Assembly (NCBI GenBank): GCA_000687975.1
Contig: JIAB01000001.1
Coordinates: 1,674,001 to 1,738,000 of the forward strand
Direction of reading: 5' to 3'
DNA length: 64,000 nt
Origin: Lachnospiraceae bacterium AC2031
Lineage (GTDB): Bacteria; Bacillota; Clostridia; Lachnospirales; Lachnospiraceae
Below, piece by piece: positions 1 through 64,000 of the stretch; positions within the stretch are counted from its first letter, which is position 1; the number at the start of each line of letters is the position of its first letter. The position numbers were made by a program, and so were the translations under genes. The notes below the pieces were generated by a model. The model made no database searches and was not told where the DNA came from. It saw only the letters and a program-made list of their open reading frames with translations.

Positions 1-639
1 TGTAGCAACTGCACCAGCGAACTTTTCCTTCTCAGTCTTCTGTCCCTTTACTACTGGGATTGCAAGAACCTTCTCACAGAAATCTGCATATACATTAAGC
101 ATCTGGATAGTTCTTTCCTGAGCCTCTTCAGCTGTAGCATGTGCTGTATGTCCTTCCTGCCACAGGAACTCTCTTGAACGAAGGAAAGGTCTTGTCTCCT
201 TCTCCCAACGAACAACTGAGCACCACTGATTGTAAACCTTTGGAAGGTCTCTATAAGATGTGATGTCCTTCTGATAGAAATCACAGAACAGAGTCTCTGA
301 TGTAGGTCTTACACAAAGCTTCTCCTGAAGCTCGTTAAGTCCACCGTGAGTTACCCATGCAACCTCTGGAGCAAATCCTTCAACGTGATCCTTCTCCTTC
401 TGAAGAAGTCCTTCTGGAATCAGCATTGGAAGATATACATTCTCAACTCCAGTCTCTTTAAACTTAGCATCCAGCTGCTTCTGGATAAGCTCCCAGATAG
501 CGTAACCAGCTGGCTTAAGTACCATAAATCCTTTAACACTTGTGTAGCCTGTAAGGTCAGCCTTAACAACTACATCTGTATACCACTGCGCAAAATCCTC
601 TTCCATAGAGGTAATTGCTTCAACCTTTTTATCTGCCAT
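1..639 (-). CDS. proS: Prolyl-tRNA synthetase, archaeal/eukaryotic-like type (5' part only)
   Basis: Charges tRNA-Pro with proline in the cytoplasm. The 213 residues present are the N-terminal part; the rest lies beyond the left window edge. The frame starts [20 protein letters not shown] and holds the class II motif-1 region ([14 protein letters not shown]). It continues with the hallmark loop [19 protein letters not shown], then motif 2 with its substrate-contacting segment [12 protein letters not shown] and [19 protein letters not shown]. These features fit the short type-3 ProS common in Clostridia, not the E. coli type with an editing insertion. The ATG follows an AGGAG-like site on the minus strand. 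A hairpin leader (665-708) lies between the upstream rluA-type gene and this start. Confidence 0.95.
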
Positions 640-664
640 TTTTTTTCTCCTATATATTCAGTCC

Positions 665-721
665 AGCTCCTTGCAGCGAGCAGCCCCTGCTGCTCCCTTC
701 CAGGAGCTTTGTGCCTTCGGC
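665..721. repeat. Nested hairpin leader between RluA-type gene and proS
   Basis: An outer stem AGCTCCT (665-671)/AGGAGCT (702-708) encloses an inner stem GAGCAGC (678-684)/GCTGCTC (689-695) with a 4-base loop. A further small hairpin GCC-TTC-GGC follows on the plus strand. No U-run follows in the minus direction, so a simple intrinsic terminator is unlikely. The TTC triloop resembles the arms of the elements at 5344-5570 and, on the opposite strand, 49836-49958. It may be an RNA processing or attenuation structure in the proS leader, or a short member of that repeat family. Confidence 0.55.
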
Positions 722-723
722 AT

Positions 724-1518
724 CTACCATTCAACCTGATCTATAATGTCAAATGCCATTCCTTCCGGTTCTCTATGTAAGAACACTTCTTCACCGGTAA
801 TAGGATGAACAAATATCATCTTTGTTGAATATAGACCAATCTCATTCTTCTCTTTATTCTTAGCGCCCTTATTCTTGTTTCCGGCACCCTTTTTACCATT
901 TGCACCCTTTACGGGACGTGGATGCTCCTTCACCACTCCGTACTTGGTGTCGCCCCAGATAGGCGCACCTTCGGCTGCCATCTGACAGCGGATCTGGTGA
1001 TGTCTTCCAGTAACAAGCTCAACTAAAAGATATGAGATAGGACCTTCATCTGTATCCAGCTCGTCAAGCACCTCGTAACGGAGTTCAGCGTACTTGGCAC
1101 CCTTCGTACCTTCTGGAACCACCTTCGTGACATTTGACTTCTTGTCATGAAGGAGATAGCTCTTAAGAGTTCCTTCCTCATCATTCATAAAGCCGCGAAC
1201 TACCACCTGATAGAACTTAGCTATCTTGCGGTCGTGAACCATGTCGGAAAGCTTAGCTGCAGTAGTCTCATCCTTTGCAAAAAGAATGATTCCCGCAACT
1301 GGTCTGTCCAGACGGTTGATAACAGCCACATATGGCTCTTCAACATCCTCTGAACTCTGCCCCGCCTCCGCAGCTGCCTCACACGCCTTTTCGTAGAGAT
1401 ACTCCTTCACAAGAGTTATCATGTCTACGCCGTAAGTTTTGTCCAGCTGACTTGGTACACCGTAAGGCTTTATACACGCTATTAAATATTCATCTTCATA
1501 AACTATGTCTAATTTCAT
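724..1518 (-). CDS. RluA-family RNA pseudouridine synthase
   Basis: Predicted to isomerise uridine to pseudouridine in rRNA or tRNA. The 264 residues have the RluA core: an N-terminal beta start (DIVYEDEYLIACIKPYGVPSQ) and the catalytic loop VINRLDRPVAG. The catalytic Asp is near residue 71, and the usual HRLD reads NRLD. A central KFYQVVVRG segment and the late motif ELVTGRHHQIRCQMA follow. There is no S4 domain, so it is the short type. A Lys/Gly/Asn-rich insertion (about residues 204-227) sits before the last strands and may contact RNA. It lies 3 bases downstream of the aminotransferase gene and is probably co-transcribed with it. The target base cannot be assigned from sequence. Confidence 0.88.
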   Translation of the reverse strand: MKLDIVYEDEYLIACIKPYGVPSQLDKTYGVDMITLVKEYLYEKACEAAAEAGQSSEDVEEPYVAVINRLDRPVAGIILFAKDETTAAKLSDMVHDRKIAKFYQVVVRGFMNDEEGTLKSYLLHDKKSNVTKVVPEGTKGAKYAELRYEVLDELDTDEGPISYLLVELVTGRHHQIRCQMAAEGAPIWGDTKYGVVKEHPRPVKGANGKKGAGNKNKGAKNKEKNEIGLYSTKMIFVHPITGEEVFLHREPEGMAFDIIDQVEW

Positions 1519-1521
1519 ATA

Positions 1522-2811
1522 TTATTTCTCTGAGAGAAGCTTCTGTACAGAAACAAGACGTACACAGATTGTAAAGAGCTCTGCAGCAAGCTTCAGATCT
1601 TCATTCTTTGGATATGTAGGAGCGATACGAATGTTGCTGTCGTGTGGGTCCTTGCCATATGGCCAAGTAGCACCAGCCTTTGTCATTACAACTCCTGCCT
1701 TCTTTGCCTTATCAACTATATCCTTAGCACAACCATCAAGAGAATCGAAGCTGATGAAGTAGCCACCATTTGGCTTTGTCCACTCACCGATACCAAGACC
1801 ACCAAGTCTTGACTCAAGAGTATTAAGTACAACCTCAAACTTAGGTCTGATGATCGCAGCATGCTTCTTCATATGCTCTGTCATTCCGTGAATGTCACCG
1901 AAGAAACGTACGTGACGAAGCTGGTTAACCTTATCATGACCGATTGTCTGATGTGTCATCTGCTTCAGGATATCCTCCATGTTGTTAGGTGATGTAGCAA
2001 GTGCAGCTATACCACTTCCTGGGAAGGAAATCTTTGATGTTGATGCAAACTTATATACAAGATCAGGATTACCTACGCGCTTGCACTCAGCAAGGATCTC
2101 AACAAGGTAGTCCTCCTTATCCTCATAAAGGTGGTGAATACCATATGCATTGTCCCAGAAAATTCTGAAATCATTTGCAGCTGGCTTAAGTCTGGCGAAA
2201 CGTCTAACTGTCTCGTCAGAATATGAATAACCCTGTGGGTTTGAATACTTAGGTACGCACCAGATACCCTTGATTGACTCATCCTCAGATACAAGCTTCT
2301 CAACCATATCCATATCAGGGCCTTCTGGGCTCATAGGTACTGGAATCATCTCGATTCCGAAATACTCTGTAATACCAAAATGTCTATCATAGCCAGGTAC
2401 AGGGCAAAGGAACTTTACCTTGTCCAGCTTGCACCAAGGAGTATTACCCATGATACCATGAGTATATGCTCTGGCGATTGTATCATACATTACATTTAAA
2501 GAAGAGTTACCATAGATAATGATGTTGTCGGGGTTGTTCTCCATCATATCTCCAATAAGTATCTTTGCCTCCTCAATACCAGTAAGGACACCATAGTTGC
2601 GGCAGTCAGTCCCATCTGCGCAAGTAAGGTCTGCTTCTGAATTAAGGGCATCCATCATTCCCATGGATATATCAAGCTGCTCCTTGCAAGGCTTTCCTCT
2701 ACTCATATCCAGGTGAAGATCCATATCCTGGAACTTCTTGTACTCTGCCTTTACAACGGCGAGCTCTGCCTCAAGTTCTTCTTTTGACATTTCTACGTAA
2801 GGCTTCATCAT
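1522..2811 (-). CDS. PLP-dependent aminotransferase, class I fold (aspartate aminotransferase-like)
   Basis: A cytoplasmic PLP enzyme of 429 residues that probably moves an amino group between an amino acid and a 2-oxoacid. The fold-type I landmarks are visible: YGNSSLNVMYD near 100-110, the Asn of KYSNPQG near 191, the cofactor-ring Asp in FWDNAYG near 220, and the Schiff-base Lys in FASTSKISFPGSG near 260. The ending SNIRIAPTYP carries the carboxylate-binding Arg. The long N-terminal arm and DMSRGKPCKEQLD match the clostridial group annotated as Asp aminotransferase or alanine-glyoxylate-like. The start is one of two adjacent ATGs after AAGGAGGAAA. A promoter with a palindrome lies upstream (2872-2909). 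The exact substrate is not determinable. Confidence 0.88.
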   Translation of the reverse strand: MMKPYVEMSKEELEAELAVVKAEYKKFQDMDLHLDMSRGKPCKEQLDISMGMMDALNSEADLTCADGTDCRNYGVLTGIEEAKILIGDMMENNPDNIIIYGNSSLNVMYDTIARAYTHGIMGNTPWCKLDKVKFLCPVPGYDRHFGITEYFGIEMIPVPMSPEGPDMDMVEKLVSEDESIKGIWCVPKYSNPQGYSYSDETVRRFARLKPAANDFRIFWDNAYGIHHLYEDKEDYLVEILAECKRVGNPDLVYKFASTSKISFPGSGIAALATSPNNMEDILKQMTHQTIGHDKVNQLRHVRFFGDIHGMTEHMKKHAAIIRPKFEVVLNTLESRLGGLGIGEWTKPNGGYFISFDSLDGCAKDIVDKAKKAGVVMTKAGATWPYGKDPHDSNIRIAPTYPKNEDLKLAAELFTICVRLVSVQKLLSEK

Positions 2812-2871
2812 TTTCCTCCTTAAATGAATTAGAAAATTCGTAAAAACACGGCTTTTCGTGCACCTTTCAGT

Positions 2872-2909
2872 ATTCTACCACAACTACTTTTCATTCGTAA
2901 ATATACGAA
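2872..2909 (-). promoter_or_regulatory. Promoter and candidate operator of the aminotransferase operon
   Basis: On the minus strand a -10-like TAGAAT (2872-2877) lies 18 bases from a -35-like TTTACG (2896-2901). The -35 falls inside a perfect palindrome TTCGTA-N4-TACGAA (2894-2909). A further TTCGTA half site occurs closer to the gene (about 2837-2842). This arrangement suggests repressor binding over the -35. The protein that would bind it is unknown. Confidence 0.5.
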
Positions 2910-2961
2910 ATCTAAAAAAATCATCCAAAAATAGCCGAAAAATAAGGCAAAATGCAATCTA

Positions 2962-2989
2962 AAAGGACAGGGATAAAACCCTGTCCTTT
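2962..2989 (-). terminator. Intrinsic terminator of the CAP-domain gene
   Basis: A perfect 11-bp stem (AAAGGACAGGG at 2962-2972 with CCCTGTCCTTT at 2979-2989) and a 6-base loop lie 25 bases after the stop of the CAP gene. On the minus strand the stem runs into a T-rich stretch. Confidence 0.85.
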
Positions 2990-3013
2990 AAATCCATAAT
3001 ATTAAAGTACTGA

Positions 3014-4240
3014 TTACTGCATAGCCCCGTCAGGTCCAAGATAGTAGCCATCGATACTTCTGTTAGTTACCATGTAACCACTACCATCGAAGTAGTACCA
3101 CTTGCCGTCAATCTTCTGCCACTGATTTACTGGGTACCAGCCTGATGAATCAGAGTACCACCAGCCAGATCCATCACCGTGCCAGCTTCCGACTCCTTCG
3201 TAGGTCCAGCCGCCATTTCCGCTGAGCCAGTAACCGTTAACCCATTCGCTGGATGCCATATGGCCATCACTGTGGAAGTAATACCAGGTTCCGTCGATTG
3301 CAGCCCAACCTGTGATCATATATCCATCTTCGCCAAATGCGTACCACTTGTCGCCTGATTTTAACCAGCAATTCTGAGCATAGCTGCCGTCTGAAAGTGA
3401 GAACCACCAGCCTCTGCCATCGTTCTTCCACTCACCCCTAACAGGTCCGTTTGGCTGTCCACCGCCTGATCCAGAACCACCAGATGATCCACTTGATCCA
3501 GAACCGATGCTGTCTCCACTCTTCAGCACACCTCTACTTTGAAGTCTGCTGTAAATCTCACTAGTTACACCAACAGTAAATGTTGTTGTTACTCTGTCAG
3601 ATCTTCTCTGAGCTGGGTTAGTAGCTTCGTATGCACTAAACTCCTGTGACCAGTAGTAATAATAATTTCCAGCATAGTAAACCATACCGATACCAACTGA
3701 CTTCCATGAAGCCTTATCAGTTGACTTTAATCCATAAAGGATATTATCTCTATGTCCGCTTGAACGCATCCATGAAGACTTATCCATATCATCTGAGTTA
3801 TTAGGATCGATGTCCTTGCTCTGGTTGTACATAACGCTAAATGGAGTCTTCTGTCCATAAGCGATGTTTTCACCCATAGCCTTGCCACTAACTGTGAAGC
3901 AGCTTGTTCCATCTGGTCTTGTATGAGCTCTTGAATTATCGATCTCGCTATGATTATATGCAGCTCCGATGACAGCCGACTCTGCAGCTCTCTGCATAGC
4001 AGCTTCCATAAGATCTACATCCATTGTTACTTCGCAAAGACCATTCTTTCTTCTCTCTTCATTAACGTAATCGAGAACCTCATAACAATAGTCATAACAT
4101 CTCAAAGCAGTGACTGTAATATAAGCATCAGCCGCATCAACGGACTTAATGTTATACTTAGGAATGATCACTATACCAAGGATCATCATCACTGTGAGAA
4201 TCAGCGACATAGCTGTTCTCATGTGTTTGTTTTTCAACAT
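3014..4240 (-). CDS. Secreted CAP/SCP-domain protein with C-terminal cell-wall-binding repeats
   Basis: An exported surface protein of 408 residues. The ATG at 4240 is preferred because GGAGGTG lies just upstream; a longer start would overlap that site. A Lys-rich N-terminus and hydrophobic core (LILTVMMILGIVIIP) form a signal peptide. Residues about 45-215 are a CAP (PR1/SCP) domain: LDYVNEERRKNGL, the His of YNHSEID, GENIAYGQ, SGHRDNILYG, VGIGMVYY and WSQEF. A Ser/Gly linker follows. Then come aromatic repeats (GWWFSLSDGSY, KWYAFGEDGYM, TWYYFHSDGHM, GWWYSDSSGWY, KWYYFDGSGYM) of the choline/glucan-binding type, which likely hold it to the wall. Its function is unknown; CAP domains are rarely catalytic. 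Confidence 0.9.
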   Translation of the reverse strand: MLKNKHMRTAMSLILTVMMILGIVIIPKYNIKSVDAADAYITVTALRCYDYCYEVLDYVNEERRKNGLCEVTMDVDLMEAAMQRAAESAVIGAAYNHSEIDNSRAHTRPDGTSCFTVSGKAMGENIAYGQKTPFSVMYNQSKDIDPNNSDDMDKSSWMRSSGHRDNILYGLKSTDKASWKSVGIGMVYYAGNYYYYWSQEFSAYEATNPAQRRSDRVTTTFTVGVTSEIYSRLQSRGVLKSGDSIGSGSSGSSGGSGSGGGQPNGPVRGEWKNDGRGWWFSLSDGSYAQNCWLKSGDKWYAFGEDGYMITGWAAIDGTWYYFHSDGHMASSEWVNGYWLSGNGGWTYEGVGSWHGDGSGWWYSDSSGWYPVNQWQKIDGKWYYFDGSGYMVTNRSIDGYYLGPDGAMQ

Positions 4241-4359
4241 AAACCGCACCTCCAAGTAATACTAAAACCTCCGGAAAAAAGCCCCTCAAAAGCCTACTAG
4301 CATTATAACGTATATGCCCTCTCTTTTCTATAACAAAATGCAACAAAAGTGAGCATTTT

Positions 4360-5313
4360 TTATCGAGCAAGCACGAGGTATACAAAATAAGCCGCGTAGC
4401 ACAGAAGCATTATTAATCCACCAGCTCTTCCCAGTTTTTTGTTCTTAAAAACAAGAACAAAAAGTAGTATAGCCGCAAAAAGCGCCACAAAACCATCAAT
4501 CATGAAGTTGGCACCTTCGCTCATATATGGAAGTGGAATAATAAGGGTTGTAAGTCCTAAGATAAAAAGAATATTGAACAGGTTACTACCTACAATATTT
4601 CCGATAGCAATATCTGCACTACCCTTTCTTGCAGCAGTAACAGAAGTCATAAGCTCAGGAAGAGAAGTTCCAAGAGCAACTATGGTAAGTCCGATAATTC
4701 TGTCAGATACTCCGAAAAGTCTGGCGATATCAGCAGCACCAGCCACCGCAATCTTACTTCCAAGAACAATAACGAAAAGACCACCCAGAATAAAGATCGG
4801 GATCAACCACAGCTTAATGTCCTTAACATTTTCGCCCTCGCCCTCAGAATCTGTATGCTTTGAGTACCAGATAAGGTAACCCATGTAAGAAAAGAGCGCC
4901 AGCAGGAATATAATTCCTGTAAGTCTGGTAAGCTTACCGCCTATCATTCCCCAAGCCACCATAACAATAGTAGAGATAATGACAAATGGAATATCTACTT
5001 TTACTGTTGCCGGCTTAACTTTTAGAGTCGTTATCAGGGCGGTTACACCAAGAATCACCCATATATTCATTATATTGCTGCCGATAACATTTCCTATTGA
5101 TATACCGTTGTTACCAGCAACTGCTGCGCTTAGACTTACAGCAGCTTCAGGCGCACTGGTTCCCATAGCAACTATGGTAAGTCCGATAACCAGCTCAGGC
5201 ACGCCCAGCTTCTTTGCTACAGCAGCGGCGCCATCGACGAAGAAGTCGGCACCTTTGATGAGCATGATAAAGCCCAGCACGATCTTAACTAAACTAATAA
5301 ATATATTAAACAA
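4360..5313 (-). CDS. CaCA-family calcium/sodium (cation/proton) exchanger, YrbG-like
   Basis: An inner-membrane antiporter of about 317 residues with two inverted halves. Each half carries an alpha-repeat: AMGTSAPE with GNVIGSNIMNI, and ALGTSLPE with GNIVGSNLFNI. The conserved Glu residues coordinate the cation. About ten hydrophobic segments are visible, with an acidic cytosolic loop (DSEGEGENVKD) between the halves. A TTG start at 5313 is chosen because GGAGGAATTC precedes it at correct spacing. An ATG ten codons further upstream would put the Shine-Dalgarno inside the gene and lies next to the multi-armed repeat at 5344. The gene appears to be transcribed alone. Na/Ca versus H/Ca exchange cannot be told apart here. 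Confidence 0.9.
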   Translation of the reverse strand: MFNIFISLVKIVLGFIMLIKGADFFVDGAAAVAKKLGVPELVIGLTIVAMGTSAPEAAVSLSAAVAGNNGISIGNVIGSNIMNIWVILGVTALITTLKVKPATVKVDIPFVIISTIVMVAWGMIGGKLTRLTGIIFLLALFSYMGYLIWYSKHTDSEGEGENVKDIKLWLIPIFILGGLFVIVLGSKIAVAGAADIARLFGVSDRIIGLTIVALGTSLPELMTSVTAARKGSADIAIGNIVGSNLFNILFILGLTTLIIPLPYMSEGANFMIDGFVALFAAILLFVLVFKNKKLGRAGGLIMLLCYAAYFVYLVLAR

Positions 5314-5343
5314 AAGAATTCCTCCACGAACTTCATTTCTCAT

Positions 5344-5570
5344 CTATTCACGGTTGACTCAAAAACACTCTTAAGTCCGCATCGCATAACGCTTATTCTT
5401 ATGCAAGCATAAATAAGCTTATATGCGATACTCTACTGCCTCCTTCGGAGGCACTTAATCGTGTTTTTTGAGTCACCTGCTTCGCAGGTATAATACGAAT
5501 TACGTCTGATTGGTTGTTGCCTGCAAGCAGTCACAACCAATCATCCATAATTCGTATTAACCGTGAATAG
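5344..5570. repeat. Multi-armed self-complementary element (cloverleaf-like), copy A
   Basis: This element fills most of the 387-base gap between the exchanger and tyrA. A closing stem CTATTCACGGTT (5344-5355)/AACCGTGAATAG (5559-5570) surrounds three arms. Arm 1 is GACTCAAAAACAC (5356-5368)/GTGTTTTTTGAGTC (5461-5474); inside it lie a nested hairpin ATCGCATA..TATGCGAT with GCTTATT/AATAAGC and an ATGC-AA-GCAT tip, plus GCCTCC-TTC-GGAGGC. Arm 2 is ACCTGC-TTC-GCAGGT (5475-5489). Arm 3 is TAATACGAATTA (5491-5502)/TAATTCGTATTA (5548-5559), continuing as TGATTGGTTGT/ACAACCAATCA with a CTGC-AA-GCAG tip. Almost every base is paired. No protein is encoded. It could be a mobile repeat, a structured RNA or a cruciform. 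Confidence 0.8.
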
Positions 5571-5590
5571 TAACGTCCACTGCACATTTT

Positions 5591-5630
5591 ACACTACACA
5601 CTTGACGTAAGCAAGGTGTAGTGTTATACT
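5591..5630 (+). promoter_or_regulatory. Promoter and candidate operator of tyrA fusion gene
   Basis: TTGACG (5602-5607) and TATACT (5625-5630) are separated by 17 bases, a strong sigma-A-type promoter. A perfect 9-bp inverted repeat ACACTACAC (5591-5599)/GTGTAGTGT (5616-5624) brackets the -35 box, which suggests repressor binding. Because the gene is tyrosine biosynthetic, an aromatic-amino-acid-responsive repressor is plausible but not shown. Confidence 0.7.
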
Positions 5631-5700
5631 TCGATACGTTAACGCGCTAAAGTGTCACGTATAAAGCGTGAATTCATGCATATAACTAAGGAGCAAGTAA

Positions 5701-6795
5701 ATGATTGCTATTATAAAAAAAGATACTTCACCTGATGAAATATATGAACTTACCAAATGGTTCGAGGCCGAAGGCCTTAAGTGCGATGTTTCAAACGGTG
5801 ATTACCAGACTATCATTGGTCTCGTTGGCGATACATCAAAGATCGACCCTGAGCTGATCGAGTCTCTGGATATAGTTGAGAGCGTAAAGAGGATCAGTGA
5901 CTTTGATGATTCCTCACGTCCTTCCAGAGTGATGGGCGACTTCAAGCGTTCTGGTGTAAAAACTGTTGGTATTGTTGGTCTTGGACTTATTGGTGGTTCC
6001 TTTGCAAAGGCTTTCAAAACCCACAGTGATGCAAAGGTTCTTGGATATGATCTGGATGAATCCATAACATCTTTCGCTAAGCTGGATGGAACTCTGGATG
6101 ATATCTTAACAGACGAAAACATTGGGGAATGTGATCTTATCATTCCTGCTCTGTATAATCAGGCAATAATCAATTTTGTAACAGAGAAGGCTCCACTCAT
6201 TAAAAAGGGTGCACTGGTACTTGATACAGGTGGTCTTAAGCGCCGCATCTGCAAAGAGTGCTTCCCTATAGCTAAGCAGTACGGATTCACATTTGTTGGT
6301 GGCCACCCAATGGCTGGTAAAAAATTCTCTGGTTACAAGTACAGTACAGGCAAGCTTTTCAGAGATTCATCCATGATCCTGGTTCCTGAAGATATCAGAG
6401 ATCTTAATCTCTGCAACCACATAAAGGATGTACTGGCACCTTGCCGCTTTGGAAGTGTAACAATCTGCTCTGCAGAAAAACACGACCAGATGATAGCATT
6501 TACCTCGGAAATGGCACATATAGTTTCAAATGCTTATATAAAGAGCCCAACTGCAAGAGAGCACGCAGGCTTCTCAGCCGGAAGCTATAAGGATATGACT
6601 CGAGTGGCTTGGCTGAACGAGGAAATGTGGACTGAGATCTTTATGGAGAATAAGGACAATCTTCTCTTCGAGCTGGATACGATCATTAAGTATCTTGAGG
6701 AATATAAGACAGCACTTGAAGAAGATGATGCCATAACTCTGAAGAATATTCTTAGAGACGGAAAGCTGGCAAAAGAAGAAGTAGACGGAATATAA
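5701..6795 (+). CDS. Prephenate dehydrogenase with N-terminal DAHP-synthase-type regulatory (FL) domain
   Basis: Predicted TyrA: oxidative decarboxylation of prephenate to 4-hydroxyphenylpyruvate in tyrosine synthesis. Residues 1 to about 66 (MIAIIKKDTSPDEIYELTKW ... YQTIIGLVGDTSKIDPELIESL) look like the ferredoxin-like domain found at the N-terminus of Thermotoga-type DAHP synthases, where it binds the feedback inhibitor. A short linker leads to the Rossmann motif GIVGLGLIGGS (90-100). The dehydrogenase signature GGHPMAG (His about 202) and the helical-domain His in EKHDQM (about 261) follow. No C-terminal ACT domain is seen, so feedback control may have moved to the N-terminal domain. The RBS AAGGAGCAAGTAA precedes the ATG. 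It has its own promoter and ends at a bidirectional terminator. Confidence 0.87.
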   Translation: MIAIIKKDTSPDEIYELTKWFEAEGLKCDVSNGDYQTIIGLVGDTSKIDPELIESLDIVESVKRISDFDDSSRPSRVMGDFKRSGVKTVGIVGLGLIGGSFAKAFKTHSDAKVLGYDLDESITSFAKLDGTLDDILTDENIGECDLIIPALYNQAIINFVTEKAPLIKKGALVLDTGGLKRRICKECFPIAKQYGFTFVGGHPMAGKKFSGYKYSTGKLFRDSSMILVPEDIRDLNLCNHIKDVLAPCRFGSVTICSAEKHDQMIAFTSEMAHIVSNAYIKSPTAREHAGFSAGSYKDMTRVAWLNEEMWTEIFMENKDNLLFELDTIIKYLEEYKTALEEDDAITLKNILRDGKLAKEEVDGI

Positions 6796-6799
6796 AAAC

Positions 6800-6830
6800 A
6801 AGGGTACATATCTGATTGATATGTACCCTT
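6800..6830. terminator. Bidirectional terminator between convergent genes
   Basis: AAGGGTACATATC (6800-6812) pairs with GATATGTACCCTT (6818-6830). T-runs follow on the plus side and A-runs precede, so it can serve both the tyrA fusion (+) and the membrane protein (-). Confidence 0.85.
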
Positions 6831-6836
6831 TTCTTA

Positions 6837-7460
6837 TTAGTCATCATCTTCGTTTAATGTTTCAAGTATGAAGTTGAAAATTATTGATATAAAATATAGA
6901 ACTGCTCCCACAATATACATATAGAAGCCAATTCCCGGACAGAGCACACACTTCATAAGATCTGAACCCGGAACTCCATTTTCCTGGCTGGATGTAATAA
7001 ATGAAACCCAGCTATCTTTCAGCTCGTTGAATCTTCCAAGTGTATCCCTTATAGTTGGAACCTTTGTAATAAGGAAAAGCAAAACTACCGCAATAACTAA
7101 TCCAAAAAATCGGATTCTTTTCTTTTTATTATCGAAGAATGGCTGTCTCTGAATATTATCCTTGAAGCCAAGGAGCATCAGAAACAGAACTAAAGCATAG
7201 TAAACAAGTAAAAGAAACGCTGGAATTATTCCTCCTATCCTGATACCGCCCTTAATGACCTCGATCAGTGCCTTAAAGATACTAATACTTCCACGATCAA
7301 CCTCGGTTATCTTTACATAAAAACTCACCCAGCTAAAAAAAGTCGCTGCGATCAGAAGAGCTCCGCCTCCCAGCGACATTATCCCACATGCTCTGTAGGA
7401 ACTATCTTTTTCATAAAATGGTATACCGCCACTCGCTTTTTTACCATTTCGAGTCGACAT
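6837..7460 (-). CDS. Four-TM membrane protein of unknown function
   Basis: A 207-residue integral membrane protein with four hydrophobic segments: ACGIMSLGGGALLIAATFF, IIPAFLLLVYYALVLFLMLL, FFGLVIAVVLLFLI and IGFYMYIVGAVLYFISIIFN. It has a basic loop (DNKKKRIRF) and an acidic C-terminus (NEDDD). The start overlaps the 3' end of the nucleotidyltransferase gene by 20 bases, implying translational coupling in one operon with that gene and the LCP gene. No catalytic motif is recognised. Context suggests an envelope-related role, but that is only inference. Confidence 0.75.
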   Translation of the reverse strand: MSTRNGKKASGGIPFYEKDSSYRACGIMSLGGGALLIAATFFSWVSFYVKITEVDRGSISIFKALIEVIKGGIRIGGIIPAFLLLVYYALVLFLMLLGFKDNIQRQPFFDNKKKRIRFFGLVIAVVLLFLITKVPTIRDTLGRFNELKDSWVSFITSSQENGVPGSDLMKCVLCPGIGFYMYIVGAVLYFISIIFNFILETLNEDDD

Positions 7461-8373
7461 ACACGCCTTCCTCTCTAAGAGTCTTGAGCTTGTCCTTAAC
7501 CATATCCAGTTCTTCGATATATGTCATACCGAACCACTGCTCATCCGTTGGAATACATGTAACACTGCCAGCCTGTCTCGTAAGGATATCCTGGATGGCA
7601 TCGGATATAGTCTCTTCGAAGGTAAGAGGATTTGCAGCAACGCCCTCCTCAAATCTCTTCTTAAAGCTCACCTCTATATCATCGATAAAGCCTTTTCCGA
7701 AGGCCCAGAGATTCATAGATGCCAGTGCACCCTCAGGAATCTCGGTATAGGTCTCTCCACCATCAAGTGTAAAGAAGCCCTTTCCTTCTTCCAGCTTAAT
7801 ATTTTTTCTCTCATCTATTCTAACAAGATTATTCTCGCTGTCAACCTTACAGATTCCTCTTGATACAGTTCCTGTAGGACTAAGTGTCTTTACAAGATCA
7901 TAGCAGATACATCCATGATGAGTTCCATCCTCACCCTTGATACTCTCCAGGAAGTTATAAGCTGCTGTGTAGGCGCCTCTTCCATAGAAGTCATCTGCAT
8001 TTATTGTAAGAAAACTCTTTCCACGAAGAGCTTCTCTTGCGCTCCAAAGTGCATGAGTTGTTCCCCATGGCTTAGTTCTATCTGCAGGAACATCAATATC
8101 TCCTGGATAATCATTAAGCTCCTGATATACATAGGTTACAGGACACTTAGCGCTGATTCTGTTACCGATTGCTTCCTTAAACTTATCTTCAAAGTCTTTT
8201 CTTATGATGAAAACAATCTCAGAAAATCCGCATTCAAGAGCATCATATACTGCATAGTCCATAAGTATATGATTTGCATCGTCCACTGGGTGGATCTGCT
8301 TCAGACCATTAAATCTGCTTCCTAACCCTGCGGCCATAACAACAAGAACAGGTCTCTGTTCGTTATTTCCCAT
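7441..8373 (-). CDS. Sugar-nucleotidyltransferase-like protein
   Basis: A GT-A-fold nucleotidyltransferase of 310 residues. The N-terminus PVLVVMAAGLGSRFNGLKQ is the nucleotide-binding signature (GxGSRF..K) of enzymes that join NTPs to sugar phosphates. TINADDFYG carries the metal-binding Asp residues. It lacks the long C-terminal repeats of glucose-1-phosphate adenylyltransferase. The start MGNNEQRP at 8373 follows GAGGGATAAAAGT; a longer start lacks a site. It lies 42 bases after the LCP gene and overlaps the membrane protein downstream, so the three probably form one cell-envelope operon. The sugar and base substrates are unknown. Confidence 0.85.
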   Translation of the reverse strand: MGNNEQRPVLVVMAAGLGSRFNGLKQIHPVDDANHILMDYAVYDALECGFSEIVFIIRKDFEDKFKEAIGNRISAKCPVTYVYQELNDYPGDIDVPADRTKPWGTTHALWSAREALRGKSFLTINADDFYGRGAYTAAYNFLESIKGEDGTHHGCICYDLVKTLSPTGTVSRGICKVDSENNLVRIDERKNIKLEEGKGFFTLDGGETYTEIPEGALASMNLWAFGKGFIDDIEVSFKKRFEEGVAANPLTFEETISDAIQDILTRQAGSVTCIPTDEQWFGMTYIEELDMVKDKLKTLREEGVYVDSKW

Positions 8374-8415
8374 ACTTTTATCCCTCGTATTTGTCTTAAT
8401 ACACAAGTACAACGA

Positions 8416-9975
8416 TTATTGTTCAGTAGTCTTTTCCTCTGTGCTCTCTTCAGTGAGCTCAGTATTTACTGCATCTTCATCTATTATATCTTCTGCATCC
8501 TTATTATTCAAATAAACATTTATCTCATCCTGAGTAAGCTTCTCGCCGCTGAGGATTCTGTTGATGATAGTTGTTCCATACTCAACATCCTCATCATTTG
8601 GAAGCATTACATAAAGCTCCTGAGATCCAGTTGAATAACAAGTCTCTGTTGAATCATTTCCTCCAACGCTGTATGTGAGAACCTCCCAGTTACCATCCTG
8701 AAGAGTACTCTGAACAAGATATCCAATATCCTCAGTTGTCATATCTGTCTGGAAGAATCCATCCATAGTTTCCATGATACCGCTGTAATTCTTAAGAGTG
8801 CTTGGAGTCTCAAGCTTATTGATAGTAGCCTTGATAACCTGCATCTGGTTACGTCCACGCTGTCTATCACCCTCTTTAAAGTTTCTTGATCTTGCGAATC
8901 CCAGAGCTTCCTCGCCATTCAGGTGATTGATACCCTGAGTAAAATGATATGTTCCCTCTTCTGTTTCCGAAGTAAATGCCATCTCAGAATCAACATCGAT
9001 TCCGCCGATCTCATTTATGATTCCCTGGAATCCAGAGAAGTTCAGCTTAACATAGTAGTTAATGTCAACATTGTAAAGCTCTTCAAGAGCATTTTCTGAA
9101 CAATCAACACCGTAAAGTCCGGCATGTGTAAGCTTATCCTTCTTACCCTTTGAAACAGAAAGTGGTACATAGTAATCTCTAGGTGTAGAAACAAGAAGAA
9201 TCTGCTTTGTTTCATTATTTACAACACCGATGATGTTAACATCGCTTCGGCTCTTTGCACTAACAGTACCGAAGGTATCAATACCGCTGAAGTATACAAG
9301 GAAGTGATCCTTATCAATAACAGTAGCTTCCTCTTCTTCGATTTCTTCAACGATAGTATTCTCCATAATGATCTTCAGATTATCAGAATAGTTGATATTC
9401 TCTTCTGAAGCGCCTTCATACATAATGAGTGAACCTGCATTAATTATGAAAGACTGAACCTCGCCATTTTCATATGCAGCGATAAGTTCAAAGATAGATT
9501 CATATTCCTTAGTAGTAATAGTAGCATTTACATCAGCCTCAATCTTGCTGATAGTCTCATTAATATGCTCCTGATCATCAGTAAGAGAAAGACCAAATGT
9601 ATAGCCATTCTCAATAGCTTCATTAATTGATGTTACAGCATCATCCTTTGATACATAAACATTTATCTCATCAACCTCGGTAGTTATACCAGTAACCTCA
9701 TTCATGGTCTTGATAGTAACAACCAGATAGTAGATGCCAAATGCCATCATAATACTAATCAGTATCGAAATAACTATCGACACTATCCTGGTAACTTTCT
9801 TCTTTTTAGTAGAAAGGAATACACACAGTGCCACAAGGATCAGTATTACAACCCCGGCTCCGACTCCGTATCCTACTGGAACGAAATTTGTTGATAATGC
9901 AAGGTACAGAACAATACCAGAAAGTATTAGCATGATACCTGCGAAGATGTAGCCCATTACTTTAAGCGCTTTCAT
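8416..9975 (-). CDS. LytR-CpsA-Psr (LCP) family cell-wall glycopolymer ligase
   Basis: LCP proteins move lipid-linked anionic or capsular polymers onto peptidoglycan outside the membrane. The 519-residue protein has two N-terminal TM segments followed by a third (SIVISILISIMMAFGIYYLV), then an accessory extracellular region (about 100-215). The LCP domain contains the landmarks FSGIDTFG, SRSDVNIIGVVN, STPRDYYVPL (Arg), NEIGGIDVD, and GEEALGFARSRNFKEGDRQRGRNQ with the pyrophosphate-binding Arg residues. The C-terminus is acidic and Thr-rich. The RBS CAGAGGAGAATTT precedes the ATG. It is the first gene of the operon with the nucleotidyltransferase, consistent with making and attaching a wall polymer. 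Confidence 0.93.
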   Translation of the reverse strand: MKALKVMGYIFAGIMLILSGIVLYLALSTNFVPVGYGVGAGVVILILVALCVFLSTKKKKVTRIVSIVISILISIMMAFGIYYLVVTIKTMNEVTGITTEVDEINVYVSKDDAVTSINEAIENGYTFGLSLTDDQEHINETISKIEADVNATITTKEYESIFELIAAYENGEVQSFIINAGSLIMYEGASEENINYSDNLKIIMENTIVEEIEEEEATVIDKDHFLVYFSGIDTFGTVSAKSRSDVNIIGVVNNETKQILLVSTPRDYYVPLSVSKGKKDKLTHAGLYGVDCSENALEELYNVDINYYVKLNFSGFQGIINEIGGIDVDSEMAFTSETEEGTYHFTQGINHLNGEEALGFARSRNFKEGDRQRGRNQMQVIKATINKLETPSTLKNYSGIMETMDGFFQTDMTTEDIGYLVQSTLQDGNWEVLTYSVGGNDSTETCYSTGSQELYVMLPNDEDVEYGTTIINRILSGEKLTQDEINVYLNNKDAEDIIDEDAVNTELTEESTEEKTTEQ

Positions 9976-10084
9976 AAATTCTCCTCTGAATTCTTTTAAT
10001 TTTTTATCCGCTCTTTTAAATAGTGTATCTATGAAAAGTGAATATTTTCCGTAATATTAAATCAACCATATGGCATAATACCAC

Positions 10085-10116
10085 AAATCAATAAAATATA
10101 AAACATTTATTGATTT
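10085..10116. repeat. Inverted repeat in the 213-base divergent gap before rsmG
   Basis: AAATCAATAAA (10085-10095) and TTTATTGATTT (10106-10116) form an 11-bp perfect inverted repeat in the AT-rich gap between the divergent LCP gene and rsmG. It could be an operator or an RNA hairpin. No other gene or clear promoter pair is seen in 9976-10188 apart from the rsmG ribosome site TTGGAGGATG. Confidence 0.5.
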
Positions 10117-10188
10117 TATCCACTATGTATCTTATTCTATCTATGTATTTTTTATAAATATTCATTTGTACATATTGGAGGATGCTAC

Positions 10189-10911
10189 ATGAAAGATATA
10201 GCATATTATGCGGATCTGCTTGGAATTGACCTAAGTGAGAGCATGATAGAACAGTTCAACACTTATAGAGATATGGTGATTGAGAAAAACAAAGTAATGA
10301 ATCTCACTGCCATAACAGATCCTGAGGAATTTGCTCTCAAGCATTTTGCCGACAGCCTGTCACTAATTCCCGCAGCCGCTGCCACAAATATCTTTTCATC
10401 AAAAAATGTCAGCATGATCGATGTTGGTACAGGAGCTGGCTTCCCAGCTATCCCACTAAAGATAGCATGTCCAAACATTCAGCTAACACTTCTTGATTCA
10501 CTAAGTAAGAGAATTAAGTTTCTAGATGATGTTATCACCTCTATTAATCTAAATGGCATCACAACTATACATTCCAGGGCAGAGGAAGGTGGCAGAAATA
10601 AAGACCTTCGAGACAACTTCGACATCGCTGTGTCCAGAGCCGTAGCAAGTCTCAATGTACTGACAGAGTACTGCCTTCCATACGTAAAGGTAGGCGGCCT
10701 CTTTATATCCTATAAATCACAGGACATTGAAGAAGAGCTGGAGTCCTCAAAGCGTGCCATAAAGCTGCTGGGCGGAGAGCTTGAAGATGTAATAAACTTC
10801 CAGCTTGCAGACAGCGACATCAGCCGCAGCTTCGTACTAATTAGAAAAACTAAACCAACTCCGAAGGCTTATCCAAGAAAGCCCGGAACTGCAAAAAAAG
10901 AGCCTCTTTAA
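10189..10911 (+). CDS. rsmG: 16S rRNA (guanine-527-N7) methyltransferase
   Basis: Methylates G527 of 16S rRNA using SAM. The 240 residues include the N-terminal helical part (YRDMVIEKNKVMNLTAITDP, a family signature), the SAM loop DVGTGAGFPAIPLKIA, the acidic strand-2 segment LTLLDSLSKRIKFLDDV, and SRAVASLNVLTEYCLPYVKVGG. A basic C-terminal tail (TPKAYPRKPGTAKKEPL) ends it. In many Firmicutes this gene follows mnmG on the same strand. Here it faces the other way and is separated from mnmG by an exonuclease gene. It converges with that gene, with no bases between the two stop codons. Confidence 0.95.
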   Translation: MKDIAYYADLLGIDLSESMIEQFNTYRDMVIEKNKVMNLTAITDPEEFALKHFADSLSLIPAAAATNIFSSKNVSMIDVGTGAGFPAIPLKIACPNIQLTLLDSLSKRIKFLDDVITSINLNGITTIHSRAEEGGRNKDLRDNFDIAVSRAVASLNVLTEYCLPYVKVGGLFISYKSQDIEEELESSKRAIKLLGGELEDVINFQLADSDISRSFVLIRKTKPTPKAYPRKPGTAKKEPL

Positions 10912-10929
10912 TTATTTGAGGCCCTTTTT
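10895..10929. terminator. Bidirectional terminator whose loop holds both stop codons
   Basis: AAAAAG-A-GCCTC (10895-10906) pairs with GAGGC-C-CTTTTT (10918-10929), with one A/C mismatch. The 11-base loop (10907-10917) contains the rsmG stop TAA (10909-10911) and the complementary stop of the convergent exonuclease (10912-10914). T-runs on both strands support two-way termination. Confidence 0.8.
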
Positions 10930-11931
10930 CTTTCTATAATTCATATATTTTTCGCGCTGTTTCGCTTCTATCTGATCGTGCTTATTCTTGACCTCTTTAT
11001 AGCGGGTCTTGCTAATTGGTGCGATCTTTTTTATCGCAAACACACGGGTGGAGCTATCTGACGCTGGCTTAAACTTTATGGATGCAAGCATATTTCCGTG
11101 TTTAAAACATCTACCTACTGCATACTCAACACCACTGGTATTCTGGAACCAGTCAATCCTCTTTGTAGTCTTGCCGCCGCAACGGGAACATCTGACTGTA
11201 AGAAGATCCATATCATCCATGGCTTCCCCTCGGGAATCAAACTCTCCAGATATATGATCCAGCACCTTGTTATGAAACTCAGTTATGGATTCATCCTGAT
11301 TCTTTGGATGACGGTAGATATCAAATGTAAATTTTTCCTCTATATTTCCGAAGTGTCCCTTCTGCATGACCATGGCCGTATAGTACGCATCGTTCACCGC
11401 AGCATGGAACGGACGACTGTGCTCAATCTTCAGCTTCTCAACTGCCTTCTCAAGTTTGCAGATACTCTTATCCTTTGAATACTTCTCCGCATAGATCTGC
11501 TGTATATCATAAAACTTCAGTGGGAAAGGAAGCTTCTCCATCTTATAGAAGTCCATATTAGTCTGAAGATAATTCAGATCCGATGGTCCCCAGGTACAGA
11601 AGGAATATGGCACCTTCACGGTAACACCATCCTTCACCTCTATGGATTCATCTGTCTCGCACCAACGAAGGAATTCTGTACAGGCAGTCCTGAAGTCGAC
11701 TCCATTTTTCCTTAGTTCCTTCTCGTCGTAGTTCAGAATAGTTCGTATGTATTTGTGAAGTGTTGGATATAGCTTCGGCTTTATGAGGCGGCGGAACTCA
11801 TCAATGATATGATAATGCTCGTCCAGCTTCACCGCGCCGATCTCTATAATCTCAAATGGCATTCTGGGATGTTCGCCAGCCTGCCCAATAGGGCTCTGGT
11901 TCCACTCCAGATCAAACACAATTATGTTCAT
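10912..11931 (-). CDS. DEDDh-type 3'-5' exonuclease with C-terminal zinc-ribbon-like region
   Basis: A probable DnaQ/ERI-1-like exonuclease (about 339 residues) acting on DNA or RNA ends. The ExoI motif is VFDLEWNQ (Asp, Glu), followed by IEIGAVKLDEHYHIIDEF. The middle Asp is in FCTWGPSDLNYL. The ExoIII motif HAAVNDAYYTAMV gives the His and last Asp. The C-terminal third has CSRCGG and a later Cys-His pair (GRCFKHGNM) that may bind zinc, then a basic tail (REKYMNYRKKKGLK). The ATG at 11931 is chosen because TTGGAGTGATT precedes it. It lies downstream of mnmG. The natural substrate is unknown. Confidence 0.87.
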   Translation of the reverse strand: MNIIVFDLEWNQSPIGQAGEHPRMPFEIIEIGAVKLDEHYHIIDEFRRLIKPKLYPTLHKYIRTILNYDEKELRKNGVDFRTACTEFLRWCETDESIEVKDGVTVKVPYSFCTWGPSDLNYLQTNMDFYKMEKLPFPLKFYDIQQIYAEKYSKDKSICKLEKAVEKLKIEHSRPFHAAVNDAYYTAMVMQKGHFGNIEEKFTFDIYRHPKNQDESITEFHNKVLDHISGEFDSRGEAMDDMDLLTVRCSRCGGKTTKRIDWFQNTSGVEYAVGRCFKHGNMLASIKFKPASDSSTRVFAIKKIAPISKTRYKEVKNKHDQIEAKQREKYMNYRKKKGLK

Positions 11932-11979
11932 AATCACTCCAATGAATCACTTTTCAAAAAACTGACTCATATTCTAGTC

Positions 11980-13893
11980 TTACATGTTCAGATATAATAA
12001 TAACATATTTACGTCTGCTGGGGAAACACCAGATATACGAGATGCCTGACCAATCGACTCAGGTCTCACTGCCTCCAGCTTCTGTCTAGCCTCGATTCTA
12101 AGGTTCTTAACCAGACTGTAATCGATATCAGCAGGAATTCTCTTACCTTCCATCTTAAGGAAATGGTCCACCTGCCTCTGCTGTCTTTCGATATAACCCT
12201 CATACTTTATAGAGATATCGATCTGCTCGATGATCTCTCTTGTAAGAGGAAGCTCCGGTCTCTCAGTATCCAGCTCAGTGATCAGCTCATAACTGAACTC
12301 CGGTCTTCTTATTATATCTGCAAGAGAAACTGCTGTATGGATCGGCGAGCTGTTATGCTTAGCCAGGAACTCCTGATTCTCCTTAGCAGCACCGATCATA
12401 GTAGCCTTCAGTCTTTCAATCTCTGAATTAATGATCTCTCTCTTCTTGCAAAATGCCTCGTACCGCGCATCATCTATAAGACCTACCTCGTGACCGATAT
12501 CTGTAAGTCTAAGATCCGCATTGTCCTGACGAAGCAGAAGTCTATACTCCGCACGGCTGGTCATCATTCTGTAAGGCTCCTTGGTCTCCTTTGTAACAAG
12601 GTCATCAATGAGCACTCCGATATATCCATCGGAACGAGAAAGTACAACTGGCTCCTTACCCTGAAGAAGTCGGGCTGCATTTATTCCTGCAATAAGTCCC
12701 TGAGCACCAGCCTCTTCATAGCCGCTGCTTCCGTTGATCTGTCCAGCAGAGAAAAGTCCGCTAACACTCTTAAACTCAAGTGATGGCTTAAGATCTGTAG
12801 CCGATATACAGTCATACTCGATAGCATATGCAGGTCTCACAATCTTAGCATTCTCAAGTCCTGGCACCGAATGTACCATTCTATACTGTACGTCTTCAGG
12901 CATTGAAGATGACATTCCGTCCAGATACATTTCCGTTGTGAACTCACCCTCTGGCTCAACAAAGAGCTGGTGGCGGTCCTTATCTGGGAACTTCATTATC
13001 TTATCCTCAATAGAAGGACAGTACCTTGGTCCCGTTCCCTTGATCACTCCTGAAAAGAGTGGTGAACGGTCAATATTTTCCTTGATTATATTATGTGTTT
13101 CCTCACCTGTATAAGTGAGCCAGCAGGATATCTGATCTCTCTTGATATCCTCCTCAGTATTTGTGAAAGAAAATGGCTGAATCCTGTCGTCACCCTTCTG
13201 CTCTGCCATCTTCGAATAATCGATAGTCGTACCATCAAGTCTTGGTGGCGTACCTGTCTTAAATCTCCTAAGAGGAATACCTCCTGCCTCCATAGAGTCC
13301 GACAGATGATTTGCCGCCATGAGTCCATTTGGACCCGTATATGTTATGGTGTCGCCGTAGATACACATGGCCTTCAGATAAACACCTGTACAAAGCACTA
13401 CTGCTTTCGCATGATAGATAGCACCGGAAAATGTCTTCACGCCCACTACCTTAACTGAGCTCTTCTCTGACGCACTTCCACCAGCTGTACCATCAACCGC
13501 CTCATAGATCAGCTCCGATACCTCTCCCTGTCTAAGTGTAAGACGTGGCTCCTTCTGAAGAGTGAGTCTCATCTGCTTTGTATATTCGCCCTTATCAGCC
13601 TGAGCTCTGAGACTATGAACCGCAGGACCCTTAGACACATTCAGCATCTTAGACTGAATATAAGTCTTATCAATATTCTTGCCCATCTCACCACCCAGCG
13701 CATCAATCTCGCGCACCAGATGTCCCTTAGAGCTTCCACCGATATTCGGATTACAAGGCATGAGAGCAACACTATCCATACTAACAGTAAAAAGGATAGT
13801 TTCAAATCCAAGCCTTGCCGCTGCAAGTGCTGCCTCACAGCCAGCGTGTCCCGCTCCAACTATTACAATGTCATACGTCTCTTCTACGTTCAT
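11980..13893 (-). CDS. mnmG: tRNA U34 carboxymethylaminomethyl modification enzyme MnmG (GidA)
   Basis: The FAD subunit that, with MnmE, builds cmnm5U at wobble U34 of tRNAs such as Lys-UUU. The start MNVEETYD at 13893, after AAGGACAAAGAA, gives 637 residues, normal for the family; a longer frame would run into mnmE. Landmarks are the dinucleotide motif [95 protein letters not shown] and the C-terminal [17 protein letters not shown]. It begins 10 bases after mnmE, so the two are co-transcribed. Confidence 0.97.
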
Positions 13894-13903
13894 TTCTTTG
13901 TCC

Positions 13904-15310
13904 TTATTTACCCATGCAGAACTCACTGAAGATCTTATCAGCAAGATCGTCCTGCAGAGTTTCACCTATTATATCGCCCAGCGACTCATATGCCGCCATA
14001 AGATCTATAGTAAGGAAGTCTTCACCCATACCAGCTGCCAGACTGTCCAGCACTCTGATGAGACTATCCTTTGCCACCATCAGTGCGTTCTTATGTCTTG
14101 CCCTGGTAATATACACCTGATTATTATAATCGATATCATTACTAAAGAACAGCCCTCCGATAAGAGCGGTCAGTTCCTCCATACCCTGGCCTGTCTTTGC
14201 CGAAGTACTGATCACGTGATAACCCTTAACGCTGGCCTTCTGCATACTTTCTTCCAGGTCTTTTTCTTCTATTATATTATCTGCTATATTTTCAGCGATA
14301 TCACTCTTATTAATAAGAACGATAACTTCTTTACCGGAAAGACCTGCGATTATCTCTTTATCCTCATCGCAAAGCTTTGCAGTTCCGTCCAGCAGCATCA
14401 GAATCAGGTCTGCAGTCTGGATCGCATCTTTCGCCTTATCCACACCTATCTGCTCAACCTTATCGTCAGTCTCTCTGATACCAGCTGTATCTATAAGTCG
14501 GAGCAGCGCTCCACCAATATTCACATATTCCTCAAGAGTATCCCTGGTAGTTCCCTCTATCTCAGTAACGATAGCTCTCTCCTCACCAAGAAGAAGATTC
14601 AGCATAGAAGACTTTCCAACATTTGGTCTTCCGACTATAGCTGTCTTTATTCCCTCTCTCAGGATTCTTCCCTGCTCTGAAGTAGATAGTAGCTTTTCGA
14701 TACGAACTCGAAGAGCCTCTGTCTCCTGCTCCAGCTTCTCTCTATATTCTTCATCTAATACATAATTCTCAGGATCATCAAGAGCCGCCTCGATAAATGC
14801 AGTGTGATAAAGAATCTTCTCACGAAGACTTACCACCTCATCTCTTAGCTTACCCGACAGCTGATTGATCGATGTACTAAGAGATCTCTCCGTCTCCGCA
14901 TTGATCACATCCATAACAGCCTCGGCCTCAGTCATATCTATTCTTCCACCGAGAAATGCTCTCTTTGTAAATTCACCTGGTTCAGCAACTCTGACCCCAA
15001 GCCCCACAAGAAGATCCATAACACATCTCAGTGCATAAGGACCACCGTGAAGATCTATCTCAACCGTATCTTCAGTGGTATAAGTCTTAGGTCCCTTCAT
15101 TACAAGAACGACAGCCTCATCTATGACTTTATCCCCATCACAGATACGGCCAAATGAAGCAGTAAAGCTTTTCATCTCTAAGATGCGCTTCTTACCCACA
15201 AACACTTTATCGCATATCGCCAGTGCTTCTGGTCCACTCACTCTTATGATTCCGATAGCCGACCTTCCAAGTCCAGTGGCCACGGCGCAGATTGTATCGC
15301 TCTTATACAT
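13904..15310 (-). CDS. mnmE: tRNA modification GTPase MnmE (TrmE)
   Basis: The GTPase partner of MnmG in U34 modification. The 468 residues show an N-terminal tetrahydrofolate-binding domain ([21 protein letters not shown]), a helical domain, and an inserted G domain: G1 [10 protein letters not shown]2 GTTRDT, G3 DTAGIRE and G4 NKSD. The C-terminal motif EFCMGK keeps the conserved Cys. An AGAAAGG ribosome site lies upstream. It follows a terminator that separates it from the tRNA-Lys gene and is first in the mnmE-mnmG pair. Confidence 0.97.
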
Positions 15311-15367
15311 CTACAAACCTTTCTTGTTTTTATAATCTCTCAAATTATTTTCTGGAAATAAAAATAA

Positions 15368-15390
15368 ATCCGACGCCTCAGGCATCGGAT
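15368..15390 (-). terminator. Intrinsic terminator after tRNA-Lys
   Basis: On the minus strand the stem ATCCGATGCC/GGCGTCGGAT has a TGA loop and one internal G-T pair. A T-rich run (TTATTTTTATTT) follows. It lies between tRNA-Lys and mnmE. Confidence 0.85.
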
Positions 15391-15452
15391 GTAAACGGGC
15401 ATAAGAAAAGGCCAAAAACCTTGCCTACACAAAGTCCTCAGCCCTCCTGGAG

Positions 15453-15525
15453 TGGGCCGCCGGGGGCTCGAACCCCGCACACCCTGATTAAGAGTCAGGT
15501 GCTCTACCAAATGAGCTAGCGGCCC
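15453..15525 (-). tRNA. tRNA-Lys (anticodon CTT)
   Basis: A 73-nt cloverleaf: acceptor GGGCCGC/GCGGCCC with discriminator A, a D-arm with TAGCTC..GAGC, anticodon stem CTGAC/ATCAG-side with loop bearing CTT, and T-arm CGGGG-TTCGAGC-CCCCG. CCA is not encoded. A good promoter (15576-15604) precedes it and a terminator follows. Confidence 0.95.
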
Positions 15526-15575
15526 GTAACATATTTCATACTTAAAAGATGTTTGCTCTTTCGAAGTACTAGGAA

Positions 15576-15604
15576 AGTATATTACAATAGGTTTTTATTT
15601 GCAA
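15576..15604 (-). promoter_or_regulatory. tRNA-Lys promoter
   Basis: On the minus strand, TTGCAA (15599-15604) is separated by 17 bases from TATACT (15576-15581), about 50 bases before the mature tRNA. Confidence 0.7.
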
Positions 15605-15691
15605 CCGATTTTTTTTATTTTTTCTGTTTTCGTACAAAATTTACAAAAAATACTCTAAATTTGCAAACTTTTTAAAGGTTTTGTAAGTTAT

Positions 15692-16882
15692 TTACGAAAC
15701 AATACTCTCCAAAACCTCTCGATTTACAGGATAAGGAACCTTCTCGATACGTTTAGGATCAGCCAAAATATCTTTGATTGAATTCTCAACCAGGAGACTA
15801 TACTCCATATCTCCTATTCCCTTTATGTCGCAGCTTCTTCCAAGAAATGCCTTGAAGTCCTCCATAGATGCAAAATCCATAGCACGAAGCAACTTCTTCT
15901 GAGTATCCTCATCGGCAAAGCTAAGAAAACCTGGCTGGAATATTCCAGTTGCAGGACCATGCTTAATACCAGCCTGATAAGTAAGACGGTAACTAAGTGC
16001 ATGAGGAAGAGAAGTTCCAGTTATAGCTATAGCCTCTCCAGCAATATTAGAAGCTGTCAGCATATCACTGAGAATCTTAAGATCAGTAATCTTATCTGCC
16101 TCAGCCTTATCAGGATCCTGAGTTCTCTTTACAAAATCAGATACATTTTCTATATGCTCATCCTTGGTATATCCAACTTTTCTCTTACCAAGAATAACAT
16201 CCTTGCCGCGACTCCACAGCTTAAGTCCCTCAATTACAAGAGCCTTGCTCTCAGTTGTAGCCTTAGTATTAACATAGCTCTCAACAAGATGAGACATAGT
16301 ATCAATTGCAGTGTTTCTAAGAACGCTTTCAGGTGCATACATAAGATATCTTGGATCCAAAAGTGCTACCTCTGGGAAAACCAGATGTGGAAGACTCTTC
16401 TTTGTCTTGAGGTCATGACGAGTAAGAACTGACACACCAGTAACTTCTGAACCTGTACCGCAAGTAGTAGGTATCGCAACAACAGGATACGCCAGAGTAT
16501 GCCCATACTCATCCACTTCGTCAGAAGATGGCTTCTCATATAGATAATTCACATCCTTCTCACTATGATATAGAAGAATTGCAATCGCCTTTGCAGCATC
16601 CATAGGTGAACCACCGCCCAGACCTATACAGAAGTCCGTGCCCTTGCTGACACCCATATCTCTTGCTTCCTTTATAGTCTCAACTGAAGGATTCTCTTCT
16701 ATCTTATCAAAGATCACATACTCCGTACCTGTGTCATTTAACACCTTCGAAAGCTCAAGCAGTGAACCGTTCTTCTTTGCTGAATACTTTCCCGTTATTA
16801 TCAGCGCTCTTCGACCAAGTCTTGCGATCTCATTTGCATTGTGCAGTACTGCATATTCCTCATTTATAACTCTTGTAAACAT
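15692..16882 (-). CDS. Iron-containing (group III) alcohol dehydrogenase
   Basis: An NAD(P)-linked aldehyde/alcohol oxidoreductase with a mononuclear Fe site (396 residues). The N-terminal Rossmann-like part has RALIITGKYSAKKNG and the nucleotide loop GLGGGSPMDAAKAIAI. PTTCGTGSEVTGVSVL follows. Metal ligands are probably the Asp in TAIDTMSHLVES (with its His), the His in GTSLPHALSY, and the His in GIKHGPATG. The family is close to 1,3-propanediol or butanol dehydrogenases, but the substrate cannot be read. It is monocistronic, with a promoter TTTACA-N17-TAATAG at 16913-16941 on the minus strand. The island with toxin remnants begins just upstream of it. Confidence 0.92.
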   Translation of the reverse strand: MFTRVINEEYAVLHNANEIARLGRRALIITGKYSAKKNGSLLELSKVLNDTGTEYVIFDKIEENPSVETIKEARDMGVSKGTDFCIGLGGGSPMDAAKAIAILLYHSEKDVNYLYEKPSSDEVDEYGHTLAYPVVAIPTTCGTGSEVTGVSVLTRHDLKTKKSLPHLVFPEVALLDPRYLMYAPESVLRNTAIDTMSHLVESYVNTKATTESKALVIEGLKLWSRGKDVILGKRKVGYTKDEHIENVSDFVKRTQDPDKAEADKITDLKILSDMLTASNIAGEAIAITGTSLPHALSYRLTYQAGIKHGPATGIFQPGFLSFADEDTQKKLLRAMDFASMEDFKAFLGRSCDIKGIGDMEYSLLVENSIKDILADPKRIEKVPYPVNREVLESIVS

Positions 16883-16912
16883 TCTCTTCTTTATCCCTCT
16901 TTTGGTTTTCTT

Positions 16913-16941
16913 CTATTATATATATACATAACCTTTGTAAA
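16913..16941 (-). promoter_or_regulatory. Promoter of the iron alcohol dehydrogenase
   Basis: On the minus strand TTTACA (16936-16941) and TAATAG (16913-16918) are 17 bases apart; an overlapping TATAAT at 16915-16920 would give 15 bases. Confidence 0.5.
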
Positions 16942-17042
16942 TTATATTTCTCTAGTATTAACATTTCTCCTAGAATTCAGACATTGATATTCTATCACAG
17001 CAAATCAATTACTGCTATACTTCTCTAACAAACTTTAATTGA

Positions 17043-17183
17043 TATATTTTTGAAAAAAATGGTGGTGCAAAATCGACTGGTGGAACGTCAGGTAATGCTA
17101 TTAATGGAATAGGCAAGAATAACAAAAAGAAATCTATATACATTAATTCTGCAATAGAAGAGTTTGGAGGTTTTGAAGAATGA
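17043..17183 (+). pseudogene. C-terminal remnant of a polymorphic toxin, upstream of Imm26
   Basis: An open frame of 46 codons begins right after a stop codon, has no start, and ends in a TGA that overlaps the ATG of the next gene (ATGA). The translated tail is Gly/Asn/Lys-rich (KNGGAKSTGGTSGNAINGIG) and ends INSAIEEFGGFEE. A toxin tail overlapping an immunity start is the standard layout of polymorphic toxin modules. Too little remains to name the toxin domain. Confidence 0.6.
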
Positions 17184-17614
17184 AAAAAAGATTAAAGTTG
17201 GGTGATATTTATGAGATTCCTTTACCAAATGGGAAAAATGCATATGGTAGATTATTTAAAGAATATACCCTAGCAATATATGAGATGATATGTTCATCAG
17301 TTGAAGAATTGCCTGACACAGAAGATTATCAATTTTTTGTTGGCGTATATAAGGATTTATTGCAAGATGGTGAATGGAAGATTGTTGGCAACAGAAAGTT
17401 TGATAAAGAGGAAGATGCATGGGCACCTCCGCAATGTGTTATTGATGCTATTACAAAAATAGGTTCTTTATACTATAAAGGAGAAATCATTCCATGTGAA
17501 TATGAAGATTGTAAAGATTTAGAAGTTGTTGCCGCTTGGGATCGGCATCATCTTGTTGATAGATTAATGGGAGATGACAAATGGATTAAATCAATAGGAA
17601 AACCGAGTGTGTGA
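17180..17614 (+). CDS. Imm26-family immunity protein
   Basis: A 144-residue soluble protein with the N-terminal Imm26 pattern KLGDIYEIPLPNGKNAYGRLF, followed by a FVGVYKDLL strand and a W-containing C-terminal half (DEDAWAPPQCV-like; EDAWAPPQCVIDAITKIG). Imm26 proteins neutralise the C-terminal toxin domain encoded just upstream. Here only a 46-codon toxin tail is left, so this is an orphan immunity gene. Its last codons (AGT GTG TGA) fall inside the left copy of a long inverted repeat, and a hairpin terminator follows 36 bases later. Confidence 0.75.
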   Translation: MKKRLKLGDIYEIPLPNGKNAYGRLFKEYTLAIYEMICSSVEELPDTEDYQFFVGVYKDLLQDGEWKIVGNRKFDKEEDAWAPPQCVIDAITKIGSLYYKGEIIPCEYEDCKDLEVVAAWDRHHLVDRLMGDDKWIKSIGKPSV

Positions 17615-17760
17615 AAGTTTTTCTGTAAATAAGATATCCTAAGATAATTGACGAGCTGTATGGCGGTAAGATTACCGTTGTCCAGCTCGTTTTGACTATA
17701 CCTAATCCCATTGATTTCGTCAAGAATTATGATAAAATTGGTATATAATTATATTCCAGT
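17605..17760 (+). repeat. Left copy of about 150-bp inverted repeat flanking the cargo segment
   Basis: This stretch closely matches the reverse complement of 20311-20464. Both run GAGTGTGT-AAAGTTTTTCTGTAAAT... through a hairpin, TTTTGACTATACCTAATCCC, GATTTCGTCAAGAATTATGA and TTGGTATATAATTA. Differences are a few substitutions, a one-A length difference, and a divergent 24-base hairpin interior. It starts in the last codons of Imm26. Confidence 0.85.
17651..17693 (+). terminator. Terminator hairpin in left repeat copy
   Basis: ACGAGCTG (17651-17658)/CAGCTCGT (17683-17690) encloses CGGTAA-GA-TTACCG, and TTTT follows. It ends the Imm26 transcript. The right copy keeps the outer stem and the interior length but has a different inner stem. 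Confidence 0.75.
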
Positions 17761-17858
17761 TAAACGAAGCAAAGGGTTTGGTTTTCTTGGTATAGAAAAT
17801 ATACAGGATAATACGCTGTTGATCTAACAGGAAGTTGAATAAAGGGAAGGTATAGCAA

Positions 17859-18569
17859 ATGCGTAGTTTTTACGGATTATATACTAACGGCAAATATAAA
17901 GTAGGGATGTCCGGAACGGTTTGGGTCTATGATATGGAAGATAATCTTCTTGGACGTTTTACCGAGACACCATATTCCTATGTTGGCGCGTTTGTTCCAG
18001 GGAAGGATGTTTTTGTTTCTCATACAAATGAGAATCATCTGGTTGTCTATGACATAGCTAACATGAAAATGTTGAAGAAAATCAAGACTAGCAACTGTGG
18101 CGGGAGCGAAGATACCGGAGTTGTCTTTTCGAGCGACGGCAAATATCTTTATTGTATTCAGGCACATTGGAATGACTGGCTGAAGAGTCGGCTCGTTGTT
18201 TATGATACTGAGAATTTTGAAATCGAAAAAGAGTTTTTTTCGAATGAGAGTATAATCAATCTTAACGAAATCGAGATAGAAAATGACGGAACCTGTTATG
18301 TCTTATTCGGTGAAAGTGATGAAAAAACAGGCGTAATCGAAAACAATTATGTAGGAATCTTTCAGGATGGGAAGATTGTAGAAAAAAGGACCCTTAATAC
18401 CAGGCTCAATAACTGGCTGGATATTCTTATGTATTTTTCCTGGAAAAGGAGTGGTTTTACTAAAAAGACTTTTCCTTTGTTCCTTAAAGAAGCAGGCATC
18501 AAATATGCGATTCCGCAGAATCCATGTTCACTGAAGAAACTTTTTGAAACAGGACACATGGAATATTGA
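17859..18569 (+). CDS. Beta-propeller-like (WD40/YVTN-type) protein of unknown function
   Basis: A 236-residue soluble protein built of repeating strands of the kind found in beta-propellers: GTVWVYDMEDNLLGRF, HLVVYDIANMKMLKKIKT, GVVFSSDGKYLYCIQ, RLVVYDTENFEIEKEFF and YVGIFQDGKIVEKRTL. No signal peptide or enzyme motif is seen. The AAGGGAAGG ribosome site lies 9-10 bases before the ATG. It is the only plus-strand gene between the two inverted repeats and runs convergent to the antiporter pair. The 244-base gap before it holds the left repeat. Its role is unknown; a partner-binding or immunity-like function is a guess. Confidence 0.65.
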   Translation: MRSFYGLYTNGKYKVGMSGTVWVYDMEDNLLGRFTETPYSYVGAFVPGKDVFVSHTNENHLVVYDIANMKMLKKIKTSNCGGSEDTGVVFSSDGKYLYCIQAHWNDWLKSRLVVYDTENFEIEKEFFSNESIINLNEIEIENDGTCYVLFGESDEKTGVIENNYVGIFQDGKIVEKRTLNTRLNNWLDILMYFSWKRSGFTKKTFPLFLKEAGIKYAIPQNPCSLKKLFETGHMEY

Positions 18570-18607
18570 TTAGCAAATATAATCGGAAGATAATCGACAA
18601 TCGGCCA

Positions 18608-18931
18608 TTACATTATCTCATATTTAAACTCACAAATCTTCAAAAAATGAGGATTAACTATCATTAGCTTATCCTTTCTTCCAAAGGATTCTCTTATATC
18701 AAAAATCAGTTCCCTAACACCCCCCGAGGAAACATCATGATGAGCTTGTCTTTTTCCGCCCGGAGATTCCAGCCATGTTCCGCCATCCGGGCTATAACAA
18801 CAGTGGTTTATCCTTAACTCCCCGGATAATATTCTGATATGCATCCTGCATATTCCCTGTTTTGGTTCGATACATACACTGTGTTGTCCTTTTATTTTCA
18901 TCAACCCTTTATTATCTGTTATCGTGATCAA
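18608..18931 (-). CDS. Small protein translationally coupled to the antiporter, unknown function
   Basis: A 107-residue protein starting at a TTG that overlaps the antiporter stop (TTGA). A strong GGGAGG site sits 6 bases upstream, so the non-ATG start is credible; an ATG 10 codons later is the alternative. The sequence is mixed polar with CIEPKQGICRMHIRILSGELRI, a Gly/His-rich centre (SPGGKRQAHHDVSSGG) and FDIRESFGRKDK. No membrane segment is seen. I do not recognise the family. Coupling to the antiporter places it under the same fluoride riboswitch, suggesting a role with that transporter. Confidence 0.6.
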   Translation of the reverse strand: MITITDNKGLMKIKGQHSVCIEPKQGICRMHIRILSGELRINHCCYSPDGGTWLESPGGKRQAHHDVSSGGVRELIFDIRESFGRKDKLMIVNPHFLKICEFKYEIM

Positions 18932-20130
18932 TTTGTACCTCCCGTACTTCCGGTATCTGCTTCTTTATCACGGCTGATAAATCTGTCAACAGTAGCATCC
19001 ATTCCTATTGCTCCAAGCGGTGCTGTAATCACAATCGATACTACAGCCATTGTTAGTACAACATTTCCACAGGAAAGTCCCATGGCAAGCGGCACTCCTC
19101 CGATTGCAGCCTGGACAGTCGCTTTAGGCAGCTGTGATATCAAGCAAAACAGAATTTCTTTTTTATTCAATCCAACGCCAAGCACGGATATAAGTGTTCC
19201 AAATTCCCGAAACAAAAGCCCTACAAAGAGCATGATGACCATTCCAACACCTGCCTTTGTAACGTATCCAATATTAACCGTTGCACCTACCAGCACAAAC
19301 AAGAAGATTTCGGCTGCCACCCAAAGCTTGCTGAATTTTGCGGACAGCCTCTTAGCTACAACCTGCAACCTCACATTCAGTGCTATCCCCATTGTCATAA
19401 CTGCAAGAAGCCCTGACACCGGCGCTATACCCTCAATCCAGTATAAGATCATACTAAAGGCCATAATGATCGTTACCTTAAGTGAATCTCTTATATGTAC
19501 TTTCTTAAAATATACAGCAAGGATCACTCCCAATATTCCGCCTGTCACAGCTCCGAGTATAATCTCTTCCGGAATGCGAAGAAGGCTCAGGGCATTCATG
19601 TTCCCACCGGCCTCCAATCCTACCAGTGTAGTGAACAAAACGATAACATATATATCATCTGCACTTGCACCTGCGATAAGCATTTGTGGGATGCCCTTTT
19701 TTACTCCTATACCTTCATCTATCATCTTCGTCAATCTGGGCACGGTGACAGCCGGAGAAACTGCCCCCATCACTGCTCCGAGGATTGCCGCTTGTAACAA
19801 AGTCACTCCCATTATGAAAGGTGCAAAAAGAACAAAAGCAATGAGTTCAAGTGTTGCCGGTACAAAGCAAAGCATTATTGCCGGTCTGCCTATTCTTTTC
19901 AAATCCGTAATATCCAACGAAAGCCCCGCCTTCGCAATGATGATAATCAATGCAATCTTTCTGAGATCACCCGACATATCTATTATGGAACTATCCAGAA
20001 CATTCAAAACATACGGGCCCAACAGCATGCCGGCCAAAAGCATTCCAATGATACGCGGTAGTTGGATTTTAGAAACTATCCACCCGAACAACAGTCCTGC
20101 AAGAATGATCATTCCGATGCTTAATAACAT
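18928..20130 (-). CDS. Cation/proton antiporter (CPA/NhaP-Kef type), fluoride-riboswitch controlled
   Basis: A 400-residue membrane antiporter with about 12 hydrophobic segments. It starts MLLSIGMIILAGLLFGW at 20130 after AAAGGAGGATAAAACT. IQLPRIIGMLLAGMLLGP near the start and LIIIIAKAGLSLDITDLKRIGRPA are typical of the CPA superfamily. GAVMGAVSPAVTVPRL and AGASADDIYVIVLFT correspond to the ion-binding core, with the Asp pair in SADD. There is no C-terminal RCK/TrkA domain. Genes of this class are known members of fluoride-riboswitch regulons, where export of H+/Na+ or fluoride-linked stress relief is proposed. The riboswitch aptamer in its leader (20187-20247) supports that role. Confidence 0.88.
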   Translation of the reverse strand: MLLSIGMIILAGLLFGWIVSKIQLPRIIGMLLAGMLLGPYVLNVLDSSIIDMSGDLRKIALIIIIAKAGLSLDITDLKRIGRPAIMLCFVPATLELIAFVLFAPFIMGVTLLQAAILGAVMGAVSPAVTVPRLTKMIDEGIGVKKGIPQMLIAGASADDIYVIVLFTTLVGLEAGGNMNALSLLRIPEEIILGAVTGGILGVILAVYFKKVHIRDSLKVTIIMAFSMILYWIEGIAPVSGLLAVMTMGIALNVRLQVVAKRLSAKFSKLWVAAEIFLFVLVGATVNIGYVTKAGVGMVIMLFVGLLFREFGTLISVLGVGLNKKEILFCLISQLPKATVQAAIGGVPLAMGLSCGNVVLTMAVVSIVITAPLGAIGMDATVDRFISRDKEADTGSTGGTN

Positions 20131-20149
20131 AGTTTTATCCTCCTTTAGA

Positions 20150-20247
20150 TGCAAAAAAGCCGACAACTTTCCTGCATTTAGTAATTGCAGAAGTCATCAG
20201 CTGTATCAGCGGTTTGGATTTGCATCCAGGGAGACATCATTCCCCTA
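20150..20247 (-). promoter_or_regulatory. Fluoride (crcB-motif) riboswitch and terminator platform
   Basis: On the minus strand the leader has a 5' stem-loop AGGGGAATGATGTCTCCCT (20228-20246), a joining segment ending AAACCGCTG, a short hairpin, then CAGCTGATGAC-TTCTGC. These match the crcB consensus (AACCGCTG...CAGCTGATGA plus a pseudoknot strand that can pair with the 5' loop, 4 of 5 bases). Downstream, TCTGCA..TGCAGGAA and a later TTTTTT could form an alternative terminator that overlaps the pseudoknot strand. Fluoride binding would then allow read-through to the antiporter. Confidence 0.88.
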
Positions 20248-20259
20248 TTTGTTTTCATG

Positions 20260-20288
20260 ATTATGCCATAAATAATGCGTTTTGTAAA
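20260..20288 (-). promoter_or_regulatory. Promoter of the riboswitch-antiporter transcript
   Basis: On the minus strand TTTACA (20283-20288) and CATAAT (20260-20265) are 17 bases apart, placing the transcript start just before the riboswitch. Confidence 0.65.
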
Positions 20289-20310
20289 GCCTGTGCTAGT
20301 AGATTATCCT

Positions 20311-20464
20311 GAAATTTAATTATATACCAATTTTTATCATAATTCTTGACGAAATCAATGGGATTAGGTATAGTCAAAACGAGCTGAACAATAGATGATA
20401 CACTATCATTCAGCTCGTCTATTATCTTAGGATATCTCATTTACAGAAAAACTTTTACACACTC
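20311..20464 (-). repeat. Right copy of about 150-bp inverted repeat
   Basis: The reverse complement matches 17605-17760 nearly base for base outside the hairpin interior. It abuts the 3' end of the SUKH gene (stop at 20474-20476) and includes a fossil AGT-GTG-TAA that mirrors the last codons of Imm26 in the left copy. Together the copies bound 2.5 kb of cargo. Confidence 0.85.
20375..20418 (-). terminator. Terminator hairpin in right repeat copy
   Basis: On the minus strand, ACGAGCTGAA..TTCAGCTCGT encloses TGATA-GTG-TATCA, followed by TTTT. It ends the SUKH transcript. Confidence 0.75.
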
Positions 20465-20473
20465 TTAATTTAA

Positions 20474-20914
20474 TTAAACCAACTCTGTTATTCTTCTTTT
20501 TAAAAACTCCGCAAAAGAGTGAGCATACAGTATATTGCTATGTAACTCATAAACAGGATACTCATCATTTTTCAATCCATTTGATAAATCAAAGTAGAAT
20601 ACTTCATCTTCAGTTTCTGATATAATCAACTTATCCTTAAAACTCGAATCGTTTTTTCTACTCAACTCATTTATATAAACTATGTCTCCGCCAACAACTT
20701 TATCAAAGTCAATACAATATACACTATAAATTTCTTCCCCATATACTTCTCCACCATTATATTTTTTCAACCACCAAATGTACGATTTCGGGAATGTAAT
20801 ACCTAATCTTTTTTCAGCCAATTTAACCCAATCATCAGATATACCTTCTCCAAACGAAGCAAACTCAACACTGTCATCTGCCTCTTCAATAATCCTTACT
20901 AAATCTTCATACAT
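20474..20914 (-). CDS. SUKH-family (SMI1/KNR4-type) immunity protein
   Basis: A 146-residue protein with the SUKH fold pattern: an acidic N-terminus, ISDDWVKLAEKRLGITFPKSYIWWLKKYNGGEVYGEEIYSVY, a mid strand EVFYFDLSNG and a C-terminal FAEFLKRRI. SUKH proteins commonly protect against nuclease toxins. The gene lies directly behind a remnant of an LHH nuclease domain, a classic toxin/SUKH pairing. The ATG at 20914 follows GGGAGGAAAAAACA, and the toxin stop is 14 bases upstream. It ends next to the right inverted repeat and its terminator. Confidence 0.85.
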   Translation of the reverse strand: MYEDLVRIIEEADDSVEFASFGEGISDDWVKLAEKRLGITFPKSYIWWLKKYNGGEVYGEEIYSVYCIDFDKVVGGDIVYINELSRKNDSSFKDKLIISETEDEVFYFDLSNGLKNDEYPVYELHSNILYAHSFAEFLKRRITELV

Positions 20915-20927
20915 TGTTTTTTCCTCC

Positions 20928-21362
20928 CTAATCAAAATCTAAAGCACGATTCATCCAATAATCACTTTTCCACTGTTTAAAAGCATCCCTATCAATAATC
21001 GATGGGCTTTGACCAGTATTCATATGAATAGTTGAATAATACTTATTATGAAACGACTGTGAAACCTCAACTATTGGACCATCTTGTGTTTGTAATAAAT
21101 GATGTAAATTTATAGATTTACCATCATAACCAATAGGTGCTCGTCCACTAGCCATTCTTTCAACATTAGTTCCTGTTACAGTCTTTCCATGGTCTTTCCA
21201 CGAGCTAACTTGAGCTGGGTCAAATAAATCGTTTCTTTGATACACTTTATTACCCTGGAAATCAATTGATTCTTTCCAGTATTTATAACCAGTAGAGTCT
21301 TTTCCACCCTTGAAAAACTTTTCGCTTAACTTTCCGTAGTTGGTCTTGACAGAATCTTTAGC
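20928..21362 (-). pseudogene. LHH-type HNH/Endo VII nuclease toxin C-terminal domain, orphan fragment
   Basis: A 144-codon open frame that begins right after a stop and has no ATG. Its C-terminal half carries the LHH nuclease pattern: TGTNVERMASGRAPIGYDGK, SINLHHLLQTQDGPIVEVSQ and FHNKYYSTIHMN, with the catalytic His pair in LHH. The N-terminal part (SVKTNYGKLSEKFFKGGKDSTG) resembles the linker before such domains. Intact toxins carry this domain at the end of a large secreted protein. Here the delivery part is missing, so it is an orphan cassette; the SUKH immunity gene follows. Confidence 0.8.
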
Positions 21363-21411
21363 TTATATTGTCAACAAAACAAATAATTCATTATTATTTG
21401 ATGGGTACTAT

Positions 21412-21699
21412 CTATTGTTTACTCCAATTTCTAAAAATGTTAATAATTTCAGACAGCTTTGTTTTGTCTCCAACTCCTATATATTTTCCACCTTCAACCT
21501 TGCAATTCATCCAATCTTTATCAGAATTATCTATATTGATAGTAACAAAAGGTTGATTATCTAAATTTGTTTCTAAAATATCTATCTCTACGAGCCAACC
21601 AGGATTATCTATGGTCTGTATTTTTATTCCATAATATTCTTCCCATTCACCATTACAATTAGACATATACCAACCTGCTAACCATTCTAAATCATTCAT
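21412..21699 (-). CDS. Imm53-family immunity protein
   Basis: A 95-residue protein matching Imm53 along its whole length: LEWLAGWYMSNCNGEWEEYY, GIKIQTIDNPGWLVEIDILE and a C-terminal DWMNCKVEGGKYIGVGDKTK region. Family members are cytoplasmic antidotes to polymorphic toxins. It lies between the unknown immunity-like gene (21730) and the LHH toxin remnant, all on the minus strand. No dedicated toxin is left directly upstream. AT-rich codon use matches the rest of the island. Confidence 0.85.
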   Translation of the reverse strand: MNDLEWLAGWYMSNCNGEWEEYYGIKIQTIDNPGWLVEIDILETNLDNQPFVTINIDNSDKDWMNCKVEGGKYIGVGDKTKLSEIINIFRNWSKQ

Positions 21700-21729
21700 A
21701 TTCTTATCTCCCTATACTAAATAATTTAT

Positions 21730-22143
21730 TTAGACTGGATCAATCTCTAACGAACCTTCAATATATACTCTATCATTCTGTTGATATGACATTTCATCCT
21801 CAAACTCTATCAATATAGCCTCATCACATAATGAAGTTTTAGCTAAAATAGTATACTCATCTACAACTTCTTTCACTTCAACAACAGCTTTTACACTAGA
21901 TGAATTTGCTATTTCCTGAAGAAAATATAACTCATCATTCGTAGTATATGAAATACTAACTAAATCTATACGAATTTCAGAATTTAATTTATCTCCAATA
22001 TTCCTTATTTTCGTTTTCTCATTAGCATTTAAAAACTCAGAATATTCTATATAATGTACTATAAGTTTTTTATTATCTATAGTATTAACTTCTACGAATC
22101 TCTCATAGCCATCAACTGTTATTTTTTGTATCATCATTTCCAT
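21730..22143 (-). CDS. Probable immunity protein, family not recognised
   Basis: A 137-residue acidic soluble protein, mainly predicted strand: MIQKITVDGYERFVEVNTID, KLIVHYIEYSEFLNANEKTK, a central helix (DELYFLQEIANSS) and a C-terminal barrel-like part (AVVEVKEVVDEYTILAK, DEAILIEFEDEMSYQQNDRV). The end could be OB-like, but I cannot name a family. The first codons overlap the tail of a frame that looks like a toxin remnant (22112-22297), and immunity genes flank it. That context suggests an immunity role. Confidence 0.55.
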   Translation of the reverse strand: MEMMIQKITVDGYERFVEVNTIDNKKLIVHYIEYSEFLNANEKTKIRNIGDKLNSEIRIDLVSISYTTNDELYFLQEIANSSSVKAVVEVKEVVDEYTILAKTSLCDEAILIEFEDEMSYQQNDRVYIEGSLEIDPV

Positions 22144-22297
22144 AACATTTTTTTCTAACGTCTTTCCAAAAGAAAGCTATTGCTGCAAGACCAAGACCTA
22201 TCTCTCCCAACTGTAGGAAGAAGTTTACATCTATATCTTTTCCTTCTGTGGCGTATGTATCTATGAGATTAGCTATCTTTTTTCCTACATGATAACT
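22112..22297 (-). pseudogene. Toxin C-terminal remnant with hydrophobic segment
   Basis: A start-less open frame (about 61 codons) between two stops. It holds HVGKKIANLIDTYATEGKD then a hydrophobic stretch NFFLQLGEIGLGLAAIAFFW and a basic end KDVRKKC. It overlaps the start of the next immunity-like gene. This could be the end of a membrane-acting toxin domain. The gap 22298-22353 shows nothing else. Confidence 0.4.
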
Positions 22298-22353
22298 TTA
22301 TATTTTCGCCCTCATAGAGCATACATTGCAAATAATAGATAATTATATGATAA

Positions 22354-22746
22354 TCAAAACTCTTCATCTTCTATAATAGGAATATATGGAGAAAGAAGTT
22401 TATCATTAAACATTTCAAATTTTCCCCTAACTAATCTATATATAATAAACTCATTATTAAACTCTTTATCTTCATCATTATATACATAAAGTAATCCATA
22501 ACTTCCTTCTGCCTTATCAGCAATTATTCTATATATTTTCAGCATTTCATCACATTCTTCGCTCCAATGATTTGAATATAATGATAATTGCAAGTAGCAT
22601 TCTCCATTAATCCATTTTAGTTCCGGATTTAGATAATTAATTGTTTTAAATTCCAGTTCTAAAATTTTTGAGACTTTTTCCGTGTTATCTAAATCAACAA
22701 CCTTATAAGTATCTCTAATTGTTACCCATCCGTGCATCTCAACCAT
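22354..22746 (-). CDS. Imm7-family immunity protein
   Basis: A 130-residue protein with the Imm7 signature from end to end: MVEMHGWVTIRDTYK at the start, LKWINGECYLQLSLYSNHW, GSYGLLYVYNDEDKEFNNEF, IIYRLVRGKFEMFNDKLLSP and the closing YIPIIEDEEF. It neutralises a cognate secreted toxin in the cytoplasm; only a short toxin tail remains upstream (22758-22853). GGAGGACTATAA precedes the ATG. Confidence 0.9.
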   Translation of the reverse strand: MVEMHGWVTIRDTYKVVDLDNTEKVSKILELEFKTINYLNPELKWINGECYLQLSLYSNHWSEECDEMLKIYRIIADKAEGSYGLLYVYNDEDKEFNNEFIIYRLVRGKFEMFNDKLLSPYIPIIEDEEF

Positions 22747-22757
22747 TTATAGTCCTC

Positions 22758-22853
22758 CTAATTCTCTACTCCTAAAGGTGTTGTATCTATCACATACTCA
22801 ACACCATATCTTTCCGCAAGGGCATCAGCCGCAGACGCTTCATTATTATATTA
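22758..22853 (-). pseudogene. Toxin C-terminal tail upstream of Imm7
   Basis: A 31-codon start-less frame ending 12 bases before the Imm7 start. It reads NNEASAADALAERYGVEYVI, then DTTPLGVEN and stop. The position fits the last residues of the cognate toxin. The domain cannot be named. Confidence 0.5.
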
Positions 22854-22881
22854 TTTTGAATGACAGTCACCTCAGGAATCT

Positions 22882-23400
22882 TTAATGAAAACTTATTATT
22901 TTCTCTACTTCTGATTTTGTAGCTGGTAAATAGTTTTCTATTGTTTCTTCAAGCTTACTACCATCTAAATTCATAGCCTGACCACACTCATTACATTCAA
23001 GAACAATTTTACCATTACCATCTTGATCATTAATTTTGATATATCTCAAATCCCCATATTTTCACCTGATACAGGTGGCTTCTGAACGAATTGTTACCAT
23101 ATCCCTTAATGTATTAGAAATTACCATTACTAGCCCATCTAAGCTGGAAAAATCTCTTCCAACCCGATTCTCTTCATTTTCCAAACATAATCCATTTGTA
23201 TCAGAATCAACTAAATAATTATCCAAATCAAGCGAAATCAATACATCTAAACCATTTCTACATATTAATTCACTACCAATATAATTTTGATTACTCTTGA
23301 CCCAGTTACAGAGCGCATGGTAGTAGTTTGAAAATGATTTCATATTATTTTTATCACTATAAATGCTTTGAAAACTTTTTAACAATCTATTATTCATCAT
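22882..23400 (-). pseudogene. Immunity-like gene interrupted by one in-frame TGA
   Basis: The first 112 codons (MMNNRLLKSFQSIYSDKNN ... TIRSEATCIR) end at TGA (23062-23064). The same frame then stays open for 59 more codons (KYGDLRYIKINDQDGNGKIV, LECNECGQAMNLDGSKLEET ... VEKIISFH) to a TAA at 22882. The second part has a CxxC pair (CNECG) and a LDG segment that look like the natural C-terminus of a single protein. A GAGGT site precedes the ATG. The simplest reading is a nonsense-mutated immunity gene of about 172 residues. The TGA is not flanked by an obvious selenocysteine element. Confidence 0.65.
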
Positions 23401-23415
23401 ATGTACCTCATCATT

Positions 23416-23493
23416 TTAATTAGTTCCAGGAACTGGGTAAGTTGTAATTAGATTTCCAGCCAAATACCCATTTCTATTAATGCTGCATTGAAA
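23416..23493 (-). pseudogene. Toxin C-terminal tail (possible BECR-fold RNase end)
   Basis: Twenty-five codons ending NGYLAGNLITTYPVPGTN then TAA, 16 bases before the interrupted immunity gene. Tails with LITTYP-like endings are common in barnase/EndoU-type toxin domains, so this is a plausible toxin end. It is in the same frame as the truncated Imm50 gene before it, separated only by that gene's TAA. Confidence 0.45.
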
Positions 23494-23673
23494 TTATTTT
23501 GTTTCCATGTTTAATGGAATTTCATCAATTAATTGAGGTAACCTAATAATAATATTGATTTTTCTTCCGTAATAATTCATATTAAATTGTTCTATTTCAA
23601 CGTCTTTTAATTCAGGAACATTATTAAATAACCGCATCAATAATTTAGTATTTTTAATATATTTAACCCACAT
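23494..23673 (-). pseudogene. Truncated Imm50-like immunity gene
   Basis: The ATG at 23673 follows ATAGGAGGAACGAAATA. The 59 residues (MWVKYIKNTKLLMRLFNNVP, ELKDVEIEQFNMNYYGRKIN, IIIRLPQLIDEIPLN) resemble only the N-terminal half of Imm50 proteins, which are about twice as long. The frame stops at METK and is followed in frame by a toxin tail. It is most likely cut off by recombination between cassettes. The 215-base gap to the next gene holds no further clear ORF. Confidence 0.55.
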
Positions 23674-23888
23674 TATTTCGTTCCTCCTATTCTTCAAATG
23701 GATAATGATCTTGGTGATATGCATATTTTTGAAAATACAATATTTAAATATCCTATGTCAATGTAATCCATTATATATAAAGCTTTTCCTAAATTATTAT
23801 CTATTCGTATAACTATTCTCTATGTTGTCAATCTTGTCAGTATATGTTATATTTTGACAAATGAGTCAATTTGTTTAGGGGTGTTACT

Positions 23889-25601
23889 TTGGAGTTTTAT
23901 CTATTATTAGATAACTATATAAAAGAGATTGGGTGTACTGCAAAACAGCTGGCTGAGAAGTCAGATCTTTCTGCGTCAGTTATCAGCAGATACCGCTCAG
24001 GTGAGAGAGAGCCTTCTCCAGATAGCGATATCGTAAAGAAGCTTGCCAACGGAATCAGTGTGCTCTCCGATCAGAACTATGACATGATCCTGGGCCAGAT
24101 GATCAGCTGCCTCACCTCGAAGTCCACATTCGCAAAGCATGCATTTTATAAGATAGACCGTCTTGTGTCTGAGCTTAATATCAAGCAGGCCGACATTGCT
24201 CGAGCCTTCAATTATGATGCTTCATTTATTTCCCGTGTTTTATCTGGACAGAGACTTCCTTCAAATCTCGATGGATTCCTGGAGGATATCTCAAAGTACG
24301 TTGCTTCCTGCTGTAGATCAAAGGAGCGTGTTGAGATTCTTTCAAATTTGATCTTTGTCTCAACCCCCGATCTTCAGACCAGTGATGATAGATTTCATGC
24401 GGTGCTGAACTGGCTTATCTATGACGATACTCCAACGCTTAATTTCCTGAATACACTGGACAGTTTCGAGTATAAGGACTTCCTGACGAGTCTCCATTTT
24501 ACTGATGTGAAGATGCCATCTGAGCCATTGCAGCTCCCTGCGACCTGCAGCTATATCGGCAAGGATCAGATGAAACAGGGCGAGCTGGACTTCATGAGAG
24601 TCGCCGCTATATCAAGAAACAGTGACGACGTATTCCTCTACACCGACATGTCCATGCACGACATGCTGGATGCAGATTTTCCACGAATGTACATGACAGG
24701 TCTTGCAATCCTGGTAAAGAAGGGACTCCATCTAAATGTTATTCACAACCTGAACCGTCCTCTGCACGAACTGCTGGTTGGTCTTGAAACCTGGGTTCCT
24801 CTATATATGACTGGCCAGATTTCGCCTTATTTTTTAAATGGATACTCAGACGAATTCTTCAGCCATCTTCTTTACAGTGCTGGCACAGTCAGCCTCTACG
24901 GAAGCTGCCTCTACGATCAGAGAGAACAAGGTCACTACTATCTCACCAAGAAAAAAGAAGAGGTGGCATACTTTAGTAGTAGAGCTTCACGTATGCTTGA
25001 AATGTCATCGCCCCTGATGCAGATTTATCGAAGCAGCGACAAACCTGCCCTCTACAAGGCGATAACCAGCTGCATGTCCACTTCCGATAATTTCAAGAGC
25101 ATTCTTTCCAGCCCACCAGTGGCTACTATATCAAAAGAACTTCTTGAAAATATCGTAAAGTCATATGCTGCAAGCAACAAACTCAGCAAAGATAAGGCTT
25201 CAGAAATCCAGGCACTGGTAAAGAAATGTATTCAAAACGAGAAAAAGCTTCTGCAGAAACAGGTGAAAGACAAACCTTTACACGTAAACTTCCATAAACT
25301 TACAGAAGAAGAGTTCAAAGAATCTCCTGTTTACCTGCCACTGGGAATCAGCTTCATGGATATCAACATTCCTTATACTTATGAGACTTACACTCAGCAT
25401 ATAAAAGAGATCCATGATTACGCAAAGACTCACGACAACGTTATAATAGAAGAGATTGAATCCCTTGGTTTCAAAAATATACAGATTCGTATGGGTAGTG
25501 GTGGAGAATCTCCATGGGTGCTTATTTCGAAATCACTTTCGCCGAGCATCCATTTCCTTATCAAGCATCCAACACTGGTAAATGCTATCTCCAAGATTTA
25601 A
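23889..25601 (+). CDS. Twin helix-turn-helix (XRE-type) protein with large unknown C-terminal domain
   Basis: About 570 residues; the TTG at 23889 is preferred because AGGGG lies 7 bases before it, with TTG 23871 as an alternative. Two lambda-repressor-type HTH units are visible: TAKQLAEKSDLSASVISRYR then SGEREPSPDSDIVKKLA, and LNIKQADIARAFNYDASFIS then RVLSGQRLPSNLDG. The remainder (about residues 160-570) is helical with conserved-looking aromatic patches (FADFPRMYMTGLAILVKKGLH-like region), an LVGLETWVPLYMTGQISPYF segment and no known catalytic motif. It may be a two-site DNA-binding regulator with a sensor domain. Codon use resembles the core genome rather than the adjacent island, and it marks the island's right edge. 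Confidence 0.75.
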   Translation: MEFYLLLDNYIKEIGCTAKQLAEKSDLSASVISRYRSGEREPSPDSDIVKKLANGISVLSDQNYDMILGQMISCLTSKSTFAKHAFYKIDRLVSELNIKQADIARAFNYDASFISRVLSGQRLPSNLDGFLEDISKYVASCCRSKERVEILSNLIFVSTPDLQTSDDRFHAVLNWLIYDDTPTLNFLNTLDSFEYKDFLTSLHFTDVKMPSEPLQLPATCSYIGKDQMKQGELDFMRVAAISRNSDDVFLYTDMSMHDMLDADFPRMYMTGLAILVKKGLHLNVIHNLNRPLHELLVGLETWVPLYMTGQISPYFLNGYSDEFFSHLLYSAGTVSLYGSCLYDQREQGHYYLTKKKEEVAYFSSRASRMLEMSSPLMQIYRSSDKPALYKAITSCMSTSDNFKSILSSPPVATISKELLENIVKSYAASNKLSKDKASEIQALVKKCIQNEKKLLQKQVKDKPLHVNFHKLTEEEFKESPVYLPLGISFMDINIPYTYETYTQHIKEIHDYAKTHDNVIIEEIESLGFKNIQIRMGSGGESPWVLISKSLSPSIHFLIKHPTLVNAISKI

Positions 25602-25620
25602 GCAACATATTCACCGGTTT

Positions 25621-25650
25621 TTGACACGTATTATTAGTAAGTGGTATACT
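25621..25650 (+). promoter_or_regulatory. Promoter of the PrsW-like protease gene
   Basis: TTGACA (25621-25626) and TATACT (25645-25650) are 18 bases apart, immediately downstream of the HTH gene. Confidence 0.75.
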
Positions 25651-25701
25651 TAGCCTTATTCTTAAATGGCTAAGAAATGTAATAAAAGTAAAGGAGAAAG
25701 C

Positions 25702-27006
25702 ATGAGCGTTCCTGTTATTATTGCTATAGCCGTCGTTCCGACTATAGTATTAATGATCTTTATATATTTTCAAGATAATCACGAGAAAGAGCCTATCGGA
25801 CTTCTTCTCAAGATATTTGGTTTAGGTATTTTATCCTGTATTCCTGTCTATTTTATGGAATGGGGCGGAATGTATGTTAATGACCTGGTCTTCGGTGGAG
25901 CCGGCTTGATGTACTATTTTGCTTTAGCATTTTTCGTTGTTGCACCATGTGAAGAGTTCTTCAAATTCATGGCAGCGTACCTTCTCACCTGGAGAAATAA
26001 ACACTTCAACTATAAGTTCGACGGTATCGTTTACTGTCTCTTTGGTTCCATGGGCTTCGCTGCAATAGAAAATGTAAAATACCTTCTTTCACCTGGTATG
26101 GATGTTCAAATGATAGTGACTACAGGTATTGGTAGAGCACTTCTCGCAATTCCTTGTCACGCTATGTGCGGTATCTTCATGGGTTATTACTACGGAAATG
26201 CAAAGTACCTGAAGTCCTACGGCAACCGATCAGCTGGAAGAAGAAGTCTATTCCTTGGATACCTGATTGCTGTAAGTCTCCATGGTTTCTATGACTTCTG
26301 CCTGTTTACAGGACGTGTATTCTTCTTTATACTCTTTGCAGTCTTTGTCGTTGCAGCTGATGTATTCACAATCATCCTGATTATCAAGGCTAAGAAAAGA
26401 AATGAAAAAATGTATGAGGCACCTCAGTACAGACAGCTGTGGGTTGATGCAAATCCATATCAGCCATATGGCGGCTACGCTGCACCAGTTTATGGCGGAT
26501 ATAATTATGCTAATGCCTCTGGCAATCCTGCAGGTCAGACTGCACCTTATGCAGCACCTAACTATCAATCAAATACACCACCTGTAGTTGCAACTGGCCA
26601 GAGCTATAATCCAGAGATTGTTTCACAGGGAACATCCTATGTTCCACAGGAGCAGTATGGTTCTTATGTTCCACCTGTTCAGGATCAAAGTACACAGTAC
26701 GCTCCTCCAATTCAAGACCAAGGTGCTCAGTATGCTCCTCAGGTTCAGGACCCAAATGCTCAGTATGCTTCTCAGGTTCAGGACCCAAATGCTCAGTATG
26801 CTCCTCAGGTTCAGGATCAAAATACTCAGTATACTTCAGGGCAGGATCAGCAGAATATAAATGTTCCACCTGCAGAACAGCAAACTCAGATTCTGATGAG
26901 AACATCTCAGATTCACTGTCCTGTCTGCAATACGATCAACTATTTCAACGCATTTTATTGCACAAGCTGTGGAGCTTCACTTCATCAGTTTAATAACAAT
27001 TTATAA
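25702..27006 (+). CDS. PrsW-family intramembrane protease-like protein with Gln/Pro repeats and zinc ribbon
   Basis: A 434-residue membrane protein starting at 25702 after AAAGGAGAAAGC. Residues 1 to about 230 form the PrsW/CPBP-like core with about seven TM helices: the glutamate motif APCEEFFKFMAAYLL, FDGIVYCLFGSMGFAAIENV, and HAMCGIFMGYYYG with its His. In Bacillus, PrsW starts release of sigma-W by cutting its anti-sigma factor; the target here is unknown. A cytosolic tail follows with four 11-residue repeats of the type QYAPQVQDPNA (DNA 26695-26826), then a C-terminal zinc ribbon, HCPVCNTINYFNAFYCTSCG. The repeats and ribbon suggest protein-protein contacts. Confidence 0.88.
   Translation: MSVPVIIAIAVVPTIVLMIFIYFQDNHEKEPIGLLLKIFGLGILSCIPVYFMEWGGMYVNDLVFGGAGLMYYFALAFFVVAPCEEFFKFMAAYLLTWRNKHFNYKFDGIVYCLFGSMGFAAIENVKYLLSPGMDVQMIVTTGIGRALLAIPCHAMCGIFMGYYYGNAKYLKSYGNRSAGRRSLFLGYLIAVSLHGFYDFCLFTGRVFFFILFAVFVVAADVFTIILIIKAKKRNEKMYEAPQYRQLWVDANPYQPYGGYAAPVYGGYNYANASGNPAGQTAPYAAPNYQSNTPPVVATGQSYNPEIVSQGTSYVPQEQYGSYVPPVQDQSTQYAPPIQDQGAQYAPQVQDPNAQYASQVQDPNAQYAPQVQDQNTQYTSGQDQQNINVPPAEQQTQILMRTSQIHCPVCNTINYFNAFYCTSCGASLHQFNNNL
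26695..26826 (+). repeat. Four tandem 33-bp repeats inside the PrsW-like gene
   Basis: Units at 26695, 26728, 26761 and 26794 each encode 11 residues (QYAPPIQDQGA, QYAPQVQDPNA, QYASQVQDPNA, QYAPQVQDQNT). The middle units differ by one base, so copy number probably varies between strains. Confidence 0.9.
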
Positions 27007-27030
27007 TAGGGTTTGTCAGGCAAATCAGGG

Positions 27031-27059
27031 TTGAAAAACTTGATTTTGTACTGTACAAT
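27031..27059 (+). promoter_or_regulatory. tRNA-Arg promoter
   Basis: TTGAAA (27031-27036) and TACAAT (27054-27059) are 17 bases apart, 32 bases before the tRNA. Confidence 0.7.
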
Positions 27060-27091
27060 AAACACTGCTGATAAATTCTTATCAGCCAAAT

Positions 27092-27165
27092 GTCTGCGTA
27101 GCTCAGCTGGATAGAGCGACCGCCTCCTAAGCGGTAGGTCGGGTGTTCGAATCACCTCGTGGACG
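27092..27165 (+). tRNA. tRNA-Arg (anticodon CCT)
   Basis: A 74-nt cloverleaf: acceptor GTCTGCG/CGTGGAC with two G-U pairs and discriminator G, D-arm TAGCTCAGCTGGATAGAGC, anticodon stem ACCGC/GCGGT with loop CTCCTAA (anticodon CCT at 27126-27128), and T-arm with GTTCGAATC. CCA is not encoded. It reads the rare AGG codon. Confidence 0.95.
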
Positions 27166-27168
27166 TAA

Positions 27169-27206
27169 AAAAGACCGTTAGTTTTTCACTAGCGGTCTTT
27201 TCTTGT
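27169..27206. terminator. Bidirectional terminator between tRNA-Arg and serS
   Basis: AAAGACCGTTAG (27169-27181 region) pairs with CTAGCGGTCTTT (27189-27200), then T-rich sequence. A-runs on the other side let it serve the convergent serS transcript too. Confidence 0.85.
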
Positions 27207-27297
27207 ATCTTAGTATTTTTTTGTTACTAAGTATTATCTTATTAGTATCAATTTACTACTAACTTTGTTTTAGGTTTATTTATACCACTTTACAAAA

Positions 27298-28590
27298 TTA
27301 CTTTGTCTTTGGACAGATCTTCTCAGTTCCACCCATATATGGACGAAGAACCTCAGGAATATTAACTGATCCGTCTTCGTTAAGATTGTTTTCCAGGAAG
27401 GCAATAAGCATACGTGGTGGAGCAACAACTGTGTTGTTAAGTGTATGAGCAAGATACTTCTCTCCATCCTCACCCTTAACTCTGATCTTAAGACGTCTAG
27501 CCTGTGCATCACCAAGGTTAGAGCAGCTACCAACCTCGAAGTACTTCTTCTGTCTTGGTGACCAAGCCTCTACGTCAACTGACTTAACCTTAAGATCTGC
27601 AAGATCACCTGAACAGCACTCAAGTGTTCTAACAGGAATATCCATACTTCTGAAGAGCTCAACTGTGTAGCTCCACATCTTGTTGTACCAGTCCATTGAA
27701 TCCTCAGGCTTACAGATAACTATCATCTCCTGCTTCTCAAACTGGTGAATACGGTAGATACCACGCTCTTCTATTCCATGTGCACCCTTCTCTTTTCTGA
27801 AGCAAGGTGAATAACTTGTAAATGTAAGTGGAAGCTGATCTTCATCAACCATCTTATTGATGAAACGTCCGATCATAGAATGCTCACTTGTACCAATGAG
27901 ATAGAGATCCTCTCCCTCGATCTTGTACATCATAGATTCCATTTCATCGAAACTCATAACGCCAGTAACTACGTCACTTCTGATCATGAAAGGAGGTATA
28001 ACATATGTGAATCCCTTGTCAATCATAAAGTCTCTTGCGTAAGCAAGTACAGCGCTGTGAAGTCTTGCAACATCACCGATAAGATAATAGAAACCATTTC
28101 CTGCAACATCTCTTGCAGAATCAAGATCGATACCAGCCAGCTTCTCGATGATTTCTGTATGGTAAGGAATCTCGAAATCAGGAACTACAGGCTCACCAAA
28201 TCTCTCAACCTCAACGTTCTCGCTGTCATCCTTTCCAATAGGAACAGACTCATCAATGATGTTAGGAATACGCATCATTATTGTCTTAACTTTTTCTTCT
28301 ATAACAGGCTCTTTCTCCTCAAGCTCCTTAAGACGAGCTGCAGATTCAGCAACCTTCTTCTTAACCTCTTCAGCCTCTTCCTTCTTACCCTGAGCCATAA
28401 GAGCACCGATCTGCTTAGAAATCTGATTCTTCTCAGCACGGATAGCATCGGCCTCAGCCTGAACTTCTCTTCTTTCCTTATCCAGCTCGATAACTTCATC
28501 TACAAGAGGAAGCTTCTGGTCCTGGAACTTCTTCTTAATGTTCTCCTTAACAATGTCAGGATTCTCTCTTAAGAATTTAATGTCTATCAT
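27298..28590 (-). CDS. serS: Seryl-tRNA synthetase
   Basis: Charges tRNA-Ser with serine. The 430 residues show the N-terminal antiparallel coiled-coil that grips the tRNA long arm (about residues 27-100, rich in E/K/A: ELDKERREVQAEADAIRAEK). The class II catalytic domain follows with FTYVIPPFMIRSDVVTGVM, TSEHSMIGRF, motif 2 SYSPCFRKEKGAHGIEERGI and motif 3 LNNTVVAPPRMLIAFLENN. The RBS AAAGGAGATATGAGTT is upstream. No T-box is seen in the short 84-base leader. It lies downstream of parA-parB-DUF4446 on the same strand. Confidence 0.97.
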   Translation of the reverse strand: MIDIKFLRENPDIVKENIKKKFQDQKLPLVDEVIELDKERREVQAEADAIRAEKNQISKQIGALMAQGKKEEAEEVKKKVAESAARLKELEEKEPVIEEKVKTIMMRIPNIIDESVPIGKDDSENVEVERFGEPVVPDFEIPYHTEIIEKLAGIDLDSARDVAGNGFYYLIGDVARLHSAVLAYARDFMIDKGFTYVIPPFMIRSDVVTGVMSFDEMESMMYKIEGEDLYLIGTSEHSMIGRFINKMVDEDQLPLTFTSYSPCFRKEKGAHGIEERGIYRIHQFEKQEMIVICKPEDSMDWYNKMWSYTVELFRSMDIPVRTLECCSGDLADLKVKSVDVEAWSPRQKKYFEVGSCSNLGDAQARRLKIRVKGEDGEKYLAHTLNNTVVAPPRMLIAFLENNLNEDGSVNIPEVLRPYMGGTEKICPKTK

Positions 28591-28674
28591 AACTCATATC
28601 TCCTTTATTATATTTCAAATAAATATATTTCTGTGTATACATTGTATTATGGTTTACATAATATTTAACTATTT

Positions 28675-29220
28675 TTACATGAGATCTTCATCGTCAGGCT
28701 CATTCTTCAGTGCTTCAATCTCTTCATCAATGGTCTTTGCTTTCTTAATCGCATCCTTCTCTTCATTAGAAAGTGCTATATAAGATTCACCCTTAATTAT
28801 CTCCTTGGCATATGTATAACAACCCTGCTTTGAGTGCATTGATGTTAGAACAAAGCCCGAATTATCGGCATTTAAAAGGGCAAGGGAAAATGAAAGCTCG
28901 CCGGCCATACTATCGAAAGCATCATACTTTACCAGGCCCATCTTGTTGTAGCAGGAATCCAGGTGACCCTTAAAAGTCTTGTGATCTCTGTGGTACATTT
29001 TCATTCTGGCTTTGACCTTATCCATCTCCTCGAATCTAGTTAACATAACTTCTTCGAGGTCTTTTGCCTTTCTTCCACTTGTAAGAGCATAATACTTTCT
29101 TGATATATTTTGAAGCTGTCTTGCAATAATCGCAACAATAACACAAAGTGCAATTACTATAACAAAGAGAACAATAACGATGATACCTAGCGGAATAGTC
29201 AAAAACGAAGTCAATAACAT
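28675..29220 (-). CDS. DUF4446-family membrane-anchored protein
   Basis: A 181-residue protein with one N-terminal TM helix (LGIIVIVLFVIVIALCVIVAII), a short coiled-coil, and a conserved cytosolic domain. The domain contains DSCYNKMGLVKYDAFDSMAG, ELSFSLALLNADNSGFVLTS, MHSKQGCYTYAKEIIKG and an acidic tail. DUF4446 genes are typically found next to parB in Clostridia, and this one starts 12 bases after parB. A link to chromosome segregation or membrane anchoring is inferred from context only. Confidence 0.82.
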   Translation of the reverse strand: MLLTSFLTIPLGIIVIVLFVIVIALCVIVAIIARQLQNISRKYYALTSGRKAKDLEEVMLTRFEEMDKVKARMKMYHRDHKTFKGHLDSCYNKMGLVKYDAFDSMAGELSFSLALLNADNSGFVLTSMHSKQGCYTYAKEIIKGESYIALSNEEKDAIKKAKTIDEEIEALKNEPDDEDLM

Positions 29221-29232
29221 ATCATCTCTCCT

Positions 29233-30219
29233 TTATGCGGACGCTCCTGTATTAATTATATGAATGATTCTTTCAAGATCATCATTGGATACATATTCAA
29301 TCTCAATCCTTCCTTTTTTACCACGAGACTTAATAGTAACCTTTGATCCAAGAGTAGTCTTAAGATTTTCCTCAAGTCCTTTGAGAATTGCTTCCATAGC
29401 AGGATCCTTTGTACTAACCTTTTCTTTACCCTCATCATCTATCTCTTTACCAGCTAAGATGTTATTAACACCTTTAACCAGCTGCTCTGTCTCACGAACA
29501 CTAAGTCCCTCATCGAATACAGAAAGTGCAGTTTTATACTGAACTTCTGGATCACTTACAGAAAGAAGACATCTTGCATGACCTGTAGAAATCATATCAT
29601 CAATGAGCATCTGCTTAACCTTGTCAGAAAGATTAAGAAGACGAAGAGCATTTGTAATTGTAGATCTGCCCTTTGATACTCTTTCAGCAACCTCATCCTG
29701 CTTAAGCTGATATTCATCAATAAGACTCTGATAAGCAAGAGCTTCTTCTATAGGATTAAGATCCTCTCTCTGAAGGTTTTCAATAAGTGCAACCTCCATA
29801 CGCTCTTTATCAGTATATTCTCTAACTACAACAGGTACTTCTTTAAGTCCAGCCTGTCTTGCTGCTCTCCAACGTCTTTCACCTGCAATAATTACATAGG
29901 ACTTGCCCTTCTTTGAAACGACGATTGGCTCGATCACACCATACTTCTTTATAGAATCAGCAAGTTCAAGCAAAGCATCTTCATTGAAATCCTTACGAGG
30001 CTGTGCTCTGTTAGGTTCAATCTCAGTAATCTTTAACATTGTGTTAGCAGGAACTTCTTTGATAACTTCCTTAACAACTTCCTTGATAACTTCTTTTTCT
30101 TTCTTTGGCTCTTCTTTTGTAGATACCTTCTTTGGGGATTCAGTCTTTTCTGATCCTTCAGTACCATCAGCTGAGAAAAGTTTGTTGAGTCCCTTTCCCA
30201 AACCTCTTTTTGCTGCCAT
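29233..30219 (-). CDS. parB: Chromosome partitioning protein ParB (Spo0J)
   Basis: Binds parS, slides along DNA as a CTP-dependent clamp and loads SMC near the origin. The 328 residues contain a basic N-terminal peptide (AAKRGLGKGLNKLF) that stimulates ParA, and a charged linker with KEVVKEVIKEV repeats. The CTP-binding part has PRKDFNEDALLELADSIKKY and GERRWRAARQAGL, and ENLQREDLNPIEEALAYQSL follows. The HTH is QDEVAERVSKGRSTITNALR. A C-terminal dimerisation region (EIEYVSNDDLERIIHII) closes the protein. It lies 62 bases after parA. Three parS sites are just upstream of parA. Confidence 0.96.
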   Translation of the reverse strand: MAAKRGLGKGLNKLFSADGTEGSEKTESPKKVSTKEEPKKEKEVIKEVVKEVIKEVPANTMLKITEIEPNRAQPRKDFNEDALLELADSIKKYGVIEPIVVSKKGKSYVIIAGERRWRAARQAGLKEVPVVVREYTDKERMEVALIENLQREDLNPIEEALAYQSLIDEYQLKQDEVAERVSKGRSTITNALRLLNLSDKVKQMLIDDMISTGHARCLLSVSDPEVQYKTALSVFDEGLSVRETEQLVKGVNNILAGKEIDDEGKEKVSTKDPAMEAILKGLEENLKTTLGSKVTIKSRGKKGRIEIEYVSNDDLERIIHIINTGASA

Positions 30220-30281
30220 ATTTCCTCCTAATATATAACTATCTCATACAATACTTATTTTTGTATTTAATATCGTATATC

Positions 30282-31052
30282 CTATTGAAATAGCTTATTT
30301 TTTATTACTTCGTCTGCCAGATTTCTATAAGCCTCAGCTCCTGAGGAACGAGGATCATATAGATTTATAGGAAGTCCAAAGCTTGGAGCTTCTGCAAGAC
30401 GAACATTTCTCGGAACAACTGTGTTATAGATTAATTCATCCAGGTTTTCTTTAACATTCTGTACTACTTCAGCAGAAAGATTATTTCTGGAATCATACAT
30501 TGTAAAGACAACACCTTCAATCTCAAGATTCTTGTTCAGTTTCTTCTTTATCATATTGATTGTGTAAATAAGCTGTGATAATCCTTCAAGAGCATAGAAT
30601 TCACACTGAATAGGAACAATTACAGTATCTGCTGCAGTCATGGAGTTAATTGTTAACATACCAAGTGCAGGTGGACAATCTATAATAATAAAATCAAAGT
30701 TCTTTCTAACCTTATGGATTATTTCTTTCAGAACATACTGTGGCTGTTCCAGATCTATAAAGTCAACCTCAGCTCCAGCCAGATTCTGACTTGAAGGAAT
30801 AAGATTGAGATTTGGAACCACATTCATAAGCATACTCTGACCAATATTACATTCACCAATCAGGGTTTCATATATTGTATATTCCAGATTATCCTTATCA
30901 ACGCCAAAGCCACTGGTAAGGTTTCCCTGGGAATCCATATCGACTGCTAATACCTTCTTACCCTTAGCTGCTAAAGCAGCCGCAAGATTAATAGCAGTTG
31001 TTGTTTTTCCTACTCCACCTTTCTGGTTGGCAATAGCTATAATCCTACCCAT
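30282..31052 (-). CDS. parA: Chromosome partitioning ATPase ParA (Soj)
   Basis: A Walker-type ATPase that works with ParB in origin segregation and, in Bacillus, regulates DnaA. The 256 residues start GRIIAIANQKGGVGKTTTAI (deviant Walker A with the signature Lys), followed by VLAVDMDSQGNLTSGFG (A') and FDFIIIDCPPALGMLTINSM (Walker B). The C-terminus has NVRLAEAPSFGLPINLYDPR, where a basic surface binds DNA. There is no N-terminal HTH, so it is the chromosomal type. It is preceded by the parS-containing region 31053-31409. Confidence 0.96.
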   Translation of the reverse strand: MGRIIAIANQKGGVGKTTTAINLAAALAAKGKKVLAVDMDSQGNLTSGFGVDKDNLEYTIYETLIGECNIGQSMLMNVVPNLNLIPSSQNLAGAEVDFIDLEQPQYVLKEIIHKVRKNFDFIIIDCPPALGMLTINSMTAADTVIVPIQCEFYALEGLSQLIYTINMIKKKLNKNLEIEGVVFTMYDSRNNLSAEVVQNVKENLDELIYNTVVPRNVRLAEAPSFGLPINLYDPRSSGAEAYRNLADEVIKNKLFQ

Positions 31053-31132
31053 TTACATCACCTCTTCACAAATCAACGTATGTAAGATTATACCACCTTT
31101 ACTGCATCAATTCTACATAAATATACCGTAAA

Positions 31133-31148
31133 TGTTTCACGTGAAACA
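31133..31148. other. parS site 1
   Basis: A perfect 16-bp palindrome TGTTTCACGTGAAACA matching the Bacillus parS consensus, 80 bases upstream of parA. It lies in the 357-base gap between argS and parA, which otherwise is AT-rich and codes for nothing visible. Confidence 0.95.
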
Positions 31149-31220
31149 TAATACAGAAAGATCCAATATGCAATTAAAAAATATTCCAGACATATTTAAG
31201 ATATTTATCTACTATATCTA

Positions 31221-31236
31221 TGTTTCACGTGAAACA
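31221..31236. other. parS site 2
   Basis: A second identical TGTTTCACGTGAAACA, 88 bases from site 1. Confidence 0.95.
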
Positions 31237-31353
31237 TAATACAACATATAGAAAATAATAGGAAAATATAGGAATTTTTACATTAATGATAAGAATTATA
31301 TCATATACTCATATTTTGAAAGAAAAATAATAAATAAGGAACGAATAATAAAA

Positions 31354-31379
31354 GACCATGTTTCACGTGAAACATGGTC
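31354..31379. other. parS site 3 inside a 26-bp palindrome (argS terminator)
   Basis: TGTTTCACGTGAAACA (31359-31374) is extended by GACCA and TGGTC to a 26-bp perfect palindrome. On the minus strand it lies about 30 bases after the argS stop and is followed by TCTTTTATTATT. It can therefore fold in RNA as an intrinsic terminator while being a ParB site in DNA. Confidence 0.85.
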
Positions 31380-31409
31380 CTAAATATCAATAATATATAG
31401 AAGAAACTA

Positions 31410-33104
31410 TTACATTTTCTCAACAACACCAATTCCGAGAAGATCAAGGGAATCTCTAAGAATTCTTCTAGTAATAGCTGTAACTGTGAGTCTGGCATTA
31501 CGAACATTCTCTTCATCAACCATAATACGGTTTTCTGTATAGAATCTGTTAAATGCCTGAGCAAGATCTACAGCATATCTAGCAACAACTGATGGCTCAT
31601 ATCTATCAGCAGCTTCCTCGATAATTCCAGGGAATTTACTGATTTCCTTAAGAAGCTCTGAGCTTGTATCATCAGTAAGTACACTATAATCAATATCTGC
31701 AGAAGGAGTAAATCCTTCAAAATTACGAAGAATACTTGAACAACGAGCATATGTATACTGAACATATGGGCCTGTTTCTCCTTCAAAACTAGTAATATGA
31801 CTCCAGCTGAAGGAAACATCCTTAATTCTCTGATTATAGAGATCATTGAAGATTACTGCTCCAACACCAACAATTCTTGATGCTTCTGTCTTTTCTTCCT
31901 CTGAAAGATCAGGATTCTTCTCATCTATAATCTCACGGATCTTGCTGATAGCCTCCTTAAGAATATCCTCAGCATAGATAACATTTCCGCCTCTTGTAGA
32001 TAATTTCTCACCTGCAAGACTGACAAGACCATAAGGAATATGGATCAGGCTATCTTTTGCCCAGTCATTACCAAGGAGTTCCATAACCTTAAATACCTGT
32101 GAAAAGTGGAGTTTCTGCTCCTGTCCAGTAACATATAGGCACTTTTCGAAGTTATAAGTCTTCTTTCTGTATTCTACTGCAGCAATATCTCTTGTTGCAT
32201 AGATTGAAGAACCATCATTCTTAAGAATAAGACATGGAGCCATATCATATTCAGAAAGATCAACAATCTTAGCTCCTTCGCTGTCTGTAAGAAGGCCTTT
32301 CTCAGTAAGTTCATCAACAACTCCCTGAGTCATATCACGGTAGAAACTTTCTCCTGTGAAATGGTCAAATTCCATTCCCATAAGGTTATAAGTTCTCTTA
32401 AATTCTTCAAGACTTATATCAAAGAACCATTTCCAGATCTTAAGAGCCTCTTCATCACCAGTTTCCATCTTGTGGAACCAGCCACGTGCCTCATCAAAAA
32501 GTTCTGGATCTTCATCAGCCTTATCATGGAAAAGTACGTAGAGTCTCATAAGTTCCTCTATACCTTTTTCCTTAACTTCCTCTTCAGAGCCCCATTTCTT
32601 ATATGCTACAATAAGCTTTCCGAACTGAGTTCCCCAGTCACCAAGGTGATTGATTCTTTCTACCTTATATCCAAGCTTTGTGAATATCTTATATAATGAG
32701 TTACCGATTACAGTAGTTCTAAGGTGACCAACATGGAAGTTTTTAGCTACATTTGGAGATGAATAATCAATACAGATTACCTTTCCATTGCTATCAACTG
32801 ATCCATATGTATCCTTAATGCTAGCTGCAATAATACCCTCAGCATTCTGAGTTTTATTTACAAAAAAGTTTACGTATGCGCCCTGAACCTCTATTCTATC
32901 AACAAAATCAGGCTTTTCAATCTTTTCTGCAATCTCAGATGCAATCATCTGTGGAGCTTTATGCATCTCTTTTGCAAGTCTGAAACATGGGAATGCATAA
33001 TCACCAAGTTCTTTCTTTGGTGGTTCCTCAAGTATTTCAGCAACCTGTGCAGCATCGAGTACATCAATGGCACCATTTAGTAAACCAATTATCTTTTCTT
33101 TCAT
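31410..33104 (-). CDS. argS: Arginyl-tRNA synthetase
   Basis: A class I synthetase charging tRNA-Arg. The start MKEKIIGLL at 33104 (GGAGGAAAAT just upstream) gives 564 residues. It shows the N-terminal Add1 domain (KKELGDYAFPCFRLAKEMHK), the HIGH motif in PNVAKNFHVGHLRTTVIGN, RINHLGDWGTQFGKLI, and the KMSK-equivalent SLAGEKLSTRGGNVI. The C-terminal DALR anticodon domain has YTYARCSSILRNF, LAQAFNRFYTENRIM and a final LDLLGIGVVEKM. The palindromic parS/terminator follows its stop. Confidence 0.97.
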   Translation of the reverse strand: MKEKIIGLLNGAIDVLDAAQVAEILEEPPKKELGDYAFPCFRLAKEMHKAPQMIASEIAEKIEKPDFVDRIEVQGAYVNFFVNKTQNAEGIIAASIKDTYGSVDSNGKVICIDYSSPNVAKNFHVGHLRTTVIGNSLYKIFTKLGYKVERINHLGDWGTQFGKLIVAYKKWGSEEEVKEKGIEELMRLYVLFHDKADEDPELFDEARGWFHKMETGDEEALKIWKWFFDISLEEFKRTYNLMGMEFDHFTGESFYRDMTQGVVDELTEKGLLTDSEGAKIVDLSEYDMAPCLILKNDGSSIYATRDIAAVEYRKKTYNFEKCLYVTGQEQKLHFSQVFKVMELLGNDWAKDSLIHIPYGLVSLAGEKLSTRGGNVIYAEDILKEAISKIREIIDEKNPDLSEEEKTEASRIVGVGAVIFNDLYNQRIKDVSFSWSHITSFEGETGPYVQYTYARCSSILRNFEGFTPSADIDYSVLTDDTSSELLKEISKFPGIIEEAADRYEPSVVARYAVDLAQAFNRFYTENRIMVDEENVRNARLTVTAITRRILRDSLDLLGIGVVEKM

Positions 33105-33125
33105 ATTTTCCTCCATAAACTTTAG

Positions 33126-34268
33126 TTACTCATTCTTAAACTTGAACTTTACTCTGGTTCCCTTGGATCCATCTAATGAAAGTTCTCCATTTATCATATA
33201 TATAAGTTCTTTTGCACGGTTCAGGCCAGAATACCATTCCTTACCGTTCATATAGTTAGCTTTAAGTCCAACACCGTTATCATAGATTTCAAAAAGGAAT
33301 GTTCCATCCTTTTCTTCTGCAGTGAAGGAAATCTTCTTAGCTTTTGAATGCTTATATATGTTATCAAAGAATATTCCAAGAAGCTTATTTAAAACAATAT
33401 ATCGATCAAAGCCAGGCTTATGCATACTTTCATCAATCTTTACTTCTATAGGAATATCAGAATGTCTATCCTTCATTTTGATGATATATTCATCCAGCAT
33501 TTTCTTAAGTGGCTTTTCATCATCAAAATTATAATTTAGTCTTGTTAGCTGATCATCTATAACAAGCATCATATTTTTCTGATTAGAAGCTATCTCATCA
33601 AGTAACACTTTGCTTCTTCCAGGACTACTATATATATATCCTTGAACATTTTCAATCTTACGATTATTATCAGCTATTACTTTCTTTATACGTTTATCAA
33701 GAACAGTAGAGTAGTAGGTGTCATCAAAGGTTGAAAGCATAAGGATATTCTTCAAATGTTTTTTAACCTCAGCTTCTTCCAGGTTTATCTTCTTTGTCTC
33801 ATCCTGTCTCTTTATCTCTTTTTCATTCTGTTCTTTTATTTCCTTATCCTTCTGACGGATTTCTTCTTCTTTTTTACCATAATCCATCACAAGTGTAGAA
33901 AGCTCTGTTTTAGAAGAATTAAGATTTTTGAGGCGTTTATCAATTCCTTTGAGATATATAGTTTCTTCATTAATCTTATATTCAAGAGAATCTCTTTCTG
34001 CCTGAAGTGTATCTATCTCTTTTTTAATTTCGCGTTCTTTTTCATTTTCTTCTGGTTCCAGAGAGATAGGACTAAAAACGCTTTTTCTATAATCAGTATT
34101 TAATGAATATACATTTTTAGTACGAGATAATTCATCCAGTCTGACATTTATCTCAAAAAGCTTAGCTTTATACCCCTGGAGATTGGTGTCATGTTCTGAA
34201 TATAAACGGCTAAAATATGTAACCATTTCATCTATAGTTTCATTAATTACCCCATACTTATTTTTCAT
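33126..34268 (-). CDS. Coiled-coil protein with C-terminal GHKL (histidine-kinase-like) ATPase domain
   Basis: A 380-residue cytoplasmic protein. Residues about 20-185 are strongly coiled-coil (NEKEREIKKEIDTLQAERDS; KEEEIRQKDKEIKEQNEKE). The last 130 residues are an HATPase_c fold: N-box LGIFFDNIYKHSKAKKI, G1 FEIYDNGVGL, and a G2-like GSKGTRVKFKF. The region just before it (LLDEIASNQKNMMLVIDDQL) resembles a dimerisation helix pair. I see no canonical phospho-acceptor His motif such as the HDG of DegS-type kinases, nor TM segments. It lies between dacA-type and argS genes on one strand, without a response-regulator partner. Confidence 0.75.
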   Translation of the reverse strand: MKNKYGVINETIDEMVTYFSRLYSEHDTNLQGYKAKLFEINVRLDELSRTKNVYSLNTDYRKSVFSPISLEPEENEKEREIKKEIDTLQAERDSLEYKINEETIYLKGIDKRLKNLNSSKTELSTLVMDYGKKEEEIRQKDKEIKEQNEKEIKRQDETKKINLEEAEVKKHLKNILMLSTFDDTYYSTVLDKRIKKVIADNNRKIENVQGYIYSSPGRSKVLLDEIASNQKNMMLVIDDQLTRLNYNFDDEKPLKKMLDEYIIKMKDRHSDIPIEVKIDESMHKPGFDRYIVLNKLLGIFFDNIYKHSKAKKISFTAEEKDGTFLFEIYDNGVGLKANYMNGKEWYSGLNRAKELIYMINGELSLDGSKGTRVKFKFKNE

Positions 34269-34287
34269 AATAATATACCTTCAAAAA

Positions 34288-35805
34288 TTATTCTTTTTCG
34301 GATTGATTACTTTGTTCTTCTTGTTTCTTTAGTTTTTCCTGTTCTTCTTTAAGCTTTTCCTGTTTAAGTCGTTCCTGGTTTTTCTTAAGTCTCATATCTC
34401 TGCTAACAGGAAAATACTTAACTGTTCGTTTTGTGTGGAACCTTCTGATAGCATTTCTCACAAGAACAAATGTTATTATAAATATCAAAAGAGCAATAAT
34501 AGCACCGACTATCAATATGACTCTTTTAGCATATGTTTTAACCTTTGACTCAGGTACTGGTTTATTGTTTTCCTCAACTATAGCATCCGTTGAAGTTGCC
34601 ATGATAAATGGAACTGAAACGGTAATATCCGAAGCACCCAACTCAAATCCATTATAGTAAAATCTGATCTTACCCGCCAAAGCTCCTATAGGTCTATCAT
34701 AGAATTCTATACGCTTTTCAATCTCTTCATCACTTATATGAGATCTAATATAGAAAGAATATGAGTGGTTTACATAATATATAGGTAATTCATGATTTAA
34801 ATCATCATAATAGTTTGTAAGAAGTGACGTAGAATCACTATTTACCTCAGGTAATTCAAAATCTACAAGTGGTTTACATAATTTATATTTAGTAAAACAG
34901 AACTCATCAAGCTTTATTGTATCCAGATAGGATTCAGTAGTAGGATTACATTTCATTACTACAGTAACAAGACGTCTTCCATCTCTTTCAGCAAATGAGA
35001 TGAGAGTAGCAAGAGCTGTTTCAGTGTAACCAGTCTTTCCACCGGTACAGTACTGATAATAGTATTCACCATTACCTGAATATATAAGTCTGTTTTCCTG
35101 CCACAGAACTCTTTCTTCATTCTTGTTGGTTTCTGGAATTGTATAAGTCTGTGATGAAATAAGCTTTTTAAACTCTGGATACTGATATGCAGCACAACCG
35201 ATCAGGGCCATGTCATAGCAGCTTGTATAGTGATCCTCATTTTGAATTCCATTTGGATTAACAAAATGGGAGTCTGTGCATCCAAGTGTTTTGATTCTTT
35301 CATTCATCATATCAGCGAAACCTTCTGTTGATCCAGCCAGATATTCGCCAATAGTAAGAGCGCACTCGTTACCTGAATTAAGCATCATTCCATATAGGGC
35401 ATCTCTCAGAGTCAGCTGTTCACCTGCTTCGAGACCTATACGGGAGCTATCCATTTCAACCTGACTCATTACATTTGCAGAAACTGTAAGTGTATCATTT
35501 ACATTTCCATTCTCAACTGCTAGAAGACAGGTAAGAACCTTAGTAATACTTGCTGGATAATGTTTTTCATGAGCGTACTTCTCATAAAGAATATCACCAG
35601 TATCCACATCCATTACTATTGCAGAGGCAGCGTTAATCTCAGGTGCATCGCTTGGTGCAACATCAGCACTTGTGGAAGTTGCATTTCCACCTATCTCAAC
35701 TGCAGATTTTCCATACACCTTTCCAGCAGCTTCTGAACATGTAAATGGAACGAAAGAATTTATTATTAATAATACTATCAATATAGCAATTATATATTTC
35801 TTCAT
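34288..35805 (-). CDS. D-alanyl-D-alanine carboxypeptidase (PBP5/DacF type) with C-terminal TM and charged tail
   Basis: A penicillin-binding enzyme that trims the terminal D-Ala of peptidoglycan stem peptides outside the membrane. It starts with a signal sequence (YIIAILIVLLIINSFVPFTC). The active-site triads are all present: SxxK in HYPASITKVLTC, SGN in MLNSGNECALTIG, and KTG in TGGKTGYTETALATL. After the catalytic domain and a beta-rich part comes a TM helix (VILIVGAIIALLIFIITFVL). A cytosolic Lys/Glu coiled tail (KLKEEQEKLKKQEEQSNQ) ends it. The 505-residue length exceeds classical DacA because of this tail. It is divergent from trmB. Confidence 0.93.
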   Translation of the reverse strand: MKKYIIAILIVLLIINSFVPFTCSEAAGKVYGKSAVEIGGNATSTSADVAPSDAPEINAASAIVMDVDTGDILYEKYAHEKHYPASITKVLTCLLAVENGNVNDTLTVSANVMSQVEMDSSRIGLEAGEQLTLRDALYGMMLNSGNECALTIGEYLAGSTEGFADMMNERIKTLGCTDSHFVNPNGIQNEDHYTSCYDMALIGCAAYQYPEFKKLISSQTYTIPETNKNEERVLWQENRLIYSGNGEYYYQYCTGGKTGYTETALATLISFAERDGRRLVTVVMKCNPTTESYLDTIKLDEFCFTKYKLCKPLVDFELPEVNSDSTSLLTNYYDDLNHELPIYYVNHSYSFYIRSHISDEEIEKRIEFYDRPIGALAGKIRFYYNGFELGASDITVSVPFIMATSTDAIVEENNKPVPESKVKTYAKRVILIVGAIIALLIFIITFVLVRNAIRRFHTKRTVKYFPVSRDMRLKKNQERLKQEKLKEEQEKLKKQEEQSNQSEKE

Positions 35806-35872
35806 AACTATATAATTATCCTACTTTTTGCCCAAAATCACAAGGTTTTTTGCGGTTTCTGGGCTACTTATT

Positions 35873-35901
35873 TTGACGATTCTAATAGAAAATTGTATAA
35901 T
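35873..35901 (+). promoter_or_regulatory. trmB promoter
   Basis: TTGACG (35873-35878) and TATAAT (35896-35901) are 17 bases apart. The 85-base leader contains a small hairpin GTAAGC-TT-GCTTAC (35958-35971), whose tip resembles the arm tip of the element at 49836-49958. Confidence 0.75.
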
Positions 35902-35992
35902 GTGAATCACGTACTGCAACTGTTTTGTGAGTATCAAATATTTTAGATACATATTGTGTAAGCTTGCTTACTAAGATATACATGGAGGAAAC

Positions 35993-36643
35993 ATGAGACT
36001 TAGAAATATACCAGGCTCTCGCGAAGTTATCGCTGATAGTCCATATGTTGTTCATAACGAAGAAGAGAAAAAAGGAACTTGGCATGAAATCTTTGGTAAC
36101 GACCATCCTATCCACATAGAGATTGGAATGGGCAAAGGTACATATATCATAGAATCTGCAAAAAGAAATCCTGATATCAACTATATTGGAATTGAGAAAT
36201 ATTCAAGTGTTCTTCTCAGGGCTCTTGAAAAACTGGAGAAAATGGAAGAGGAAGGCACAAGACCAAAAAATCTTGTGTTTATCAGAATGGATGCTGAATA
36301 TATAGAAAATGTATTCGACAAAGATGAGATTGATAATATATTCCTCAACTTTTCTGATCCATGGCCAAAGGATAGAAATGCAAAGAGAAGACTTACCTCT
36401 GACCGCTTCCTTAAAAGATATACCAATATTATGAAGAAATCTGGAAAGGTTACCTTTAAAACAGATAACATCGACCTTTTTGATTTTTCTGTTGAAATGG
36501 CTAAGGAATGTGGATGGACTATTCTGGTTGAAACAAGAGATCTTCATAACTCAAAATATAACGAAGGAAATATCATGACTGAGTATGAAAAGAAATTCTC
36601 AGGCCTGGGCCATAAGATCAACATGATGATCATAACACAATAA
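35993..36643 (+). CDS. trmB: tRNA (guanine-46-N7) methyltransferase
   Basis: SAM-dependent m7G46 methylation of tRNA. The 216 residues start MRLRNIPGSREVIADSPYVV, as in clostridial TrmB. The SAM loop is HIEIGMGKGTYI, followed by NPDINYIGIEKYSSVLLRAL. The catalytic-core motif is NIFLNFSDPWPKDRNAKRRL, then TFKTDNIDLFDFS and the C-terminal TEYEKKF. TGGAGGAAAC precedes the ATG. It is one of the few plus-strand genes left of the origin and has its own promoter and terminator. Confidence 0.96.
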   Translation: MRLRNIPGSREVIADSPYVVHNEEEKKGTWHEIFGNDHPIHIEIGMGKGTYIIESAKRNPDINYIGIEKYSSVLLRALEKLEKMEEEGTRPKNLVFIRMDAEYIENVFDKDEIDNIFLNFSDPWPKDRNAKRRLTSDRFLKRYTNIMKKSGKVTFKTDNIDLFDFSVEMAKECGWTILVETRDLHNSKYNEGNIMTEYEKKFSGLGHKINMMIITQ

Positions 36644-36667
36644 AAATCTAAAATTCAAAGACATAAA

Positions 36668-36712
36668 AAAATCTGCCACGGAGAACCATCCCCAGTGGCA
36701 GATTTATTTTTT
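36668..36712. terminator. Bidirectional terminator between trmB and khpB
   Basis: AAATCTGCCAC (36669-36679) pairs with GTGGCAGATTT (36695-36705) with T-rich and A-rich flanks on the two sides, serving convergent trmB (+) and khpB (-). Confidence 0.85.
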
Positions 36713-37584
36713 TAGTAGCGATTATTCTTCTTAGGGAATACTACAACCTTACGATATGGCTCTTCACCTTCTGACTTGGTCTGTACGTATTTATCTCCCT
36801 GAAGTGTTGAGTGAATGATTCTTCTTTCATAAGGATTCATTGGCTCAAGTGAAAATGGACGTCTTGACTTCTTAACCTTAAATGCAATATTCTTAGCAAG
36901 ATTTTCAAGTGTCTCTCTACGACGCTCTCTATAATTTTCTGTATCGAGCTTAACTCTGATATATGTTTCGCTCTTCTTATTGATGTAAAGACTAATGAGA
37001 TACTGAAGTGAATCAAGTGTCTGACCACGCTTACCAATGATGATACCCATCTCTGGTCCTTCAACATCGATGCTCATTGTTCTAGTCATCTTATCAAGAG
37101 AAATATCAATTGTTGCTTCCATTTCCATAGCTGCAAAAAGCTTCTCAAGATAGCTTCTAGTCTCATCAATTATTGAATCATCAATCTCAGCTGGCTCAAG
37201 GTTTTCGATATTCTCTTCACCCTTTGCCATGAACTCATCAAGTTCATCGTTAAGATCTGTGTACTCCTTCTTAGGAGCTGCAGTCTCTTCTTTAACTTCT
37301 TTCTTAGGAGCCTCTGTCTTTTCTTCAGGCTTCTTCTCAGTCTTTTTCTTGTCCTGCTTCTTTCCTGGCTTCTTAGCATTTGCAAGTGTTTCATTTATTT
37401 CATCACTTACTTCCTGCTTAGCCTTTGCTTTAATTACAGCTGGCTTAGCACCAAGTCCGAGAAATCCGCTAGTTCCTTTATTTATAACTTCAATATCCAG
37501 TTCTGAACTTGCAATACCGAGCGTAGTTGCAGCTTCGATGATTGCATCATCAACTGTCTTTCCTGAAAACTCTCTATATTCCAT
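36712..37584 (-). CDS. khpB: RNA-binding protein KhpB (Jag/SpoIIIJ-associated)
   Basis: An RNA-binding protein tied to cell-envelope growth. The N-terminal Jag domain (EYREFSGKTVDDAIIEAATT; GTSGFLGLGAKPA) is followed by a Lys/Glu-rich linker (about 70-125). A KH domain (GPEMGIIIGKRGQTLDSLQY) and a C-terminal R3H domain (RRETLENLAKNIAFKVKKSR; MNPYERRIIHSTLQ with the R..H motif) complete it. The 290-residue length is slightly long because of the linker. It starts 3 bases after yidC, in the conserved order rpmH-rnpA-yidD-yidC-khpB. Confidence 0.94.
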   Translation of the reverse strand: MEYREFSGKTVDDAIIEAATTLGIASSELDIEVINKGTSGFLGLGAKPAVIKAKAKQEVSDEINETLANAKKPGKKQDKKKTEKKPEEKTEAPKKEVKEETAAPKKEYTDLNDELDEFMAKGEENIENLEPAEIDDSIIDETRSYLEKLFAAMEMEATIDISLDKMTRTMSIDVEGPEMGIIIGKRGQTLDSLQYLISLYINKKSETYIRVKLDTENYRERRRETLENLAKNIAFKVKKSRRPFSLEPMNPYERRIIHSTLQGDKYVQTKSEGEEPYRKVVVFPKKNNRY

Positions 37585-37587
37585 TAT

Positions 37588-38940
37588 TTAGTTTACCCCC
37601 GTATCATTGAAACGTTTTACGGCATTTGCTCTATCTGCAAGTGAACCCTTCTTTGGTTTACTTTTAGAGCTATCTGTATCATTTGAACTTTCTGTATCAG
37701 CTGAATCTGAATCATCAACATCATCTGCTTCACTATCAAAGTTTCTCAGATTCATATTGCTATACTTATTTAAATTCTTATTAGTAGATTTAGATTCTTC
37801 TTCTGAAGGATCTGCACCCATAGCAGCTTCCTGGAATTTCTCCATAAGAGACTTCTTTCCAGAAGCTTTTCTTTTCTCAATGTTCTTAGCAGCCTTTTCC
37901 TGAGCCTTCTCAACAAGTTTCTCCATATCTACATGATTATAGTAGACATTCTGTAAAACAGTGATAAGGAAACTGATAAATGCTGACATTGCCCAGTAAA
38001 TACCAAGACCTGCTGGTGCACTTACTGTTACAGCAAAAGACATGAGAGGCATAAAGTACATTGATCTTCTCATTGACTTCATCTGTGCATCCTGCTGTGG
38101 ATCACCTGTCTCATTCATAGGTGTAACCAGCATAGCAAGAAGCTGACATACAAATGAAAGTATAGGAATAAGAAGAGCAGGACTAAGCTTAAATCCTGGT
38201 GCCTCTGTAAGATTTATACCAAAAAGAAAATGGTTAACTCTTGAAATATCTGCCTGGTTCTGAGCGATTGCAGATGCAACCTCAGGGTTAGCTGAGAAAA
38301 CCTCACCTAACTTAGCAAACAGATTATCATTACATCTATATAAGATATCAATGATAGAGTTAAATGTCTTCACACCTTCTTCTGAAGTAACGCTAGTAGC
38401 TGATGTGAACTCAGCAAGCTTAGAAGAAAGTCTTGAAATCTTGTTATCCTTTACAAATGCTTCAAGAATAGGATAAGCCTTATCAGAATTATAGATAGCT
38501 GTAGCAATAGGCTCATAAAGAGCTCTTACCTTTGGTACATAAGCTGGAATATTCTGAATAACGTTGTACAGTCCAATAAATATTGGGAACTGAAGGATAG
38601 AAGTAAGACAACCCTGTGTCATCTTAATTCCATACTTTTCCTGAAGCTCACGTGTTTCTTTCTGCTGAGCAAGCATAGACTCCTGGTCTTTCTTGCCCTT
38701 ATACTTTTTATTGATCTTGTTAAATTCAGGCTTAAGATACTGCTGTATCTTCGAAGATCTAGTCTGTTTAATGTTAAGTGGGAACATCAATAATCTTACT
38801 ATAATAGTAAAAACAACTATACTAAGAGCAATTGATTCAACACCCATCCCAAAAAACAGATTATAGATAGCATTAAAAATGAAACCGAGCAGCTTAGAAA
38901 TCGGCCCCATTATCATGCCACTGTTCTGTGTTAATATCAT
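37588..38940 (-). CDS. yidC: Membrane protein insertase YidC/OxaA
   Basis: Inserts membrane proteins with or without Sec. The start MILTQNSGMIMG at 38940 follows AAAGGAGGCAAA, giving 450 residues. It has a Gram-positive layout with five TM helices. The groove Arg is in FTIIVRLLMFPLNIKQTRSS, and the cytosolic hairpin KIQQYLKPEFNKINKKYKGK is clear. TM3-5 include LTSILQFPIFIGLYNVIQN and GLGIYWAMSAFISFLITVLQ. It lacks an N-terminal lipobox near a Cys. An insertion of about 70 residues follows the second TM, and an acidic Ser/Asp-rich C-terminus (VDDSDSADTESSNDTDSSKS) is unusual. Confidence 0.95.
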   Translation of the reverse strand: MILTQNSGMIMGPISKLLGFIFNAIYNLFFGMGVESIALSIVVFTIIVRLLMFPLNIKQTRSSKIQQYLKPEFNKINKKYKGKKDQESMLAQQKETRELQEKYGIKMTQGCLTSILQFPIFIGLYNVIQNIPAYVPKVRALYEPIATAIYNSDKAYPILEAFVKDNKISRLSSKLAEFTSATSVTSEEGVKTFNSIIDILYRCNDNLFAKLGEVFSANPEVASAIAQNQADISRVNHFLFGINLTEAPGFKLSPALLIPILSFVCQLLAMLVTPMNETGDPQQDAQMKSMRRSMYFMPLMSFAVTVSAPAGLGIYWAMSAFISFLITVLQNVYYNHVDMEKLVEKAQEKAAKNIEKRKASGKKSLMEKFQEAAMGADPSEEESKSTNKNLNKYSNMNLRNFDSEADDVDDSDSADTESSNDTDSSKSKPKKGSLADRANAVKRFNDTGVN

Positions 38941-38950
38941 TTTGCCTCCT

Positions 38951-39163
38951 TTATGGAACAGGATCATACCCGCCTTTACTAAAAGGATTACATCTTAGTA
39001 ACCTCCAAACGGTTAGTAGTGTTCCTTTAAAAAACCCGTATTTCTCGTATGCCTGCAGAGCGTACTCTGAACAGGTAGGGGTAAAAATACAAGTCCCGTG
39101 TCCCTTAAGGCCCGATAAATGTTTTCGATAGAATTGGATTAAAAAAATACAAACCTTTTTCAT
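38951..39163 (-). CDS. yidD: Membrane protein insertion efficiency factor YidD
   Basis: A 70-residue protein that assists YidC-dependent insertion. It has the family pattern [20 protein letters not shown] followed by [17 protein letters not shown] and [17 protein letters not shown], with the three conserved Cys. The start overlaps the rnpA stop (ATGA), so translation is coupled. It ends 10 bases before yidC. Confidence 0.96.
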
Positions 39164-39498
39164 AGCGTTTTAATCTTTAACTTATGGCACAAATGAAGGA
39201 AAGCACTTTCTATTTCAGAAAATGTTTTTCCTTTTGCCGTATATCTGGCTACTACAACTATGTCATAGCCAGAAGCTATCTTATCAATATTTAATCTGTA
39301 GCTTTCTTTTATAAGACGCTTTATTCTATGTCTTACAACACTATTACCGACCTTTTTACTCACAGAGATTCCGATTCTACTGTACACCTGGTCATTTGGT
39401 TGGATGTACATCACTAAATACTTATTTGCCAACGATTCTTTGTGGTTATACACCTGGCTAAACTCTCTGGAGCTTTTTAACGATATTACTTTTTTCAT
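39160..39498 (-). CDS. rnpA: Ribonuclease P protein component
   Basis: The protein subunit of RNase P, maturing tRNA 5' ends with its RNA partner. Its 112 residues include the start [20 protein letters not shown], the RNA-contact motif [25 protein letters not shown] (RNR-like, read RHRIKR), and [20 protein letters not shown]. It lies 22 bases after rpmH and overlaps yidD. Confidence 0.96.
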
Positions 39499-39520
39499 AT
39501 GTTTTTAGAAATAGTAAGAA

Positions 39521-39655
39521 TTAAACTGTAAGAGATTTTCTTCCCTTAGCACGTCTAGCATTGATAACCTTACGTCCGTTAGCTGTGCTCATTCTCTTTC
39601 TGAAACCATGAACCTTAGATCTCTGTCTTTTCTTTGGCTGGAATGTCATCTTCAT
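39521..39655 (-). CDS. rpmH: 50S ribosomal protein L34
   Basis: A 44-residue very basic protein read from 39655 down: [20 protein letters not shown] then [20 protein letters not shown], ending SLTV. This is the complete L34 pattern. AAAGGAGGAAATTATT lies upstream. It is the first gene of the leftward operon rpmH-rnpA-yidD-yidC-khpB, and its promoter region lies among DnaA boxes of the origin. Confidence 0.97.
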
Positions 39656-39795
39656 AATAATTTCCTCCTTTTAATAATATACATGTTTTCTTGCCACTCC
39701 TGAAAAAGAGGGCAAATCCACATTATTATATTTTTTACTACTATAAAAGTCAAGTAAATAAACGTTTTTTTATAATTTTCTGATTTTTTTCTACT

Positions 39796-39952
39796 ATTAT
39801 ATATGTGGATAACAATTAACAAAATTATTTTTGTTGACATAAATTATCCACATTTTGTGAATTAATTGTTGATAACTTGCCTATTTTTTGTGATTTTATT
39901 GTTAACTTATCAAAAATTTGGCTAATTTGAGAAGATTTTCTAATTATCAACA
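39796..39952. other. Upstream oriC sub-region with DnaA boxes
   Basis: This is part of the 426-base gap between rpmH and dnaA, which is very AT-rich. DnaA-box-like 9-mers are: TGTGGATAA (39804-39812), TTATCCACA (39844-39852, perfect consensus), TGTTGATAA (39867-39875), TTATCAAAA (39908-39916) and TTATCAACA (39944-39952). A TATAAT on the minus strand (39796-39801) may serve rpmH, overlapping the first box. Boxes upstream of dnaA fit autoregulation and a bipartite origin. Confidence 0.8.
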
Positions 39953-40011
39953 ATTAACAAAATTATGGGCCTACTTAACATAAATGTATAATTATGGTTC
40001 CTCTTTTAACC

Positions 40012-40040
40012 TTGAGAATATTAACTAATTGTAGTAGAAT
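40012..40040 (+). promoter_or_regulatory. dnaA promoter
   Basis: TTGAGA (40012-40017) and TAGAAT (40035-40040) are 17 bases apart, about 40 bases before the dnaA start and downstream of the DnaA boxes. Confidence 0.65.
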
Positions 40041-40081
40041 ATACGAGTACATTTTTGCCCTTTTTGGAGAAGAAAAGAAAA

Positions 40082-41473
40082 ATGAAAGACCAGATAATTA
40101 ATAATTGGGATAGTATACTTAATACTCTTGAGACTCATTATGATGTCTCAAAGATTATAATAGAAACATGGATCAGACCACTTAGTATTTTTGAGATTAA
40201 GGATAATACTATCTATTTTTATGTAGATGAGAAGAGAGGAAAGCATGGCGTAGACTATCTTCGTAATAAGGGATACGATATGTTCCTTCTTTCTTCTATT
40301 AGAGAGTTCTTTAATGATCCAGATATTGAACTTGTTATAGATGAGAAGTATAAGTTTGTAGTTAATGATGGTGAAATATCCACAGATAGTACTAATATAG
40401 AAGGACCTTATAGTGCTGATTATTACCAGGCTGTTAAAAACAGTAACCTGGATCCTTTATATACATTTGAAAACTTTGTCATAGGTGAAAGTAACAGACA
40501 CGCCTATGCTACTTGTACTGCAGTAGCTGATCTTCCTAGTCAGGATGCTCTTAACCCACTGTTCCTTTATGGTGGATCCGGACTTGGAAAGACTCATCTT
40601 ATTCAATCTATTGCACATTTCATATTGCAGCATAATCCATCTATGAATGTTCTTTATGCATCATCTGAAAGATTCACAAATGATATCATCGAAGCTATTC
40701 AGAAGAATAAGACTGAAGAGTTCCGTCAGAAGTATCGTCAGGTTGATGTACTTATAATAGATGATATTCAAGAAATTATAGGTCGTGAAAGAACTCAGCA
40801 GGAGTTTTTCAACACCTTTAACTTCTTATATGAAGCAAAGAAGCAGATTATCATTTCGTCTGATAGACCACCTAAGGAAATAAAAGAACTGAACGAGCGT
40901 CTTCGTTCAAGATTTGAGTGGGGAGTTCCTATTGATATTCAGGCTCCTGACTATGAAACACGTATGGCCATTCTTAGAAATAAAGCTGAAAAGATGAGAA
41001 TGACCAATATTCCTGAGGAAATACTGGTTTATATTGCAGAAAATATCGTATCTAATGTAAGAGAACTTGAAGGAGCTCTTAAGAAACTGAGGATTTATTC
41101 ACAGCTTCTTAATGAAGATCTTACTATTGATCTTGCAAAAGAAACTCTGCGAGACCTTATTTTTAAGGATGCTGAGAAATCTATCACTCCTGATACTATC
41201 TTATCAACAGTTTCTGAACACTTAAATGTTAGTATCTCAGATATTCAATCAACAAAAAGAAGTAAAGATATCGCTATTGCAAGACAGACTGTTATGTATC
41301 TATGCCGCCAACTTACTGATAAAAGCTTACAATCTATAGGTGAGCTGGTCGGAGGAAAGGATCATGCAACTGTATATAATGGTATAAAGAGAATAGAAGA
41401 GAAGATTCAGTCGGATAGTCAGTTTGAAGGCATGATAAATGTCATTAAAAACAAGCTTAATCCACAACAATAA
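40082..41473 (+). CDS. dnaA: Chromosomal replication initiator DnaA
   Basis: Binds DnaA boxes and melts oriC. The ATG at 40082 (GGAGAAGAAAAG upstream) gives 463 residues. Domain I is DQIINNWDSILNTLETHY..ETWIRPLSIF. Domain III is AAA+ with Walker A LYGGSGLGKTHLIQSIAHFI, Walker B VDVLIIDDIQEIIGRERTQQ, sensor 1 QIIISSDRPP, and the Arg finger in ERLRSRFEWG. Domain IV is a DNA-binding HTH with KDIAIARQTVMYLCRQLTDK and the signature GGKDHATVYNGIKRIEEKI. Walker A reads GGSGLGKT as usual. Confidence 0.97.
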   Translation: MKDQIINNWDSILNTLETHYDVSKIIIETWIRPLSIFEIKDNTIYFYVDEKRGKHGVDYLRNKGYDMFLLSSIREFFNDPDIELVIDEKYKFVVNDGEISTDSTNIEGPYSADYYQAVKNSNLDPLYTFENFVIGESNRHAYATCTAVADLPSQDALNPLFLYGGSGLGKTHLIQSIAHFILQHNPSMNVLYASSERFTNDIIEAIQKNKTEEFRQKYRQVDVLIIDDIQEIIGRERTQQEFFNTFNFLYEAKKQIIISSDRPPKEIKELNERLRSRFEWGVPIDIQAPDYETRMAILRNKAEKMRMTNIPEEILVYIAENIVSNVRELEGALKKLRIYSQLLNEDLTIDLAKETLRDLIFKDAEKSITPDTILSTVSEHLNVSISDIQSTKRSKDIAIARQTVMYLCRQLTDKSLQSIGELVGGKDHATVYNGIKRIEEKIQSDSQFEGMINVIKNKLNPQQ

Positions 41474-41500
41474 AAATCTAAAAACATGAGTTTGAAATAC

Positions 41501-41620
41501 TTATACACACTTGTTTTCCTTTAATTTTAGGGATTTGTACGGGATTTCAACATATCAACAGCCCTTACTATTATTATTACTATAAATATTTATAAAATAT
41601 ATATACATTCGCGCGCGTTC
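41501..41620. other. Downstream oriC sub-region: DnaA boxes, DnaA-trio-like run and AT-rich unwinding element
   Basis: In the 193-base gap between dnaA and dnaN, a box TTATACACA (41501-41509) is followed by ATATCAACA (41552-41560), a GCCC spacer, then TTACTATTATTATTACTAT (41565-41583) and an AT stretch to about 41607. On the other strand the run reads as repeated TAG/TAA triplets. The order box, GC spacer, trios, AT-rich matches the basal unwinding system described for Bacillus subtilis oriC. A CG-rich palindrome (CGCGCGCG) follows the AT tract. Confidence 0.72.
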
Positions 41621-41666
41621 GAAAAAATAATTCGTATTACTTCGAGCTATATTGAAAGGAGAAATT

Positions 41667-42782
41667 ATGAGAATCAAATGTAAAAAGAGCGAACTGCTTA
41701 CAGGACTTAATATTGTATCTAAAGCAGTTTCTACTAAAGTAGTAAAACCAATACTTGAATGTATTCTTATTGAAGCTAAGAATGGAGAGGTTAAGCTTAC
41801 AGCTAACAATCTTAATCTTGGTATAGAAACATATATTGATTGTACTATCTTAGAAGAAGGTGTTGTTGCTCTTAGTGCTAAGTTCTTTACAGATATTATT
41901 AGAAAGCTTGCTGATAGCGAGATAGATATTGTTTCAAATAATGATTACAAGACAATAATTAATTGTGAGAAGTCAAACTTTAGTATTCCTTGCTGGTCAG
42001 GTGATGAGTTCCCTGAACTTCTTTCAGTAAGTAAGGATAAGAGCATTACTATATCCCAGCTTTCACTTAAGGATGTTATCAGACAGACAATATTCTCAAT
42101 AGCTGACAATGAGAACTCAAAGCTTATGAGTGGTGAGTACTTCAGTGTTAAGGATAATGTTCTTTCAGTAGTTTCTCTTGATGGTCACAGAATCTCACTT
42201 AGAAGACTTAATCTTAAGGGAGATAATTCAGATCTTAGTGCTGTTATTCCTGGTAAGACACTTCAGGAAATCAGCAAGATTATAAATGGCGATGATGAAG
42301 AAGATGTAGTTATCTACTTTTCAGATAAGAATATGAGCTTTGAGTTTGGTAGAACAAGAGTTGTATCAAGACTTATTGAAGGTGAGTACTTCAAGATTGC
42401 TCATATGCTTTCTATGGATACATCAATTGTTGTTAAGGCTAATAGAAATGAGCTTATGGGATGTATCGATAGAGCATCACTTCTTATTCAGGAAACAGAT
42501 AAGAAGCCTATTATTGTAAGTGTTAAGAATGATAACAATCTTTATATCAAGCTGGATACTAACAGAGGATCCATTAACGAAGAGATGGAGATTGAAAAAG
42601 AGGGTGATGAGATAGTTATTGGTTTCAACCCTTCATTCATCATGGATGCACTTAGAGTAATTGATGATGATAGAGTTCATATCTACATGAATGATTCTAA
42701 GAGTCCTTGTATCATTAAGGACGACGAAGAAACATTTACCTATATCATACTTCCAATAAATATTAATCCGGACGCATATTAA
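41667..42782 (+). CDS. dnaN: DNA polymerase III beta subunit (sliding clamp)
   Basis: Forms the ring that tethers polymerase to DNA. The start MRIKCKKSELLTGLNIVSKA at 41667 follows GAAAGGAGAAATT; the upstream in-frame TTG overlaps that site. The 371 residues contain the three clamp domains. Family landmarks include NNLNLGIETYID, ALSAKFFTDIIRKL, LDGHRISLRRL, and the C-terminal YIILPININ where the usual MP(M/V)R ending is replaced by an ILPI-type end. It is second in the dnaA-dnaN-S4-recF-gyrB-gyrA order. Confidence 0.96.
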   Translation: MRIKCKKSELLTGLNIVSKAVSTKVVKPILECILIEAKNGEVKLTANNLNLGIETYIDCTILEEGVVALSAKFFTDIIRKLADSEIDIVSNNDYKTIINCEKSNFSIPCWSGDEFPELLSVSKDKSITISQLSLKDVIRQTIFSIADNENSKLMSGEYFSVKDNVLSVVSLDGHRISLRRLNLKGDNSDLSAVIPGKTLQEISKIINGDDEEDVVIYFSDKNMSFEFGRTRVVSRLIEGEYFKIAHMLSMDTSIVVKANRNELMGCIDRASLLIQETDKKPIIVSVKNDNNLYIKLDTNRGSINEEMEIEKEGDEIVIGFNPSFIMDALRVIDDDRVHIYMNDSKSPCIIKDDEETFTYIILPININPDAY

Positions 42783-42783
42783 A

Positions 42784-43005
42784 ATGAATTCTATAGTTAT
42801 TACAATCAGAGAAGATGAAGAATATATTAAACTAGGCCAGGCACTTAAAAAAGCTGGCCTGGTTAGTTCTGGTGTTGAAGCCAAGGTAGTAATTGGTGAT
42901 GGACTTGTAACAGTAAATGGAGAAGTTGATACCAGAAGAGGCAGGAAGTTATATAAGGGTGATATGTTTGAATATAACGATACTGCTGTACAGGTTGAAA
43001 AATAA
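42784..43005 (+). CDS. S4-domain RNA-binding protein (YaaA/RlbA-like)
   Basis: A 73-residue single S4 domain: EEYIKLGQALKKAGLVSSGV, EAKVVIGDGLVTVNGEVDTR, RGRKLYKGDMFEY. In Bacillus the equivalent gene sits at the same place between dnaN and recF and its product associates with ribosome assembly. It starts 1 base after the dnaN stop and ends 3 bases before recF, so the three are tightly coupled. Confidence 0.92.
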   Translation: MNSIVITIREDEEYIKLGQALKKAGLVSSGVEAKVVIGDGLVTVNGEVDTRRGRKLYKGDMFEYNDTAVQVEK

Positions 43006-43008
43006 GAA

Positions 43009-44109
43009 ATGTATATTGATTCACTTGCTTTAAAAGACTTCAGAAATTATGAAGCTCTTGATATAAGATTTAGCGATAAAATAAATATCTTATATGGTGA
43101 TAACGCCCAGGGGAAAACTAATATACTAGAATCAATATTCCTCGCAGCTACTACCAGATCTCATAAGAAATCTAAAGAGAAAGATATTATAAGATTTGGT
43201 CAGGATAATTCATATATAAGGCTTGGTGTCAAAAAGAGGGATATTGGTCATAGAATAGATGTGCATATTAAAGGCACAGGCAGTAAAGGAATAGCTATTG
43301 ATGGTATTCCAATAAAAAGAGCTACAGAGCTTTTTGGACTTATCAACATCATAATGTTTTCTCCAGAGGATCTGTCCATAGTTAAGAACGGACCTGGTGA
43401 GAGAAGACGTTTTATGGATATGGAGATTTGCCAGCTTAGCAGGTTATACTACAGCAATCTCTCCACATATAATAAAATCCTTGATCAGAGAAATAACACT
43501 CTGAAGCAGATGGCATTTAGAAAAGGCAGCAGTTCTGATGAAGGCGGCAGCCTTGAAGATACCCTGGATATCTGGGATATTCAGCTGGCTGAAGCAGGCA
43601 AGGCTCTCATAAAAGAGAGAAACAACTTTATCAACATGATGAACGAGATGATTTCAGATATTCATAGCTCTATTACTTCAAGTAATGAAAAGCTGGATCT
43701 GAGATATGAGCCAAATGTTTCAATAGAGGATTTTGAAGATACTCTTAAAAACAAGAGAAATATTGATATTAAGAATACAGTCACAATGACTGGTCCTCAT
43801 AGAGATGACTTTGGTATATATATAAATGATATCGACGTCAGGGTATATGGTTCCCAGGGCCAGCAAAGAACTGCAGCGCTTTCTCTTAAACTTGCAGAGA
43901 TTGAACTTGTGAAGGATATAATAAATGACGACCCAATACTTTTGCTGGACGATGTTATGTCAGAGCTGGATTCAAAAAGAAGAGAAGCTCTTCTAAGTAG
44001 GATCAGTAATATTCAGACTATCATAACCTGCACAGGCTATGACGACTTCATAAAGCAAAGGATAAATGTGGATAAGATATATAAAATATCTAATGGTCAT
44101 GTAGTTTAA
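43009..44109 (+). CDS. recF: DNA replication and repair protein RecF
   Basis: An SMC-like ATPase in gap repair. Its 366 residues begin [20 protein letters not shown]. Walker A is [16 protein letters not shown], the signature region is [20 protein letters not shown], and Walker B is [40 protein letters not shown] is a RecF-specific segment. It sits in the standard origin order and is followed by gyrB after 43 bases. Confidence 0.96.
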
Positions 44110-44152
44110 AAGTATAGTTTTAGTTTTAAAACTAAGTTTTAAGGAGGATCTG

Positions 44153-46159
44153 ATGAGTAAATCAGAGAATATGAATCCAGAAGAAGGATATGAAGTAACA
44201 GAAGAATATGGTGCAGACCAAATACAGATTCTTGAAGGTCTTGAAGCTGTAAGAAAGAGACCTGGTATGTATATTGGTAGTACTTCAACAAGAGGACTTC
44301 ACCATCTCGTATATGAGATTGTTGATAACTCTGTTGATGAAGCACTTGCTGGATATTGTAAAAACATTCAGGTTTTTATAAATGAAGATAATTCCATAAC
44401 TGTTATCGATGATGGTCGTGGTATTCCTGTAGGTATTCAGGAAAAGACTGGTCGTCCTGCAGTTGAGGTTGTATTTACTGTACTTCATGCCGGAGGAAAA
44501 TTCGGTGGTGGAGGATACAAGGTATCTGGTGGTCTTCACGGCGTTGGTTCTTCTGTTGTTAACGCTCTGTCTGACTGGCTTGAGGTTGAAGTATCTCGTG
44601 ACGGTAAGGTTTATAAGCAGAGATATGAGAGAGGAAATATCTGCTACGATCTTAAGGTAGTTGGTGAAGCAGAGGGTACTGGAACTAAGGTTACATTTAA
44701 GCCTGATGCAACTATCTTTGATGATGTTATATATGACTACGATACACTTCGAGTAAGACTCCGCGAGACCGCATTTCTTACTAAAGGTCTTAAGATTACT
44801 CTTACAGATCTTCGTTCACCAGTTAAGGGTGAAGAAGAATCTGATGAAGATTATAGTGCAAAGCTTGAAGCTTGGGAGCCAAAGACTGAGAGCTTCCACT
44901 ATGAGGGTGGTATAAAGGAATTTGTTACTTACCTCAACAGACATAAGACAGCTATCTACGATAAGGTTATCTACTGTGAAGGTACAAGAGATAACATCTA
45001 TGTAGAGGTTGCTCTTCAGCATAACAATGCATATAACGAAATGGTTTATAGTTTCGTTAATAATATCATTACACCAGAAGGTGGTATGCACCTTACTGGA
45101 TTTAGATCAGCGATGACTAAGGTTTTCAATGATTACGCTAGAAATAATAAGCTTCTTAAAGACAAGGATGATAACCTGTCTGGTGAGGACCTTCGTGAGG
45201 GACTTACAGCTATAATCAGTGTAAAGATTGAGGATCCTCAGTTTGAGGGACAGACAAAGCAGAAGCTGGGAAATGCTCCAGCAAGAACTGCAGTTGAGTC
45301 TCTTATGAATGAACAGCTGGTCATCTTCCTTGAGCAGAATCCATCTGTTGCTAAGGCAATAGTTGAGAAGGCTGTGAATGCACAGCGTGCTCGTATAGCT
45401 GCTCGTAAAGCAAGAGATGCTTCCAGAAAGAGTTATCTTTCAGATGGTATGTCACTTCCTGGAAAACTTGCTGACTGTTCAGATAAGAATCCAAAGAATT
45501 GTGAGATATATATAGTCGAGGGAGATTCCGCCGGTGGTTCTGCTAAGACTGCTCGTAACAGAGCAACTCAGGCAATCCTTCCACTTCGTGGAAAAATCCT
45601 GAATGTAGAGAAGGCTCGTATCGATCATATTATGGAGAATAAAGAAATCCAGGCAATGATCACAGCCTTTGGTACAGGTATTCATGAGAACTTCGATATT
45701 GAAAAGCTTCGTTATGACAAGATCATTATCATGACAGATGCCGACGTTGATGGTGCTCATATAGCAACACTGCTACTTACATTTTTCTATAGATTTATGC
45801 CGGACCTGATCCGTCAGGGTCATGTATATCTGGCACAGCCACCACTTTACAGACTTGAGAAGAACAAGAAGTTCTGGTATGCCTACAGTGATGAAGAACT
45901 TGCTTCTATAATCGATGAAGTAGGACGTGACCAGAACAATAAAGTTCAGCGTTATAAGGGACTTGGAGAGATGGATGCTGATCAGCTCTGGGATACAACT
46001 ATGGATCCTGAGAAGAGAATCCTGCTCAAGGTTTCTATGGATGGCGAAGATGAATCAGAGGTAGATCTTACATTTAACGTCCTTATGGGTGATGATGTAG
46101 AGCCACGTAAGAGATTCATTGAAGAAAATGCGAAATTTGTAAAGAACTTAGATATTTAA
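44153..46159 (+). CDS. gyrB: DNA gyrase subunit B
   Basis: The ATPase subunit of gyrase, which introduces negative supercoils. The ATG at 44153 follows AAGGAGGATCTG. The 668 residues show the GHKL ATP site ([40 protein letters not shown]), the transducer ([18 protein letters not shown]), and the TOPRIM motif [20 protein letters not shown] with [21 protein letters not shown] basic box and C-terminal [21 protein letters not shown] follow. It has the short Gram-positive form without the proteobacterial insert. Confidence 0.97.
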
Positions 46160-46197
46160 TTGAGTGCCACACAGGTATTCTTAAAGGAGAGAAATAA

Positions 46198-48783
46198 ATG
46201 TCTGACGACAAGATATTCGATAAGCCACATGTTGATGTGAAAGAAGTCGATCTTAAAAAGACAATGGAGAATTCTTATATAGACTACGCTATGTCTGTTA
46301 TTGCATCCCGTGCACTTCCAGATGTAAGAGATGGTCTGAAGCCAGTTCAGCGTAGAATTCTCTATTCAATGATAGAGCTGAATAACGGTCCTGATAAGCC
46401 ACATCGTAAGTGTGCCCGTATCGTCGGTGATACAATGGGTAAATATCATCCACACGGTGATAGTTCTATATACGATGCATTAGTTAAGCTTGCTCAGGAG
46501 TGGAATACAAGATATCCACTTGTAGATGGACATGGTAACTTCGGTTCTATGGATGGTGATGGCGCTGCCGCTATGCGATACACAGAGGCACGTCTTACTA
46601 AGATTTCTATGGAGCTTCTTGCAGATATCAACAAGGATACTGTTGATTTTATTCCTAACTTCGACGAGACAGAGAAAGAACCTGTAGTTCTTCCATCACG
46701 TTATCCAAACTTACTGGTAAATGGTACTTCAGGTATCGCAGTTGGTATGGCAACCAATATTCCTCCTCACAACCTTCGTGAGGTAATAGAGGCTGCCGTT
46801 AAGATCATCGATAACAGAGTTGAAGAGGATAGAGAGACTGATATTGAAGAAGTTATGGATATCGTAAAGGGTCCTGACTTCCCAACAGGTGCTGAAATCC
46901 TTGGTAGAAAGGGTATTGAGGAAGCATATAGAACTGGTCGTGGTAAGATCAGAGTTCGTGCTATATCAGATATTGAGCCTATGGGTAAGGGCAAGCAGAG
47001 AATTGTCATTACTGAGCTTCCATATATGGTCAATAAAGCACTTCTTATTCAGAAGATTGCTGACCTTGCAAAGAATAAGAGAGTAGATGGTATTACAGAT
47101 CTTCGTGATGAGTCATCCCGTGAAGGAATGAGAATTGTTATCGAGCTTCGTCATGATGTAAATGCTAATCTGCTTCTAAATAATCTTTATAAGCATACAC
47201 AGCTGGAAGATACATTTGGCGTTAACATGCTTGCGCTTGTTAATAACCAGCCTAAGGTTCTTCCACTTATCGACATGCTTAAGTACTACATCAAGCATCA
47301 GGAAGATGTAGTAACAAGAAGAACTAAGTTTGAACTTGCAGCTGCTGAGAAGAGAGCTCATATAGTTGAGGGATTACTTGTAGCTATCGATAATATCGAT
47401 GAGGTTATCAAGATTATCCGTGCAGCAGCAAATGTTAACGAAGCTAAAGAAAAATTAATGGCTCGCTTTAACCTGACAGATGCTCAGGCACAGGCTATCG
47501 TTGACATGAGACTCCGTGCTCTTACAGGTCTCGAAAGAGATAAGCTGGAGGCAGAGTATAAAGAACTTCAGGAGAGAATCGCTTATCTGAAGAGTATCCT
47601 CGCAGATGAGAAGATGCTTCTTACAGTTATCAAGGAAGAGATGCAGTTAATAGCTGACAAGTACGGCGACGACAGAAGAACCCGTATCGGTCAGGCTGTT
47701 GGTGATTTCACAGATGAAGATCTGATCGATGACGAGCCAGCAGTTCTTACAATGACTCATTTCGGATATATCAAGAGAATGTCAGTGGATAACTTCCACG
47801 CTCAGAATAGAGGAGGAAAGGGTATCAAGGGTATCCAGACAGTAGAGGATGACTTCATTGAAGATCTTCTTATGACTACAACCCTTAATTACATCCTGTT
47901 CTTCACAAATAAGGGACGTGTGTTCAAGCTCCGTACCTACCAGATTCCTGAGGCAGGACGTACAGCCAGAGGTGTAAACATGGTTAACCTTCTTCAGCTG
48001 GATGGTGGTGAGCATGTTCAGGCTGTTGTTCCTATCAGAGAATTTACAGAGAATAAGTACTTCATCATGGTAACTAAGTCAGGTATGATCAAGAAGTCAC
48101 CACAGATGGATTACAAGAATATCAGAAAGAATGGTCTTATCGGTATCACAATCAAGGATGATGATGAGCTGATCGAGGTTAAGACTACTGATGATACAAG
48201 AGATATCTTCATGGTATCTAAGAATGGTATGTGTATCAGATTCAGAGATACTGATATAAGAAGCACTGGCCGTGCATCTATGGGTGTAAGAGGTATGAAC
48301 CTTGATCACGAAGATGAAGTAGTCGGAATGCAGATGAATACCCAGGGCGATAAGCTTCTTATCGTAACTGAGAAGGGTATGGGTAAGCGTACCAATATTG
48401 ATGAATTCACACTTCAGCGCCGTGGCGGTAAGGGTCTTAAGTGTTACAAAGTAACAGAAAAGACTGGCCGAGTTGTTGGTGTTAAGGCTGTTAATGATGA
48501 TCATGAAGTAATGCTTATTACAACAGAGGGTATCATTATCCAGCTTAGATGTGATGAGATATCAACATACGGAAGAATTACTTCTGGTGTTAAGCTCATT
48601 AACCTGAAGGGTGAGGAAACAGTAAAGACTATCGCTAAGGTACGTCAGTCTGATAAGGCTGAAACTGTAGACGGCGAAACTGTTGATGCTGATCTAGAAA
48701 CTGCTGTATCAACTGATGCTGAAGTAACTGAAGCAGATGCTACAAATGCAGAAGCTGGTGCAGAGGAAAAGACAGAGGAATAG
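46198..48783 (+). CDS. gyrA: DNA gyrase subunit A
   Basis: The breakage-reunion subunit. In its 861 residues the catalytic Tyr is about 128 in [14 protein letters not shown]. The quinolone-determining loop [15 protein letters not shown] keeps Ser (about 89) and Asp (about 93), the susceptible state. The coiled-coil tower and DNA gate are complete. The C-terminal beta-pinwheel has the GyrA box [12 protein letters not shown]. An extra acidic Thr/Glu/Ala tail (about 45 residues, [14 protein letters not shown]) ends the protein and may be family-specific. It is the last of the origin-right cluster. Confidence 0.97.
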
Positions 48784-48784
48784 T

Positions 48785-48976
48785 ATGGAAGAATTCAGAG
48801 ATAATATAAGCTCTCTATCCAACACTGGAACCATAGAGAATATACTTATCGGTGTAGCATACTGGCTGGCCGTTATTGTTGTAATTCTCTTCGTCTTTTA
48901 TGTGGCTGTTAGAATTAACAACTACAGACTGTATAGAAGACATGGTAAGGGTGCAAAGGACGATTTCTTAACCTAA
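48785..48976 (+). CDS. Small single-TM protein coupled to gyrA
   Basis: A 63-residue protein starting at 48785, one base after the gyrA stop; the ribosome site GAGGAA lies in the last gyrA codons. It has a short acidic start (MEEFRDNISSLSNTGTIENI), one TM helix (AYWLAVIVVILFVFYVAV) and a basic end (RINNYRLYRRHGKGAKDD). No family is recognised. The 3' end lies 28 bases before the fumarase alpha start. Confidence 0.6.
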   Translation: MEEFRDNISSLSNTGTIENILIGVAYWLAVIVVILFVFYVAVRINNYRLYRRHGKGAKDDFLT

Positions 48977-49004
48977 TGTGCAAATAATAGAGAGATTTGA
49001 AAAG

Positions 49005-49847
49005 ATGAGAGAAATAAGTGTAAATGATATCAAAAAGGAAGTCGCAAAACTCTGTGTTGATGCGAATCTTCAGTTGAGCCCTGAGATGGAGCAGTGTATT
49101 GCTGCTGCAAAGGAGAATGAGAGAGGCGAACTCGCTAAATCCGTTCTTGGTCAGCTTCAGGAGAACATGGAAATTGCGCGTGAAGATGGAATACCGATAT
49201 GTCAGGATACTGGCATGGCGGTATTCTTTGTTGAGTTAGGACAGGAAGTTCATATCGTTGATGGTGACCTCACTGAGGCAATAAATGAGGGCGTGAGATA
49301 TGGCTATACAGAAGGCTATCTTAGAAAGTCTGTTGTTGGTGATCCTCTCATCAGAGAGAACACAAAGGACAATACTCCAGCCATCATTCATTACGATATA
49401 GTTCCTGGAGATAACCTAAAGATAACAATCACTCCAAAGGGCTTTGGAAGTGAAAATATGAGTAAGCTTGTTATGCTTAAGCCAGCAGATGGAGTTGAAG
49501 GTGTAAAGCAGGTTGTTATCGATGCAGCTAAAAGTGCAGGACCAAATGCATGCCCACCATTCGTACTCGGAGTAGGAATCGGTGGAGATTTCGAGCTGGT
49601 TGCTAAGCTTGCAAAGAAGGCACTTACAAGAGAGCCAGGAAGTCATAATCCACTTCCTCATATTGCAGAGCTTGAGACAGAATTATTAGAGACAATCAAT
49701 TCACTGGGAATTGGACCTGCAGGACTTGGTGGAGATACCACAGCCCTTGCAGTAAATATAGAAACCTACGCAACACATATTGCTGGGTTGCCTGTGGCAG
49801 TGAACATGTGTTGTCATGTTGATAGACATAGCACAGTAATTCTTTAA
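49005..49847 (+). CDS. Class I fumarate hydratase, alpha subunit (4Fe-4S)
   Basis: One half of a two-subunit iron-sulfur hydro-lyase, interconverting fumarate and malate (tartrate dehydratase relatives share the fold). The ATG at 49005 (280 residues) fits the family start REISVNDIKKEVAKLCVDAN. Cluster-region motifs are GIPICQDTGMAVFFVE and AAKSAGPNACPPFVLGVGIG, with DNTPAIIHYDIVPGD and VAVNMCCHVDRHSTVIL near the end. Cys residues in CQDTG, NACPP and NMCCH are likely ligands. The last codons (GTA ATT CTT TAA) lie inside the closing stem of the element at 49836-49958. That element separates it from the beta subunit. Confidence 0.9.
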   Translation: MREISVNDIKKEVAKLCVDANLQLSPEMEQCIAAAKENERGELAKSVLGQLQENMEIAREDGIPICQDTGMAVFFVELGQEVHIVDGDLTEAINEGVRYGYTEGYLRKSVVGDPLIRENTKDNTPAIIHYDIVPGDNLKITITPKGFGSENMSKLVMLKPADGVEGVKQVVIDAAKSAGPNACPPFVLGVGIGGDFELVAKLAKKALTREPGSHNPLPHIAELETELLETINSLGIGPAGLGGDTTALAVNIETYATHIAGLPVAVNMCCHVDRHSTVIL

Positions 49848-49958
49848 TTTTTCTGCGAAGCAGATGCAAGAATATAATTTCATACATGGAAGCTTGCTTA
49901 CAAATGTATGAAATTATATTCTTGTATATAGTCCGAAGGACAAAAATTAAAGAATTAC
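49836..49958. repeat. Multi-armed self-complementary element (cloverleaf), copy B
   Basis: A 17-bp perfect closing stem (49836-49852 with 49942-49958) surrounds three arms: CTGC-GAA-GCAG (49853-49863), a 21-bp perfect stem 49867-49887/49904-49924 with an AAGC-TT-GCTT tip (49890-49899), and GTCC-GAA-GGAC (49931-49941). Two arms abut the closing stem exactly, giving a four-way junction. The left strand includes the last three sense codons and stop of the fumarase alpha gene. No ORF is present. Confidence 0.85.
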
Positions 49959-49987
49959 GTTATATTGTCTAAGTCGACGTATTCATC

Positions 49988-50047
49988 ATCACAGGCTTTG
50001 AGCAGACAAAGTCTGCGTCAGACCGCAAAGCGGGATGCGCCTGTGAT
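49988..50047. repeat. Second multi-armed hairpin element in fumarase alpha-beta gap
   Basis: A closing stem ATCACAGGC (49988-49996)/GCCTGTGAT (50039-50047) holds two arms: GCAGAC-AAA-GTCTGC (50002-50016) and CCGC-AAA-GCGG (50023-50033). Together with copy B it fills nearly all of the 228-base gap. Confidence 0.8.
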
Positions 50048-50075
50048 TGTGTAAAAAAATATAAAGGATATAGTT

Positions 50076-50630
50076 ATGGAAAGAAGACTAAATGTTCCTA
50101 TGTCTGATGAAGAAATCAGCCAGCTTCGTGCAGGTGATATGCTTTATCTCACAGGAACTATATATACAGCAAGAGATGCTGCACATAAAAGAATGTATGA
50201 AACTCTGAATGAAGGTGGAAAGCTTCCTTACGATATAGAGGGTTCTTTTGTATATTATCTTGGACCAACACCAGCAAAGCCTGGTCAGGTTATAGGTTCT
50301 GCAGGACCAACAACTTCAAGCAGAATGGATAAATATACACCACTTCTTCTGAGTAAAGGTCTTAAGGGAATGATCGGAAAGGGCAAGAGAAGCCCTGAGG
50401 TTGTAAGTGCAATTAAAGAAAACGGCGCTGTTTATATGGCTGCAATCGGTGGTCTTGGTGCACTTCTTTCTAAGAGGATCGTTCAGTCAGAGGTTATCGC
50501 ATATGATGATCTTGGAACAGAAGCAATCCGTAAGCTTACAGTAGAGGATCTTCCGGTTGTTGTTATCATTGATACAGAAGGCAATAATCTATATGAGACT
50601 GCGGCAGAAAGCTTTTTCGAAAGTCTCTAA
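50076..50630 (+). CDS. Class I fumarate hydratase, beta subunit
   Basis: A 184-residue partner of the alpha subunit, forming the substrate side of the active site. It starts RRLNVPMSDEEISQLRAGDM. Landmarks are LTGTIYTARDAAHKRMYETL, GPTPAKPGQVIGSAGPTTSS then RMDKYTPLLLSKGLKGMIGK, and IGGLGALLSKRIVQSEVIAY. A ribosome site (AAAGGATATAGTT) precedes the ATG. Normally the two subunits are adjacent; here 228 bases of folded repeat separate them, which may modulate the ratio of products. Confidence 0.92.
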   Translation: MERRLNVPMSDEEISQLRAGDMLYLTGTIYTARDAAHKRMYETLNEGGKLPYDIEGSFVYYLGPTPAKPGQVIGSAGPTTSSRMDKYTPLLLSKGLKGMIGKGKRSPEVVSAIKENGAVYMAAIGGLGALLSKRIVQSEVIAYDDLGTEAIRKLTVEDLPVVVIIDTEGNNLYETAAESFFESL

Positions 50631-50670
50631 AGTGATAGACAAAAGATTAATTGGGGTGTAAAGAAGAAAT

Positions 50671-51201
50671 ATGGCATCATCAAATAAAAAGAATGGAAAA
50701 AATATTGTTATTACTATAGTTGTTATAGTAGTGCTTCTTGTTGTAGGTTCATTTGCATATGGCTGGATAGCATTAATGCCTGGATATACAAGTCCTGATA
50801 AGGCTGTAAGTAATTATTTTTCTGCAGTTTCAAATGAGGATTCAAGGCTTTATAAAAAAAGCTGCTATACAACAAGATGGAGAGACTCTGTTAATGTAGA
50901 TAGTGAGATAAGTAATGCTCTGTCGATGCAGTCAGGTGCAACTTACAGTAATGTAAAAGTTGTTTCCATGGAGAGTCTTGATGATGAGTTTGCTGATAAG
51001 ATGGAAAGCAGTCTCTCAGTAAGATATGGATTTGACCAGAAGATAAGTAAGATAAAGAAGGTGAATTTTACAGTTGATACTGTATTTGATGGACAGGCAT
51101 CAAGCTCTGGAACAATCACAAGATACTGTTACAAATCAGGTGGAAAGTGGTTCTTCCTTGCAGATCCTGGCGTAATTGTTGATATAGGTGTTGAAAACTA
51201 A
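50671..51201 (+). CDS. Membrane-anchored hypothetical protein
   Basis: A 176-residue protein with a Lys/Asn-rich start, one TM helix (IVITIVVIVVLLVVGSFAYG) and an exported domain. The domain pattern PDKAVSNYFSAVSNEDSRLYKK resembles the DUF4878/NTF2-like lipoprotein type in which a small alpha/beta domain follows 'A..Y..A...D'. A C-terminal TITRYCYKSGGKWFFLADPG matches that fold. No Cys lipobox is evident. It overlaps or abuts surE. Its function is unknown. Confidence 0.65.
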   Translation: MASSNKKNGKNIVITIVVIVVLLVVGSFAYGWIALMPGYTSPDKAVSNYFSAVSNEDSRLYKKSCYTTRWRDSVNVDSEISNALSMQSGATYSNVKVVSMESLDDEFADKMESSLSVRYGFDQKISKIKKVNFTVDTVFDGQASSSGTITRYCYKSGGKWFFLADPGVIVDIGVEN

Positions 51202-51202
51202 A

Positions 51203-51925
51203 GTGGCTAGAAAGATATTAATTACAAACGATGATGGAATAAAGTCAGAAAGACTTCTACATCTTATAAACGTGGCAAAAGAATTTGGCGAGATATGGGT
51301 AGTTGCACCGGATGATCAAAGAAGTGCGTGCTCACATTCGATAACAGTTCATGGAACTATAGATATATATCCATACGATATAGGTATAGAGGGTGTGAAG
51401 GCATTTACCTGTAGTACAACTCCTGGAGACTGTGTAAGAGTTGGAAGCCTAGCAGTCATGCCTTATAAACCTGATGTAGTTTTGTCAGGAATCAACAGAG
51501 GTTATAATTCAGCAACAGATATTCAGTATTCCGGAACATGTGGAGCTGCATTTGAAGCTTCATTCCAAGGTTATCTGGGAATCGCAATCTCAGAGGGATT
51601 CCGAGGAGTTCATGAGGTAACAGATCACTATCTGAGAGATATTCTTGCTGAGGTAATCGATAAAAAACTTGAGTTTGGTCAGATATGGAATATTAATTTT
51701 CCAGAGTGCCCGCTTTCTGAGTGTAAGGGAGTGCTTCGAGACAGATTTGCTTCACGCGGTAAATTCTATGATGATACTTACAAGGTTGTTGAAGAACTGG
51801 ACCGAGGCGGAAAGCGCTATGTAATTAATGGCCGCGAAGTAAGACAGACTGAAGAGGGCAGTGATCTAAAAGCACTCTTCGATAACTACGTATCCGTTGG
51901 TATCGTAAATAACGTTGCATTATAA
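51203..51925 (+). CDS. surE: 5'/3'-nucleotidase SurE
   Basis: A metal-dependent nucleoside-monophosphate phosphatase of 240 residues. The metal-binding signature ILITNDDGIKSERL (Asp-Asp) is at the start, followed by WVVAPDDQRSACSHSITVHG, KPDVVLSGINRGYNSATDIQ and YSGTCGAAFEA. A GTG start at 51203 is chosen because it begins at the conserved N-terminus; a GTG five codons earlier is possible and the ribosome site is weak. The start lies immediately after the previous stop. A terminator follows. Confidence 0.9.
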   Translation: MARKILITNDDGIKSERLLHLINVAKEFGEIWVVAPDDQRSACSHSITVHGTIDIYPYDIGIEGVKAFTCSTTPGDCVRVGSLAVMPYKPDVVLSGINRGYNSATDIQYSGTCGAAFEASFQGYLGIAISEGFRGVHEVTDHYLRDILAEVIDKKLEFGQIWNINFPECPLSECKGVLRDRFASRGKFYDDTYKVVEELDRGGKRYVINGREVRQTEEGSDLKALFDNYVSVGIVNNVAL

Positions 51926-51934
51926 ATAGTTGAT

Positions 51935-51966
51935 AACAGTCTCCTTTTCGGAGACTGTTATTAAGT
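51935..51966 (+). terminator. Terminator after surE
   Basis: AACAGTCTCC (51935-51944) pairs perfectly with GGAGACTGTT (51950-51959), followed by ATTAAGTT. Confidence 0.75.
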
Positions 51967-52002
51967 TAATGGAAATCTTTTCGAAAAGGGTAATGAAGGT
52001 TT

Positions 52003-53583
52003 ATGAGTAAGAAAACAAAAATACTAATCGCTGTGTTAATTGTTTTAGCAATATCAGGAAGTATAGCAATAATAAAACACAGAGTGGATGAAGAGAATCG
52101 TAAGCATGAAGAGTATTTAGCTAGAGTTGATCATGCATGGTATTTATCTAAATTAGGTCAAGGTGGAGATGAACTCGTATATTCAGGAGATATGGAGAAT
52201 AGGGAAATAGAATTTAATGATAATGAATTAATGATGAGAGTAGCCTATTTTAATGGAGTGATGGGATACACAGGAGAGGAAGCAATAACTATAGACGATG
52301 TTAAGCAATACTATCAGGAATATTTGGATGGAGATAGCAAGAATTTATCGAATTTCTGCTATATAGTATCAGGAATTGGTGGAGAATCTAAACCAAATGA
52401 GAATTATGAAGGTAATTCTGTAGATGATTTTATATGTCATGTAGAATTTTACTTAGGTTTACTATATGGAAGTAAAAGGAATTATACTACTGAAGAAAGA
52501 GAAGAAGCAATAAAGAAGACTATGTCCGATTATGAAAAAGGAAAATATAAGTATGTAGTACATCGTGAGGTAGATAAAACAATAAAAATAGATATTGATA
52601 ATATTGGAATGAAAACAGCGAAGAGTTTTTCTGTTGATACCTTTGATGGTAATTATGTATTTTATTCAGATCATATTATATATTTAAATGATCATTCAAT
52701 TAAATATATTGATGAGAATACTAATCTTAGTGACATAGCGCTGGATTCTAAGTATATATATTATATAGAATCAAACGAAGAGGAAAATAAGCTGATTAGG
52801 ATTAATCAAGAGAGAGAGAATCGAGAGGAAGAGGTATTATTATCTTCAGATAAAATCACATTAATAAAGTTTGAAGAAGAATTATTAGTAATATATGGAG
52901 AAAATAATAATGAGATAGCTAAGATTGTAGAAGGAAAGCTTGATGAATTAGGGAATATAGAAAATAATTTAGAGTCAGATAATACTGATACACTTGTTAG
53001 AGAAGTGGAAATAGATAATTATAAGTTTGTCTATCTAAAGAAAAATTTTCAAAGTGATGCAAGGCTTTGTTACATAAAGAATAACGATGAAATAATAAAT
53101 TTTAAACTTGATGGAGCGAATATTGTAAAGAATGGTGATAAGCTGTATTCTACAGATGATTTACCTATCGCAGATTTTACATATATTAAATTACCTGATG
53201 GTAATGAAACAGATCAAAGTTTACTTTCTTGGGATGAGAACAATTTATATATTATCTCTGTACAAGGAGCTGAATCTGAGAAGGTTAATTATTCATATGA
53301 TATGAAGAAATCTGAGACTTTATACAGATATGAATTTAAAACTGGTAAATTATATAATCTTAATACTATGACTCCTTCTGAGGAACAGATTATAGGAATA
53401 TCTGTTGAAAAAAGGAAGCTATATACTTTATCTGGTAATAAAGTAAGAGAGACGACTTTACAGGGATACGAATATAAAGAATTGGGTGAGATTCCTGAAG
53501 TCGATAGTATATATGTTGAGATATGTGGAGACAAACTATTTATTTTCAGTGATAATGAATTAATTGAGTCTTTCGATATATAG
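52003..53583 (+). CDS. Membrane-anchored protein with beta-propeller-like repeats, unknown function
   Basis: A 526-residue protein with an N-terminal TM anchor (ILIAVLIVLAISGSIAII) and an exported remainder. Residues about 30-190 are acidic and helical. From about 200 on, short repeated strands of the type GNYVFYSDHIIYLNDHSIKY, DSKYIYYIESNEEENKLIRI, NNLYIISVQGAESEKVNYSY and KRKLYTLSGNKVRETTLQGY suggest a propeller (DUF5050-like). It is markedly more AT-rich than its neighbours and rich in Ile/Asn/Lys codons ending in A/T, which may mean horizontal acquisition. AATGAAGGTTT precedes the ATG. I do not recognise a family with confidence. Confidence 0.6.
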   Translation: MSKKTKILIAVLIVLAISGSIAIIKHRVDEENRKHEEYLARVDHAWYLSKLGQGGDELVYSGDMENREIEFNDNELMMRVAYFNGVMGYTGEEAITIDDVKQYYQEYLDGDSKNLSNFCYIVSGIGGESKPNENYEGNSVDDFICHVEFYLGLLYGSKRNYTTEEREEAIKKTMSDYEKGKYKYVVHREVDKTIKIDIDNIGMKTAKSFSVDTFDGNYVFYSDHIIYLNDHSIKYIDENTNLSDIALDSKYIYYIESNEEENKLIRINQERENREEEVLLSSDKITLIKFEEELLVIYGENNNEIAKIVEGKLDELGNIENNLESDNTDTLVREVEIDNYKFVYLKKNFQSDARLCYIKNNDEIINFKLDGANIVKNGDKLYSTDDLPIADFTYIKLPDGNETDQSLLSWDENNLYIISVQGAESEKVNYSYDMKKSETLYRYEFKTGKLYNLNTMTPSEEQIIGISVEKRKLYTLSGNKVRETTLQGYEYKELGEIPEVDSIYVEICGDKLFIFSDNELIESFDI

Positions 53584-53604
53584 AGAAGAAATATAAGAGA
53601 GAAT

Positions 53605-54063
53605 ATGATGATTGAATATAGAGTTGCAGGAAAAAATGATATAGAGCTTATGATGAGTAGTCGTTTGGAGATGCTCCGAGAGGTCAATAATCTGGCGGAT
53701 GACTATGCGTATTCAGATGAGTTCGTTGAGTATAGCAGAGAGTATTTCCTGGATGGTGATCAAACAACGGTTCTAGTACTTGATGGTGAAGAAGTGATTG
53801 GCTGTGCTTCGATTAGTTATATAACTGTGATGCCAACATTTGAACATCCATCGGGGAAAAGGGCTCATCTGATGAATGTGTATACGAGAAAAGAGTACCG
53901 TGGACAGGGAATAGCAAAGAAAATGTGTCAGATGCTCATTGATGAGGCCTGGTCGAAGGGCGTTACTGAGATAAGTCTGGATGCTACAAAGGCGGGACGT
54001 CCACTGTATGCAAGTATTGGATTTAATGATTCTGATGCATGTATGACTCTGTATAATAGATAA
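53605..54063 (+). CDS. GNAT-family N-acetyltransferase
   Basis: A 152-residue acetyl-CoA-dependent transferase. Motif A, NVYTRKEYRGQGIAKKMCQM, contains the R/Q-x-x-G-x-G/A loop for CoA. Motif B is VTEISLDATKAGRPLYASIG. The N-terminal strand MIEYRVAGKNDIELMMSSRL fits the fold. A GAGAGAATATG-type site precedes the ATG. The acceptor substrate is unknown. A terminator follows. Confidence 0.88.
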   Translation: MMIEYRVAGKNDIELMMSSRLEMLREVNNLADDYAYSDEFVEYSREYFLDGDQTTVLVLDGEEVIGCASISYITVMPTFEHPSGKRAHLMNVYTRKEYRGQGIAKKMCQMLIDEAWSKGVTEISLDATKAGRPLYASIGFNDSDACMTLYNR

Positions 54064-54095
54064 GTTAATAACAAAAACACAAGGAAATTGTTGAT

Positions 54096-54126
54096 AAGAC
54101 GCTGGTTAATACAGCGTCTTTTTTGT
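54096..54126 (+). terminator. Terminator after the GNAT gene
   Basis: AAGACGCTG (54096-54104) pairs with CAGCGTCTT (54112-54120) and is followed by TTTTTT. Confidence 0.88.
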
Positions 54127-54211
54127 TTTGTCTGACGCGAAAGTGCTAAAAATAAAGGAAATTATAAGAAAGATAAGACTTATATTAGTATGTCATAGAT
54201 AAAATTATATA

Positions 54212-54242
54212 TTGACAACTTATAAATGTTATAATATTATAA
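54212..54242 (+). promoter_or_regulatory. feoAB promoter with palindromic operator candidate
   Basis: TTGACA (54212-54217), 17 bases, TATTAT (54235-54240). A perfect 14-bp palindrome TTATAATATTATAA (54229-54242) covers the -10. Such a position fits repression by a metal-responsive regulator (DtxR/Fur type), but the motif is AT-only and not diagnostic. Confidence 0.6.
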
Positions 54243-54320
54243 ATGCGGTTAAAGAACTCTAACAAGGAGTAAAACCAACGAAATCAAAGGTGTTTATTAT
54301 TAGAAAAGGAGTTTATTGGT

Positions 54321-54539
54321 ATGACATTAAATGATGCAGAACTTGGAAAAGAGTATGTGATTGCCGACGTTAAAACTGATGGCGATGAAGAGATGGAAAG
54401 CTTTCTTTTTTCGCTGGGCTGTTATAGCGGTGAAAAGATAACCGTTGTTGACAAGAAGCGTAATCTGGTTGTCTCTATAAAGGATGCCAGATACAACATC
54501 GATCCGGAGCTTGCTGAAGCTATCCAGATTAATGAGTAA
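54321..54539 (+). CDS. feoA: Ferrous iron transport protein A (FeoA)
   Basis: A 72-residue SH3-like cytosolic protein (MTLNDAELGKEYVIADVKTD; ESFLFSLGCYSGEKITVVDK; VSIKDARYNIDPELAEAI) that assists FeoB. AAAAGGAGTTTATTGGT precedes the ATG. It is first in the feoA-feoB operon, 54 bases before feoB. Confidence 0.93.
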   Translation: MTLNDAELGKEYVIADVKTDGDEEMESFLFSLGCYSGEKITVVDKKRNLVVSIKDARYNIDPELAEAIQINE

Positions 54540-54593
54540 ATCAATCTGTAAAACAGATCGATATAAAGCAGTGAAAACAAAGGAGGAGTAACC

Positions 54594-56585
54594 ATGAGAA
54601 TCGCGTTAACGGGTAATCCAAATAGTGGTAAGACCACTATGTATAACGCCCTAACAGGACGAAAGGAAAAGATTGGTAACTGGGCTGGTGTTACCGTCGA
54701 TAAGAAAGAGAGCCCAATCAAGAAAGCTTATGTAGATGGAGGCAAGGAACTTATTGCAGTTGACCTTCCTGGAGCATATTCAATGTCCCCATTTACCTCT
54801 GAGGAAAGCATCACAAGCAGCTATGTTAAGCATGAGAATCCAGATGCTATCATTAACATTGTAGATGCAACCAATCTGAGTCGAAGCCTGTTTTTTACAA
54901 CACAGCTTCTGGAGCTTGGAGTTCCTGTAGTTGTAGCTCTTAATAAGAGTGATGTAAATGACAAGAAGGGCAATAAGATCGATATCGAGAAGTTGTCTGA
55001 GAAGCTGGGATGTCCAGTAGTAAGAACAGTTTCAACTTCTGATGAGGGTCTTAAGGAAGCGGTTAAGGTTGCTGCCTCACTTGAGGGTAAGGGTCAGAAG
55101 GCTCCTTATACTGAAGGAAATATAGATCTTACAAGTAAAGAAGAGGTTGAGAAGGCAGATAGAGCTCGTTTCGACTATGTAAAAGGAATCGTAAAAGATG
55201 TCGAAGTTCGAAAAACATTTACTAAGGATAAGAACTTTGGCGATAAGATAGATAAGATAGTAACAAATCCTATACTTGGTCTTGCTATATTTGCAGGAAT
55301 CATGTGGGTTGTATTCTATGTATCACAGACAACTGTGGGAACATGGATTGCAGATATTCTGGCTGGTGGAATTGAAAGCTTCCAGGGCTGGGTTGGAGAC
55401 AAGATGGCGGATGCAAATCCACTGGCTTATGCACTTCTGGTTGATGGTGTTATCGGTGGTGTTGGTGCCGTTGTTGGTTTCCTTCCACTTGTTATGGTAA
55501 TGTACTTCCTTATCGCACTCCTTGAGGATTGCGGTTATATGTCAAGAGCAACAGTAGTGCTTGATCCTATCTTTAAGCGTGTTGGTCTTTCAGGAAAGTC
55601 AGTTATCCCTATGATCATCGGTACAGGTTGCGGTATCCCAGCTATCATGGCTTGCCGTACTATCCGTAATCAGAGAGAGAAGAGAGCTACAGCTATGCTG
55701 GCAACATTTATGCCATGTGGAGCTAAGCTTCCAGTAATCGCACTGTTTGCAGGTGCATTTTTCCCAGAATCAAAGTGGGTAAGCTGGGTTGCATATATGG
55801 GTGGTATTGCACTGGTACTTCTTGGTGCACTTCTCATTAAGGCTATCACAGCAGCTAAGTTTAGAAAGTCATTCTTTATTATAGAGTTACCTGAGTACAA
55901 GGCACCAAGTCTTAAGTATGCATTCTTCTCAATGCTTGAGAGAGGTAAGGCATACATCATCAAGGCTGGTACGATCATCCTTGTATGTAACACAGTTGTA
56001 CAGATTATGCAGAGCTTCAACTGGAGCTTCCAGGCTGTTGAAGAAGGCGCAGAGGATACATCAATCCTTGCTTCTATCGCAGGACCTTTTGCATATCTCC
56101 TTATCCCTATCGTAGGTATTGCAGCTTGGCAGCTTGCAGCAGCAGCTATTACAGGCTTCATTGCTAAGGAGAACGTAGTAGGTACTATCGCAACAGTTTA
56201 TGCTATTACTAACCTCGTAGATCCAGATGAGATGGAACTTATAGGCGAGGGAAATGCTGTTGCTGTGGCTATGGGTATTACAAAGGTAGCAGCTCTTGCA
56301 TACCTGATGTTTAACCTTTACACACCACCTTGTTTCGCAGCTCTTGGTGCTATGAACTCTGAGATGCAGAGCAAGAAATGGCTGTGGGGTGCTATCGGAC
56401 TTCAGCTTGGAACAGGATATTCAGTTGGTTTCCTTATCTACCAGATAGGAACACTTATTACAACAGGTAGTGTTGGTGCTGGATTTGTTGGTGGACTTTG
56501 CTTTGAGATTGTTTTCGCAATTATCCTTATAGCAATCATCCGTCACAACAATAAGGCAGTTGCAGCTGAGTATAAGCTCGCATAG
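54594..56585 (+). CDS. feoB: Ferrous iron transporter FeoB
   Basis: A GTPase-coupled Fe(II) importer. In its 663 residues the N-terminal G domain has G1 LTGNPNSGKTTMYNAL, G3 VDLPGAYSM and G4 ALNKSDV. A helical guanine-dissociation-inhibitor-like part follows. The membrane domain has two Gate motifs with Cys-containing cores, TGCGIPAIMACRTI and FMPCGAKLPVIALF, plus about eight TM segments. TPPCFAALGAMNSE matches the late conserved Cys motif. It is the standard companion of feoA, and the following gene is a Cys-rich accessory. Confidence 0.96.
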   Translation: MRIALTGNPNSGKTTMYNALTGRKEKIGNWAGVTVDKKESPIKKAYVDGGKELIAVDLPGAYSMSPFTSEESITSSYVKHENPDAIINIVDATNLSRSLFFTTQLLELGVPVVVALNKSDVNDKKGNKIDIEKLSEKLGCPVVRTVSTSDEGLKEAVKVAASLEGKGQKAPYTEGNIDLTSKEEVEKADRARFDYVKGIVKDVEVRKTFTKDKNFGDKIDKIVTNPILGLAIFAGIMWVVFYVSQTTVGTWIADILAGGIESFQGWVGDKMADANPLAYALLVDGVIGGVGAVVGFLPLVMVMYFLIALLEDCGYMSRATVVLDPIFKRVGLSGKSVIPMIIGTGCGIPAIMACRTIRNQREKRATAMLATFMPCGAKLPVIALFAGAFFPESKWVSWVAYMGGIALVLLGALLIKAITAAKFRKSFFIIELPEYKAPSLKYAFFSMLERGKAYIIKAGTIILVCNTVVQIMQSFNWSFQAVEEGAEDTSILASIAGPFAYLLIPIVGIAAWQLAAAAITGFIAKENVVGTIATVYAITNLVDPDEMELIGEGNAVAVAMGITKVAALAYLMFNLYTPPCFAALGAMNSEMQSKKWLWGAIGLQLGTGYSVGFLIYQIGTLITTGSVGAGFVGGLCFEIVFAIILIAIIRHNNKAVAAEYKLA

Positions 56586-56653
56586 CTGGAAAAACATATT
56601 AACATAGTTTATATTCCCATGAAAATGGGGTATATAATAAACTCCTTTGATGT

Positions 56654-56684
56654 GAATCGCCGCGTTTATGACGTGGCGATTCTA
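56654..56684 (+). terminator. Terminator after feoB
   Basis: GAATCGCC and GGCGATTC form the stem with inner CGT/ACG pairs, followed by a T-rich stretch. A weaker hairpin (CCCAT-GAAA-ATGGG) lies just before. Confidence 0.7.
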
Positions 56685-56726
56685 TTACAATTATGAGAAA
56701 AGTTTTTAGATTAAAGAGGAACATTA

Positions 56727-57101
56727 ATGAGTGGAACAATATCGACAATTATAATAGTCGTGATCTTAGTGGTGATTCTTTTCTTTGCGGTTAAGAATTC
56801 AATACCTCATTTTAAAGGTGAGGGTGGATGCTGCGGTGGCGGCTGTAGTGAGAAACCTATAAAGCCAAAGAAGCTGACAGAAGTTAAAGCAACGAAGGTA
56901 GTTACGATCGAAGGTATGAGATGCTCAAACTGTCATACAAGAGTACAGAATGCACTTAACTCTATTGATGGAGTAAATGCAAAGGTAAATGGCGACAAAA
57001 AGCAGGCAGTAGTTAAGCTTGGCAGAGATATTTCTGATGACGAGTTAAGAACTGCAGTTACATCACTTGGCTACAAAGTAACTTCTATTACAGATTGTTA
57101 G
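56727..57101 (+). CDS. FeoB-associated-like Cys-rich membrane segment fused to an HMA metal-binding domain
   Basis: A 124-residue protein. One TM helix (STIIIVVILVVILFFAVKNS) and a Cys cluster (EGGCCGGGCSEKP) resemble the small FeoB-associated Cys-rich proteins. Residues about 55-124 are an HMA domain: VVTIEGMRCSNCHTRVQNAL with the GMxCxxC copper-type site, ending SLGYKVTSITDC. It is probably a membrane-tethered metal chaperone serving FeoB or the downstream P-type ATPase. AGAGGAACATTA precedes the ATG. The next 188 bases (57102-57289) hold no clear gene. Confidence 0.83.
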   Translation: MSGTISTIIIVVILVVILFFAVKNSIPHFKGEGGCCGGGCSEKPIKPKKLTEVKATKVVTIEGMRCSNCHTRVQNALNSIDGVNAKVNGDKKQAVVKLGRDISDDELRTAVTSLGYKVTSITDC

Positions 57102-57289
57102 AAGAATTAAATCGTGATAATAACATTTTTATAATAGTTTTAATGAGGTGGAGTTAGTTTTCTCTGTCTTCCATAGCTTAGAAATGGGCAAAAAAGATGT
57201 ATTAAGGGTAACAAACATTATCTTGAGAAAACGGGGTAATGGATAGTAGGATGTAGTTAGTAGAAAATTATTTTATGGAGGTAAATGCT

Positions 57290-57637
57290 ATGTTTGAAGT
57301 TAAACACGTATGTCTTCTTGTAGGAGGAACATTACTTGGATCAGCTGGAGTTAAGCTTCTCAGCAGTAAGGATGCTAAGAAGGCTTATACCCATGTAACA
57401 GCTGCAGTTATGAGATGTGCAGATACAGTTATGGATACTGCAACAACTCTCAAGGAAAACTGTGGAGATATCAAGGCAGACGCTAAGGATATAAATGAGA
57501 AGCGCCGTGAGGAAGAGCGTCTTAAGGAAATCGAGGATGCTAAGGCAGTTATCGCTGAGGCAGAGGCAAGACTTGAGGAGCTTGAGGCTGAGAATGAAGA
57601 TCTTTCTGAGGCTGACGCAGCTACAGCAGGTGCTTAA
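57290..57637 (+). CDS. DUF6110-family protein
   Basis: A 115-residue protein beginning MFEVKHVCLLVGGTLLGSAG (hydrophobic, a possible membrane association), followed by KLLSSKDAKKAYTHVTAAVM and RCADTVMDTATTLKEN. It ends with a long acidic coiled-coil (ERLKEIEDAKAVIAEAEARL). The start at 57290 follows GGAGGTAAATGCT. This family is found next to heavy-metal P-type ATPases in Lachnospiraceae, as here, 26 bases upstream. It may bind the transporter. Its function is undefined. Confidence 0.8.
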   Translation: MFEVKHVCLLVGGTLLGSAGVKLLSSKDAKKAYTHVTAAVMRCADTVMDTATTLKENCGDIKADAKDINEKRREEERLKEIEDAKAVIAEAEARLEELEAENEDLSEADAATAGA

Positions 57638-57663
57638 TACTCCTATACTGAAGGAGATAAATT

Positions 57664-59745
57664 ATGAAATGTAAGATTTTACACGAATCGAAGAATCGAA
57701 TGCGTGTCCATTTCTTTCGCAAGTATATGACCTTCGACGAAGCAGATAAGGTGGAGTATTTTCTGCTGGGGCTGCCATATGTTGATGAGGTAAAGGTTAG
57801 CGAGAGAACTTCGGATGCAACCATAAGATATAACGATAGGAAAAGAGAAGATCTGATAAAGGCATTGTCGGAGTTCAGCCTCACGTCTACAGAGGTGGTG
57901 GTTCCTGAACATACAGGAAGAGAGCTCACTCATAACTATCAGGACAGAATGTTCTACCTGATAGCGAGACGTGCAATCTCCAGACTATTCTTACCAGTGT
58001 CCATTAGAAATGTCATCACAGTCGTTAAGTCTGTGCCGTATATCGTTGAAGGACTGAAGAGTCTGGCTAAGGGAAAGCTGAAGGTTTCAGTACTTGATGC
58101 AGCAAGTATCTTAGTATCTATGATAAGACGAGACTTTGACACAGCAGGAAGTGTTATCTTCCTTCTTAGTGTTGGCGATTTGATGGATGAGTGGACCAGA
58201 AAGAAGTCGGTGGCGGATCTTGCCAGTGCTATGGCGCTGAATGTGGACAAGGTATGGCAGGTAACTGACAGCGGCGAAGAGATTCTGGTGGATATCAATC
58301 ATATCAAGCTTGAGGATACTATCGTTGTAAGAACCGGAAATATGGTTCCTCTGGATGGTATCGTTATAGACGGTGTTGCTGAGATTAATCAGGCATCTAT
58401 CACAGGCGAAAGTCTTCCTGTACATAAGGAGCCAGGTGGCTACGTATATGCAGGAACAGTTCTTGAGGAAGGCGAGATCAAAGTTGCTGTTAAGAAGACA
58501 GTAGGCTCTGGTCAGTATGACCGCATCACTCAGATGATCGAGGAGTCAGAGAAGCTTAAATCAACTGCCGAAGAGAATGCATTTAGAATGGCTGATAAGC
58601 TGGTGCCATATACCTTTGGTGCTACAGCTCTCACATATTTGCTCACAAGAAATGTAACTCGTGCCACATCAATACTCATGGTAGATTTCTGCTGTGCACT
58701 GAAGCTGTCCATTCCGATAGCGGTTCTTTCTGCTATGCGTGAGGCGGGCCAGCATCATATATCTGTAAAGGGCGGCAAGTTCCTGGAGAAGGTCGCAGAG
58801 GCCGATACCATAGTCTTTGATAAGACGGGAACACTTACATATTCCTGTCCAACCGTAAAGGACGTAGTGACATTTGACGATGCTGATAAAGATGAAATGT
58901 TACGCCTCGCCGCATGTCTCGAGGAGCACTATCCACACAGCGTGGCAAATGCAGTCGTAAAGGCTGCTGCAGATAAGGGACTCACCCACGAGGAGAAGCA
59001 CTCCAAGGTTGAGTACGTGGTGGCCCACGGTATTGCCAGCTCTATAGATGGCGAAAAGGTAGTGATCGGAAGCTACCATTTTGTATTCGAGGATGAGGGC
59101 TGCACTGTTTCAAGCGAGGAGCAGTCAAAGTTTGAGAATCTGTCAGATGAGTATTCACACCTCTATATGGCAATCGGTGGTAAGGTAAAGGCTGCTATAA
59201 TGATAGAGGATCCTGTGAAGCCAGAGGCAAAGTCAGTAGTCGAAAGACTGCAGGCACTGGGACTTCGAGTCGTAATGTTGACAGGCGACAGCAGCAGAGT
59301 TGCAAAGCGTGTTGCAAGAGAACTGGGAGTCGATGAGGTAAGAGCTCAGGTGCTTCCAGAGGATAAAGCATCTTTCGTAGAGGAAGAGCATAAGGCGGGT
59401 CGAACCTGTATAATGATAGGTGATGGAGTAAATGATTCTCCTGCACTTTCAGCTGCAGATGCAGGTATCGCGATCAACAGTGGTGCTGCAATTGCCCGAG
59501 AGGTTGCAGACATTATGATTTCAGAAGATGACCTTAGTAGTCTTGTGATACTAAGACAGCTGGGAGTGGAACTGCAGAAGCGAATGAAGGGCAACTATCA
59601 AAAGATTGTTGGCTTCAATGCAGGCCTTATAATCCTTGGTGCCTTTGGAATCCTTCAGCCAACCATGACGGCCCTCCTCCATAATGGTTCAACCATAGCC
59701 ATCAGTATGAAGTCTACGACTAACTTATTAGAAAAGGAGGAGTAA
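57664..59745 (+). CDS. Heavy-metal-translocating P-type ATPase (P1B-like) with non-canonical TM4 motif
   Basis: A metal-exporting or -importing ATPase of 693 residues. The N-terminal 80 residues (CKILHESKNRMRVHFFRKYM; TFDEADKVEYFLLGLPYVDE) are an HMA-like fold without the CxxC pair. The actuator motif TGES is near 247-250, the phosphorylation site DKTGT is at about 386-390, EEHYPHS stands in the HP-motif region, and GDGVND is in the hinge. The metal-binding TM4 helix reads DFCCALKLSIPIAV (about 341-354), rather than the usual CPC/SPC. The cargo metal is therefore uncertain. It is the core of a DUF6110/ATPase/microprotein operon. Confidence 0.9.
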   Translation: MKCKILHESKNRMRVHFFRKYMTFDEADKVEYFLLGLPYVDEVKVSERTSDATIRYNDRKREDLIKALSEFSLTSTEVVVPEHTGRELTHNYQDRMFYLIARRAISRLFLPVSIRNVITVVKSVPYIVEGLKSLAKGKLKVSVLDAASILVSMIRRDFDTAGSVIFLLSVGDLMDEWTRKKSVADLASAMALNVDKVWQVTDSGEEILVDINHIKLEDTIVVRTGNMVPLDGIVIDGVAEINQASITGESLPVHKEPGGYVYAGTVLEEGEIKVAVKKTVGSGQYDRITQMIEESEKLKSTAEENAFRMADKLVPYTFGATALTYLLTRNVTRATSILMVDFCCALKLSIPIAVLSAMREAGQHHISVKGGKFLEKVAEADTIVFDKTGTLTYSCPTVKDVVTFDDADKDEMLRLAACLEEHYPHSVANAVVKAAADKGLTHEEKHSKVEYVVAHGIASSIDGEKVVIGSYHFVFEDEGCTVSSEEQSKFENLSDEYSHLYMAIGGKVKAAIMIEDPVKPEAKSVVERLQALGLRVVMLTGDSSRVAKRVARELGVDEVRAQVLPEDKASFVEEEHKAGRTCIMIGDGVNDSPALSAADAGIAINSGAAIAREVADIMISEDDLSSLVILRQLGVELQKRMKGNYQKIVGFNAGLIILGAFGILQPTMTALLHNGSTIAISMKSTTNLLEKEE

Positions 59746-59746
59746 T

Positions 59747-59827
59747 ATGCAGTGGCACAAATTCTTTGCATGGGGAGCAGTTATCTGTTTTTTATTAACA
59801 ATGATAACAGGATATAAAAAAGTTTAA
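59747..59827 (+). CDS. 26-residue membrane microprotein after the P-type ATPase
   Basis: The frame MQWHKFFAWGAVICFLLTMI TGYKKV begins 1 base after the ATPase stop, with a strong AAGGAGGAGTAAT site in the last ATPase codons. It encodes one TM helix flanked by His/Trp at the N side and Lys at the C side. The ribosome site and tight coupling make it a credible gene. It may be a subunit or regulator of the transporter. Confidence 0.7.
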   Translation: MQWHKFFAWGAVICFLLTMITGYKKV

Positions 59828-59837
59828 AAATTAATAG

Positions 59838-59891
59838 TTGACAAGATAACACTGTTATGTATATAATGCAAAACGAACATAACAGTGTTAT
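59838..59891 (+). promoter_or_regulatory. TetR-gene promoter with two operators
   Basis: TTGACA (59838-59843) and TATAAT (59862-59867) are 18 bases apart. Between them lies ATAACACTGTTAT (59846-59858), and ATAACAGTGTTAT (59879-59891) follows the start region. Both have the form ATAAC-N3-GTTAT, with centres 33 bases apart. They extend into a 15-bp perfect inverted repeat of each other. This arrangement predicts autorepression by the TetR protein. Confidence 0.85.
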
Positions 59892-59907
59892 TTTTTGGGT
59901 AAGAATT

Positions 59908-60573
59908 ATGGAAAACGAAAAGGAAACTAAGAAGAAACTTCTTGAATGTGCAATGAAGGAGTTTTCTGAAAAAGGATATATGAAGGCTTCCATCAGAAAT
60001 ATCTGTAAGGAAGCAGGAGTTACAACTGGTGCTCTGTATTTTTTCTTTAAGGATAAGGAGGATCTCTTCGGTAATCTGGTAGGTGGTCCACTTATGAAGC
60101 TGGAGAAACTGATAGATGATCATTTCTCTGAAGAGATTGTTGCAACCCAGAAGGTAACAAAGGAGTCATCTGGGAAAGGCGTAACCGTAGCTGATCTTGC
60201 TGCGGCTCAGGGCTTTGAGGATGATACAGAGATTGCAAAGGTGGTTGTAAAATATCTGTTCCAGGAAAAGGAAGCTTTTGATCTACTACTTACAAAGTCA
60301 CAGGGATCTATATATGAAACAGTAGTTGATAAAATTGTTGATAAAGTAGAAGACCATTACACAATGATGTATGTGGCAATGAAGGGTTATAAGTCAAAGA
60401 GGGAACTTACGAAAGAGGACAAGTTCATCATCCACTGGATGTCACACGATCAGATAGATATATTCCTTCATCTTGCAACTCACTGTAAGAGTGTAAAGGA
60501 AGCTGAGAGTCAGATGAGTAATATGATGGCTTATATGATCGGTGGCTGGTTTGCAGTAATAAATAATAAATAA
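59908..60573 (+). CDS. TetR/AcrR-family transcriptional regulator
   Basis: A 221-residue DNA-binding repressor. The start MENEKETKKKLLECAMKEFS at 59908 follows TTTTGGGTAAGAATT. The N-terminal HTH is SEKGYMKASIRNICKEAGVT then TGALYFFFKDKEDLFGNLVG, typical TetR. The C-terminal ligand domain is helical, with no identified ligand. Two operators overlap its promoter and a third lies before the ABC transporter genes, so it likely controls itself and the transporter. A hairpin terminator follows. Confidence 0.92.
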   Translation: MENEKETKKKLLECAMKEFSEKGYMKASIRNICKEAGVTTGALYFFFKDKEDLFGNLVGGPLMKLEKLIDDHFSEEIVATQKVTKESSGKGVTVADLAAAQGFEDDTEIAKVVVKYLFQEKEAFDLLLTKSQGSIYETVVDKIVDKVEDHYTMMYVAMKGYKSKRELTKEDKFIIHWMSHDQIDIFLHLATHCKSVKEAESQMSNMMAYMIGGWFAVINNK

Positions 60574-60611
60574 AAGCTTTTTCTTATGAGGAAGATGAAT
60601 GATGAATTGAA

Positions 60612-60638
60612 AGGCTTGGAGAAATCCAAGCCTATAAA
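60612..60638 (+). terminator. Terminator after TetR gene
   Basis: AGGCTTGGA (60612-60620)/TCCAAGCCT (60625-60633) with a GAAA loop. The downstream bases are A/T-rich (ATAAAAAGG), lacking a long T-run, so termination is moderate. Confidence 0.5.
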
Positions 60639-60647
60639 AAGGCTTAT

Positions 60648-60666
60648 CACATAACGCTGTTATGTG
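60648..60666. promoter_or_regulatory. Third TetR operator, upstream of the ABC transporter
   Basis: The 19-bp perfect palindrome CACATAACGCTGTTATGTG has the ATAAC-N3-GTTAT core of the two sites in front of the TetR gene. It lies 83 bases before the ABC ATPase start. Confidence 0.85.
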
Positions 60667-60748
60667 AACATATATGCATATTAAAACCAAGTTGTAATTC
60701 TTAAGCTCAGGCTGAAGAATCTAAAAACAAATATATGGAGGAAGAGAA

Positions 60749-61450
60749 ATGTTTGTTGAAGTATCTAATATCAAAAAGAGCTACGGCGAAGGCGGAAGCT
60801 ATGTGCAGGTCCTTAAGGGCGTAACTGTCGGAGTTGATAAGGGTGAGATGTGTGTTATCCAGGGAACATCAGGTTCTGGAAAATCTACACTTCTTAACTG
60901 TATCGGAGGACTTGATGAGGTAGATAGTGGCTCTATCAAAATAGACGGAAAAGAAATTGTAGGACTTAAGGGTGAGAAGCTTTCAGACTATAGAAGAGCA
61001 ACTCATGGATTTATCTTTCAGTTCTATAATCTGATTCCGAATCTTACTGTAAGAGAGAATATTCAGGTATGCGAATATCTGACAAAGGATCCACTTAACA
61101 TGGAGGAGCTTCTGGACGTGCTTGGACTTACAGAGCATCAGAACAAGTTTCCATCCCAGCTTTCAGGTGGACAGCAACAGAGATGTGCGATTGCAAGAGC
61201 TCTTATAAAGAATCCAAAGCTTTTGCTCTGTGATGAGCCTACTGGTGCGCTGGATTCCAAAACCTCTCGTGACATACTTGTACTTATGGAAGAAATCAAC
61301 AGAAAGTATGGAACAACAATGCTTATCGTAACTCACAACAATTCCATCAAGAATATGGTTGATCATGTAATCTACCTGAAGGATGGAGAAATTTCGAAGA
61401 ATTATATTAACGAAATAAAAGTTCCAGCAGCAGAATTGGAGGACCTGTAA
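60749..61450 (+). CDS. ABC transporter ATP-binding protein (MacB/LolD-like)
   Basis: A 233-residue ATPase that powers the permease encoded next. Motifs are Walker A IQGTSGSGKSTLLNCIGGLD, Q-loop GFIFQFYNLIPNLTVRENIQ, signature PSQLSGGQQQRCAIARALIK, Walker B LLLCDEPTGALDSK, and H-loop IVTHNNSI. The type is typical of FtsX-like permease systems, which extrude or sense peptides or lipids. A site (GGAGGAAGAGAA) precedes the ATG. It is controlled by the nearby TetR operator. Confidence 0.94.
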   Translation: MFVEVSNIKKSYGEGGSYVQVLKGVTVGVDKGEMCVIQGTSGSGKSTLLNCIGGLDEVDSGSIKIDGKEIVGLKGEKLSDYRRATHGFIFQFYNLIPNLTVRENIQVCEYLTKDPLNMEELLDVLGLTEHQNKFPSQLSGGQQQRCAIARALIKNPKLLLCDEPTGALDSKTSRDILVLMEEINRKYGTTMLIVTHNNSIKNMVDHVIYLKDGEISKNYINEIKVPAAELEDL

Positions 61451-61451
61451 G

Positions 61452-64000
61452 ATGCAGAGAGTACTAAGAAAAAGAGTATTGAGGGATCTAAAGACCAACT
61501 TCTTCAGATACTTTGCCCTTGGTCTTATGATCGCTATGGGAATCTTTCTCGTTGTTACCATAGTTGGTAATGGTGAGACGTTAACTAGAGGAACTGAAGA
61601 TATAGCTGAAGAGACCAATCTGGAGGATGGAGAGTTTGAGGTTTTTGTTCCTCTGTCAAAGAAAGATAAAGAAGAAATTGCTGATATGGGAATAGAAATA
61701 TCGGAGCAGTTTTACTTTGACTACGTATTAGAAGATGAAGATAGGGGTACCGTTAGAATCTTCAAAGTACGTGATAAGATCAACAAGCTTCACATTATTG
61801 AAGGAAAAGAACCTGTTGATGCAGAGGATATCGTGATGGAGAAGCGATATGCAGAAGAGCATGATTTAAAGGTTGGTGACAGCTTTGATATAGCCGGTAC
61901 GACCTATAACATATCTGGTATAGGAGTTGTATCAGATTATGATGCTCCATTTAAGGAACTTGGTGATACATCATGTAACTCAAAAACATTTGGTCCGGTT
62001 TTTATTACTGATGAAGCATATGAGGATTTTAAGAATTCAGGTAAGACACAGAAAACAGAAGAATATATTTATGCGTATATATTAGGTGACGGAAAAACGG
62101 ATGATGATCTGAAAGATTATCTCAAGGACTTAAAGATCGATTCAACAGAGGTCGATGATGAGCTTTTTCAGGAGTACTGGGATAGAACTGGCGGTGTTGA
62201 AGAAGAGCTCTGTGATGCAGTGAAGGAACTTCGCGATGCCACAGATGATGTTCGAGATGGACTGGATGAGCTGTCAGAAAATAACGATGATATAAATGAT
62301 GCAACAGCTGATATCTTCGACGCATATCTGGAGCAGACATCAAGTACGCTTAAGAGTTATGGAATGAATGTAACTCTTACAGAGAGCAACTTTGAGGAGA
62401 AACTGGACGATGTAATAGATGCTGCACCGATAGAATCTATGAAATCAGCACTTAAAGATACAAAGAAGGAGCTTACGGATCTTAAGGAATATAAGGATGG
62501 ACTTGAGGATTATACGGACGGAGTTGATGAGCTGTATGATGGTCTGGACGATATGTCAGAAGGAGTTGGTGATCTGGATGAAGCAGTAGATGATGCCCTT
62601 GAGGAGTTTGACTTCTCACTTTCAAATCTTACTATGTTCCTGAAGCAGTCTGATAATCCAAGAATCTTTAGTACTAAGAACGATAAGGCTGTAGATATTG
62701 AGGTTGGTATAATTGCAGGTGTTATTATCTTTATACTTCTTGCGTATGTTATCTCAGTATTTGTTGTTCATAGCATTGAGAGTGAGAGCAGTATTATCGG
62801 AACTCTTTACTCAATGGGTGTAACAAAGAACGATCTTATGACTCATTATATAACACTACCGGTTGTAGTAACATTTCTCGGTGGTCTTATAGGAGCACTT
62901 GTTGCATCTACCGGTATTATGGCACCAATGATTGCGGAAAGCTCCTATAGTTACTTCTCTATACCACAGTTTGATTTTTCAGTTCCATCTTATCTCTGGG
63001 TATATTCGGTTGCTGTGCCACCGCTTATCGCTGTAGTGGTAAATGTAATCGTCATTAGAAGTAAGCTGAACAGAACAGCACTCTCCCTTATCAGAAATGA
63101 AGCAAAGCAGTCAGGTATTAAGAAGGTAAATCTGAAGGGAATGAACTTTGTATCTGCATTTAGAATAAGACAAATGCTTTGCGAGATGCGTTCTACACTG
63201 GCTGTTGTTATGGGAATGCTTTTATCACTTCTGGTATTTATGATAGGTGTAAACTGCTATGTTCTTTGTGAGAATATTGCAAAGGATTACGAGAAGGACA
63301 CCAAGTTTGAATATATGTATAACCTTAAGTATCCAGAGGAGGAACCACCAAAGGATGCTGAGCCTGCATATGCATATACCTGCAAAAAAAATACTTTGGG
63401 ATACAATTTTGATGTAACTATTTTAGGAATTCAGCCAGATAGTAAGTATTTTGATGTAGATCCAGGAGACAGCAAGTCAGATGTGGTAGTGTCAAATGCA
63501 TTTGCTGAGAAGTTTGGTCTCAAAGAAGGACAGGAGTTTGTTGTAACCGACGAGGATAAGGAAGTGAAGTATGCCTTCACAGTAAAGGAAATAACAGAGT
63601 ACTCTACTTCATTTTATATCTTTATGGATATAGATGTTATGAGAGATATGATGGGAGAGTCGGATGATTACTATAACATACTCTTTACGGATAAGAAGCT
63701 GGATATCGATCCAGGCAGAGTATATACAATCATATCAAAGGCCGATGTTGTAAATGGTGCTTCAGTATTCTCTAGTCTGATGATGCCTATGGTATATACA
63801 CTTTCCTTCTCATCAGCAATAATCTTCTGTGTGGTACTGTACCTAATGATGAAGGTTATGGTGGATAGAAGTGCTTACAATATTTCACTTATCAAGGTAT
63901 TCGGATATAAGAAGAAGGAGATAAGGAAGCTATATTTGGATGGTAATTTCTACGTTATAGCTCTGGGATCACTTATATGTCTTCCTCTTTCGAAGTTTAT
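61452..64000 (+). CDS. FtsX-like ABC transporter permease, 5' part
   Basis: The frame opens at 61452, 1 base after the ATPase stop, and stays open to the window edge (about 849 codons); the 3' end is missing. TM1 (FFRYFALGLMIAMGIFLVVTIVG) is followed by a large extracellular region (about 60-405) with an acidic coiled-coil (LKDTKKELTDLKEYKDGLED; YDGLDDMSEGVGDLDEAVDD). TM segments follow near 410-435, 465-485 and 513-535. A second half-repeat begins near 580 (STLAVVMGMLLSLLVFMIGV), with another extracellular domain and TM segments near 782-802 and 832-849. This duplicated MacB/FtsX arrangement moves substrates without a classical channel. Its substrate is unknown. Confidence 0.9.
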   Translation, partial: MQRVLRKRVLRDLKTNFFRYFALGLMIAMGIFLVVTIVGNGETLTRGTEDIAEETNLEDGEFEVFVPLSKKDKEEIADMGIEISEQFYFDYVLEDEDRGTVRIFKVRDKINKLHIIEGKEPVDAEDIVMEKRYAEEHDLKVGDSFDIAGTTYNISGIGVVSDYDAPFKELGDTSCNSKTFGPVFITDEAYEDFKNSGKTQKTEEYIYAYILGDGKTDDDLKDYLKDLKIDSTEVDDELFQEYWDRTGGVEEELCDAVKELRDATDDVRDGLDELSENNDDINDATADIFDAYLEQTSSTLKSYGMNVTLTESNFEEKLDDVIDAAPIESMKSALKDTKKELTDLKEYKDGLEDYTDGVDELYDGLDDMSEGVGDLDEAVDDALEEFDFSLSNLTMFLKQSDNPRIFSTKNDKAVDIEVGIIAGVIIFILLAYVISVFVVHSIESESSIIGTLYSMGVTKNDLMTHYITLPVVVTFLGGLIGALVASTGIMAPMIAESSYSYFSIPQFDFSVPSYLWVYSVAVPPLIAVVVNVIVIRSKLNRTALSLIRNEAKQSGIKKVNLKGMNFVSAFRIRQMLCEMRSTLAVVMGMLLSLLVFMIGVNCYVLCENIAKDYEKDTKFEYMYNLKYPEEEPPKDAEPAYAYTCKKNTLGYNFDVTILGIQPDSKYFDVDPGDSKSDVVVSNAFAEKFGLKEGQEFVVTDEDKEVKYAFTVKEITEYSTSFYIFMDIDVMRDMMGESDDYYNILFTDKKLDIDPGRVYTIISKADVVNGASVFSSLMMPMVYTLSFSSAIIFCVVLYLMMKVMVDRSAYNISLIKVFGYKKKEIRKLYLDGNFYVIALGSLICLPLSKF

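Follow-up and report, generated by a model that had tools for sequence, protein, structure and literature searches.

Integron attC sites are sequence-variable, structure-conserved palindromes that are located at gene 3' ends, and their strand is set by extrahelical bases. ERIC/RU-1, RUP, Correia/NEMIS, YPAL and CIR repeats measure 100-200 bp, occupy intergenic sites and are predicted to give long stem-loop transcripts, and ERIC reportedly is co-transcribed and makes the upstream message less stable (PMC2229807). REP and BIME sequences, which are linked with RAYT (TnpA-REP), are palindromes that adjoin stop codons; REPs are reported to be 20-40 bp long and high in copy number, and the termini of GTAG REPs often to provide the flanking ORF with its stop codon (PMC3733652). 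Moreover, 92 stem-loop repeat families from 40 genomes are presented as dispersed and intergenic and as having a common structure (PMC2267715). How does the structured gap between two fumarase genes compare with these systems?

The window, which is the whole 64,000-nucleotide stretch of DNA analysed here, contains a four-way junction at 49836-49958 of the plus strand. The junction lies in the gap between the genes for the fumarate hydratase alpha subunit (48978..49847, plus strand; NCBIfam NF004885) and the beta subunit, an Fe-S hydro-lyase (50076..50630, plus strand; NF005310). It spans 123 nt, of which 3 nt are unpaired, and is predicted to fold as RNA at -54.5 kcal/mol (z -10.7; as good in 0/200 shuffles). 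DNA parameters yield a nearly identical fold, again with a z of -10.7. The structure is closed by a 17-bp stem (49836-49852 with 49942-49958) and carries three arms, all of which are defined by folding and covariation: mini-hairpin 1 (CTGC-GAA-GCAG; 49853..49863), a long central stem-loop (49864..49927) and mini-hairpin 2 (GTCC-GAA-GGAC; 49931..49941). The 5' arm of the closing stem, GTAATTCTTTAATTTTT (49836-49852), consists of the last three sense codons of alpha (GTA ATT CTT), the stop codon TAA and 5 nt (TTTTT), and its 3' arm (49942..49958) is complementary to the alpha gene end according to the fold, arm swaps and ORF-end complementarity. The original prediction had drawn the junction with this closing stem over the alpha stop, two 4-bp GAA-loop arms and few or no unpaired bases, and folding reproduced each of these features; the central arm is also present, but in place of the 21 bp assigned to it RNAfold gave 24 bp, one of them G-U, and 3 bp more at the apex. 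The apical sequence, AAGCTTGCTT, belongs to the family type GCAAG-CTTG-CTTGC.

Two further elements, both absent from that prediction, extend the structure outwards. An outer stem pairs 49818-49828 with 49966-49978 on the plus strand. Its 5' arm, GTTGATAGACA, covers the alpha codons V-D-R and the start of H, and its 3' arm, TGTCT-AA-GTCGAC, carries a 2-nt bulge, so that the last codons of alpha form the predicted 5' arms of two stems. Downstream, the branched element B (49984..50050, plus strand), which is likewise dispersed in the genus, comprises a closing stem and two hairpins, as supported by folding, covariation and a model search. When 49830-50075 is folded jointly, the predicted energy is -90.2 kcal/mol (z -10.2), and the probable beta ribosome-binding site recognised by inspection (AAAGGA; 50063..50068, plus strand) lies outside both structures and is unpaired. 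Of the 52 ORF ends in the window, none is as complementary to its downstream 150 nt as that of alpha (16.5, compared with 12.0 for the next and a median of 8.0). The GAA-loop mini-hairpins share the core SCGAAGS, of which both strands of the window together contain 18 occurrences, with 10.2 expected and as many in 0/100 shuffles. Elsewhere in the window, 31132-31375 holds three copies of the perfect palindrome ATGTTTCACGTGAAACAT, which we take to resemble chromosome-partitioning parS sites.

The structure has been retained among relatives while its sequence has changed. In an alignment of 12 fumarase copies, which omits L004 as a near-copy of L003 and preceded the finding of L050, 85.5% of the cells at junction pairs are paired, compared with 62.2% after shuffling and 36-44% when the arms are slid. 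Changes on both sides are seen in 37/44 pairs (24.1 after shuffling), including 9/9 counted pairs of the closing stem, and the junction covariation score is 0.604, compared with 0.184 for shuffled and 0.12-0.17 for slid alignments. Element B shows both-side changes in 11/17 pairs over 9 copies. The outer stem is present in 12/13 loci, L013 having none, and its 11 pairs are Watson-Crick or G-T in 129/132 cells over the 12 loci. The third base of the Val codon was compensated from T-G to A-T in L007, L011 and L021, and the first base of the Asp codon from G-C to T-A in L006, where alpha changed from Asp to Tyr; one T-G pair is unchanged in 12/12 loci. Random drift without conservation of pairing, which had been set as the outcome that would speak against the original prediction, was looked for in the relatives' gaps and not found. 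Taken together, the aligned loci show that the predicted junction is conserved through compensatory change and that the coding end of alpha provides the 5' arm of two of its stems.

Is this use of a coding end a general property of the junction? When 12 foreign arms were swapped in, the own 3' arm matched the last 42 alpha coding bases at least as well as any of them in 9/13 loci; in L005, L007, L008 and L010 it was not the best fit. Pairing with the gene end was also compared with 300 shuffles per copy (p uncorrected for copy number; L015, at a contig edge, and L061, L113, L118 and L122 omitted). At fumarase, p was 0.02 or less in 9/13 copies, and L006 (0.053), L007 (0.057), L008 (0.18) and L050 (0.66) fell short of that. 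The ABC-transporter locus reached p<0.05 in 3/6 copies (0, 0 and 0.033), copies at guaA in 0/12, and other stop-adjacent copies in 1/13 (L115, p 0.04), as expected by chance. The results at guaA and at the other copies indicate that the gene-end arm is a local feature and not a rule of the family. The proposal that the stem uses a gene end thus applies to fumarase and partly to one ABC-transporter locus, but does not extend to guaA or to 12/13 of the other stop-adjacent copies. RNAfold returned a clean four-way junction for 11/14 fumarase copies and for 35/70 copies overall; in many of the others, the two mini-hairpins pair mutually or the arms differ.

The junction belongs to a dispersed family. 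A BLAST search of the own genome found the window copy alone, and the resulting view of a unique feature was overturned by the dispersed copies that a covariance model of the junction identified. The model matched 52/61 genomes of the genus at E<=0.01, with sites outside fumarase at E 1e-9 to 1e-18, and a model of B matched 35/61; both counts are floors, given that 64 (junction) and 82 (B) candidates were scored per genome. The own genome holds three junction-model matches at E<=0.01, and the maximum in any genome is 9, again a floor with 64 of about 500-3300 candidates scored. Across the taxonomic family, 5/298 genomes matched, the own included, with four from other genera at 1e-7, a floor with 13 candidates scored per genome; one copy in another genus adjoins a gene whose end we take to be that of groEL. 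Rfam detected only two tRNAs and a fluoride riboswitch (20181-20253, minus strand) in the window and nothing at the junction. A search of the junction against Rfam 15 gave no family at gathering: all 25 matches at E<=10 were below gathering, 18/25 were miRNA hairpin families, and the best (2.6e-5) scored 32 bits where gathering requires 245. No description of the family appeared among the titles and abstract openings listed for open-licence papers.

We read 70 copies among the matches listed; L096, a 53-nt match, was dropped from the mismatch, anatomy and location counts. The shared anatomy includes two mini-hairpins, closed by C-G with G-N-A loops in 59/70 loops of the 35 clean copies, and a locus-specific long arm, usually tipped by GCAAG-CTTG-CTTGC or a related sequence with a TTTA, CTCG or CTAG loop and often bearing a 2-nt bulge on its 3' side. 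The canonical form has the outer stem GAGCCAAAGTC / GACTTTGGCGA; outer stems of the GAGCCAA/TTGGCGA type exist, and the ends are not fixed by any clean empty-site pair. A structural alignment of 90 model matches proved too irregular for counting pairs and was set aside. A search with the apex motif left the window copy itself unmatched, and one of its matches in the own genome (L164) falls within coding-like sequence.

Related structures were seen at several sites. On the minus strand of the window, 5326-5600, upstream of the ORF at 4360-5343 (minus), is predicted to form a composite with an RNA energy of -122 kcal/mol over 275 nt, comprising an outer stem, a long hairpin, a GCGAAGC hairpin and an inner three-way junction in which CAGTAGAG separates two hairpins; it matches the junction model weakly (E 5e-4). 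A three-way module of the order stem-hairpin-CAGTAGAG-hairpin-stem lies near the copies L096, L117, L126 and L134, and the GTAG that precedes its hairpin recalls REP tags. L139 and L142 are two similar composites from a single genome of another genus; beyond the junction their flanks are structured and alike, and they are perhaps parts of a larger element.

The copies occupy a preferred position. Outside fumarase and guaA, 17 of 43 copies sit on the sense side just downstream of a stop codon and another 17 follow a terminator-like hairpin. On the antisense side, the corresponding number is 15/43 (stop codon 10, terminator-like hairpin 5). Three of the remaining 9 copies (L062, L100 and L121) follow tRNA genes, as determined by a tRNA scan that covered 39 loci and left out L128, one of the nine. 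The L102 copy lies between a SAM riboswitch and the downstream ORF; some leaders had been read as T-boxes, but Rfam, run over 20 loci, gave only this SAM riboswitch, and that reading was abandoned. The own genome carries another composite where an ABC-transporter ATPase gene ends, and this second composite occurs whole or in part at this gene in 6/29 fetched loci, the own included, with two more unmeasurable. Family copies are also found at guaA and at gene ends that presumably belong to groEL and obgE; the ORFs next to such copies were called by length alone. These positions show that the predicted family sits mostly in sense at gene 3' ends, with housekeeping genes among them. The earlier suggestion that gene ends are targeted by the element, or are where it forms, therefore stands as a statement of location, given that 34/43 of the copies outside fumarase and guaA lie in sense after a stop codon or terminator-like hairpin.

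Presence of the junction at fumarase is patchy. When 61 genomes of the genus were searched at the DNA level, 44 gave a match, and the 30 best-scoring loci, the own included, were fetched and oriented, so the sample favours gaps that bear the element. The junction is present in 13/30 alpha-beta gaps, remnants of B alone in 2/30 (L016 and L020) and neither in 15/30; the last group ranges from 1 nt (L012) to 235 nt, and some of its gaps hold other inserts. The covariance model search added L050 as a fourteenth fumarase copy. Lachnospiraceae bacterium NE2001, a member available in culture, carries the element as well (L033), and its record has an identical 26-base start of the junction. On a protein tree, junction presence requires 7 changes for 13 rows, and its clustering is weak (as low in 18/500 shuffles). 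The tree allows a single old gain followed by several losses, as with L012 (gap of 1 nt) next to its element-bearing sister L009 and L019 next to L016 with its B remnant. Empty gaps, for which the original prediction had proposed a comparison of close relatives, do exist (1, 2, 13 and 17 nt), but the tree fits old presence with repeated loss and fresh insertion equally. Because the junction is lacking from half of the gaps read, no fumarase operon absolutely needs it, which shows, within the loci compared, that it is dispensable. The gaps of L027 and L032 contain unrelated palindromes or tandem repeats, L027 being a long near-perfect inverted repeat; from these inserts, the alpha-beta gap seems to attract insertions.

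How do the arms change? L003 and L004 differ by 14-16% in their coding genes, yet agree at 243/246 positions in the stretch that opens with the final 18 alpha bases and runs up to the start of beta. L007 and L011 are 95.2% identical in the alpha CDS and match at 158/159 positions in the downstream B leader, yet their stems are far apart (22/32 and 19/33 in the closing arms, 39/62 in the long stem-loop), and the last 18 alpha bases differ at 5. At guaA, L047 and L055 combine close genes (CDS 0.89) with different long arms (51/69), and L058 and L097 combine less close genes (CDS 0.866) with near-equal arms (67/69). Multi-base blocks changed on both arms are seen between L003 and L005 and between L007 and L011. 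Arm evolution looks like block replacement with change on both arms rather than single-base substitution, possibly through recombination or template switching. On the basis of the L007/L011 pair, with its near-identical alpha and leader, divergent stems and 5/18 differing alpha end bases, we also considered a modular, structure-defined cassette at gene 3' ends that would be swapped between species as a both-arm block, adopting and sometimes rewriting the last codons of its host, such that coding end and element would co-evolve as one folded unit. We regard this reading as quite unlikely.

Mismatches in the stems bear on the strand in which the element acts. In the long arm, G-T mismatches outnumber A-C mismatches by 68 to 16 over 69 copies (more G-T in 36 copies, more A-C in 8), and by 34 to 10 over the 37 copies outside fumarase and guaA that are oriented by genes, terminators or tRNAs. 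The fumarase copies alone give 6 G-T and 3 A-C (p 0.51), and the guaA closing stems give 15 A-C and 2 G-T, largely at one shared position, in counts that include only stems scoring 9 or more. Pooled p-values for these mismatches are too small, given that the copies were picked by an RNA-scored model and are partly related. If both strands were equally important, G-T and A-C counts would be alike; the G-T excess therefore points to the sense strand. The sense strand, as RNA, is the likely acting form, and single-stranded DNA of the same strand is a possible one.

We favour, with about even confidence, a structured intercistronic composite that is one copy of a dispersed, multi-branched, palindromic family of REP/ERIC-like character and that would serve as a 3'-end barrier between cistrons. 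The element would act in the transcript. Once the stop codon of alpha has been cleared by the last ribosome, both the closing stem and the outer stem would shut over the last codons, forming a very stable knot followed by branched element B, and the beta ribosome-binding site would stay free. The knot may then be a 3'-end barrier or an RNase III-like processing point that sets the relative lifetimes of the alpha and beta messages and separates their translation, a role consistent with the length of the duplex, the enclosure of the alpha stop and the accessibility of the beta ribosome-binding site. The suggestion in the original prediction of an operon RNA that tunes alpha/beta expression is plausible, given the compensatory pairs and the G-T excess of the sense strand. 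The element most likely originated as a REP/ERIC-like mobile repeat that settled at a gene end, and its pairing would be kept by selection, perhaps aided by template-switch mutation or allelic replacement. Counting against the barrier, 17/43 of the other copies follow a terminator-like hairpin, and efficient termination would leave them untranscribed unless it is read through. The absence from half of the gaps, the four fumarase loci whose own 3' arm is not the best fit, the small G-T margin within fumarase, the A-C surplus in the guaA closing stems and the clean junction in 35/70 copies weigh against it as well.

Could the pairing have arisen independently of any function in RNA? Template switching is reported to create and maintain RNA hairpins (PMC8794818), and functionless or selfish palindromic DNA in which one arm is copied onto the other during replication would yield both pairing and compensation. 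The mostly Watson-Crick arm pairs, the multi-base block changes on both arms and the repeated absence of the element all fit such an origin. However, several features are not predicted by template switching alone: a G-T excess tied to one strand, the retention of a T-G pair in all 12 loci, the recurrent loops and apex, and the sense bias at gene ends. In addition, arm-onto-arm copying leaves the wholly new arm sequence in L007/L011 unexplained; we consider this explanation possible though rather unlikely. A specific cis-regulator of fumarase, such as a riboswitch, attenuator or thermometer, would account for conserved loops and stems between both subunit genes, but the core also occurs beside unrelated genes (guaA, the ABC transporter, tRNAs and the gene ends that we assume to be groEL and obgE), many fumarase operons lack the junction and the beta ribosome-binding site stays free in the predicted fold, all of which makes such a regulator highly improbable.

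An element acting as single-stranded DNA, whose junction would fold while DNA is replicated or transferred and would be recognised by an HUH or tyrosine recombinase, as are REPs, IS200/IS605 ends or attC, is unlikely in our estimate. C(GNA)G loops are unusually stable in DNA, and they make up 59/70 of the mini-hairpin loops in the clean copies. The near-identical fold under DNA parameters, the 2-nt bulges that would confer strand identity, and the dispersal and block exchange of the family also agree with this reading, and G-T pairs are tolerated in single-stranded DNA too. In L051, where the junction copy lies behind guaA, an ORF whose start we take to be that of an IS200/IS605 TnpA begins 259 nt further downstream. 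Against a recombinase substrate, copies are few, as seen in the three matches of the own genome, and an origin from Y1/RAYT genes was rejected in that the flanking sequence read around the three own Y1 genes showed no junction-type element (upstream of L137, it is mostly coding); two of these genes adjoin unrelated palindromes. Among these Y1 genes, no transposase sharing the ends of the junction family was identified. The Y1-transposase-like genes at L136 and L137 adjoin strong palindromes of their own.

The composite that we favour, an intercistronic member of a dispersed repeat family, represents an ornate, covarying family that is unlisted in Rfam 15 and abuts gene 3' ends in one Lachnospiraceae genus. 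It also provides a naturally occurring example of a conserved structure that has the end of a protein-coding gene as one of its strands. Furthermore, the fumarase copies, with their both-arm turnover, block replacement and repeated absence, are a test bed for distinguishing stem covariation that arises from selection from that produced by template switching.

The family is new and absent from Rfam 15, and it is of a known kind, that of dispersed palindromic intergenic elements, with an anatomy and a tie to the host gene that are both unusual. Like attC, it is sequence-variable, structure-conserved and located at gene 3' ends; unlike at attC sites, no R'/R'' core boxes were seen in the window copy by inspection, and there is no cassette array. 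It resembles REP/BIME sequences in adjoining stop codons, although neither a GTAG nor a CGTC tag was seen at the junction foot by inspection, and its members measure about 120 nt (about 230 with B) and are few per genome as found, whereas REPs are reported to be short and abundant (PMC3733652). It is dispersed, intergenic and held together by a common structure like the catalogued stem-loop families, but none with the junction anatomy was found in the excerpted catalogue (PMC2267715). Dispersal in intergenic sites, one mark of MITE- and ERIC-like repeats, was found for the junction family, and its length and predicted long stem-loops recall ERIC/RU-1 and the repeats grouped with it. Unlike ERIC and the other small repeats, the junction family is three-armed with two mini-hairpins, its stem sequences vary by locus while the structure is constant, and at fumarase the gene end itself serves as an arm.
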